This document shows positions 1-39,912 of a DNA stretch of 39,912 bases, piece after piece. Below the pieces are notes generated by a model. That model saw nothing but the letters and a program-made list of their open reading frames with translations. It did not search any database and was not told the DNA's origin. Numbering within the stretch: the stretch's first letter is position 1; the number at the start of each line of letters is the position of its first letter. The translations under genes and the position numbers were made by a program. The DNA comes from an uncultured Verrucomicrobiota bacterium. Lineage in GTDB: Bacteria; Verrucomicrobiota; Verrucomicrobiia; Limisphaerales; UBA9464. The DNA lies in NCBI GenBank assembly GCA_903939515.1, contig CAJAHH010000038.1, forward strand, positions 1 to 39,912, given 5' to 3'.

Positions 1-119
1 GGTCCTCGGGCCACATCCAGTGGTCCTCCCAAAACTCACCTCACCCAAGAACTTCCGAGGTAGGGCGATTTCTCCGAAAGCGCCATGTCCGCAGGCACGG
101 ACCACCGCAGGGACAGGCT
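1..119. repeat. 119-bp direct repeat, copy 1
   Basis: Bases 1-119 recur exactly at 204-322, an offset of 203. The copy may extend left beyond the window. After the repeat this copy carries an extra 18-bp stretch (120-137) that ends in another GGGACAGGCT; both copies then continue with CCAACGGGTTAAA. The difference looks like gain or loss of one short repeat unit. I see no convincing gene in either copy. Confidence 0.9.
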
Positions 120-473
120 GTTTACAAGGGACAGGCTCCAACGGGTTAAAGTGCGTCTCAGAGGCCCGGCAAGGCAAGGGACAGGCTGCCTAACCTCACA
201 GTAGGTCCTCGGGCCACATCCAGTGGTCCTCCCAAAACTCACCTCACCCAAGAACTTCCGAGGTAGGGCGATTTCTCCGAAAGCGCCATGTCCGCAGGCA
301 CGGACCACCGCAGGGACAGGCTCCAACGGGTTAAAAGCGCATCCAAGGAACACTGTCATGCTCACAGAGGCCAATTCCTCACGAGGGGCTCCTCACAAGG
401 GACAGGCTCCTCACGAGGGGACAGTTCCAACGGGTCGAGGGGTTTCAGGGGACGGTTCCAGGGGACAGGCTGC
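110..473 (+). repeat. Array of GGGACAGGCT-type motifs
   Basis: GGGACAGGCT occurs at 110-119, 128-137, 178-187, 313-322, 399-408 and, with an extra leading G, at 461-471. Close variants GGGGACAGTTCC (417-428) and GGGGACGGTTCC (448-459) lie between them, all in the same orientation. The same core is found elsewhere in the window (20036-20084, 22770-22777, 27746-27782, 39130-39185). This resembles a dispersed REP-like family such as those mobilised by RAYT (Y1_Tnp) transposases, but no such transposase gene is in the window, so the link is inferred. Confidence 0.7.
204..322. repeat. 119-bp direct repeat, copy 2
   Basis: Exact second copy of bases 1-119, followed at once by CCAACGGGTTAAA without the 18-bp insert seen after copy 1. 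An open frame runs through this copy into the DUF362 gene, but its translation is low-complexity and reads through repeats, so I treat it as non-coding. Confidence 0.9.
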
Positions 474-492
474 TTTTCGTCAGGGATTCAGA

Positions 493-1608
493 ATGATAGC
501 GTTGTTTTGCCTAAGGCCGGAAGAGTTGGCATCCTCGTCGTCGCAGATGCGTCACATTATCTACATCTGGGTGTTGGTGTGGTTGGGAGCTGGGTTGCAC
601 CGATCAGCGGTGCTGGTTGCAGCAACCACTAAGGCTACCAATGATTCAATCCAAGCCCCAGCCAAGGCCCGGATTCATGCCATTTCGGATCCTAGGGCGA
701 CCTCTGCATTTATTCCAGATCCGGAAGTGGTTCGAAACCTAGTGGACCGGGGTTTGTTGGCGCTGTCCGGGAAGACCAACACGGCCGCAGCCTGGAAACT
801 GTGGATCAAACCGGCCGATGTGGTGGGTTTCAAAGTAATTTCGGCCCCAGGAACGCTGACGGGTACCCGACCTGCCGTGGTCGAGGCTTTGGTCGAGTCA
901 CTCATCCGGTCCGGGCATTCTGCTCAGCGGATTGTGATTTGGGATCGTCAGGCTCGTGATCTCAAGACGGCTGGTTTCCAGGAACTGGCTCGCCGATTGG
1001 GCGTCCGCTGTGTGGCTACAACCGATGCGGGATGGGATGGGAATCAATTTTACGAGGCGGCGGCGCAGGGGAAACTCGTCTACGGCGATCTAGAGTTCGG
1101 GAAGGGCGACCGCTTTGCCGTTGGACGCCGCTCCCATGTCTCAAAACTACTCACTCAGGAAGTGACCCGAATCATTCCTGTGACCCCCATACTGACCCAC
1201 CACTCTGGGGGGATCTACGGCCACCTGCTGTCGCTGGCCTTCGGTTCCGTAGACAATATGTACCGGTTTGAAAACGACTCCAGCCGGACCGAGGAGTCGG
1301 TGCCGGAACTCTGCGCGCTGGATGACCTCATGCCTAAGGTCGCCTTTGGCGTCACCGATGCGCTGGTGGGCCAGGTTCGTGGCGATGACAAGGCTCGGTT
1401 GCATGACACGATCGCTCTCAATGAATTGCGCTTCGGAACCGATCTGGTGGCTTTGGACGTGATTTCGATGTCCGACGTGGTGGGCGCGCGCAAGGCCTAT
1501 CCCATCGAAGGGGAAAAACCTATGCGTACCGACCTCTTCTTCAATGCGGAGTTGCTGGAACTCGGAATCGCCAACACCAACCGGATCGAGCTTCTTCGGG
1601 CTCCGTGA
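493..1608 (+). CDS. DUF362 domain-containing exported protein
   Basis: A 371-residue protein similar to the DUF362 proteins often found in PVC and other bacteria; the biochemical role of these stand-alone forms is not settled. A hydrophobic segment near the N terminus (IIYIWVLVWLGAGLH) suggests a signal peptide or anchor. The body holds the usual features: DVVGFKVISAPGTLTGTRP, then a segment on the order of opposing strands (IVIWDRQARDLKTAGF), and a late segment naming a defined substrate-like pocket (GVTDALVGQVRGDD). The start at 493 has a weak CAGGGA seven bases upstream; ATG 547 would put the hydrophobic segment directly at the N terminus and is an equal alternative. A longer open frame back to 223 runs through repeats and is rejected. 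The stop overlaps the acetyltransferase start by four bases. Confidence 0.8.
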   Translation: MIALFCLRPEELASSSSQMRHIIYIWVLVWLGAGLHRSAVLVAATTKATNDSIQAPAKARIHAISDPRATSAFIPDPEVVRNLVDRGLLALSGKTNTAAAWKLWIKPADVVGFKVISAPGTLTGTRPAVVEALVESLIRSGHSAQRIVIWDRQARDLKTAGFQELARRLGVRCVATTDAGWDGNQFYEAAAQGKLVYGDLEFGKGDRFAVGRRSHVSKLLTQEVTRIIPVTPILTHHSGGIYGHLLSLAFGSVDNMYRFENDSSRTEESVPELCALDDLMPKVAFGVTDALVGQVRGDDKARLHDTIALNELRFGTDLVALDVISMSDVVGARKAYPIEGEKPMRTDLFFNAELLELGIANTNRIELLRAP

Positions 1609-2165
1609 TGAATCCGCCGGCGGCCGAGGTCTGGATTGAGCCCGTGGGTGAGGCAGATTTGCCGAAAGTCCGCGACCTGGCCGAACGCATCTGGCGCTCT
1701 TCTTATGCCGGGCTGCTGTCGCCAGGACAAATCGAGTACATGCTGGACTGGATGTATAGCCTGGAACGCCTCCGGCGTGACTGGACGTCCGGGGTCGTAT
1801 TCCATTGGCCCATCGTGGACCAAATCCCGGTGGGCTACATGGCCACCCAGACCGACCCGCACGCTGCGGTCTTGCACCTACACAAGCTGTACGTGTTGCC
1901 GCAGTTTCAGGGAAAGGGTCTTGGTGGCCGACTTCTTGAACATGCTTTCCAAGCGGCCACTCAGGTCGGATGTCGGACTGTCCGACTTCATGTGAACAAA
2001 GGGAATCTCCGAGCCATCGCCTGCTACCACCGACATGGGTTTCTCAAGGAAGCCTCGGTGGTGAATGACATCGGCGGCGGATATTTCATGGATGACTATG
2101 TGATGGTCCGTCCGTTGGATCTGAACACGGCCCAGTCGGTACCGAGTTCCGGTTTGTTGCGGTGA
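1605..2165 (+). CDS. GNAT family N-acetyltransferase
   Basis: A 186-residue GNAT-fold acetyltransferase that would move an acetyl group from acetyl-CoA to an amine; the substrate cannot be told. The acetyl-CoA pyrophosphate loop is clear in VLPQFQGKGLGGRLL around residues 105-119 (Q-x-G-x-G), followed by the typical N-x-x-A-x-x-x-Y-x-x-x-G-F ending (NLRAIACYHRHGF). The frame opens with GTG at 1605 directly followed by ATG at 1608. Either start overlaps the stop of the DUF362 gene, so the two are probably translationally coupled. The end is convergent with hscB, about 108 bases away. Confidence 0.88.
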   Translation: MMNPPAAEVWIEPVGEADLPKVRDLAERIWRSSYAGLLSPGQIEYMLDWMYSLERLRRDWTSGVVFHWPIVDQIPVGYMATQTDPHAAVLHLHKLYVLPQFQGKGLGGRLLEHAFQAATQVGCRTVRLHVNKGNLRAIACYHRHGFLKEASVVNDIGGGYFMDDYVMVRPLDLNTAQSVPSSGLLR

Positions 2166-2273
2166 GGAACCGCAGGAAACACGGTCCAAACTTTGATGCT
2201 GTTCGATCCGACCTGGGCCACAGACAACGAAACCGGACAAACCGCGATGGAAACTGGCGGCATTCGCCGAGGC

Positions 2274-2933
2274 TTAACTGGCCAGATGACCCAGACGCTC
2301 CTGCAGTTGCGAGGTCCAGCGACTCACGTAGCTCATGGCACGGGCCGCGTCCTCAAGGGATTCCAGCGGTAGGTGATTCTTCCGATCGGGAGCCGAGGGC
2401 GAGGGAGCCGATTCCCAAGCCGCATTGAGGCTTCTTAACGTTGTTTCCAACGTTTCCCGCCGCACGTTCACTTGACGTTGAAGGACCATTAATCGGTCAC
2501 TCCATTCGAGCGCCTGTCGCATTCGCTGGAGTTTGAGCATGGGAGACTCCGAGTTCGGATTCGACGCCAAGAAGGTGTCGGCATCGCGGCAGCACTGACC
2601 AATCTCGACGAAAAGATCCATCGTCCCGGCAGGAATGCGCTGAATGTCCCGGGATGGAGCGCCTCGTTCTAGCTCCAGCAAGTGGAAGAGCCGGTCGCGG
2701 GTCTCCCGCAATGTGTTGTAGGCAGCGTTGAGTTCGGCGGAGCGGTCATTGGCTTGTGCCCGCTCGGAGTCCGTACCGCTATGGAAACGGTCCGGGTGTG
2801 CGGCCGCGGACAATTTCAGAAAACGAGCCTTCAGGGCGTCGGCATCGAGCCAGGGGCGACGCGGTTCTTGCAGCAACTCGAAACAATCGGTCATGAACGT
2901 GGAGACCGTGGCCCCGGAAGGCTCCGGCTTCAA
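2274..2933 (-). CDS. hscB: HscB-like J-domain co-chaperone
   Basis: J-domain protein resembling the Fe-S cluster assembly co-chaperone HscB, which delivers the IscU scaffold to the Hsp70 HscA and stimulates its ATPase. The HPD tripeptide that contacts Hsp70 is present in LSAAAHPDRFH (residues 46-48). It is followed by the helix III segment LNAAYNTLRETRDR and an HscB-like helical C-terminal domain. At 219 residues it is longer than the usual ~170; ATG at 2894 (MTDCFELL) would remove 13 residues and fits the family better. No hscA, iscU or fdx lies in the window, so this is an isolated copy here. The C-terminal tail (AWESAPSPSAPDRKN onward) is not typical. Confidence 0.82.
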   Translation of the reverse strand: MKPEPSGATVSTFMTDCFELLQEPRRPWLDADALKARFLKLSAAAHPDRFHSGTDSERAQANDRSAELNAAYNTLRETRDRLFHLLELERGAPSRDIQRIPAGTMDLFVEIGQCCRDADTFLASNPNSESPMLKLQRMRQALEWSDRLMVLQRQVNVRRETLETTLRSLNAAWESAPSPSAPDRKNHLPLESLEDAARAMSYVSRWTSQLQERLGHLAS

Positions 2934-3309
2934 ATGCTACGTCAAACCATCGCCCGGATTATTCCGAGGAACGGTTGGGCAACAGAATGGGTGAGAACGG
3001 TGTCAGGGGCTGGGATGCAGCCATGGATTTTCGCGGAATGAGCCGTTCAGCGTCATCCTGGCATCCGACGGTTCCTGTCGTATGAAAGGGCCTTAGCCTT
3101 CGTCCCGGCTGGGCACTGGTGCATCGCTGACATTCCAGCGTGCCATCTGCGCATAGCACTCCTCGCAGGATACGGTACTGTCTGCCTCACAGCGCATCCA
3201 TGGACTGCCCGGGTTCTCCCTTGCCGTCGTGCGTTCCGGGAGGGTCAATCCTTACTTGAATGCGCGCGACGGCGACGGCGTCCGCGATTTGCGTTGTTTG
3301 ACTCAAGCC
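2934..3309. other. Divergent intergenic region with no confident gene
   Basis: About 376 bases between hscB (minus) and the ThuA giant (plus), presumably carrying both promoters. I see no clear -35/-10 pair, terminator or RNA gene. The only coding candidate is the short cysteine-containing frame at 3093-3197 on the minus strand, listed separately. The open frame that continues upstream of 3310 lacks export character and reads through this spacer. Confidence 0.5.
3093..3197 (-). CDS. Possible 34-residue cysteine-containing small protein
   Basis: A short frame ATG to TAA encoding about 34 residues, starting MRCEADSTVSCEECYAQMAR. Three cysteines fall in the first 14 residues, in the pattern C-x7-C-x2-C, which could bind a metal. 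It lies upstream of hscB on the same strand, so a link with Fe-S biogenesis is imaginable. There is no good ribosome-binding site, no recognised family and a short length, so chance is quite possible. Confidence 0.22.
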   Translation of the reverse strand: MRCEADSTVSCEECYAQMARWNVSDAPVPSRDEG

Positions 3310-6300
3310 ATGAAACAGTTCCTTAGATCCTTCCTGCCGATGTGGGCCTTGTTGGCGCTCACTGTCGGACTTCACGCCGCTCCGCTCCGCGTCTTCATTC
3401 GCGGCGGCGTCAAAACCCACGGCCCCAACCAGCACGATCATCCGCGATTCCTGGGTGAATGGGCCAAGCTCCTCACCGAACGAGGAATCACCGCCAGCGG
3501 CGCTATGGAATTTCCGACGGCGTCCCAGTTGGAGGCGACCGATGTGCTGGTGATTTACGCAGCCGACGGCATGAAAATTATCGGCGACGAACGTGCACGC
3601 TTTGAGCACTTCCTGTCCCGCGGTGGTGGCGTGGTGGTGCTTCACGACGGCGTGGTCAGCGGTGATCAGCACGAGTGGTGCAAGAAAATCATCGGTGGAG
3701 CCTGGCGCTGGGATGGCGACAAGAAGACTCAGTGGCACGAGGGGAATGTCGGGGTCTATTTCGTCAATCCCGAGCATCCGATTGTGAAGGGCGTGTCCAA
3801 CTTCGACTGGAAGGACGAGGTCTACAACCGCCTCGATATGGCCGAGGACGTCAACGTGTTGGCCCAGAGTTTTGTCGATGTCTTCAGCATCTGGCCCCAG
3901 CTGTGGACTTATGAGAAGACCTTGCCCGAGGCCAAGGCTCCCTACCGGGCTTTCGTGAGCATCCCCGGTCACGAGTACGACTCGTTCAACACTCCCCATT
4001 ACCGGGCCATTTTGCTGCGCGGCATCGCCTGGGCCGGTAAGCGCGCCAACGCCGATGAGTTCTGCAAGCCCGAGGAATTGGCTTCGCTTACATACCCGGC
4101 CGGGGGCCCGAAGCCCGCTGCCGAGGCGCTCAAAACCTTCCAGACTCATCCGGAGTTCAATGTGTCCCTGACGGCCGACGAGAACGTGGCCGAGAAGATC
4201 ATGTCCATGGACTGGGACGAGAAGGGTCGACTCTGGGTGGTTGAGACGCCCGAGTACCCGGGAGGTCGCGACGTGAACAAGAATGACTTCAAGGCTTATT
4301 GGAACCGCGCCCAAGACCCCAAGACCTTCCCTGTTGGCGGCAAGCAACCTCGCAAGCCGCTCGATCGCATCTCCATTCTGGAAGACACCAACGGCGATGG
4401 CGTGGCCGACAAGCGTACCCTTTTTGCTGACGGTCTGGAACTGCCCACCTCGCTGGTGTTCTGGAAAGACGGCGTGATCGTGGCTCAGGCCCCAGACATC
4501 TTGTGGATTCGGGACACCAATGGTGACGGTCGGGCGGACAAGGTTGAAACCCTCTACACCGGCTGGGGTACCTTCGACACCCATGCGGTCATTAGCAATT
4601 TCCGCTGGGGCATGGATGGCTGGATTTACGGATCGGTGGGCTACACCCGCGGACGCGTGAAGTCTGGCGACGGATCCAAGGACTTCGGCGACATCGCCGC
4701 GGGTATTTACCGCTTCAAGCCCGATGGCTCCGCAGTCGAGCAAATCGCCGCCGGAGGTTGCAATACTTGGGGCTGTGAGATCGCACCCGACAACGAAATC
4801 CTCTTCACGACGGCCACCTGCGGCGAGCCCATCTGCCACGTGGTGATCCCTGAGAAGATCTTGGCTCGCGGACAGGTGGGCGGCATGAAGTCGTTCTTCA
4901 ATGTCATTGAGGAGAACAAGATTTACCCGGCCTTCGATGAGAAGCGCCAGCCGTACGTACAAATCGACTGGGTGGGGGCTTGGACCGCAGCCGCGGGCGC
5001 GACAATTTATGACGGCGGCGCTTGGCCGGCCAAGTGGGCGGCCAATGAGCGGTATTCGTTCTTCATGGGTGAGGCCACACGCCAGCTCTTCCACCACGAG
5101 TTCCTGGACCCGAAGGGCGCGACTTATCAGGGCCGCAAAGAAGACGGCCGCAAGCAGACCGAGTTCCTCGCCAGCACCGACTACTGGTTCCGTCCCATTC
5201 ACAGCCGCGTAGGCCCAGACGGGGCCATCTATCTGGTCGATCTCTACAATCAAATCGCCGTCCACAATGACACCCGGGGTCCGGGTCACGGCGCCCGCAA
5301 TGCGGCCTCTCGCCCGGATCGGGATCACCACTTCACCCGCATTTGGCGTATCCAGCACAAGGACGCCAAGACGCTGCCGACCGCGAAGTTTGATCGCAAC
5401 GACGCGGAGACCCTGGTCACCGCCCTCAACCATCCGAATGGTTGGGTTCGTTCCACGGCCAATCGCCTCCTGGTTGAGCAGCCCGCCGTGTTGGAATCGG
5501 CATTGCCCGGTTTGGGACAGTTGATTGGCGACACTGCCGCCCCGGCTGAATCTCGCATCCAAGCCTTGTGGCTTTACCGCGTAGCCGCCTCCAACGGCCC
5601 CGTGCCCTGGGACGATGCGGTCGCCGCCTCGGTCATGAACGATTCGTCCCCCTGGGTTCGCAAGAATGCCCTTCGGGTGGCTACCGAGTTGGTGGCCAAC
5701 CCAGCCAATCTCCGCACCGAAGATTCCGATCCGCTGAAGACCACGGAGAAAGCCGTCATCGAGCGCCTGAGCGACCCCGATGCTCGCGTACGCATTAACG
5801 CCCTGATGGCCGCGGGTTCCTTGCCGGCGTCGCGTGCCTTGGCCAATGCCGTGGTGGCCGCTTGGCCCAACCTCAAGGACCGTTGGCTGGAGTCCGCCGC
5901 CGTCGGTGCCGCCGACAAGGATCCGTTGCTCTTCCTCGAGGCGGTCTTTGCTGCCCAAGATCCGGCTTTCGTTGTTGGATATGTGCCGCACCTGGCTCGG
6001 ATGGTTGCCAATCGACGGGATGCCGCGCTGGCCGGACGCATGGTGCAATTGCTCGCGCGCCAACCGGCCGCCACCGACGGCCTTAAGGCGGCCGCCCTCG
6101 AAGCGTTGTCGGCCGCGCTCGACGCCCGCCTACAACCCGAACTCGATGCGGCCAATTTGGGAGCCTTGAAGTCGCTACTGGCTTCGGGTCGCACCGCCGG
6201 TTCGGTGTTGCCCTTGGTGGCCCGCTGGAAGGCAGCCCCGGCCTTGTCGGCCGAACTCAAGCCCGCCATCCAGGCCGCCTCGGCCCAGATCGGGGACGCC

Positions 6301-8457
6301 GCGTTGTCGGATGCCTCTCGCGGCCAGATCGCCGCCAATTTAATTGGTGTCCGCAATATCGATCCGTCGGTGATCCCGGCCGTCGCTTCTCTGGTGACCC
6401 CGGCCGTGAGTCCGGCGCTCCAGAAATCGCTCATCGAGGCCCTGGGTTCCGCCCCCGAAGGTGGGATGGCTCTGGTCCAACGATTCGCCCAGTTGCCCAC
6501 CGGTCAGTTGGAGACGGCCTTTGCTCAGGTACTCAAGCGGGCCGACTCCTCGGCCGCCTTCATCGAGGCGCTCGCCGCTCACAAGATCGACGTGGTGCTG
6601 CTCGGACCTGCACGCTTGCACCGTCTCCGTACCCACGGTGACGCCAAAATTGCGGCCCGCGCCACCCAGGTCATCGACGACCTGAAGGGGCCCGAGGCCA
6701 AGGAGAAGGACGCCCTCATCGCCAAGTTGCAGCCGGAAGTGGAGAAGCCGGGCGATGTGGCCAACGGTAAGAAGGTCTACACCGCCAACTGCGCCGGCTG
6801 CCACATTTACAAGGGTGAGGGCCGTAACTTGGCTCCCAACCTCAACGGCATGGGAGCCCACGGTGCGGCCGACTTGCTCATTCACATCGTGGATCCGAAC
6901 CGCGTGGTCGAGCCGAACTTCATCAGCGTTAGCATCGAGACCAAGTCGGGCGATCAGTTCGATGGCATCATCGAGCGTGAGAATGCCTCGGAAGTCGTCC
7001 TGCGCGATGCGTCGTCCGACCACACCTTGCGTGTTTCCGACATCGCCAGTCGCAAGTCCACGGGGCGCTCGCTCATGCCTGAGGGCTTCGATGCCTTGGG
7101 CGCGGCGGCTCTGCGGGATTTGCTGGCCTACATGACCGTGGATGACAATCGCTTCCGCATCATTGATTTGGGTGGGGCCTTCACGGCCAACAGCGGTCGA
7201 GGCCTCTACATCACGCCGGAGCAGGAGGACGACACCGTCAGTTTCCGTAGCTACGGCCTCAAGCGCGTCGAAGACATTCCTTTCGATGTGATTAGCCCTG
7301 AGAAAGCCGTCGCCAACGTGGTCGTTCTCAAGGGGGGAGCGTCGGACTCCTGGTCGCGCAAGAGTCTGCCTAAGCGGGTCGAGGTGAAGGTGGGTGTGGC
7401 GGCCTCCAAGCTGCACATCCTGGGCGGCGTGGCCGGCTGGGGCTATCCCGCGGTGGGCGAGAAGATCAATGCCCTGAAAATGACGGCTGTTTTTGAAGGC
7501 GGCGCGACGCAGGAGATCCTCCTGAAGAACGGCGTAGAAATCGCCGACTACCGCGGTCGTACGGATGTGACGGGTTCCAAGGGATTGCCGAGTTGGACCA
7601 AGGGGCCCGGCCAAATCCGCTGGTTGACCAAGAACATTACCAAGCCCGGTGTGATCCAGAAATTGGTGCTGGAGAGCTACGACAATGAAGTGGCGCCGAC
7701 CCTCTTCGCCATCACGGCCGAGTTGGGTGCGCCGGCGGGACCTGAGCAGGCGCAGGCCAATCCGGTGGCGGCACCGCTGAAGTGGGGCAATGGGCTCAAG
7801 ACACTGCTCATTGGCGGTGGTTCTTCGCACGACTACAACCGCTGGTTCAACTTGGCGGACGTAGCGATGCTCAATGCTTCCGGGCATATTTCGGCCAACT
7901 ACCGCGAGCCACAGGACGTGAGTGTCGAGGCTGTGACGTCCGCGGACATCCTGCTCATCAGCGCCAACAAAGCCTTTCCCGATGCGGCGGTGCGCGAGGC
8001 CATCGCTGCCCATGCTGCGGCCGGCAAGGGACTGGTGCTGTTGCACCCGGGCCTGTGGTACAACTGGGCCAACTGGCCCGCCTACAACCGTGAGTTGGCC
8101 GGCGGCGGTTCCCGCGGCCATGACGCTTACGGGGAGTTCGAAGTCACCGTCACCGGCGTGAAGCATCCCTTGCTTCAGGGTGTTCCGGAGCACTTTAAGC
8201 TCAGCGACGAGCTCTACCACTACGAGGCCGACTCGGCTGGAACGCCCATTCAGGTGCTGGCCACCGCCCACTCTAAGTCCAAGAACAAGGACTTCCCGCA
8301 GGTCTTTGTGGTGAACCATCCCAAGGCCCGCATCGCCGGCATCACGTTGGGTCACGACGCCATCGCTCACGGGCATATCGCCTATCAGCAGTTGCTCAAG
8401 AACGCGGTGCTGTGGACGGCTCACAAGGAGGCCTGGATCACGGCCAACGCGAAGTAA
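3310..8457 (+). CDS. ThuA / PVC-type dehydrogenase / HEAT / heme-binding giant protein
   Basis: An exported protein of about 1714 residues built from modules known in PVC bacteria. After a signal peptide (MKQFLRSFLPMWALLALTVGLHA) come: a ThuA-like domain (about 25-245); a PVC-type membrane-bound-dehydrogenase propeller (about 275-680, with DTNGDGVADKR and DTNGDGRADKV repeats); a HEAT-like helical region (about 684-1127); a planctomycete-type heme domain with CAGCH at 1161-1165 and likely distal Met 1256 in SLMPEGFDALG; a beta-rich segment (about 1280-1470); and a second ThuA-like domain (about 1487-1714, LKTLLIGGGSSHDYNRWFN). The family is thought to act in periplasmic sugar or polymer oxidation; the substrate is unknown. 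ATG 3310 is chosen over a longer frame because it begins the signal peptide. A strong hairpin follows the stop. Confidence 0.88.
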   Translation: MKQFLRSFLPMWALLALTVGLHAAPLRVFIRGGVKTHGPNQHDHPRFLGEWAKLLTERGITASGAMEFPTASQLEATDVLVIYAADGMKIIGDERARFEHFLSRGGGVVVLHDGVVSGDQHEWCKKIIGGAWRWDGDKKTQWHEGNVGVYFVNPEHPIVKGVSNFDWKDEVYNRLDMAEDVNVLAQSFVDVFSIWPQLWTYEKTLPEAKAPYRAFVSIPGHEYDSFNTPHYRAILLRGIAWAGKRANADEFCKPEELASLTYPAGGPKPAAEALKTFQTHPEFNVSLTADENVAEKIMSMDWDEKGRLWVVETPEYPGGRDVNKNDFKAYWNRAQDPKTFPVGGKQPRKPLDRISILEDTNGDGVADKRTLFADGLELPTSLVFWKDGVIVAQAPDILWIRDTNGDGRADKVETLYTGWGTFDTHAVISNFRWGMDGWIYGSVGYTRGRVKSGDGSKDFGDIAAGIYRFKPDGSAVEQIAAGGCNTWGCEIAPDNEILFTTATCGEPICHVVIPEKILARGQVGGMKSFFNVIEENKIYPAFDEKRQPYVQIDWVGAWTAAAGATIYDGGAWPAKWAANERYSFFMGEATRQLFHHEFLDPKGATYQGRKEDGRKQTEFLASTDYWFRPIHSRVGPDGAIYLVDLYNQIAVHNDTRGPGHGARNAASRPDRDHHFTRIWRIQHKDAKTLPTAKFDRNDAETLVTALNHPNGWVRSTANRLLVEQPAVLESALPGLGQLIGDTAAPAESRIQALWLYRVAASNGPVPWDDAVAASVMNDSSPWVRKNALRVATELVANPANLRTEDSDPLKTTEKAVIERLSDPDARVRINALMAAGSLPASRALANAVVAAWPNLKDRWLESAAVGAADKDPLLFLEAVFAAQDPAFVVGYVPHLARMVANRRDAALAGRMVQLLARQPAATDGLKAAALEALSAALDARLQPELDAANLGALKSLLASGRTAGSVLPLVARWKAAPALSAELKPAIQAASAQIGDAALSDASRGQIAANLIGVRNIDPSVIPAVASLVTPAVSPALQKSLIEALGSAPEGGMALVQRFAQLPTGQLETAFAQVLKRADSSAAFIEALAAHKIDVVLLGPARLHRLRTHGDAKIAARATQVIDDLKGPEAKEKDALIAKLQPEVEKPGDVANGKKVYTANCAGCHIYKGEGRNLAPNLNGMGAHGAADLLIHIVDPNRVVEPNFISVSIETKSGDQFDGIIERENASEVVLRDASSDHTLRVSDIASRKSTGRSLMPEGFDALGAAALRDLLAYMTVDDNRFRIIDLGGAFTANSGRGLYITPEQEDDTVSFRSYGLKRVEDIPFDVISPEKAVANVVVLKGGASDSWSRKSLPKRVEVKVGVAASKLHILGGVAGWGYPAVGEKINALKMTAVFEGGATQEILLKNGVEIADYRGRTDVTGSKGLPSWTKGPGQIRWLTKNITKPGVIQKLVLESYDNEVAPTLFAITAELGAPAGPEQAQANPVAAPLKWGNGLKTLLIGGGSSHDYNRWFNLADVAMLNASGHISANYREPQDVSVEAVTSADILLISANKAFPDAAVREAIAAHAAAGKGLVLLHPGLWYNWANWPAYNRELAGGGSRGHDAYGEFEVTVTGVKHPLLQGVPEHFKLSDELYHYEADSAGTPIQVLATAHSKSKNKDFPQVFVVNHPKARIAGITLGHDAIAHGHIAYQQLLKNAVLWTAHKEAWITANAK

Positions 8458-8477
8458 GCTTCAGGCTAGATTCGATG

Positions 8478-8522
8478 CAGCGCGGCGGGTGTGCCAATCA
8501 CCCCGCCGCGCTGTTTGTTTTT
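8478..8522 (+). terminator. Rho-independent terminator after the ThuA giant gene
   Basis: A perfect 12-bp stem, CAGCGCGGCGGG (8478-8489) pairing with CCCGCCGCGCTG (8502-8513). It can be extended by TG/CA around a single bulged C. The T-rich tract TTTGTTTTT (8514-8522) follows. It sits 20 bases after the stop codon at 8457, so it should separate this gene from the peroxidase fusion downstream. Confidence 0.88.
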
Positions 8523-8598
8523 CGGCGACCGGTTGAAAGAGTCCGCGCGTCGGCTCACAGTGTGCAGACAACGGTGGGTGCCGTTGATGGGTCCCTCG

Positions 8599-10401
8599 AT
8601 GAACCACCGCATTCTTGCACCGAACGGTTGGAGAACCTTTTGGACCATGGTCCTGATCGGGTGGGCCATGGCTCTCCGAGCGGGGGCTGTCACTCTGGAT
8701 TTAGACTTTCGGCCCACCTGGGATGCCAAACCGCTGGAGCTCGAGGCGCTGCGCCATGAGACCGGGGCCGGCGAGTTGCTGTCGGTGACCCGCCTGAGCG
8801 CTCTGTTATCGGGAGCCGCGCTGGAGACCGTTGACGGGAAGTGGGTAGAACTGAGTCCGGCCCATGCGTGGATCGATCTGGCCTCGGGTCGTTTGCGTTG
8901 GACCTTGAATCCGGTTCCGCCGGGCCAATACCGGGCGCTGCGTTTTTGGATTGGGCCGGACTCGGTCGAGAATCACGCTGATCCAGCCAAACGGTTGCCC
9001 GACGATCCCTTGTCCCCCGCTCTCAATGGTCTGCATTGGGACTGGCAGGGCGGGTACATCTTCATGGCGCTGGAGGGGCGCTATCGTTCGGGCACTGGTC
9101 CCATCGCCGGCTATTCGCTGCACTTCGCCCGGGACCCCCGCCGCACCCGGGTCTCATTGGCCACCTCGCTAGATTTGCGACAAGACCGCGTCCTCCGGTT
9201 GGACTGGGATCTGGCATCCTTGTTCCGCTTGCCGAGGCCGATCTCATTGGCGCGGGATGGGCATTCCACCCATTCGCGCGAAGAGGATTCATTGGCCGAT
9301 GCCCTCGGCCGAAACCTGCCCTTGTCGTTTCGTGCAGGGGAATTGCTCGATAGCCCAGGGGTCGCCCAGAAGGCGACGGTTCCTCCCATCATTCCCAAAG
9401 ACCTGCCCTCAAAATACACGCCCCATCGATTCGCAATGGCGGGAACCTTTCCCATGCCGGCGCTCCCGCGGGACAATCCGTTGATCGAGGAACGGATCGC
9501 GTTGGGACGACGGTTGTTTCAAGAGACTGCCTTGTCGGCCGATCGATCGATCTCGTGCGCCTCTTGCCACGCGGCGGCGACAGGCTTTTCAGACTCGCGT
9601 CGTTTCAGTTCGGGCGTGCGCGGCCAGTTGGGAACCCGGCAGTCCATGGCCTTGATTAATTTGGCCTGGAAGCGGGAGTTCTTCTGGGACGGCCGGGCCC
9701 GGTCGTTGCGAGATCAGGTATTAATACCCATCCAGGATCCGACGGAGATGGCCGAGACCTTGAAGGCGGTGGTTAGCAAACTGTCGGGAATACCCGAGTA
9801 TCCGGCCCTGTTCGAAAAAGCGTTTGGGACTCCGCGCATCGACGCCGAACGCATCGCGTTGGCGTTGGAACAATTTGTCCTGACCCTCACCGGGTTCCGG
9901 TCCCGGTTTGATGGGTCGATTCAAGGAAAGGCCAGCCTCAGCGATCTGGAACGCCGGGGGTTGGAACTCTTCATGACCGAGAACGAACCGCGTATGGGGC
10001 AGCGTGGGGCCGACTGCTTCCACTGCCATGGCGGGATGCTCTTCACCGATCACCAATTTCACGACAATGGATTGGATCTCGAACCCAGCGATCCCGGTCG
10101 GGCCGGCGTCACCCGTCGTAATTCCGATCGGGGCAAGTTCGTGACGCCGACCCTGCGCAACATCGCGCGGACTGCTCCCTACATGCATGACGGCCGCTTC
10201 CAGACGCTGGAGGAAGTGGTGCGTCATTACTCAGAGGGCGTTCAGGCGAGCCCTAATCTGGACCCCAACTTGGCCAAACACACCGCCGGGGGTCTTCATC
10301 TCAGCCCCGACGATCAATCCGCCCTGGTGGCGTTCCTGAAAACTTTGAGTGAACCGATGGGCCAGACGTCCGTTTCGCAGCCGGAGCGGGTGAAGGATTG
10401 A
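8599..10401 (+). CDS. Fusion of MbnP-like domain and diheme cytochrome c peroxidase (MbnH/MauG family)
   Basis: A 600-residue exported protein. The signal peptide spans about residues 10-30 (WTMVLIGWAMALRAGA). Residues about 31-235 resemble MbnP, the periplasmic copper-binding family: VTLDLDF, then VTRLSALLSG, PPGQYRALRFWIGPDSV, and the hallmark LHWDWQGGYIFMALEG with Trp147 and Trp149. Residues about 265-590 are a diheme peroxidase with CASCH (320-324), CFHCH (473-477) and a probable distal Met529 in YMHDGRF. In known pairs, MbnH, a MauG relative, oxidises a tryptophan of MbnP to kynurenine, which creates the copper site; here both partners appear on one chain. Whether the peroxidase half is MbnH proper or a general BCCP/MauG type cannot be settled by eye. 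No methanobactin biosynthesis genes are nearby. ATG 8587 is an alternative start. Confidence 0.85.
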   Translation: MNHRILAPNGWRTFWTMVLIGWAMALRAGAVTLDLDFRPTWDAKPLELEALRHETGAGELLSVTRLSALLSGAALETVDGKWVELSPAHAWIDLASGRLRWTLNPVPPGQYRALRFWIGPDSVENHADPAKRLPDDPLSPALNGLHWDWQGGYIFMALEGRYRSGTGPIAGYSLHFARDPRRTRVSLATSLDLRQDRVLRLDWDLASLFRLPRPISLARDGHSTHSREEDSLADALGRNLPLSFRAGELLDSPGVAQKATVPPIIPKDLPSKYTPHRFAMAGTFPMPALPRDNPLIEERIALGRRLFQETALSADRSISCASCHAAATGFSDSRRFSSGVRGQLGTRQSMALINLAWKREFFWDGRARSLRDQVLIPIQDPTEMAETLKAVVSKLSGIPEYPALFEKAFGTPRIDAERIALALEQFVLTLTGFRSRFDGSIQGKASLSDLERRGLELFMTENEPRMGQRGADCFHCHGGMLFTDHQFHDNGLDLEPSDPGRAGVTRRNSDRGKFVTPTLRNIARTAPYMHDGRFQTLEEVVRHYSEGVQASPNLDPNLAKHTAGGLHLSPDDQSALVAFLKTLSEPMGQTSVSQPERVKD

Positions 10402-10460
10402 GCCATTGGCCGCACCGATCCTGTAACCCCAATCCACTCCCACCGTCTCTCTATCAACTC

Positions 10461-11831
10461 ATGAACACCCGGAAACTTCAGATCGCGGCGCTCGCGTGCT
10501 GCCTGTCGAATACCTGGCTCCCGTTGCAGTCGAATGCTGCATCGCAATGGCCTAGCTGGCGGGGCCCACAAGCCAACGGAGTGGCTACCGACGCCCACCC
10601 ACCGATCCAATGGAGCGAGACCAATCATGTGCAATGGAAGGTGGCCCTCCCGGGGCGGGGGAGCTCCACACCGATCCTCTGGGACGATCAGGTCTTCATT
10701 CTCACGGCCATCCCTACTGGGCCTGAAGCCGCTGCGGAGACTGCCGATGCCAGCGGTCAACCGCCTGATCGGTCCGAGCGCCCTCGGAGAGGCGGCGCAG
10801 GAGGCGGCGGAGGCATGGTCGATCGTCCGACCCGGGCCCAGCAGTTCACGGTGCTGAGCTTCGATCGCAAGACCGGCAAGCAGCGATGGACTCAATCTCC
10901 GCGCACCCAATTGCCGCACGAAGGCCATCACAAGGACCACGGGTTTGCTTCGGCCTCTCCGGTCACCGATGGCAAGCACCTGATTGTCTCGTTCGGATCG
11001 TTTGGCCTCTACGGGTACGACCTCAAAGGTAAGCTTCTCTGGGAAAAGGACCTCGGCGACATGCGCACCCGAAACAGCTTCGGCGAGGGCAGTTCGCCGG
11101 CCCTCGACGGCAACACGGTGGTCGTGCTCTGGGATCATGAGGGAGACGACTTCATCGTGGCCCTCGACAAGCGTGACGGTCGGGAACTGTGGCGGCAGAC
11201 GCGCGATGAGCCCACTGGTTGGTGCACCCCGTTGATCATCAACCACGGCGGTCGCAAACAGGTAATCGTCAACGGCACCAACAAGGTCCGCAGCTACGAC
11301 CTCAAGGACGGCAAATTGCTCTGGGAGTGTGCCGGGCAGACGGTCAATGCCATCCCCTCGGCGGTCGCCTCCCAGGATCGTGTTTTTGTGATGAGTGGTT
11401 ATCGGGGCAATGCGCTTCAGGCCCTTCGCCTAGATCGTTCCGGCGATCTCACCGGTACTGACGGCATTGTCTGGTCGCACGCCAAGAGTACCCCGTACGT
11501 CCCGTCGCCCTTGCTGGTGAGTGACACGCTGTACTTTATTTCCAACAACAGCGCCCTGCTTTCAGCCTTCGACGCCGTCTCCGGCAAGGCTCATTTCGAA
11601 GCGGAGCGTCTGGACGGGCTCAACGGTGTTTACGCCTCCCCGGTGGCCGCCGATGGGCGAATTTACGTGGTCGGGCGAGATGGCAACACGGCGGTCTTAC
11701 GCCACGGCCCTCGATTGGAAATTTTGTCCAAGAACCACCTCGATGACGGATTCGATGCCTCGCCGGCGATCGTGGGTCGGCAGATTTTCTTGCGCGGCCG
11801 GCAGAGCCTTTACTGCATCAGCGAAAGGTAA
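10461..11831 (+). CDS. PQQ-binding-like beta-propeller repeat protein
   Basis: An exported 456-residue protein with a signal peptide (about residues 6-26, ending SNAA) and the opening typical of PVC PQQ-like propellers, WPSWRGPQANGVATD. Repeated blades follow the PQQ pattern: LSFDRKTGKQRWTQ, YGYDLKGKLLWEKDLG, VALDKRDGRELWRQ, RSYDLKDGKLLWECAG. The family ranges from BamB-like scaffolds to quinoprotein-like enzymes; catalytic PQQ residues cannot be confirmed here. A low-complexity insert of Arg/Gly (RPRRGGAGGGGG) lies at roughly residue 111. It starts about 60 bases after the peroxidase fusion and may be co-transcribed. It ends about 50 bases from the convergent DUF1501 gene. Confidence 0.87.
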   Translation: MNTRKLQIAALACCLSNTWLPLQSNAASQWPSWRGPQANGVATDAHPPIQWSETNHVQWKVALPGRGSSTPILWDDQVFILTAIPTGPEAAAETADASGQPPDRSERPRRGGAGGGGGMVDRPTRAQQFTVLSFDRKTGKQRWTQSPRTQLPHEGHHKDHGFASASPVTDGKHLIVSFGSFGLYGYDLKGKLLWEKDLGDMRTRNSFGEGSSPALDGNTVVVLWDHEGDDFIVALDKRDGRELWRQTRDEPTGWCTPLIINHGGRKQVIVNGTNKVRSYDLKDGKLLWECAGQTVNAIPSAVASQDRVFVMSGYRGNALQALRLDRSGDLTGTDGIVWSHAKSTPYVPSPLLVSDTLYFISNNSALLSAFDAVSGKAHFEAERLDGLNGVYASPVAADGRIYVVGRDGNTAVLRHGPRLEILSKNHLDDGFDASPAIVGRQIFLRGRQSLYCISER

Positions 11832-11881
11832 TGCGGCAATCGGTAGCGCAGTTCGGCTTCTGGCTTGATGCCAAGGGCTAA

Positions 11882-13321
11882 TTAACCGAGCACCGCCGAA
11901 AGCACCGTCCCATGGACATCGGTCAGACGGTAATTCCGTCCCTGATGGCGGAAGGTCAGTCGTTCGTGATCGATGCCTAGGCAATGCAGCAGGGTCGCGT
12001 TCATGTCATGAATATGCACCGGATCGCGGACCACATTGTAACCGAAGTCGTCGGTCTCTCCGTAAGACACTCCTCCTCGAATGCCGCCACCCGCCATCCA
12101 GACGCTGTAGCAACGAGGGTGGTGGTCGCGGCCAAAGTTGGTGGCCGTCAGCGTTCCCTGGCTGAAGACGGTGCGTCCGAACTCACCGGCCCAGACAACG
12201 AGCGTGTCCTCCAGTAGGCCGCGTTGGCGCAGGTCGGTGATCAGGGCCGCGGACGGTTGGTCCGTGTCGTAGGCTTGATGCCGGATTCCGGAGGGCAGGT
12301 TGTCATGCTGGTCCCAGCCCCGGTGGTAGAGTTGGACAAAGCGGACTCCGCGTTCGGAGAGTCGCCGCGCCAAGATGCAATTGGCGGCAAAGCTTCCCGG
12401 TTTGCGCGACTCAGGACCATAAAGCTCGAAGGTCGAGGCGGGTTCGCCCGAGAGGTCGGTCAGTTCGGGTACCGAGGCCTGCATCCGAAAGGCCAATTCG
12501 TAGTGGTTGATCCGGGTTTGGATCTCCGGGTCCTGATACTCCTCGAAGTTTAGTCGGTTTAGTTGGCCGATGTCGTCCAGCATTCCCCGGCGCATTCCAC
12601 GATTCACTCCGGCAGGATCGCTAAGGAAGAGCACCGGGTCTTTGCCTGGGCTGAATCGAACCCCCTGGTGATGGGACGGAAGGAAGCCTGCGCCCCACAT
12701 CCGCTCGTGCAATGGTTGGGCGTTGGTCGGGCCGCTGGGGCGGGAGATCATCACCACGAAGGTGGGAAGGTCCCGGTTTTCACTTCCCAGTCCGTAGGAG
12801 AGCCAGGATCCCATCGATGGCCGTCCGGCCTGCTGGTGCCCCGTCTGAAGGAGGGTCATGGCCGGATCGTGGTTGATGGCCTCGGTGTGCATCGAGCGGA
12901 TGAGACACAACTCGTCGGCGACGCGGGCGGTGTGTGGCAGCAGTTCGCTGAGCAGGAGGCCTGATTGACCGGCGGGCCTAAAAGCGAACGGACTCGGGGC
13001 GATGGGGAAGGACTTTTGCCCCGAGGTCATCCCGGTGAGCCGCTGGGAACCGCGGATGGAATCAGGCAGTTCTTCCCGGAACCGAGCCTTCAGGCCGGGC
13101 TTCGGATCGAAGAGGTCGAGGTGCGAGGGTGCTCCGGCTTGAGTCAGATAGATGATACGACGGGCGCTGGGAATGAGGCTCCCCTTCGCGACCGGAGCTC
13201 CAGAAGTCGCCCCGGCCGCCGGGTTCAGCAGTGAGGCCAAAGCGGCCGCCCCGAGCGTGGCGCCCGCCTGCCCGAGGAATTGCCGACGCGAGGCTTGAAG
13301 TGGGGGAGTGTTCGGGAACAT
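11882..13321 (-). CDS. DUF1501 domain-containing protein (Tat-exported)
   Basis: A 479-residue protein of the DUF1501 family, a sulfatase/phosphatase-like fold found in great numbers in PVC genomes, almost always beside PSD1 cytochromes. The N terminus holds a Tat motif, SRRQFLGQAGA, followed by a hydrophobic stretch (TLGAAALASLLNPAAG). Metal-site style segments are visible: FDPKPGLKARFREELP, SMHTEAINHDPAM, and a late VVWAGEFGRTVFSQG and NFGRDHHPRCYSVWMAGGG. Its ATG lies three bases after the PSD1 stop, so the two are an operon. The family's actual substrate is not established. Confidence 0.93.
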   Translation of the reverse strand: MFPNTPPLQASRRQFLGQAGATLGAAALASLLNPAAGATSGAPVAKGSLIPSARRIIYLTQAGAPSHLDLFDPKPGLKARFREELPDSIRGSQRLTGMTSGQKSFPIAPSPFAFRPAGQSGLLLSELLPHTARVADELCLIRSMHTEAINHDPAMTLLQTGHQQAGRPSMGSWLSYGLGSENRDLPTFVVMISRPSGPTNAQPLHERMWGAGFLPSHHQGVRFSPGKDPVLFLSDPAGVNRGMRRGMLDDIGQLNRLNFEEYQDPEIQTRINHYELAFRMQASVPELTDLSGEPASTFELYGPESRKPGSFAANCILARRLSERGVRFVQLYHRGWDQHDNLPSGIRHQAYDTDQPSAALITDLRQRGLLEDTLVVWAGEFGRTVFSQGTLTATNFGRDHHPRCYSVWMAGGGIRGGVSYGETDDFGYNVVRDPVHIHDMNATLLHCLGIDHERLTFRHQGRNYRLTDVHGTVLSAVLG

Positions 13322-13324
13322 GGG

Positions 13325-16300
13325 CTATTGTCGGGTCAGGGTCTCCTCGAGATTGAGAATGGAGCCCGCTGTGAGGGTCCATGAGGCCAGTTCGATCGGA
13401 TCCAGCGTGGCGTCTGCCTTGGACTCTCCCACGGTCAGCAGTTGGGAGGCCGCTGAGGGGTTTTGTGTAAAGTGTTCCTGCGTTCGTTTCAGACCTAGGC
13501 TGAGGATCCGGTGTTCGCGATCCGAAGGATGGCGGCCCAGGATGCGCAGAAAGGCTGAGCGGATCCGGCTGTCAGCATCGGGAGTTTCGCGGATGAGTCG
13601 TTGAGCCAGGAATCGAGCGGCTTCGACATAGGTGGGGTCGTTGAGCAGGTTTAACGCCTGCAGCGGCGTGCTGGTCCGCGAGCGCCGGGTTACGCAAGTT
13701 TCCCGGAACGGGCGGTCGAAGAGCAAAAGGGCCGGATTGGGGACAGACCGCTTCCAGTAGGTGTACAGGGTCCTCCGGTAGAGAGCCGTTCCGTGATCCT
13801 GCTCGTAGGTGTTGGCCGAGGAGCCGGCCACGACTTGTTCGTACAAACCGGGAGGGTGGTACGGTTTAACCGAGGCTCCCCCTTGGGTCTCGATCAGGAG
13901 CCCCGATGAGGCCAGAGCACTGTCACGAATGATCTCTGCGGACCATCGGAAACGGGGTCCGCGCGACAGGAGGCGGTTGTCTGGGTCCTTGGTGAGGGTC
14001 TCAGGGTGAACTTGGGAAGCCTGGCGGTAGGTGGCGCTGGTGACCAGTAGCCGTACCATGTGTTTCTGGTCCCAGCCCGAATCCACGAACTCACGGGCGA
14101 GCCAGTCCAACAGTTCGGGATGACTGGGGGGTTCCCCCTGCGATCCGAAATCCTCGGTTGTTCGGACGAGTCCCGTACCGAGAAGCGTTAGCCACCAGCG
14201 GTTCATGATCACCCGCGCCGGCAATGGATTCTCAGGGCTCACCAGCCATCGGGCTAGGGCAAGTCGATCAGTCCGGCCGCTCTTGGGCATCGGTGGCAGA
14301 AGGCGGGGCGACGCGGGTTCCACACGTTCTCCCTTCTGATCATAGGCTCCCCGGAGCAACACGTGAGTGGGTCGAGGCTCCTTGGTTTCCTCCATCACCA
14401 GAGTTACGGGAATTGATAGGTCCAAGGTATCCAGATCTCGCTGGCGTTGCTGGACACTCTTCTGGAGCTGCCGAAACCTGGCCTCGGAATCGAGGCGAAA
14501 ATCCTCGATTTGCCGGCGATGATCTGGCGTCCAGTTAGTGCTCGGTTTAGAGAGGAGGTCGGCGATGGGCGGGGTGGGAATCCGATCGACCGGTTCCCGG
14601 GTGGTGTCGACGCGCAGCTCGATGTCCGAGGATCCGGACACGTCCCGGTAAATAATCTCTAGTTCCAAGGGGGACGCCTTGGGCTCTTTGGCTCCCCCCT
14701 GAGGAATGGATTCAGGCAGCAACACGATGCGGACTTCAGGTTGGGTGGTCCAATCCAGGGAGAAGGCGGTATCGAGTTTATCGTCGAGCGCAGGCGCCAC
14801 GGACTCGGCGGCGCGGGAGTCCAGCGTGCTGCGGGCTCGAAGCGTGATGGCGCGATCCTGACCAACCTTGCGGAGGCGAAGTTCGCCGAGGGCGATTCGG
14901 CGGGGTTCTGGTGAACTTCCGATCCCCGTTGGCCTGAAGGTTAATCGGAGCGCGGTCGCCGGTGAATCCCACGTCAGGCGGATCGAGCGGTTCGTGCCGG
15001 ACTGGACCGGAAGGAGCGTGGTTCCCGAGGTTTCCCAGGCCACCGGATGTGCCCGGAGGTTCGATGACCAGGATTCAGGATCGGCCACAATTTCCGGGCG
15101 TCGCTGAGCGAGCAACGACTCCTCAGATTGCAGCGTACCGCGTTCACGATCCAACCGAGTTTGTTGCGCGGGGGAGGGGATTTGAAGCATCGGTGGAGTG
15201 CTTCGCCGGATCGGGGCCCCATAATCGCCGACCCCCTTTTCGGTGATGTTGTGGAAGAAAGCGTACAGTCCGTAGTAGTCGCGCTGGCTGATGGGGTCGA
15301 ACTTGTGGTCGTGGCAGCGAGCGCAGGTGAAGGTCAGGCCGAGCCAAGCAGTTGCTGTGGTTTCGACTCGGTCGAAGCAGTATTCGGCGAGGAACTCCTC
15401 GGGAATGATGCCGCCTTCTTCGTTGATCATGTGGTTCCTGTGGAACCCGGTGGCAATCCGCTGATCGAGAGTGGGCGAGGGGAGGAGATCCCCGGCCAGT
15501 TGCTCGATGGTGAACTGGTCGAAGGGTTGATTACGGTTCAGCGCCCGGACTACCCAATCGCGCCAGGCCCAGAGTTCGCGATCACGGTCCACCTGATAGC
15601 CATTGCTGTCGGCGAAGCGGGCCACATCCAGCCAATCCTGAGCCATGCGTTCTCCCCAGCGGGGCGAGGCCAGACGACGGTCCACCCACCGCTCATAAGC
15701 CTCAGAGGACGGATCTCGGAGAAAGTCATTCACCTCCTCAGGGGTCGGTGGAAGCCCGGTGAGGTCGAGAGTTAACCGACGGAAAAGAATTTCGGGCGCC
15801 GCCTCTGGCGCTGGAGAAAGACCTGCCTGCTCTAGGCGTTTTAGAATGAACCGATCGATCGGGTTGCGGGTCCGGAACGAAGGTTTCACCTCAGGAGGAG
15901 GCTGGCGCACCGGCTGCACGAACGCCCAGTGCGGTTCGTAGTTCGCACCGGCCAGGATCCACTGCCGTAGGATCTCGCGCTGGGCGGCAGTCAACGGCGC
16001 GTGTTCTGGCGCTGGCGGCATCTGTGCGTCAAGATCGCTGGTTGTGATGCGGCGGAACAGCTCACTGGCCTCGGGTTTTCCCGGGACCAGGGGAATGGCT
16101 CCGGATTTGGCCGGTTTTAGTGCCTCCTCTCTGAGATCCAGCCTGAGGCTTGATTTTCGGGTGTTGGCGTCGAATCCATGGCACTGGAAACAGTGTTCCG
16201 AGAGCAGTGGGCGAACATCTCGGTTGAAGCGGATTTCCTCGGCTGCCTCTGTCTCGATCAGAGATGTCGCCATGCAGCACGCTATCCAAAGCCAGAGGGA

Positions 16301-16357
16301 AATCTTCCCTCTGAAGTTGGAGTCCAATAATGCAATGGCAGCGGACGGCAGGATCAT
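13325..16357 (-). CDS. PSD1 and planctomycete cytochrome C domain-containing protein
   Basis: A 1010-residue exported protein. A hydrophobic leader (about residues 18-38) is followed by a planctomycete cytochrome module with CFQCH at residues 56-60. Then come DUF1549 (NPIDRFILKRLEQAGLSP onward, with RWGERMAQDWLDVARFADS) and a C-terminal DUF1553 (NPLPARVIMNRWWLTLLG, SRTSTPLQALNLLNDPT). These proteins pair with DUF1501 proteins in PVC bacteria and have been proposed to act in glycopolymer or sulfated-sugar breakdown; a direct electron-transfer role for the heme is inferred. It is followed after three bases by the DUF1501 gene and preceded by a prepilin-like gene 78 bases upstream. Confidence 0.93.
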   Translation of the reverse strand: MILPSAAIALLDSNFRGKISLWLWIACCMATSLIETEAAEEIRFNRDVRPLLSEHCFQCHGFDANTRKSSLRLDLREEALKPAKSGAIPLVPGKPEASELFRRITTSDLDAQMPPAPEHAPLTAAQREILRQWILAGANYEPHWAFVQPVRQPPPEVKPSFRTRNPIDRFILKRLEQAGLSPAPEAAPEILFRRLTLDLTGLPPTPEEVNDFLRDPSSEAYERWVDRRLASPRWGERMAQDWLDVARFADSNGYQVDRDRELWAWRDWVVRALNRNQPFDQFTIEQLAGDLLPSPTLDQRIATGFHRNHMINEEGGIIPEEFLAEYCFDRVETTATAWLGLTFTCARCHDHKFDPISQRDYYGLYAFFHNITEKGVGDYGAPIRRSTPPMLQIPSPAQQTRLDRERGTLQSEESLLAQRRPEIVADPESWSSNLRAHPVAWETSGTTLLPVQSGTNRSIRLTWDSPATALRLTFRPTGIGSSPEPRRIALGELRLRKVGQDRAITLRARSTLDSRAAESVAPALDDKLDTAFSLDWTTQPEVRIVLLPESIPQGGAKEPKASPLELEIIYRDVSGSSDIELRVDTTREPVDRIPTPPIADLLSKPSTNWTPDHRRQIEDFRLDSEARFRQLQKSVQQRQRDLDTLDLSIPVTLVMEETKEPRPTHVLLRGAYDQKGERVEPASPRLLPPMPKSGRTDRLALARWLVSPENPLPARVIMNRWWLTLLGTGLVRTTEDFGSQGEPPSHPELLDWLAREFVDSGWDQKHMVRLLVTSATYRQASQVHPETLTKDPDNRLLSRGPRFRWSAEIIRDSALASSGLLIETQGGASVKPYHPPGLYEQVVAGSSANTYEQDHGTALYRRTLYTYWKRSVPNPALLLFDRPFRETCVTRRSRTSTPLQALNLLNDPTYVEAARFLAQRLIRETPDADSRIRSAFLRILGRHPSDREHRILSLGLKRTQEHFTQNPSAASQLLTVGESKADATLDPIELASWTLTAGSILNLEETLTRQ

Positions 16358-16435
16358 GACAAGTGAACCGGTGGATTAATCGTCTTTCAGGTTGAGGTGG
16401 ATCCACCAGAAGGACAAGCCGAGGCGTTGAGCCCT

Positions 16436-17143
16436 TCAATACCGTTGCTCGCGCCAGTCCTCGACCGTCATGGCTCGGCCGTTTTTCCATCCGGCATGGC
16501 CGTCGAAGAAAAGTAGGTTGGCTCCTTCGCCATGGCGTTTGGCAGCGACCCGACGATCGCCGCTCAGGGTGCGCCCGGTTGCGCCGTAGGGCAGGTGGGC
16601 CGGGGTCCACACGTCATTCAGATCCACGCTGCCGATGACGTTGGTTACCGTGAAGACCGGACGCCACGACGCACTCTCGTTGTCGGCGAAGTAGACCGTA
16701 TCGGAGGGACTGTGCACCCGCTGGAGGTTCACTGCTCCGGTCACTTCATTGCCGACGGTGTCGCGTGGGCTGCTGAACTGCCAGGCATTCACCACATAGC
16801 AGACCACCTGCTTTTTGTTGGGGTAGCTGGGGCAGGTGTAGACCTTGATTCGTCCGTATTGATCCCGGGCGGCGGCCGTTCCGCCGAGGCTGGGGATATA
16901 CATCTGCCACCAATAGGGTTCATTGCCCCGGGGGACTTTCCCGCCGTGGTCATCGGCATACAGGAGCATCGCCAATCCCATTTGACGCAGGTTGTTGTAG
17001 CAGGCGGTCTTGCGGCCCTTTTCCTTCGCCTTGGACAAGGCTGGCAAGAGCATGCCCGCCAAGATGGCGATGATGGCGATGACCACCAGTAGCTCGATGA
17101 GCGTGAAGGCCCGATGAGGTCTGATGGTACCGCGGGGGATCAT
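16436..17143 (-). CDS. Prepilin-type N-terminal cleavage/methylation protein with H-X9-DG motif
   Basis: A 235-residue pseudopilin-like protein. A short basic leader is followed by [19 protein letters not shown], the prepilin peptidase site and hydrophobic helix. The middle looks like the DUF1559-type globular domain, with a cysteine pair ([14 protein letters not shown]). Near the end is the H-X9-DG motif ([17 protein letters not shown]). Such proteins are extremely numerous in PVC genomes and may be small cell-surface or periplasmic fibres of unclear job. It is the first gene of a probable operon with PSD1 and DUF1501, and is divergent from the gamma-glutamyltransferase gene. Confidence 0.92.
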
Positions 17144-17347
17144 GCTTCTGATGGAAACCGATCAGGCCCGGGAATCAATCGGCCAATTTGATGCGCGGCA
17201 AATTCCTAGAGCGGGTGCCGCCGAGCGGCTTGAAGCTTTTCAAGCATCCGGGTGTGGCACAGCGTTGAACCAATGGCGCGTCCGTGGGCGACATTGGGGG
17301 CGCTTGAGCGAATACATCAGCCCATGGCGGCGTAGACGGGGAGGCTG

Positions 17348-17353
17348 AAGGAG
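17348..17353 (+). promoter_or_regulatory. Strong Shine-Dalgarno that favours the second ATG
   Basis: AAGGAG lies only 2 bases before ATG 17356 but 8 bases before ATG 17362. The spacing argues that translation of gamma-glutamyltransferase begins at 17362 (MKDQFSSQ), not at the first ATG. Confidence 0.6.
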
Positions 17354-17355
17354 AC

Positions 17356-19107
17356 ATGACGATGAAAGACCAATTTTCCAGCCAGGTTCGATGGGTTCGA
17401 TTCGATGCCTGTCCCGTCCTGCCAATGTTGCTGCTCGCGCTGCTACCATTTCTCGGAAGCCAAGGGCTGAGTGCCGGTGAACCGGCCGAGCCTCGCAAGG
17501 GTCTGGTCGCAACCGTGAATCCGGTGGCCACCGAGGCGGGCTTGCAGGCCTTGCGCGACGGGGGCAATGCGGTCGATGCGGCCATCGCCTGCGCCCTGAC
17601 CTTGGGTGTGGTCGATGGTCACAATTCGGGCCTCGGCGGCGGATGCTTCATGACCTTGCGGCTAGCCGACGGGCGGTTGATCACTCTGGATGGCCGCGAG
17701 ATGGCCCCGGCCGCGGCCACACGCGACCTGTTCTTGCGCGAGGGCAAGGCCGATCCGCTCCTCAGTCAGGATGGAGCCTTGTCGGTCGGCATTCCCGGTG
17801 AGTTTGCCACGCTCGCCTACGCCAGCACCAACTACGGACGCCTGCCGTTGGGGCGTCTTTTGGAGGCCGCGGCCCGAGTCGCCGAGAAGGGATTCCGGCT
17901 CGACCGCCACTACGTCGGCCGCCTGAAGGAGACGCGCTCCCAGTTGGCGCTGTTCCCCGAGAGCGAGGTCATCTTCCTGAAGGGCCTGCCGACCGTGCCG
18001 TCGGCGGGCGATCGCTTGCGCCAACCCGACCTGGCCCGGTCGTACCGGCAGATGGCCGCGGGCGGCGTGGCTTGGTTTTACCGCGGCGACTTTGCCCGCC
18101 GAACGGCCGAGTGGATGCAAGCCCATGGCGGCATGGTCACGGCTTCCGACTTCGCCCGCTACGAGGTGGTGCCGCGCGAACCGGTTCGGGGCACTTATCG
18201 AGGCCACGAAATCGTGAGCTTCCCGCCGCCCAGCTCAGGCGGAATCCATGTCGTCGAGATCCTTAACATCCTCGAGCACTTCGATCTCGCAGCCATGGGT
18301 GATGGTTCTGCCGAATTGGCCCATGTCGTCGCCGAGGCAATGAAGCTGGCCTTCGCCGATCGGGCTCGTTGGCTGGGCGATCCCGACTTCGCGCGTGTGC
18401 CCCGGGGATTGGTGTCCAAGGAGTACGCGGCCGAACTGGCGCGACGGATCCGTCTCGATCGAGCCTCGGTCGTCGCGGCGGCCGGCACCCCGCCCGGGGC
18501 CGACCGCGAGTGGTTTACCCGGGAGCGGAACCGGCACACCACGCACTTTTCCACCGCCGACACCCAGGGCAACTGGGTAGCGTGCACGGCCTCGCTGAAC
18601 ACGAGCTTTGGCAGCAAGGTGGTGGTGCCGGGTACGGGCCTCTTGCTCAATAACCACATGGATGATTTTTCGGCCCAGCCGGGTGTGCCAAACTTCTTCG
18701 GCCTGGTGGGCGCCGAGGCCAACGCCATTGAGGCGCGCAAGCGGCCGCTCTCGAGCATGAGCCCGACACTGGTGCTCCGAGATGGTCAACCGATCCTCAG
18801 CGTGGGCGCAGCCGGCGGGCCGACCATTATTTCGCAAACCCTCCTGGCCATCCTGCGGACCATCGACTTTAAGAAATCGCCCCGCGAAGCCCTGGCCGCC
18901 CCGCGTCTTCATCATCAGTGGAAGCCTGATGAGCTTCATGTGGAGCGGGTCTGGGGCGAGGCGGTCATCGCCGAGTTGCGTCGCCGTGGACACACGGTGG
19001 CAGTCGATGCCTCGCTCGGTGCCGCTCAGGCGGTGGGCCGTGATGCTCAAGGGCATTGGTCCGCCGCGGCCGATCCCCGGGGCGAGGGGGCTGCCGGGGT
19101 CTGGTAG
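17356..19107 (+). CDS. ggt: Gamma-glutamyltransferase
   Basis: An exported gamma-glutamyltransferase of 583 residues, which hydrolyses or transpeptidates gamma-glutamyl bonds such as that of glutathione in the periplasm. A signal peptide (about residues 20-41) precedes GLVATVNPVATEAGLQALRDGGNAVDAA. The autoprocessing site is RHTTHFSTAD: Thr395, first of the TT pair, should become the N-terminal nucleophile of the small subunit. The substrate-binding SSMSPTLV and the oxyanion GG in GAAGGPTII are in place. All key motifs look intact, so it is probably active. Spacing from AAGGAG favours ATG 17362. It converges with pxpA about 140 bases downstream; glutathione breakdown feeding 5-oxoproline recycling is a natural link, inferred from context. 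Confidence 0.94.
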   Translation: MTMKDQFSSQVRWVRFDACPVLPMLLLALLPFLGSQGLSAGEPAEPRKGLVATVNPVATEAGLQALRDGGNAVDAAIACALTLGVVDGHNSGLGGGCFMTLRLADGRLITLDGREMAPAAATRDLFLREGKADPLLSQDGALSVGIPGEFATLAYASTNYGRLPLGRLLEAAARVAEKGFRLDRHYVGRLKETRSQLALFPESEVIFLKGLPTVPSAGDRLRQPDLARSYRQMAAGGVAWFYRGDFARRTAEWMQAHGGMVTASDFARYEVVPREPVRGTYRGHEIVSFPPPSSGGIHVVEILNILEHFDLAAMGDGSAELAHVVAEAMKLAFADRARWLGDPDFARVPRGLVSKEYAAELARRIRLDRASVVAAAGTPPGADREWFTRERNRHTTHFSTADTQGNWVACTASLNTSFGSKVVVPGTGLLLNNHMDDFSAQPGVPNFFGLVGAEANAIEARKRPLSSMSPTLVLRDGQPILSVGAAGGPTIISQTLLAILRTIDFKKSPREALAAPRLHHQWKPDELHVERVWGEAVIAELRRRGHTVAVDASLGAAQAVGRDAQGHWSAAADPRGEGAAGVW

Positions 19108-19137
19108 GCGGGTGGGGTCTGGCGGGGTGTTGATGTT

Positions 19138-19158
19138 GAGAGGCGAGAGGCGAGAGGC
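19138..19158. repeat. 7-bp tandem repeat (GAGAGGC x3)
   Basis: Three perfect head-to-tail copies of GAGAGGC in the spacer between the convergent ggt and pxpA genes. No hairpin or T tract was found with it. Confidence 0.85.
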
Positions 19159-19249
19159 GGGATGCCCCAGCAGTCTTTCAGTCAAACGGACGAGTAGGTC
19201 GGGTTGATCGACCCGGCCTCGGGAAGCTGACGATTGTCGGCCTTAGGCC

Positions 19250-19975
19250 TTATCGATCCATCGCTCTGCGGATGGCCCGAGCCAGCGCGACGGAACCGGG
19301 CGTGTCGCCATGCAGGCAGAGCGTCTGGGCGGGCACGGCGATCCACGGTCCATCGAGGCTCTTCCATCCGCCGGTTTGCCGCCATTCGCGCAGGCGCTCG
19401 GTGATGTCCCGGGTGCGGGTCAACAGCGCCCCGTCTTGATTTCGCGGCACGAGTTGGCCATCCGCCTGGTAGGCCCGGTCGATGAATCCCTCGGCCCACG
19501 CGGTGATCCCGGCTTTGTGAGCCAGCGTCAGTACTAGGCCTCCGGCGCGCGAGTAAATCGTCACCTTGGGGAACCACCGCGCCACTGTCTCGACATAGGC
19601 CCGGCCGAGGGCGTTGTCGCTCTCCACCGCATGATACAGCGCGCCGTGCAACTTGATGTGGTGCAACCGGCTGCCCTGCCGTCGGGCCAACAGATCCAGC
19701 GCACCGACTTGCTGGAGCACGAGTGTCTGGAGTTGCTGGGGCGACAGGGTCACCTCGCCCCGTCCGAAGGCGCCGGGCACTCCAGGATGGGCTCCTAGTC
19801 GGACCGCCAGAGCCTTCGCCTCGACCACCACCCGCTCCATCGTGAGCGCATCTCCGGCATGCCCGCCGCAGGCCACATTCGCCGAGGTCACCTGCCGCAA
19901 CAGCGCTCGCGTCCGCGTCCAAGGCTCCCCCTCGCCCAGATCGCAATTCAGATCCCAGCCGACCGTCGATCGCAT
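19250..19975 (-). CDS. pxpA: 5-oxoprolinase subunit PxpA (LamB/YcsF family)
   Basis: A 241-residue LamB/YcsF protein, the PxpA component of the ATP-dependent prokaryotic 5-oxoprolinase PxpABC, which opens cytosolic 5-oxoproline to glutamate. The family opening WDLNCDLGEGE is at the chosen start, followed by ANVACGGHAGDALTM, RLGAHPGVPGAFGR, IKLHGALYHAVE and a C-terminal LCLHGDTPGSVALA, all recognisable family blocks. The open frame extends 29 residues upstream, but that extension has no family character, so ATG 19975 is used. The partner subunits are encoded as one fused gene 6 kb away rather than beside it. No export signal. Confidence 0.92.
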   Translation of the reverse strand: MRSTVGWDLNCDLGEGEPWTRTRALLRQVTSANVACGGHAGDALTMERVVVEAKALAVRLGAHPGVPGAFGRGEVTLSPQQLQTLVLQQVGALDLLARRQGSRLHHIKLHGALYHAVESDNALGRAYVETVARWFPKVTIYSRAGGLVLTLAHKAGITAWAEGFIDRAYQADGQLVPRNQDGALLTRTRDITERLREWRQTGGWKSLDGPWIAVPAQTLCLHGDTPGSVALARAIRRAMDR

Positions 19976-20035
19976 GGCCCGATGAAAGCAGAGAAAGGAA
20001 CCGCGAGCGACTCCGGGGCTCGAGACGTCACGGAC

Positions 20036-20084
20036 GGCAAGGGGACGGCAAGGGGACGGCAAGGGGACGGCAAGGGGACGGCAA
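20036..20084. repeat. 11-bp tandem repeat (GGCAAGGGGAC x4.5)
   Basis: Four perfect head-to-tail units of GGCAAGGGGAC (20036-20079) and a partial fifth (GGCAA). The unit contains GGGGACGG, close to the GGGGACAGG core of the arrays at the left end. Its perfect identity suggests slippage or recent growth. It is too short and spacerless for CRISPR. Confidence 0.92.
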
Positions 20085-20259
20085 TCCTGGGTTGGTGCTA
20101 GTGGCGATCCGGGATCGGTTTTGATTCAAGGCCTTTCAGTCGAGGGTCCAATCCGTTGAACAGCAACGCCTGCGAAGTGGATGGATGAGGCCCTTCACGA
20201 CTGCCATGGACTACTTTCGTAAAAGCAATCCTCCATCAAACTGTCAGAAAAAAATCGAT

Positions 20260-20286
20260 AGTAAGAAAAATGTTAAAAAGTAAGAT
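20260..20286 (+). promoter_or_regulatory. Possible operator: two AGTAAGA direct repeats before vapB
   Basis: AGTAAGA occurs at 20260-20266 and 20279-20285, 19 bases apart start to start, in an AT-rich stretch ending about 10 bases before the antitoxin ATG. VapB/AbrB-type antitoxins usually bind repeats at their own promoters, so this could be the autoregulatory site. The evidence is only the repeat and its position. Confidence 0.3.
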
Positions 20287-20294
20287 TTTGTTTA

Positions 20295-20585
20295 ATGAGT
20301 GCTACCGCTCAACCCGAGTCCGTCCGGTTCACTACCAAGGGGCAGGTCGTTATCCCGATGTGGCTGCGGAAGCAGTTTGAGATCGAGGAGGGCACCCGGG
20401 CCGTGGTTCAAGCCACCCCTGATGGAATTCTCCTCAAGCCGATTACCGCGGTCAGCATCCGGCGACTCCGAGGCATCTTGAAGCGCAAGCCCGGCGATAA
20501 GCCATTAGCCGAGGAATGGGCTAATCACCGGCGCGCCGAAAAGGAACTCGAGGAAACCAAGCATGGCCGCAACACAGGTCCTTGA
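20295..20585 (+). CDS. vapB: AbrB/SpoVT-type antitoxin of a VapBC pair
   Basis: A 96-residue protein with an N-terminal swapped-hairpin AbrB/SpoVT domain (about residues 8-50): VRFTTKGQVVIPMWLRKQFEIEEGTRAV. The charged C-terminal tail (about 60-96) is where such antitoxins wrap their toxin. Its last 23 bases overlap the PIN-domain gene, the usual coupled layout. Expected role: bind and neutralise VapC and repress the shared promoter through the repeats upstream. Confidence 0.88.
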   Translation: MSATAQPESVRFTTKGQVVIPMWLRKQFEIEEGTRAVVQATPDGILLKPITAVSIRRLRGILKRKPGDKPLAEEWANHRRAEKELEETKHGRNTGP

Positions 20586-20967
20586 TAGCTACGCACTTTT
20601 GGCCCTCCTGCGCGACGAGCCGGGTGCCGAGACCGTCGCCGATTTGCTCGAGCGGGCCGGTCAGCAGAACCGGTCGGTCCACATGACCGAGGTCAACTAC
20701 GCCGAGGTGCAATACACCATCCGCCGCAAGGATGGTGAAACCGTCTGGGCCTCCATCGCCGGTGAGTTGCAGGCCGTACCCATCGAATTCCACCCCGCCG
20801 ACCGCCGCTTGGCCGATGTGGCGGCTGGGTTCAAGGCCCGCTTCAGGATCAGCCTGGCTGACGCCTTTGCTGCCGCGTTGGCTAAGGAGCGCAAGGCCGA
20901 ACTCGTAACAGGTGACCCGGAGTTCCGGGTGTTGGAAAAGGAAATCAAGATCCGCTGGCTGGCTTGA
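20563..20967 (+). CDS. vapC: PIN-domain ribonuclease toxin (VapC family)
   Basis: A 134-residue PIN-domain nuclease. The acidic residues that bind magnesium are present: Asp8 (VLDSYALLALL), Glu43 (MTEVNYAEVQY), Asp100 (ISLADAFAAALA) and Asp118 (LVTGDPEF), so it looks catalytically intact. GAGGA at 20550-20554 lies 8 bases before its ATG. VapC toxins cut tRNA or rRNA when freed from VapB; the target here is unknown. Confidence 0.9.
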   Translation: MAATQVLDSYALLALLRDEPGAETVADLLERAGQQNRSVHMTEVNYAEVQYTIRRKDGETVWASIAGELQAVPIEFHPADRRLADVAAGFKARFRISLADAFAAALAKERKAELVTGDPEFRVLEKEIKIRWLA

Positions 20968-21044
20968 CCTTGTCTTGGTCGGTGCAGCGATGTGGCGGTT
21001 GATGGGATGGGTTGGCTCCACGCCGCGGGCCGAAGCCTCGCGAC

Positions 21045-22277
21045 TCACCGCTCTGTGAGAGACTCGGGACGATCCGTTGCACTCATCTCCTGCAAGGTGC
21101 TGCTCGGAACCGCCGGGGTCATGGTGAAGGCTTCCACGACCTCGGGACGCACCCACGGTGCGAGGATTTTCCACGGCAGCAGCACTACGTAGTCTCGTTT
21201 TCCATGGTGGTTGGCTAAGCGTTCCCCGAAATGGGAATAGGTTGCGAATTCCCCAAAATGGAGGAACACCCCGTCCACCGAGGCGGTGAAATCTAGGCGG
21301 GCGACTCCCTCGTCGGTGAGTTTCTGGATCGACCTCTGTTCGTTGTTTTCTGTCGGGAGCGTTCCCTCTTGGGCATCCCACGGCACCCTCTGTCGGCGCA
21401 GATCTTCCAGTACCCACCGCTGTACCGTCTCCTGCCATCCGTGGGTTCCAGTGAAGAGTGCGTTAAACTCCAACCGTTCCACTCCATTGGTCCCGTCGAT
21501 GAAATTCGAATGCGAGATGGAGCGTGCACTGCGGTCGCCGCCCAGAAACCGCGAACTGCGGTGCAGCGCGCTGACGGCTTTTGGGCTTCGATGGTAGAAG
21601 ACTTCGGTAAGTCTGGCGGGCCAAAGGCGGTGGCGCGATGAGAAATTCCCCCCGGGATACGCCTCGATGAGTTCCAGCCCGAGACGGCTCCCGAACACCG
21701 AGCGCACCTCTCCAAAGAACTCGCTCCATGACTCTGCCTCAAGGCGTTCCGAAACCTGCTGAATCATTCGGTCGAGGGGGCCGCTGGGGTTCCATGCCGG
21801 ACGACGGGAAGTCCATTCCACGACAAAGCCGCGCTCGAAAAGGGTGGGCGCCGGATCAGATTCGATCAGCGTTAGGTCGGTCACCGGCTTCGGAGTCAGC
21901 AGAGTTTCGTGGGTATCGCCCTTGGTGGGTTGGTAACGGAACTGCCGCCCGTTCCACAGCAATCTGGCTTCCTGTTTGCGCCCCCGCTCAACGGACCAGA
22001 CGATCTCAATGCATGGGTCCGGAATTATTCGAACTTCCGGATGAAGGGAATGAATTCCGAGAAGTGCCCGGGTTTGATCGGCTCTAGTCTCCCCCAACTC
22101 GACCCAGGCAGGACCTGCTTGAGGCAGTCTGATTAAGCTCAAGACGCCAACGGACCTTCGGCTGGGAAGCTCGGAGGGGAGAGGTTTCGACATTAATATA
22201 GCGAATCCTACTGTTGCCATAACGGCTGCCACCAAGAGCCAACGCTGGGGATTCATCATCTCAGTAGACATAGTCAT
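21045..22277 (-). CDS. Hypothetical protein with N-terminal membrane anchor
   Basis: A 410-residue protein that I do not recognise. It begins with a short polar stretch and one hydrophobic segment (WLLVAAVMATVGFAILM, about residues 13-29), so it is probably a bitopic membrane or exported protein. The rest is soluble-looking, rich in charged and aromatic residues, with no repeats, cysteine motif or known catalytic signature seen. Several ATGs lie close together at the start; the one at 22277 is kept, but starts a few codons later would retain the anchor. It follows the VapC gene convergently and stands alone. Confidence 0.7.
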   Translation of the reverse strand: MTMSTEMMNPQRWLLVAAVMATVGFAILMSKPLPSELPSRRSVGVLSLIRLPQAGPAWVELGETRADQTRALLGIHSLHPEVRIIPDPCIEIVWSVERGRKQEARLLWNGRQFRYQPTKGDTHETLLTPKPVTDLTLIESDPAPTLFERGFVVEWTSRRPAWNPSGPLDRMIQQVSERLEAESWSEFFGEVRSVFGSRLGLELIEAYPGGNFSSRHRLWPARLTEVFYHRSPKAVSALHRSSRFLGGDRSARSISHSNFIDGTNGVERLEFNALFTGTHGWQETVQRWVLEDLRRQRVPWDAQEGTLPTENNEQRSIQKLTDEGVARLDFTASVDGVFLHFGEFATYSHFGERLANHHGKRDYVVLLPWKILAPWVRPEVVEAFTMTPAVPSSTLQEMSATDRPESLTER

Positions 22278-22780
22278 TGATCCATTTGGGTCAAGGTGTC
22301 TCGCGAGATAAGGTCGATGATTATGGACTTCGTTTCAGCGCAAAGCTCGTAGGGTAATGGGGCACCCATCCTTGCGCGGGAGATCGCCACGGTGTTGTTA
22401 GCGTCGCGTGCAGGTGTTCTGGAGCCAGGCCATGACTGTGACCCTATTTGCTAAGGGGTCTCGACCAGAAGGTGGTGACGATTGCCGAGGAGGACCCATC
22501 CTCAGAGTCGGAAGCCACAGCATTCCCGGCCCTTTCCGAGGGTCTTCAAGAACGGTCGCGGTCGGGACCGGGGTTGTGCATTGCTCCTACCGCGCCCCGT
22601 CCAAACTCGATGCAGACGTGTCTAGTCATCAGTCGTGGGCGGCCAAAACGCGGCTGAAGAGGATTTTAAAATCATTCCCTGAACCCTTTCAGACGGAACC
22701 TTCGCCGCCAAACGCCTGCCGCTAGATGGTCCTGCGGCTGTGGGTACTCGTGCGGGTGAAGGAATAGTAGGGACAGGACC
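22278..22780. other. Intergenic region of about 500 bases
   Basis: No convincing gene. An open frame at 22408-22725 (+) gives no family-like sequence. The stretch carries a 12-bp perfect palindrome, GATTTTAAAATC at 22662-22673, and one GGGACAGG motif at 22770-22777 just before the ankyrin stop. It might be a degraded mobile or repeat element, but I cannot show that. Confidence 0.5.
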
Positions 22781-25291
22781 TCACGGCGGCGTGGGCGCCA
22801 CACGGGGCTGGGGAGTGGCAAACGGGTTCGCGTGTTTGGGATCCTTGAAAAAGGCGACCAGATCCGCCCGGCCCGCCTCCTCCGCCAGGGCAAGCGGTGT
22901 CCGCCCCTGGGCATCCTGCGCCAGTGGATCCGCCCCCGCTTCGACCAGTTCCACGGCCACAAAAGTCGGGTGAAACGGGGCGATGGCGTAATGAAGCGGA
23001 GTCCGCCCCTGGGCATCCTGCGCCTTGGGATCGACTCCCTGCTTTACGAGATGCCCCACCACCGGCCCGATGAACCGTGGCATATCGGCGAACTTAGCCG
23101 AATTTGTGCCCGGGCGCGGCAGGCAGATTAGGTGGAGCGCATTCATGCCCGCATGATTGGTCGTCCGGGTGTTAGCGCCGGCTCGGACGAACTCCTCCGC
23201 GGCCTCCGTCTGGGCATGGCGCCACGCGATCAGCCAAGGCGTGTTCCCCTCCAGATCTCGGGATTCCAGAGAAAGACCGGACTGCACAAGATTCTGAATG
23301 CGGGCCGTCTGGGCATTGGTTCGGTCTCCCCGAGGCAGCAGTTGGCTGCCAAAACCGAACCACGTGGTGACCTCGCCCAGAGGGACTTGCCTGACTCCAC
23401 GGCCGAGCACATGGAGGGCGTTCTGCCCGGCGCTATTGGTGGTGGTCATCTGCGCCCCGAGCCCGGCCAGAAACCCAAGCACCGCTTCGGGGCGAATCAT
23501 CGCGGATATTGGTTGGAGGTTCTTCTTTTCCAGACCCGCACCTGCCGGCAAAGGCTCCTGAGGAGTCACTCCAAATTTCCAACCCGGATGCTCCACGTAG
23601 CCGCTCTCGGCAGGTTTCTGAAGCGCGTGGAACCATGCCGGGTCTCCCGTGGCATCCCGGGATTGGAGGTCTGCTCCCGCTTGAACCAAGATTTCGATAA
23701 GGTTCAAGAGCGAGCCATCGCACGCCACCTCCAACGGTGTGCTGGCATCCCGCCCAACTGCCATCGGGTTGGCACCGGCCGTCAGAAGCCTCAAGGCACA
23801 ATCCATCTCGAGAGGAACCTGATTTATTGGCAAATTATAAATCATCCCGCCCAGGGGACGGAGGGGAACCGGGGTGCCTACCGGCCTGAACCCACCCGAT
23901 CTGAAGTAGGCTAACTGGAACATCGCCCTCGCCGCCTTTTGTAAGGCGCCCAACAGCGGTGGCTCGGCTCCCTCCGGATTTGGGCGGGCTCCGGCCTTAA
24001 GAAGTTTGCCCACCGCCTCGGGGTTGTAGGTGGCCCACCCCAAGGGGGTGTCCCCATTCTTGTTTGGCTGATCCAGAGGCGCTTTGGCGGCCAGCAACGC
24101 AACAAACCCCTTCGACGGCCAGCGAAGCAGCGACAGGTGCAGAGCGCTGTTGCCATCGGCGTCGAGCGCCGCCGGATCGGAACCGGCTCCCATGAGGAAG
24201 GCGATCGCTATCGGCTGATTTCCGAGCGCCGCCCAGTGCAGGGCCGTGCGCCCGCGGGCATCACATGCAGCGATATCGCGGGGTCGTTCCCTGAGAATCT
24301 TCTTCAGCACCGCGAGATCTCCCAGACCGGCCGCGGAAAAGACATCGTGGCGGGCTCCGTATCGGATGAGTTGCTTCGAGATCTTCCTGCGATCGTCGGC
24401 CCCGAGCAGGAATCCGGGTGACCAGGAAATCAAATCCGGCAACGAGGGGTAGGGTTGAAGCTTGCCATCGGTCGACCAGGTGGCCGCAACGGAATGCAGC
24501 GGCGTCCAACCGAGGCGGTTGGTCACCAGGACGTCTCCGCCCCGCTTCACCAAAGTGGTTAAGGATTGCGTGGAGGCCAGAAACGCCGCGGCGTGCAACA
24601 GCGTGTCTCCCGCCGGATTGACCTGACGGGCTGGGATGGCATTCGTCAGGAGCAGTTCGGCCAGGGCTTTGGAGTCGGCATAAATTCTTATGAGAACTGA
24701 GTTCGAATCGTACGAAGCGCGGGGGGCGAAGAGATTCACTCCGGCCTTCAGGAGCAACCGGACGGATTCTTCCCGTTCCGCGCGGGAAGCTTGTTTGTTC
24801 TTCATGGAGCTCCCGACCGCGATCGGTTGGTTCCAGGTCTCCATCGATCGATCGATGGCACTCCCCTGCGAACCCGGGGGCTTCATCGGGTCCGCACCAC
24901 TGTCGAGGAGCATCCGGACACAGCGAGCCCATCCGCTTGCAGCAGCTTCCACCAGAGCCGAATCAGGATACGAATCCTGAGACTCCTTCTTGAGGGCTCC
25001 TTTTCGGATCAACTCCGCCAGCAGATTGGTTGCCCCGTTGCCCGCAGCCCAACCCACGGTTGAGTGATTGGAAGGTTCGAACACCTCGGCCAACTCCGGA
25101 TTCTTCGCCCGCAGTGACATCACCGCCGCCTCGTCGCACTCCCGATAGGTCTTCTCCATCTCGTCCCACTCCGGCGTCTGGCGCCAGCGCCACTCCTTGT
25201 CGTGATCTTGTGAGGTGCGTGAGACCGCAGCGGTCAAAAGAGGGCAGACGAGCCAGGCGAATAGAAGCAGCAGAACCGCTCGAAAGCCCAT
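22781..25291 (-). CDS. Exported ankyrin repeat protein
   Basis: An ankyrin-repeat protein of about 836 residues. Starting at ATG 25291 gives a clean signal peptide (MGFRAVLLLLFAWLVCPLLT). A GTG at 25360 would add 23 residues and is possible. Ankyrin units run nearly the whole length, for example LHAAAFLASTQSLTTLVKRG, GRTALHWAALGNQPIAIAFL, GNSALHLSLLRW, NGDTPLGWATYN and two near-identical units at the C terminus with AQGRTPL. This builds a long curved protein-binding surface, probably periplasmic or surface-located; the partner is unknown. An unusually AT-rich segment with a 14-bp palindrome lies upstream. Confidence 0.87.
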   Translation of the reverse strand: MGFRAVLLLLFAWLVCPLLTAAVSRTSQDHDKEWRWRQTPEWDEMEKTYRECDEAAVMSLRAKNPELAEVFEPSNHSTVGWAAGNGATNLLAELIRKGALKKESQDSYPDSALVEAAASGWARCVRMLLDSGADPMKPPGSQGSAIDRSMETWNQPIAVGSSMKNKQASRAEREESVRLLLKAGVNLFAPRASYDSNSVLIRIYADSKALAELLLTNAIPARQVNPAGDTLLHAAAFLASTQSLTTLVKRGGDVLVTNRLGWTPLHSVAATWSTDGKLQPYPSLPDLISWSPGFLLGADDRRKISKQLIRYGARHDVFSAAGLGDLAVLKKILRERPRDIAACDARGRTALHWAALGNQPIAIAFLMGAGSDPAALDADGNSALHLSLLRWPSKGFVALLAAKAPLDQPNKNGDTPLGWATYNPEAVGKLLKAGARPNPEGAEPPLLGALQKAARAMFQLAYFRSGGFRPVGTPVPLRPLGGMIYNLPINQVPLEMDCALRLLTAGANPMAVGRDASTPLEVACDGSLLNLIEILVQAGADLQSRDATGDPAWFHALQKPAESGYVEHPGWKFGVTPQEPLPAGAGLEKKNLQPISAMIRPEAVLGFLAGLGAQMTTTNSAGQNALHVLGRGVRQVPLGEVTTWFGFGSQLLPRGDRTNAQTARIQNLVQSGLSLESRDLEGNTPWLIAWRHAQTEAAEEFVRAGANTRTTNHAGMNALHLICLPRPGTNSAKFADMPRFIGPVVGHLVKQGVDPKAQDAQGRTPLHYAIAPFHPTFVAVELVEAGADPLAQDAQGRTPLALAEEAGRADLVAFFKDPKHANPFATPQPRVAPTPP

Positions 25292-25367
25292 GCCGGGACC
25301 GGACGAACAGCGAAGGAGGCAGCGAGCGAGTTTCGGCTGGGGAGAGAGTTGATGTTTCACAAACTTA

Positions 25368-25381
25368 GGTAATTAATTACC
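25368..25381. promoter_or_regulatory. 14-bp perfect palindrome GGTAATTAATTACC
   Basis: A perfect inverted repeat in a very AT-rich segment (about 25368-25420) that contrasts with the GC-rich surroundings. It lies 77 bases upstream of the ankyrin ATG at 25291, and only 8 bases upstream of the alternative GTG. It could be an operator for the ankyrin gene, but no regulator is known. Confidence 0.4.
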
Positions 25382-25412
25382 GGTGGTTTAATAATTAATA
25401 AATTAAAAATAA

Positions 25413-25784
25413 ATTGCTTTTGCGGCGATCTGCGATCGAGAAGTGTGTTTTAATCTGTGGAATGAGGTACAGAAAATAGCCAGTGATCGCGGCGTTGCCT
25501 TCGGGCTGTCCATCCCGTGCTTCGAGTTCTGGCTGTTGCTTCACATCGCTGGATTCACGACCCGTTTGGGCTTTGTTGATGGCTCGGCCGCAAAGCGCGC
25601 CGTCCGCAACGCCCTGAGACGAGATCCATCCACCCGCGCAACCGAGGCAAAGGAGGTCATCTCCTCTAAAATTGCCCCGATGGCCCGATGCGGTGGCCTC
25701 AGCGGAATGCGTGCGGCGACACCACGAAGAGGCTGCAACGCCAAACCCGGCCAACCCCTCCGCGGCGCTGGATGGGCTCGTTAG
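25413..25784 (+). pseudogene. Truncated RloB-like defence gene relic
   Basis: The frame from 25413, right after an in-frame TAA, encodes the core of an RloB-like protein: CDREVCFNLWNEV, then VAFGLSIPCFEFWLLLH, FTTRLGFVDGSAAKRAVRNAL. CDRE and NPCFE(F/L)WLLLH are hallmarks of RloB, a family found with AAA ATPases in restriction and abortive-infection islands. The N-terminal third (normally a beta-strand/acidic TOPRIM-like start) is missing. The C-terminal part loses family character after about 25750, and the frame ends at a TAG. At about 124 residues it is well below the usual ~200-230. No start codon with a ribosome site and no partner ATPase are seen, so I call it a remnant. Confidence 0.65.
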
Positions 25785-25885
25785 GGTATAGAACGATTCA
25801 GCACCGGCATATCTTCGAAGACTCCGTTAGGCCATCTGTTGCCGATCTTGCTTCGCACAGGCCGATGTCCCCGTCACAGCCGCTG

Positions 25886-27628
25886 TCACGACCTCGGGTG
25901 AGAGGGGACGAATCGGACGGCTTGGCCGGAGCGGCGTTGGACCAAGCGCGGTAGGTCGCGGGGATCGATCCAGCCGATCTTGGGGTAGCCACCGAGGGTG
26001 GGGCCGTCGTGTAGGGTGACGATGGGTTGGCCGTCGGCGGGCACTTGGATCGAGCCCGGCAGCACCGGTTCCGAGATGAGCGAGCCGCCGTTCCACACGA
26101 GGCCACCGGGGGCTGGGGGTTCGGGTGCCGTGTCGGTTCGGCCATGGGTTGGACTCGGGGGAGGCTCCGTCGGTCGGTTGGTGCCAGGCCGGGCGTCCCG
26201 ATCGCTTCGCAGTCGATACCCCACGCGGTCGCATTGGCTAGTGACACGCCACTCGGTTTCGAAGAGGCGGCGTTGGCTTTCTGCGTCGAACTGCTCCCAC
26301 TGCGGACCCGGCCAGACGCGCAGCGGGCCTGTGTCGCGATCGGTGACCCATTGGTCGGGTGAGACGCCGCGCGAGGCGACACCGGCGGGTGGGTGCCAAT
26401 CGCCCGCAAGATTCCGCAAGAGCAGGTCGCCGGATCGCAAGGTGTGACCGATGCCCGCCCGCGGATTCGCGCTGCGACTGCCCAGGAATGCGTTCGCTCG
26501 GAATCCACCGGGCACCGCCAGATACGTCCAGACACCGGAGTCTCCGGGGCCGAAGTTGAGCGACTCGCCGGCGCGGACGCGGAAGGCCCGATAGGGAGCC
26601 TGTCCCCGCGGATGCGAGCCGCCGCACACCGCGATCCAGCCGTCGCGCAGGGCTTCCAGGCGTTGGCCTTGGAGACAGAGTTCCAGCACGGGGGCGTCCG
26701 GGAGGTTGTCGAGCAGGCGATTGGCCCAGGCAGCGGTGAGCGGATCCATCGTTCCGCTCGTCGGCACGCCGAAGCGCCGGAAGCCTTGCCGGCCGGTGTC
26801 TTGAAGGCTCATCCCGAGACCGGGTTCTAGGATTCGCAAGACAGGCTCGCCCTCTGGAGAACCGGCTCGATTCGACACGGCGGTCGTCACCAGGGCCGCA
26901 TCCGGAGACCCGGGTAAAAGTCCGCCTTCAGACGGAATCGAGGCTTCGGTCCCGGGAGGTCCGTCGATCGGCACGAAGCGCACCCGGTTGCCGGCCCGCA
27001 ATCCGAACATTTTCTCCAAGTCGCTGGTGTGCGGATCGAAAAGCACCGTGGAGGTTTGGCCGATAATGTTCCAACCGCCCGGGCTGGGGATGCTGTAAAT
27101 ACCGGTGTGGTCTCCTCCGACGGCCACGCTGCCGGCCGGCACCCGTGGGCGAGGGGTGGCCAGTCGCGGAGTGGCCAGCGCGGTATCTAAGCCACCGAGG
27201 TAGGGGAACCCGGGCGCGAAGCCGAGACAAAGCACCCGGTAGCAGCCCTGATGATGACGCTCGATCACCGCTTCCGGGCTCAGGCCGGAATGACGGGCCA
27301 CGCGCTCCAGATCCGGCCCGCCGTAGTGCACGGGGATCTCCACGCAACGATCGGGTTCCGACGTCGCTGGCTGAGCGATCGCCTGTTCCACGAGTCGCTG
27401 TGCTGTAGCCCGATCGAGGGGTCGGGCCTCGGGGTGGAAGTCCAGTAGCAAGGTAGTGGGGGCGGGGATGATCTCACGAATCTGAGACCCGCCTTGTGAG
27501 GCCAGAGAACGGGCCAAGGCCGCAGCCAACGATCGTCCGCGCAGGAACGCCGCCTCATCGGCGCGCTCGGCGAAGCGCACACACCAGGCGTGGGAGCCAT
27601 AGGCGGTCAAGGTCGGGACCATTTGCAT
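25886..27628 (-). CDS. Fused 5-oxoprolinase subunits PxpB-PxpC
   Basis: A 580-residue fusion. Residues about 1-215 are PxpB (KipI/AHS1): CYRVLCLGFAPGFPYLGGLD, RVPAGSVAVGGDHTGIYSIPSPGGWNIIG. After a linker, residues about 255-575 are PxpC (KipA/AHS2): LRILEPGLGMSLQDTGRQG, FGVPTSGTMDPLTAAWANRLL, and the end GYPKIGWIDPRDLPRLVQ. With PxpA it forms an ATP-dependent 5-oxoprolinase. Fused B-C forms exist and are often called 5-oxoprolinase/urea amidolyase family proteins. ATG 27628 (MQMVPTL) is chosen; the frame continues upstream only as antisense to the esterase. pxpA lies 6 kb away, across a toxin-antitoxin pair and the ankyrin gene. Confidence 0.92.
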   Translation of the reverse strand: MQMVPTLTAYGSHAWCVRFAERADEAAFLRGRSLAAALARSLASQGGSQIREIIPAPTTLLLDFHPEARPLDRATAQRLVEQAIAQPATSEPDRCVEIPVHYGGPDLERVARHSGLSPEAVIERHHQGCYRVLCLGFAPGFPYLGGLDTALATPRLATPRPRVPAGSVAVGGDHTGIYSIPSPGGWNIIGQTSTVLFDPHTSDLEKMFGLRAGNRVRFVPIDGPPGTEASIPSEGGLLPGSPDAALVTTAVSNRAGSPEGEPVLRILEPGLGMSLQDTGRQGFRRFGVPTSGTMDPLTAAWANRLLDNLPDAPVLELCLQGQRLEALRDGWIAVCGGSHPRGQAPYRAFRVRAGESLNFGPGDSGVWTYLAVPGGFRANAFLGSRSANPRAGIGHTLRSGDLLLRNLAGDWHPPAGVASRGVSPDQWVTDRDTGPLRVWPGPQWEQFDAESQRRLFETEWRVTSQCDRVGYRLRSDRDARPGTNRPTEPPPSPTHGRTDTAPEPPAPGGLVWNGGSLISEPVLPGSIQVPADGQPIVTLHDGPTLGGYPKIGWIDPRDLPRLVQRRSGQAVRFVPSHPRS

Positions 27629-27745
27629 CGCTTTGAACTCCCAGCCCCGGCCTAGTCGAGCGTTTTGTTCACTTCGGGTGCTAAACCGACCCAGGTCGGA
27701 TGCCGCCGGTGGGTCGGGAGTATCGTCTCGAGGAGCCCGATGGCT

Positions 27746-27782
27746 GGGGACAGGCTCATTGGGAAGGGTCGGGAGACAGGCT
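27746..27782. repeat. Paired GGGGACAGGCT / GGGAGACAGGCT motifs
   Basis: GGGGACAGGCT at 27746-27756 and GGGAGACAGGCT at 27771-27782, the second containing GACAG-G-CTGTC as an inverted repeat (27775-27785). They lie in the divergent spacer between pxpBC and the esterase and match the arrays at the left end of the window. Confidence 0.75.
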
Positions 27783-27911
27783 GTCCGTGACGGGGCGTGA
27801 ATGGATTGCGGACCAGATTCTGGGCTTGGGTTTCCGGCTTGTCTGCGGCCTCGAGCTGGAGAAACGTCTGGATCTCCCTCGATCCGTCGAACCCTCACGC
27901 CTATCCCTGTC

Positions 27912-29294
27912 ATGAAACGAATGCTCCTGTTCTTCGCTGCTCTGGGCTTGCTCATTGCTCCGCTCACCGCCGCCGTGCGCCTGCCCGCGGTCATCGGTTC
28001 GCACATGGTGCTCCAGCAGCATACCAATGTCACCCTGTGGGGGTGGGCCGGGGCCGCCGAGACGGTGACCGTGTCGGTCAGCTGGTCTACGAATACATGG
28101 AAAGCCACTGCCTCCAACGGCGGGCGCTGGGCGACCGAGATCCAGACCCCGCAGGCCGGCGGACCTCACACCCTGCGAATTAAGGGTAGCACTGAGATCG
28201 TGCTCGAGGATGTGCTGGTCGGCGAGGTGTGGGTTTGCAGCGGCCAGAGCAACATGGAGTGGTCGGGCGATCAGGGACTGCGCCAGTCCAAGGAGGAGTC
28301 CCCGCGGGCCACGAACTCCATGATCCGGTTCTTTTACATACCGAAGGCCACGTCCGAGACACCGCAGGATCACTTGACGGCCCGATGGGTCGTTTGCACC
28401 CCGGAGGAGATGCTTCACTTCAGTGCGATTGGCTATTTCTTCGGCAAGCGCCTCAACGAGAAGCTGGCAGTGCCCGTGGGCCTGATTAACAGCAACTGGG
28501 GCGGTACTCCAGCGGAGGTCTGGACGCCCCGCGGCATTATTGAAGACGACCCGGACCTCCGGGCCGGCGCCGCGAAAATTAAGCCCTTCCCCTGGTGGCC
28601 GCACGAGCCGGGGTTGGCGTTCAATGCCATGATTCACCCCATCACCCAATTCCGCATCGCCGGCGTCATTTGGTATCAGGGCGAGAGCAACGTCTCTACC
28701 CACGGCACCTACCGGAAGCTCTTCACCCGGATGATCGACGGTTGGCGCGCGGCGTGGAAATCCGAGCTGCCGTTCTACTTCGCCCAAATCGCCCCGTACA
28801 CCTACGACGACCCGACCCGGGCGGCCTTCCTGCGCGAGGCGCAAACCCTGGCGGCGGCGCATCCCAAGACCGGCATGGTAGTTACCAGCGACCTGGTGGA
28901 CAACGTGAAGGACATTCACCCGCAGATGAAGCGTGAGGTGGGTGATCGACTGGCCCATTATGCCTTGGCCGAGACCTATGGTGTGACAGGTCTGAATCAC
29001 CGCAGTCCGACGTACCGCTCGCATCGCATCGATGGATCATCGGTCCGGGTGGAGTTCGACTCGGTACCCACGATGTTGATCTCGCGCGGGGGCCCGCCCA
29101 CGCACTTCAAGGTCGCTGGTTCTGATGGCCGGTTCGTCGACGGCACGGCGGTGATCGAGGGCAAGTCGGTCGTGGTCTCCAGCCCAGAGGTGCCCACCCC
29201 GGTTGCTGTCCGCTTCGCCTTCGCGTGCGATGCCATCCCCAACCTGTTCACGGCCGAAGGGATGCCGGTAAACCTGTTCCGCACGGATCGCTGA
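27912..29294 (+). CDS. Sialate O-acetylesterase-like exported esterase
   Basis: A 460-residue SGNH/SASA-type esterase, expected to remove O-acetyl groups from sialic acids or from other acetylated sugars. The signal peptide is [20 protein letters not shown]. The nucleophile block [14 protein letters not shown] puts Ser113 in GQSNM; the glycine/asparagine oxyanion region is [13 protein letters not shown], and the QGESN block ([11 protein letters not shown]) is also intact. The catalytic His is probably in the later [13 protein letters not shown] block, which fits the usual D-x-x-H. It starts in the divergent spacer against pxpBC. Substrate is inferred from the family only; in PVC bacteria many such enzymes act on plant or algal polysaccharides. 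Confidence 0.9.
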
Positions 29295-29413
29295 ATCGGC
29301 CTCTCAAAGGGCGGGGTTCATGGTCCTGGGAATCGACTTTGAAGCCGGGAGCTTTAAAGTGGGTGCAGTCACGGTGCAGCAGTGGGTGCTCAGCCAGTGA
29401 TTCAACTTCGGAC

Positions 29414-30247
29414 TTGAACCCTCAGGCTTCATCCTCCCGATCGCGCCGGTCGCCCCGTTGGTCCGGGGGTGCTGGTGCGTCTGTCTCGATACGTTCGTCC
29501 CGATCATTCCGCTCGGCCTTCACGCTCATCGAGCTGCTGGTGGTCATCGCCATTATAGCCATCTTGGCCGCGCTGCTGTTGCCCTCGTTGTCGCGGGCCA
29601 AGACCGCCGCCCTAAGCACCCGCTGCAAAAGCAATTTGCATCAAGTCGGCTTGGCCTTGTCGATGTACCGCATCGATCATCGTGTGTTCCCGCACACGGT
29701 GGATGCCAATACCACCAACACCTGGTTCACGGCGATTATGCCGGACCTCGCGCGCAGCACAAACGTCCTGAAATGCCCCACCTTCAAGGGCGAATGGCCT
29801 CTGGAGCAGTCCATCGTCTGGGCCTTCGGCAATGCCTACATGCGCGGCCCCACCGGGCCCGACAAGCAGGTGGGTGTGAGCTACGGCTACAACGGCTTCG
29901 GCGTTGGATCGGTCAACAAGACCTTGTGGTATGAAAACCTGGGTCTGGGATTTGTGGTGAGTCCGGGGCAAGAGGTGGCCCAGGTGCCCGAGGAGCGTGT
30001 CGCAGCCCCATCGGACATGATCGCCATCGCTGATTCCATGCCGCAGCCGGGGTACCTCCAGTACTTTTCATTCCTTCTGTCCATTAGCAGCGAACCCTCG
30101 AAGGAGCGCCACAATGGCGGAGCCAACATTTTGTTCACCGATGGCCACGCCGCCAGCCAGCGGAACTCCCAACTCGTGGAAGACACCGAGTCCAATCGCC
30201 GCCGCTGGAATCTCGATCACCAACCGCATCTCGAGGTTTCCTTTTAA
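29414..30247 (+). CDS. Prepilin-type protein with H-X9-DG motif
   Basis: A second pseudopilin-like protein: [25 protein letters not shown] is the cleavage site plus helix, and [15 protein letters not shown] near the C terminus is the H-X9-DG motif. The frame has no in-frame ATG close to the leader, so translation must begin at a non-ATG codon. TTG 29414 gives a basic leader of about 35 residues; GTG 29363, with GGGAG upstream, would give about 52. The true start is unresolved. It follows the esterase and overlaps nothing confidently. The DUF1559-like body shows [14 protein letters not shown]. The function is a small exported fibre-like or globular protein of unknown job. Confidence 0.85.
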
Positions 30248-30272
30248 TTCCGACTCGGGCTCTATCGGCGGC

Positions 30273-31148
30273 GTGCATCCCCGTTGGAAATCCCTTCCCG
30301 CACTCTTGGCCGTCGTCTTGAGCATTTCGGGACTTTCTGTTTTTTCTGCAGAACCGGCCGCGCCGCCCAAACTTCCGCTCTGGCCCGGCCAGGCTCCGGA
30401 TGGCTCCGGCGGTTTGGTGAGCCCGGAAAACTCCGGCCTGACCGTCCATCCGGCCCCGAAGCCCAACGGCATGGCCGTGGTCATTTGTCCGGGCGGTGGC
30501 TATGGCGGAGTGGTGACCGGGCCAGAGGGACACGGGATCGCGCGCTGGCTCAATTTGCACGGCATCATGGGCGTCGTACTGGAATATCGCCTGCCTGCGG
30601 GCCGATCGAAGGTGCCGCTTTTGGATGCCCAACAGGCCATCCGCACCGTCCGACTGAACGCCCGCCAATGGCAGGTGGATCCGAAGCGGGTGGGCATCAT
30701 CGGTTTTTCTGCCGGCGGTCATTTGGCGGCCACGGCGAGTACGCAGTTTGACTTGGGCAAACCCGAAGCCGCCGAGACGATCGCGGGTCAGAGTTCTCGG
30801 CCGGATTTCACGATTCTAATTTACCCTGTGGTTTCCTTGGGAGAACTCGGTCACGGAGGTTCTCGCGACAATCTCTTGGGCAAGAAACCCACCTTGGAGG
30901 AAATCCAACGGTTCTCCTGCGAACGGCAAGTTACCCGGCAGACGCCTCCTGCATTCCTGGCTCACGCCGTGGATGATCAGGCGGTGCTCATCGACAACAG
31001 CCGTCTTTATTACAAGGCACTTCAGGCTCAAGGGGTTTCCAGCAAGCTCATCGAATTGCCCGACGGCGGCCACGGCCTCCATGGCTATCAGGGCGCTTCG
31101 TGGGACACTTGGCAGCGGGAGGCGATTCTGTGGCTGAAGCAGCGTTGA
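30273..31148 (+). CDS. Exported alpha/beta hydrolase (acetyl xylan esterase/lipase-like)
   Basis: A 291-residue alpha/beta hydrolase. It starts at GTG 30273, which opens a signal peptide (VHPRWKSLPALLAVVLSISG). The oxyanion region is VICPGGGYGGVV, the nucleophile Ser146 lies in GFSAGGHLAA, the acid is probably in HAVDDQAVLIDNS and the catalytic His in LPDGGHGLHG. These match esterases of the acetyl-xylan or feruloyl esterase type that remove groups from plant polysaccharides. The substrate is not proven. The frame extends back to 30114 but over the prepilin gene, so that start is rejected. Confidence 0.87.
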   Translation: MHPRWKSLPALLAVVLSISGLSVFSAEPAAPPKLPLWPGQAPDGSGGLVSPENSGLTVHPAPKPNGMAVVICPGGGYGGVVTGPEGHGIARWLNLHGIMGVVLEYRLPAGRSKVPLLDAQQAIRTVRLNARQWQVDPKRVGIIGFSAGGHLAATASTQFDLGKPEAAETIAGQSSRPDFTILIYPVVSLGELGHGGSRDNLLGKKPTLEEIQRFSCERQVTRQTPPAFLAHAVDDQAVLIDNSRLYYKALQAQGVSSKLIELPDGGHGLHGYQGASWDTWQREAILWLKQR

Positions 31149-31185
31149 AGGCCTCTTCGGTCTCGACCAATCTTTCCGCTCCGCC

Positions 31186-34100
31186 ATGCCCGTTAACCGA
31201 TCTAGAACCGTGGGTCTAGCCAGCCAGATCTTCCATTGGTTGGTCTTGGGTTTCCTTGTGGCCGCCGGAACTCTGGCATTGTCGGGAGCTGAGGCTCAGG
31301 TGCGTGCCACGGCCTTGCCGGGGATCTCGGGCCAGCGGTCGGGGTTCACATTGATGGATCCGGCGATCACCGGTGTGACGTTCACCAACCGCCTGACAGG
31401 TGACGCTTACTTTACCAATGCGGTGGCGCACAATGGCTCGGGCGTAGCGATCGGAGATGTGGACGGCGACGGCCGCCCGGACGTGTACCTTTGCAGCCTC
31501 CATGGCACCAACCAGTTGTATCGCAACCTGGGCCAGTGGCGCTTCGAGCCCATGCCCTTGGGCGACGCTGCGTGCCTGGGTCAGATGTCCACCGGCGCGG
31601 TATTGGTCGATGTGGACGGCGATTCGGACCTAGACCTGCTGGTCAACGGCATCGCCGCAGGCACGCGACTCTTCCTCAATGACGGTCACGGTCGCTGGAC
31701 TGAAAAACGCGACAGCGGCCTGTACCGCCACACCACCGGCACCTCGATGGCTCTGGCCGACATGGATGGTGATGGAGACCTCGACCTCTACTGTGTCCAT
31801 TACATTGATGTGATGCACATGATCGACCCCTCGACGCGCTTCGCCATGAGCCAGCAGGGAGGGCGTTGGGTGGTCAGCCAGGTCAACGGCATCCCCACCA
31901 CCGATCCCCGTTTTCGAGATCGTTTCGAAGTAATGCCAGACGGCGAAGTGGTCGAACTGCCCGAAGCCGATGCGCTCTACCGCAACGACGGTCACGGACG
32001 TTTCACGCCGGTGCAGGCCGAGTCGGGTGTTTTTCTTGATGACCAAGGCAAGCCTGAGCCCATGACTCGGGACTGGGGTCTGGCCGTGGTCTTCCGCGAC
32101 CTCGATGGGGACGGATCCCCGGATCTTTACGTCTCCAACGATTTCGCCTCTCCGGATCGGCTTTGGTTCAATGACGGGCGTGGTCACTTTCGTGCAGCCC
32201 CGGCCCAAACGTTGCGACACACATGCTTCAACTCCATGGGCATCGATGTGGCGGATGTGGACCGCGATGGCCATGACGACATTTTGGTAGTGGATCTCTT
32301 GGCCACCCGCCACGAGCGGCGCCTGCGCCAGTTGGGTAAGACTCCGCCGGATCCGGTTGCTCGCGAGAGCCGGGCCGGTCGGCCCCAATTCAATCGGAAC
32401 ATGCTCTTCCTCGGACGACCCGGAGGGCGCTATGTCGAGGCGGCCTTGAGCGCCGGCCTCGCGGCCAGTGATTGGAGTTGGTGCCCCGTCTTCCTGGATG
32501 TCGATCTCGACGGCTACGAAGACTTACTGGTCTCTAATGGCTTCGAATATGACCTGATGGATCAGGACACCCAAGACCGGGTGAAGGACCCCAGCCGCAC
32601 CCTCTCCCCGGAACAAAGGAAGCGATGGATGAAACTGTATCCCGAGTGGCGTACGGCCAACCTGGCCTTTCGTAATCGGGGTGATGGCACCTTCGAGCCC
32701 AAGTCTGCCGAGTGGGGTTTCCGCGAGGAGGGCTTGGCCTTCGGCATGGCGCTGGGCGACCTCGATCAAGACGGGGATTTGGACCTGGTGGTCAACCGTA
32801 TGAATGGCTCGGTTGAGGTGCACCGCAACGACGCCACCGCGCCCCGTATCGCTGTGGAACTCAAGGGTCGGGCCCCCAACACGGCGGGCCTCGGAGCCAA
32901 GATCCGCCTAATTTCCCCAACCGTGTCTCAAGCTCAGGAACTGGTGGCCGGCGGACGGTATCTCTCGGGCGACCAAGCCCTCCGGGTCTTCGCCGTTCCA
33001 GCACTTGTAGGCACGAACCCCGCGTCGGTGCTGGAGGTCCGCTGGCGCAGTGGAGCGATCAGCCGCATCGAACGGCCCTTGGCCAACCATCGGTATGAGG
33101 TGTCCGAACCGACCGACCACCCCTCATCGCCGTCTCCGGTTCGACCGGCATTGCCCACGCCGCTCTTCGAAGACGTCAGCGCTCTCCTGGGGGCGGCACC
33201 TGGCGGGGAACCCTTCGACGACACGCTCATCCAACCGCTCATTCCGCACCGCATGAGCCGACAAGGCCCCGGGTTGGCATGGACCGACCTCGATGGCGAC
33301 GGTTGGGAGGACCTCGTCCATGGGGCCCGCCGCGGCGGTCGATCCATCGTCTTCAAGAACTTGCAGGGAAAGGGGTTTTCTCGCACCGAGGGCCCCGAAT
33401 CCCCGGGAGGCCAGCGCGGCGTGGCGGCGTGGTCCGATGGCCTCGGTGGCCGGCACTGGCTGGCTTCGGCCGTGCACCTCAATGCCCGCGGCGAAACCGT
33501 CGGGCAATTGATAGTAAACCCGGCCGCCTCGGGTGCAGCGCCACGCACCATAGAGATTGGCCCGGACTTCAACGGCCCTTTGGCTGTGGGCGACGTGGAC
33601 GGCGATTCCGACCTGGACGTAGTGGTGGGCGGGCAATTTCGGTTGGGGCGCTATCCCGAGGCGGTCCCGACCACGGTGTGGATGAATGAAGGCGGGGTGC
33701 TGCAGGGAGCCCCGGCCTGGGGTCGTCCGATGTCCCGCGCGGGTTGTGTGAACGGAGCCACACTGGTGGACCTCGATGGCGACGGTGACCTCGACCTGGC
33801 CTTGGCAGTCGAATGGGAGCCGGTGCGTCTCTTCCGCAATGAGGGTGGCCAGTTCCGCGACATGACCGCACCGATGCGCCTGGCGGGCCGGACCGGATGG
33901 TGGCAGGGGATAGCGGCGGGAGACTTCGACGGCGATGGACGCATGGATTTGGCGGTGGCCAACGTCGGTCGCAATACCGCCTATGCCTTGTTTAGCCCGG
34001 GCCCCATCCGCCTGTATCACGGCGAGTGGAATACCCCGGGCCGTGTCGAGTTGTTGGAGGCCTGGCAGCGCGAGGGCGCCTGGCTGCCCATTAAAAATCG

Positions 34101-34875
34101 CACCCAACTCACAGCCAGCCTGCCAGACCTTCCCGCTCGATTCCCGACCCACGAAGCCTTCGGTCGGGCCGATGTGCCGCAGGTCCTGGGAGAATCGGCG
34201 GCTCGGGCGAACTTCTTGGAGGCCGTTGAGTTCGATTCCGGTGTCTTTCTCAACCGCACCAATCGCTTTGAATGGCGTCCCTTTTCCCGTGAGGCGCAGT
34301 GGGCTCCCGCCAGTTCAGTGAATGTCGCCGACGTCGATGGCGATGGGTTTGAGGACGTTTTTCTCAGTCAAAATCGTTCGGACCTCCTTCCGGAATATTC
34401 GCGCGACGACGCGGGCAGCGGACTCTGGTTGCGGGGACGTGGCGACGGAAGTTTCCAAGCCATAGACCCCGCGGTTTCCGGCATTCGCATCGATGGCGAA
34501 CAGCGGGCCGCGGCCCTGGCTGACTTCGACCACGATCGACGGATCGATGTGGTGGTGTCGCAAATCAACGGACCCACCGTTCTCTGGGCCAATCGTGGTG
34601 CCCGGCCGGGCCTGCGTGTGGTGCTCGAAGGCCCTCCGGCCAACCCGGAGGCCATCGGGGCACAGGTGCGCTTGCGATTCGCCGATGGCCACAGCGGCCC
34701 AGTGCGTGCCGTCCAGGGAGGCAGCGGCTTCGGGTCGCAGGATGCGGCTCCGCTGTTAATGGGGATACCCCGCACGGCGGCAGCCGTTTGGGTGCGCTGG
34801 CCCGGAGGACGCGAGCAGGAGGTTCCAGTACGCCCCGACCAGACCGAGGTGCGGATCCGCTGGGTAAGTCCGTGA
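31186..34875 (+). CDS. CRTAC1-like FG-GAP/VCBS repeat protein with ASPIC/UnbV-type domains
   Basis: An exported protein of 1229 residues with a signal peptide (about residues 13-36). Thirteen DxDxDGxxD calcium-loop motifs mark FG-GAP/VCBS propeller blades, including DVDGDGRPDVYL, DVDGDSDLDLLV, DMDGDGDLDLYC, DLDGDGSPDLYV, DLDGDGWEDLVHG and DFDHDRRIDVVVS. An ASPIC/UnbV-type block lies in the middle (VELKGRAPNTAGLGAKIRLIS) and a similar one at the end (LRVVLEGPPANPEAIGAQVR). The protein thus looks like two CRTAC1-like halves joined in line. Calcium-stabilised and outer-surface adhesion or assembly roles are known for the type; the partner is unknown. Confidence 0.9.
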   Translation: MPVNRSRTVGLASQIFHWLVLGFLVAAGTLALSGAEAQVRATALPGISGQRSGFTLMDPAITGVTFTNRLTGDAYFTNAVAHNGSGVAIGDVDGDGRPDVYLCSLHGTNQLYRNLGQWRFEPMPLGDAACLGQMSTGAVLVDVDGDSDLDLLVNGIAAGTRLFLNDGHGRWTEKRDSGLYRHTTGTSMALADMDGDGDLDLYCVHYIDVMHMIDPSTRFAMSQQGGRWVVSQVNGIPTTDPRFRDRFEVMPDGEVVELPEADALYRNDGHGRFTPVQAESGVFLDDQGKPEPMTRDWGLAVVFRDLDGDGSPDLYVSNDFASPDRLWFNDGRGHFRAAPAQTLRHTCFNSMGIDVADVDRDGHDDILVVDLLATRHERRLRQLGKTPPDPVARESRAGRPQFNRNMLFLGRPGGRYVEAALSAGLAASDWSWCPVFLDVDLDGYEDLLVSNGFEYDLMDQDTQDRVKDPSRTLSPEQRKRWMKLYPEWRTANLAFRNRGDGTFEPKSAEWGFREEGLAFGMALGDLDQDGDLDLVVNRMNGSVEVHRNDATAPRIAVELKGRAPNTAGLGAKIRLISPTVSQAQELVAGGRYLSGDQALRVFAVPALVGTNPASVLEVRWRSGAISRIERPLANHRYEVSEPTDHPSSPSPVRPALPTPLFEDVSALLGAAPGGEPFDDTLIQPLIPHRMSRQGPGLAWTDLDGDGWEDLVHGARRGGRSIVFKNLQGKGFSRTEGPESPGGQRGVAAWSDGLGGRHWLASAVHLNARGETVGQLIVNPAASGAAPRTIEIGPDFNGPLAVGDVDGDSDLDVVVGGQFRLGRYPEAVPTTVWMNEGGVLQGAPAWGRPMSRAGCVNGATLVDLDGDGDLDLALAVEWEPVRLFRNEGGQFRDMTAPMRLAGRTGWWQGIAAGDFDGDGRMDLAVANVGRNTAYALFSPGPIRLYHGEWNTPGRVELLEAWQREGAWLPIKNRTQLTASLPDLPARFPTHEAFGRADVPQVLGESAARANFLEAVEFDSGVFLNRTNRFEWRPFSREAQWAPASSVNVADVDGDGFEDVFLSQNRSDLLPEYSRDDAGSGLWLRGRGDGSFQAIDPAVSGIRIDGEQRAAALADFDHDRRIDVVVSQINGPTVLWANRGARPGLRVVLEGPPANPEAIGAQVRLRFADGHSGPVRAVQGGSGFGSQDAAPLLMGIPRTAAAVWVRWPGGREQEVPVRPDQTEVRIRWVSP

Positions 34876-34933
34876 CGCAGCGTTTCCCAACGGGAGGTTG
34901 AATGCGGCTTGGTGGCTGAGGCATCGTTCCGAC

Positions 34934-36919
34934 ATGGCACTCCCCACGCTCTCCGACGAGCAGGTCCGTACCCTGAGTCGATCCCAGAAGGACCACTGGT
35001 GGTTGGAGCATGTCTTCCGGGGCGACATGCCCCAGCTCACGATCCGATCGGCCCTCACGGGATTCTTGCTGGGCGGCGTGCTCGCAGCCACCTCGCTCTA
35101 CATCGGAGCCAAGACAGGCATTTCCATCGGCGTGGGACTCACCTCGGTGCTCATCACCTTCGCCTTGTTCCGCCTGTTGGAGAAAACGCCGATGGGCGGT
35201 GGGTTCACAATCCTTGAGAACAACTGCACCCAATCTATCACCACCGCTGCGGGCTATGTGGTGACACCGCTGACCACCAGCTTTGCCGCGTACATGCTGG
35301 TGACCGGGCGAATCCTACCGGCATGGCAAATGATCCTTTGGACCATCGTCATTTCCATCTTGGGCGTGCTCGTGGCCTTTCCCCTGAAGCGCCGCTTCAT
35401 CAACGAGGAGCAATTGCCCTTTCCCGAAGGCAGGGCCTGCGGCGTGGTGCTCGACGCCCTCTACACCGGATCGGCCGAAGCAGGGCTGTTCAAGACCCGC
35501 CTCCTGGCCATCACCACGGGCCTCACCGCCTTCCTCCAATTGCTCATGAGCGATGGCTGGATGAAGCTCCTGCAATTTGGTGTTTTCCGCATGGACCGGT
35601 GGGCGGGCTTGCGCGAGCCCTGGCATCTCCATGAGCGCCTGGACACCTACTACTACACTTGGGCTGCGAAGGCTTCGGGGGCCATCCCACGCATCTTGGG
35701 CACGGACATTCGTCAACTGGGGCTGCGTTTCACGATTGATGCCGCCCTCATGGGCGTGGGCGGGCTCATTGGCATTCGCGTGGCGACTTCGTGCCTGATC
35801 GGGGCCATTCTCAACTTTGTCGTGCTGGCTCCGATCATGATTCAGCGGGGCGAGATTCGCAGTTACACCAATGCCACGGGCGCTGTGGTGGCCATTTCGA
35901 GGGCGGAAATTGTCAACCAATGGGCGCTGTGGTGGGGCGTCTCCATGATGGTCGTTGGTTCGCTGGTGTCGCTCTTCGCTCGGCCCGATCTCTTCAGCGG
36001 TTTGTGGCGGATGCTGCGCCAGCGACGCGCCCTACGCTCCCAGGAAATCGATCCGCTTCGAGACATCGAACTGCCGCTCTGGTTGTCGTATGTCGGCGTG
36101 CCGGTCTTTGGGTTCCTCGGCGTGTGGATGGGCAATGCGTTCTTTGGCGTGCCTTGGTTGGCGGGGTTCCTTTCGCTGCCGCTGATTCTCGTGTTGTCGG
36201 TCATTTGCACCAACTCCATGGCGTTGACCTCGTGGACCCCCACCGGTGCTCTCTCGAAGATCACCCAGTTCACCATTGGTTCGCTGGATCGCTCCAATCC
36301 GGCCAGCAATTTGATTCCGGCAGGAATGACGGCCGAGGTGGCGTCGAACGCGGCGAACCTGCTCTCGGATATTAAGCCGGGGTACATGCTGGGAGCCAAA
36401 CCCCGCCAGCAGGCCATCGGTCATGTGATCGGCATCGTGGCCGGTGCACTCGCGGCCACACCACTGTTCTACCTGCTATTCCTGCCGCCCAATGCAGCCG
36501 GGGTCCGCTCCACGGCCACGCTGGTCACCGAGCAGTTTGCCATGCCGGCGGCCGTCCAGTGGAAAGGTGTGGCTGACCTCATTGCCAAGGGGTTGGGTAG
36601 CCTGCCGGCCTCGGCCATGGTGGCCATGGGAATCGCAGCCATCGTGGCGTTAGTTTTTGAGGTGCTGCGGATCCGCTCTCGGGGGCGTTTTCCGCTGTCG
36701 GCGGTGTCCATCGGGCTTGGTGTGGTGCTGCCGCCGGAGTCCACGCTGGCCATGTGGATCGGGGCCTTTGTGTTCTGGTGGATGGGCCGCAAGGCCGTTG
36801 TGGGCTCTCCCAAGCACGACCTGTGGGTGGAGGGTTGTGAACCCATTTGCGCCGGATTGATTTCGGGCGCGGCCCTCATCGGCATCGGCAACGCCCTGGT
36901 CAACGCCGTCCTGCCCTGA
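34934..36919 (+). CDS. OPT family oligopeptide transporter
   Basis: A 661-residue polytopic membrane protein of the oligopeptide transporter (OPT) family; members carry oligopeptides, glutathione or metal chelates using the proton gradient. Recognisable blocks: LTIRSALTGFLLGGVLAATSLYIGAKTG at the first helix, LEKTPMGGGFTILENNCTQSITTAAGY, QLPFPEGRACG and GGLIGIRVATSCLIGAILNFVVLAP. About 14-16 membrane segments fit the length. ATG 34934 is chosen; a TTG at 34898 would add 12 residues that are not family-like. The peptidase-like and gamma-glutamyl genes in the window fit a peptide role. Confidence 0.92.
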   Translation: MALPTLSDEQVRTLSRSQKDHWWLEHVFRGDMPQLTIRSALTGFLLGGVLAATSLYIGAKTGISIGVGLTSVLITFALFRLLEKTPMGGGFTILENNCTQSITTAAGYVVTPLTTSFAAYMLVTGRILPAWQMILWTIVISILGVLVAFPLKRRFINEEQLPFPEGRACGVVLDALYTGSAEAGLFKTRLLAITTGLTAFLQLLMSDGWMKLLQFGVFRMDRWAGLREPWHLHERLDTYYYTWAAKASGAIPRILGTDIRQLGLRFTIDAALMGVGGLIGIRVATSCLIGAILNFVVLAPIMIQRGEIRSYTNATGAVVAISRAEIVNQWALWWGVSMMVVGSLVSLFARPDLFSGLWRMLRQRRALRSQEIDPLRDIELPLWLSYVGVPVFGFLGVWMGNAFFGVPWLAGFLSLPLILVLSVICTNSMALTSWTPTGALSKITQFTIGSLDRSNPASNLIPAGMTAEVASNAANLLSDIKPGYMLGAKPRQQAIGHVIGIVAGALAATPLFYLLFLPPNAAGVRSTATLVTEQFAMPAAVQWKGVADLIAKGLGSLPASAMVAMGIAAIVALVFEVLRIRSRGRFPLSAVSIGLGVVLPPESTLAMWIGAFVFWWMGRKAVVGSPKHDLWVEGCEPICAGLISGAALIGIGNALVNAVLP

Positions 36920-37223
36920 GGCCGGAACGATTTCTGTTGGGAGGAAAGAGGTGGCGTGGCGGGATTCTTTCGCAAGACGAGGCGAGAACGAGGCGCGGGC
37001 CACGCTGAGGCTCGTGCTTGAGGCCCGTAATGATCGAACAACGAAGCCCTTGCGGAAGAAGATGCGGCCAGCACGACCGATCTAACTCAAAGCGTTCCGG
37101 CTAAGGTTGGGTTGTTGATGTGTCGGATGCTGGTGGCGTGTGCTCCGGAGTCAGCGATCCCCGGCGTTCTCCCACAGTCTCTCGTTATGGACTCGGGCTA
37201 GGGGGCAGGCCAGTCTTCGGTCT
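36920..37223. other. Intergenic region of about 300 bases
   Basis: No supported gene. It holds an imperfect repeat of ACGAGGCG (around 36977 and 36988). The open frame at 37140 continues into the hydrolase, but its first 28 residues look like spacer. I saw no terminator for the OPT gene. Confidence 0.5.
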
Positions 37224-39107
37224 ATGGGTGTCCAATGCCATGTTGTGTGGGCCAGAGTGCTCTGCCCGATCCTGCTGCTTCTATTCTGTGCCCGGGTGCA
37301 GGCCGACGACTCCGGCGGGTTCGAGGCCAATTACACCAAGCGCGAGGTGCGAATTACCATGCGCGACGGCGTGACTCTCTTCACCGATGTCTACACGCCG
37401 AAGGAGCCTGGCCAGTACCCTATCCTTCTGCGGCGGACCCCATACAACCTCAAGCCTTACACGGTCGATGCCGGTGGCAATCCGGGCTTCGGTGACGGGT
37501 TGGTGCGCGAGAAGTTTATCTTCGTTCGCCAGGATGTGCGCGGGCGCTTCGCCTCCGAGGGCATCTTCGTCGACGTCCGCCCCCACAAGCCGGTGAAAGC
37601 GGGGCCGAAGGACACTGACGAGAGCACCGACACCTGGGACACCATCGACTGGTTGGTCAAAAACGTGCGCCACAACAACGGCAACGTGGGCATGGACGGC
37701 ATCTCGTACCCGGGCTTCTTCGCGGCCATGGGCATGATCGATTCGCATCCCGCGTTGAAGGCCGTTTCGCCGCAGGCCCCGGTGGCCGACATGTTCGATG
37801 GCGACGACACGTTGCATGGCGGCGCGTTCCTGCTGGCCCACAACTTCGGCTTCTTCAACTTCTTCGGGCAGAAGCTCCAGAACCCGCTGAGTCAGGAGCC
37901 CGTGCCCTTCGATTACGGCACGCCCGACGGATACGAGTTCTTCCTGCGGGGTGGGGCGGTGGGCGACTTAGGCGATCGGTACTACAAGGGCAAGATCGAC
38001 TTCTGGGACAACCTCATCGGCCACATCACCAATGCCCAGTGGTGCGCCCGTCACGACATCACGCCCCACCTGAAGAATGTCCGCGCCGCGGTGATGACTG
38101 TGGGCGGATGGTTCGATGCCGAGGATCTTTCCGGAGCGCTCAAGACCTATCGCGCCACCGAGCGGCAGAACCCGGGCATCTTCAACACGCTGGTGATGGG
38201 GCCGTGGTCGCACGGCGGTTGGCATGGCGGCGAGGGTTCCTCGCTCGGCCCGGTGCCGTTCCACTCCAAGACGGCCGAGTTCTATCGCAACGAAATTGAA
38301 CTGCCCTTCTGGCGGCGGTTCCTCAAGGGACAGACCAACATCGTGCTGGCTGAGGCCCACGTCTTCGAGACCGGTACCTGCGAATGGCGCAAGGAGGCGG
38401 CCTGGCCCCCGACGAATGCGGTGCCCAAGACCCTCTATTTCCACCCCAGCGGGCGGTTGTCGTTCGAGCCGCCGCAGGGAGGCGATGTTGCGAGTGCCTT
38501 CGACACGTACGTGAGCGATCCGTCCCGACCCGTGCCCTTCACCCAACGCATCACCACAGGCATGCCGGGCTCTTACATGGTGGAGGATCAACGGTTTGCT
38601 GCGCGCCGGCCCGACGTGCTGGTGTTCCAGACCGAGCCGCTGACCGAGGACATCACGCTGGCCGGACCGATCACCGCCAGCCTGCACATTTCGAGCACCG
38701 GCACCGACTCCGACTTCATCGTGAAGCTCATCGACGTGTACACCGCCGACCATCCGGACCCGCAGCCCAACCCCACGCAGGCCGAGATGGGGCATTACCA
38801 GCAATTGGTGCGAGGCGAGCCGCTGCGCGCCAAGTTCCGGGACGGCTTGGATCGGCCGAAGCCCCTCGAGCCCGGCCGCGTGACCCGGCTCGAATGGGTG
38901 ATGCCCGACGTCTGCCACACCTTCCGCACCGGCCATCGCATCATGATCCAGGTCCAGAGCAGTTGGTTCCCCTACATCGACCGCAACCCCCAGACCTTTT
39001 GCGACATCTACCGCGCCAAGCCTGCCGACTACCGCCCCGCTACCCAGCGTGTGTACCGAGCCGCCAAGGCCGCGTCCGGCCTGCGAGTCCTAATCGCGCC
39101 GAGATGA
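37224..39107 (+). CDS. CocE/NonD family hydrolase (X-Pro dipeptidyl-peptidase-like)
   Basis: An exported 627-residue serine hydrolase of the CocE/NonD family. Signal peptide in MGVQCHVVWARVLCPILLLLF. The N-terminal alpha/beta domain starts VRITMRDGVTLFTDVYTP. The nucleophile Ser161 sits in GMDGISYPGFFA (G-x-S-Y-x-G); the acid is likely in GGWFDAEDLSGA and the His in GPWSHGGWHG. The C-terminal jelly-roll begins around residue 425. Members cleave X-Pro dipeptides or ester bonds such as cocaine or amino-acid esters. Prolyl-peptide cleavage fits the OPT transporter upstream but is not proven. ATG 37224 starts the signal peptide. Confidence 0.9.
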   Translation: MGVQCHVVWARVLCPILLLLFCARVQADDSGGFEANYTKREVRITMRDGVTLFTDVYTPKEPGQYPILLRRTPYNLKPYTVDAGGNPGFGDGLVREKFIFVRQDVRGRFASEGIFVDVRPHKPVKAGPKDTDESTDTWDTIDWLVKNVRHNNGNVGMDGISYPGFFAAMGMIDSHPALKAVSPQAPVADMFDGDDTLHGGAFLLAHNFGFFNFFGQKLQNPLSQEPVPFDYGTPDGYEFFLRGGAVGDLGDRYYKGKIDFWDNLIGHITNAQWCARHDITPHLKNVRAAVMTVGGWFDAEDLSGALKTYRATERQNPGIFNTLVMGPWSHGGWHGGEGSSLGPVPFHSKTAEFYRNEIELPFWRRFLKGQTNIVLAEAHVFETGTCEWRKEAAWPPTNAVPKTLYFHPSGRLSFEPPQGGDVASAFDTYVSDPSRPVPFTQRITTGMPGSYMVEDQRFAARRPDVLVFQTEPLTEDITLAGPITASLHISSTGTDSDFIVKLIDVYTADHPDPQPNPTQAEMGHYQQLVRGEPLRAKFRDGLDRPKPLEPGRVTRLEWVMPDVCHTFRTGHRIMIQVQSSWFPYIDRNPQTFCDIYRAKPADYRPATQRVYRAAKAASGLRVLIAPR

Positions 39108-39129
39108 CGGAGGCTCGGACAGCCCCACT

Positions 39130-39185
39130 CCCTCCGGTAGGGACGGTGTCCCACGGTCCGCTCCACGGTTCACCCTCCGGTAGGG
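39130..39185. repeat. REP-like element with CCCTCCGGTAGGG pair and GGGAC/GTCCC hairpin
   Basis: CCCTCCGGTAGGG occurs at 39130-39142 and 39173-39185. A small perfect hairpin GGGAC-GGT-GTCCC lies at 39140-39152 next to the first copy, and it contains the same GGGACGG core as the other arrays. It sits in the spacer after the CocE-type gene. It looks like a short intergenic palindromic repeat. Confidence 0.65.
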
Positions 39186-39284
39186 GTGGCCAAAACCGCA
39201 TTCTCCGAAAGCTGTTTGGTTGCAGTTGGCTCGCAGCCGTGGTGTTGCCTCGACACAGACCGCACCTTGGCTTACAGCGGCACC

Positions 39285-39521
39285 ATGCAGTTCCCAGACA
39301 TCCATCGCATCACGCTGAATCCCAACGTCATGGGTGGTAAGCCGTGCATTCGAGGCATGCGGGTGACCGTGGGGACGCTCACAGGCCTCTTGGCTTCGGG
39401 CATGACCCATCAGGAGATATTGGCGGAGTATCCGTATCTTGAAGAAGCAGATATTCGTGCAGCGCTCATGTACGCTTCCTGGAGGTCTCAAGAGATGGAG
39501 GTTCTCCTTGAATCAACATGA
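39285..39521 (+). CDS. DUF433 antitoxin
   Basis: A 78-residue DUF433 protein, the antitoxin type that pairs with DUF5615 PIN-like toxins. The family core is intact: ITLNPNVMGGKPCIRGMRVTVGTL, then LASGMTHQEILAEYPYLEEADIRAALMYA. ATG 39285 is chosen because the longer frame from 39186 adds residues with no family match. Its stop overlaps the next ATG in the ATGA arrangement (39518-39521), the standard coupled layout. The toxin downstream is broken, so this antitoxin may now have no partner. Confidence 0.88.
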   Translation: MQFPDIHRITLNPNVMGGKPCIRGMRVTVGTLTGLLASGMTHQEILAEYPYLEEADIRAALMYASWRSQEMEVLLEST

Positions 39522-39781
39522 AGGTCCTTGTCGCCATGAACCTCGGATTGGGGTTCGTCGCAGAGCTTCAAGCGTTGGGAATCGAAGCCTGGCATTAGTC
39601 GCAGGTTGGTGCGCTCGACGCTCCTGACAGTGTCATTATGGAGTGGGCTCGACGAGAGGGCTTTGTGGTGCTTACCAGCGATCTGGACTTCGGAGCACTC
39701 TTGCATTCGACCCACGGAGTGGGTCCGAGTGTGATTCAGTTTAGGGGATCCGATCTTCGAGTCCGCGCCATCCTAGTGTAG
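39518..39781 (+). pseudogene. Inactivated DUF5615 PIN-like toxin
   Basis: The frame from 39518 reads as a DUF5615 toxin: MKVLVAMNLGLGFVAELQALGIEAWH, then a TAG stop at 39596-39598, then SQVGALDAPDSVIMEWARREG and VVLTSDLDFGALLHSTHG. Family members usually have D in place of A in the opening MKVLVDMNL, and W at the TAG position (HWS), so one G-to-A change gives the stop. The tail ends early at TAG 39779-39781, about 30 residues short, where IS630-like sequence begins. Three separate lesions make it non-functional in this copy. Confidence 0.85.
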
Positions 39782-39912
39782 TGTCTCAATTAAGTCTTTC
39801 TTAACAACCATTACTCGTGCCATCGTTCGGACATGGCCCGTCCAAAGTTTCCATTCGAACTTTCCACTGAGCAGCGGGCGGAACTTCAGCGCCTTATCCA
39901 AGCGCCGAATAC
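39781..39912 (+). mobile_element. Left end of an IS630-like insertion sequence (runs off the window)
   Basis: The segment beginning GTGTCTCAATTAAGTCTTTC immediately follows the TA at 39779-39780 and leads into the transposase start at 39833. IS630 elements insert at TA dinucleotides, so this fits a left terminus placed inside the toxin gene. The right end and terminal repeat are outside the window, so the boundary is inferred. Confidence 0.5.
39833..39912 (+). CDS. IS630-type transposase, N-terminal part (cut by window edge)
   Basis: The first 26 residues, MARPKFPFELSTEQRAELQR then LIQAPN, match the usual beginning of IS630-family helix-turn-helix transposases (MARP... LS..ERAELERL). The rest is beyond the window, so the family call rests on the start and on its place at an apparent TA insertion site. 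Confidence 0.6.
   Translation, partial: MARPKFPFELSTEQRAELQRLIQAPN

Follow-up and report, generated by a model that had tools for sequence, protein, structure and literature searches.

A gene in which a copper-binding domain of the MbnP type appears to be joined to a diheme peroxidase raises the question of whether a copper protein can carry, within one chain, the enzyme that matures it. MbnH is said to oxidise a tryptophan of MbnP to kynurenine, the two being separate proteins that work as a pair. The gene considered here lies in a stretch of 39,912 nucleotides from an uncultured Verrucomicrobiota bacterium (the window), and the initial annotation, made from the sequence letters, had read it as an MbnP-like domain followed by a diheme domain in a single polypeptide. 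One 600-codon gene fills positions 8599-10401 of the forward strand from an ATG at 8599, and the open reading frame extends from a mechanical GTG start at 8491 to the stop at 10401 without interruption (Table 1). Both domains are recovered in the one chain by profile (PF20243 and PF03150) and by fold, and Trp147, Trp149, CASCH and CFHCH are found where they had been placed.

Table 1. Layout of the fused gene, in window coordinates.
Feature	Positions	Strand	Basis
Fused gene, 600 aa: signal peptide, MbnP domain, linker, diheme MauG/MbnH-type domain	8599..10401	+	ORF and Pfam
Probable Sec signal peptide, residues 1-30	8599..8688	+	judged by eye; helix 10-28 in model
MbnP domain, residues 32-220	8692..9258	+	PF20243; fold match to 7l6g
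H146-W147-D148-W149, WxW motif (in HWDWQ); W147 is the predicted kynurenine	9034..9045	+	
H175, predicted first copper ligand	9121..9123	+	conservation and alignment with classical MbnPs
H225 (THS motif), predicted second copper ligand	9271..9273	+	conservation and alignment with classical MbnPs
Linker, residues 236-284	9304..9450	+	
Diheme domain, residues 285-590	9451..10368	+	PF03150; 6e1c fold match
CASCH (320-324), first heme c site, peroxidatic heme	9556..9570	+	CxxCH in 65/65 distinct fusions
CFHCH (473-477), second heme c site	10015..10029	+	CxxCH in 65/65 distinct fusions
Y544, at MauG residue 294 (Tyr ligand, six-coordinate heme)	10228..10230	+	ungapped alignment

The assignment of the first half to MbnP had been made by eye, and it holds for the Pfam family and for the fold. 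PF20243 matches residues 32-220, inside the range of 31-235 where such a match had been expected, with 87.1 bits against a cut-off of 27 (E 1.8e-24), and residues 29-256 of a predicted model of the window protein superpose on the MbnP structure 7l6g with a Z score of 19.0 (213 residues at 3.3 A), the model of a second fusion, from Haloferula rosea, giving a Z score of 18.4 (206 residues at 2.9 A). It does not hold for the narrower family TIGR04052 (MbnP_like_WxW), of whose equivalog cut-off of 140 bits the MbnP half reaches 23.3. A profile built from 17 sequences finds the MbnP structure (E 4.3e-4) and aligns the region of W147 with the WNW of 7l6g; a phmmer search of the solved structures with the whole protein returned no MbnP structure, and the top 50 rows of a Foldseek search are occupied by the diheme half, with no MbnP row amongst them.

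The residues that would be needed for a kynurenine-copper site are strongly conserved. Across 65 distinct fusions W147, H175 and H225 are invariant, W149 is kept in 62 with proline in the other three, and H146 is kept in 63 with tyrosine in the other two; in 30 MbnPs from Bacteroidota, W147, W149 and H175 are each present in all 30 and H146 in none. H175 aligns with the histidine of 'HLGS.GC' in the classical MbnPs of Methylocystis, Pseudoalteromonas and Trichormus, and H225 with the methionine of 'CMS' or 'CMG', an alignment made for these three classical MbnPs only. The sequence of 7l6g carries 'HVGSTGC' and 'GCMS'. The H225 column is not cleanly aligned in the Bacteroidota, where, counted from a listing, 26 of the 30 have Met or His in this stretch and four have neither.

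A study of MbnP published in PNAS in 2021 reportedly described a copper site with one His and one Met ligand and a kynurenine nearby. We take the ligands of 7l6g to fit the positions of H175 and H225 in the fusion, and the position of W147 to be the kynurenine site of MbnP, a family that presumably bears kynurenine. Because H225 appears to stand at the place of the Met of classical MbnP, the copper site of the fusion is predicted, from these alignments, to be a His/His/kynurenine site made up of W147, H175 and H225. Residues 31-235 contain no cysteine and the record of 7l6g is titled as a four-Cys motif protein; the four cysteines of the TIGR04052 family, together with the Met of classical MbnP, are absent from the MbnP half of the fusion. 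A single unfused Verrucomicrobial MbnP (L152, G303:C22:673852-674397, minus strand) lacks both tryptophans of the WxW motif as well as the THS motif, and has no diheme ORF within its 3.5-kb stretch. A fused copy lies about 7.6 kb from it on the same contig.

For the second half, PF03150 (CCP_MauG) matches residues 298-445 with an E value of 1e-52, and a comparison with MbnH, MauG and the bacterial cytochrome c peroxidases (CcPs), as the initial annotation had proposed, places it nearest to MbnH by profile, by sequence and by fold, although it misses the cut-off of that family. The MbnH profile TIGR04039 ranks best in NCBIfam with 215.5 bits (cut-off 362.85), followed by MauG (TIGR03791) at 184.2 bits, again under its cut-off (443.85). 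Among solved structures 6e1c is nearest in sequence (E 9.4e-41), and on it the diheme half superposes with a Z score of 31.7 (299 residues at 2.0 A) in the window model and 32.5 in the Haloferula rosea model, against 25.5-29.3 for MauG in the two models. We take 6e1c to be MbnH; its PDB title names a MauG-like protein associated with copper homeostasis. As both halves of the fusion score under the NCBIfam cut-offs, on profile scores they are relatives of the named equivalogs rather than members of them.

Y544 of the diheme half aligns without a gap to residue 294 of MauG and is Tyr in all 65 distinct fusions and, in a larger set, in 86 of 86 fused and 31 of 31 MbnP-adjacent enzymes. Tyr-His ligation of the six-coordinate heme has been described for both MauG and BthA, and the near-IR feature attributed to bis-Fe(IV) is gone in the BthA variant Y463H, as in Y294H of MauG (PMC6405878, available in part). 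Classical bacterial CcPs have a Met ligand at the electron-transfer heme and a loop that carries a distal His (PMC10094543, available in part). Both CxxCH motifs are invariant in the 65 fusions, and position 340, which corresponds to the distal His of the CcP loop, is never His in the 65 examined. A classical CcP is ruled out mainly by Tyr544 in place of Met, the missing distal His being non-discriminating alone because it is also missing from a Met-type enzyme of the same genome. That enzyme (contig C13, locus L032), which has Met at the place of Y544, is the one further CCP_MauG enzyme found by a profile search of the window's genome, in which there is no second MbnP.

It could be that the diheme half serves mainly as a peroxidase detoxifying H2O2, with the MbnP half as its copper-loaded electron donor or sensor and no kynurenine formed. 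The CcP/MauG fold is common to true peroxidases, and the MauG-like BthA retains reduction of H2O2 with an external donor (PMC6405878, available in part), but at the electron-entry heme, where CcPs have Met, the fusions have Tyr throughout, the genome has a separate Met-type enzyme, and W147 is invariant whereas W149 is not fully kept. We consider such a role unlikely.

The arrangement recurs in other genomes. Of 50 genomes in the window's own family, 47 give some match to the protein, many along the greater part of it and others by a peroxidase only, and 80 loci were kept from the genome collection out of at least 576 confirmed relatives. In a six-frame scan the MbnP and diheme parts share a single frame in loci from across the Verrucomicrobiota, and the carriers include cultured strains (Haloferula rosea, Haloferula sp. 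BvORR071, Persicirhabdus sediminis, Roseibacillus persicicus and Pelagicoccus sp. SDUM812005). PF20243 occurs in 14 of 240 Verrucomicrobiota genomes, that of the window included, at 17 places (18 rows, two of which are one broken gene), and 15 of these 17 genes are intact single-frame fusions, the other two being a fusion broken by frameshifts in G157 and an MbnP-only frame of 153 aa in G170.

In 198 genomes of Bacteroidota, the phylum of Lewinella, 72 matches to PF20243 in 51 genomes include no fusion, since the longest MbnP frame is 352 aa, and in all 30 fetched loci the diheme enzyme is an ORF of its own next to MbnP. In the phylum to which the Gemmatimonadota locus belongs, 14 of 64 genomes match, with 14 of 15 rows in frames no longer than 345 aa and the remaining one in a frame of 527 aa that has no diheme part; amongst nine newly fetched loci there, five have a separate diheme ORF and four have none in the stretch, two of these being at a contig end. 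Within the Pseudomonadota 11 of 299 genomes match, and the sole fusion is in a MAG (G290, locus L090) that was the centre of that search; nine of the ten other matches were fetched, all with a separate diheme ORF. Two further layouts were seen in passing. The MbnP domain is at the C-terminal end of the 527-aa frame (L198:574-2154), the first 300 residues of which have no Pfam match, and in the Bacteroidota loci L096, L101, L105, L106 and L108-L111, mostly of Saprospiraceae, MbnP is followed by two diheme enzymes, the first of which lacks the FWDGR tryptophan and has FTREGG or similar.

In comparisons with three congeners the MbnP half has a dN/dS of 0.10-0.16 and the diheme half one of 0.11-0.12, with the linker looser than both domains at 0.25-0.41; a fourth comparison (L042), which is near saturation, gives 0.21 for the MbnP half and is not computable for the diheme half. 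The fusion is widespread in the Verrucomicrobiota and under purifying selection. A frame break between the halves had been named as a point to check, and there is none: both halves lie in one unbroken frame here and in dozens of relatives, which together with dN/dS rules out a frame error or misassembly. A chance fusion or assembly error without function is scarcely credible, as nothing in the window gene speaks for it and the few relatives broken by stops or frameshifts (L030, L082, L085 and L122) are set against one frame in 65 distinct sequences, cultured strains among them, and dN/dS well below 1 in both halves. Six loci (L091, L093, L094, L097, L107 and L112) hold split genes in the same frame with one stop between them, a class that the search favours in that it finds in-frame neighbours. 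In a quick tree of 102 diheme domains, the 62 fused rows cluster among MbnP-adjacent enzymes (4 label changes against a shuffled mean of 31.7), although the fusion group is drawn open with weak support of 80 and contains three non-fused rows, of which one is an enzyme from Armatimonadetes and two are fragments of loci that are broken or cut. On this tree a single origin of the fusion is likely, though not proven.

Whether the enzyme could reach the tryptophan of its own chain was considered with two AlphaFold2 models, both without hemes, one of the window protein built on 54 fused sequences (mean pLDDT 88.5, pTM 0.86) and one of the Haloferula rosea protein (pLDDT 88.8, pTM 0.84). When the window model is aligned with CcP structures the aligned range begins at 146-150, the WxW motif, in 16 of 21 rows, the exceptions (3o5c, 6fu3, 3hq9, 1rz5 and 4aao) beginning at 281-282. 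For the Haloferula rosea model it begins at 132-133, the equivalent of H146/W147, in 20 of 21 rows, with 3o5c alone excepted, and in both models the WxW segment overlies N-terminal residues of the CcPs. Rows for MauG and MbnH structures are uninformative on docking because in both models their aligned range begins at the diheme domain. DSSP marks isolated bridges at 146 and 275 in the window model and at 132-133 and 256 in the other, positions which in each model are the WxW segment and the start of the diheme domain, the pairing not being given. The alignment ranges suggest that the WxW motif rests against the diheme domain within its own chain.

The same chemistry may instead be intermolecular, with one chain's diheme half modifying the MbnP half of another and the fusion serving for stoichiometry only. 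MbnP and MbnH are a gene pair (PMC3621798, available in part) and split pairs elsewhere must act across two chains, and the linker is the least constrained part of the fusion, but both models appear, by their alignment ranges, to dock WxW on the diheme domain of its own chain; on balance we think this rather improbable. It is also conceivable, though very unlikely, that the product is some other tryptophan modification, for example a hydroxylated or cross-linked WxW, in the manner of MauG acting on methylamine dehydrogenase. The profile scores do fall between the families, with both MbnH and MauG under cut-off, and the two tryptophans are two residues apart, but the MbnP half matches a kynurenine-bearing family, and W149 is Pro in three of the 65 fusions, therefore a cross-link within WxW cannot be general.

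Amongst the fused loci of the series L042-L102 the commonest neighbour of the fusion is a gene for a YHYH (PF14240) protein. Where 2.5 kb or more of upstream sequence was available, which holds for 48 fused loci, in 27 of them a YHYH ORF on the same strand lies within 1 kb, mostly abutting and in two cases downstream; one occurs anywhere in the fetched stretch in 30 of the 48 and none in 18. Pfam confirmed the identity of nine out of nine neighbour proteins tested, plus two more, and in L064, L069, L079 and L087 the YHYH domain is fused to a sulfatase. At the level of genomes PF14240 is found in 14 of 14 that are PF20243-positive against 13 of 226 others (Fisher p 1.2e-15, with kinship ignored), a count that accepts any PF14240 match and in which G236, G239 and G248 have as their strong match a shorter subtype that lies on a different contig; judged by coordinates, a match lies within 2.5 kb in 8 of the 14 MbnP-positive genomes. 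Where MbnP and the diheme enzyme are separate ORFs, no YHYH was present in the fetched stretch (0 of 15 loci), and two of the 30 Bacteroidota MbnP loci had one.

The window's contig has no PF14240 match, a YHYH protein of similar size is encoded elsewhere in its genome, on a different contig (G000:C113:31869-32618), and its closest relatives, L034-L041, show no YHYH in their fetched stretches, L040 being without upstream sequence. The neighbours of the fused gene, at 3229-8457 and 10398-11831, encode a ThuA-DUF7133-cytochrome c protein of 1742 aa and a PQQ-propeller protein, which are not copper genes, and a relative of the former lies upstream in all seven of L034-L041 that have upstream sequence. 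The observation that no methanobactin genes were in view extends, as to MbnB, to the whole genome, in which the profile TIGR04159 has no match. An analysis of phage proteins describes YHYH domains with a predicted Zn site of three His and one Asp (PMC7824862, available in part), and MbnPH-like genes have been noted in other copper operons (PMC9426467, available in part). The fusion is likely to serve at the cell envelope, in scavenging or otherwise handling copper alongside a YHYH-domain protein.

Taken as a whole, the protein is probably a copper protein that is exported and has its own maturation enzyme joined to it. Given the signal peptide and the CxxCH motifs, the chain would be exported and loaded with two c hemes. 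H2O2 would then react at the first heme, and the Tyr544-ligated second heme could reach a high-valent state resembling bis-Fe(IV), in the manner of MauG, MbnH and BthA. Oxidising equivalents might pass by way of conserved tryptophans to W147 and convert it to kynurenine, as in the MbnP/MbnH pair, and kynurenine-147 with the invariant H175 and H225 may form a high-affinity Cu(I) site of the CorA/MopE kind, the fusion providing substrate and enzyme one to one. The proposal in full, that the chain matures itself by converting its own tryptophan intramolecularly into a His/His/kynurenine Cu(I) site, arose once in the Verrucomicrobiota and has in the YHYH protein an undescribed third copper component, is put forward tentatively and with somewhat less than even confidence.

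The access of MbnH to the MbnP tryptophan is difficult to investigate, since two proteins have to come together, and a natural fusion fixes both partner and stoichiometry, so that a single purified chain would suffice for following kynurenine formation, the path of electrons and copper uptake. The fusion further suggests that kynurenine-copper sites reach far beyond the methanotrophs, and the unexplained YHYH family gains a context that can be tested. As for the newness claimed in the initial annotation, no description of an MbnP-diheme fusion was found in the portions available of the literature on MbnP/MbnH, where the two are handled as a pair of genes; earlier mention of fusions is still possible because two central MbnP and MbnH papers fell outside the search. 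The words 'fused' and 'fusion' are absent from 'Genome mining for methanobactins' (PMC3621798), and no such description was found in the available parts of PMC11992049, PMC8788703, PMC9601215 and PMC12607021, the last naming MbnH in its references only.

Of the known systems, the MbnP/MbnH pair (PF20243/TIGR04052 with TIGR04039; 7l6g and 6e1c) has the same folds in the same order, the WxW motif, the conserved His and the Tyr of MauG position 294. The fusion differs from it in being one polypeptide, in having no Cys and, as it appears, His for the classical Met in the MbnP half, in that its halves are under the NCBIfam cut-offs, and in that its genome has no MbnB match. A further likeness is to CorA/CorB and MopE/SACCP of methanotrophs, which have a copper site of two His and a tryptophan-derived kynurenine like the one predicted for the fusion; in CorA the site consists of H64, H114 and Kyn62, and the gene of the CorA/MopE type is co-transcribed with a diheme CcP gene (PMC3912023, available in part). 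These are separate genes, however, and are likened to the fusion by description rather than by sequence or fold. MauG, which functions in TTQ biosynthesis, is like the fusion a diheme enzyme with Tyr294 that modifies protein tryptophans, but its substrate is a separate protein and its product a quinone cross-link, and the fusion is under the cut-off of TIGR03791. Finally, a plasmid locus of Deinococcus radiodurans (L160) has MbnP followed by the diheme enzyme and, like the fusion, His ('QVHFG') at the place of H225, although it has two genes and, unlike the window locus, a hypothetical gene, CopC and CopD after the diheme gene.
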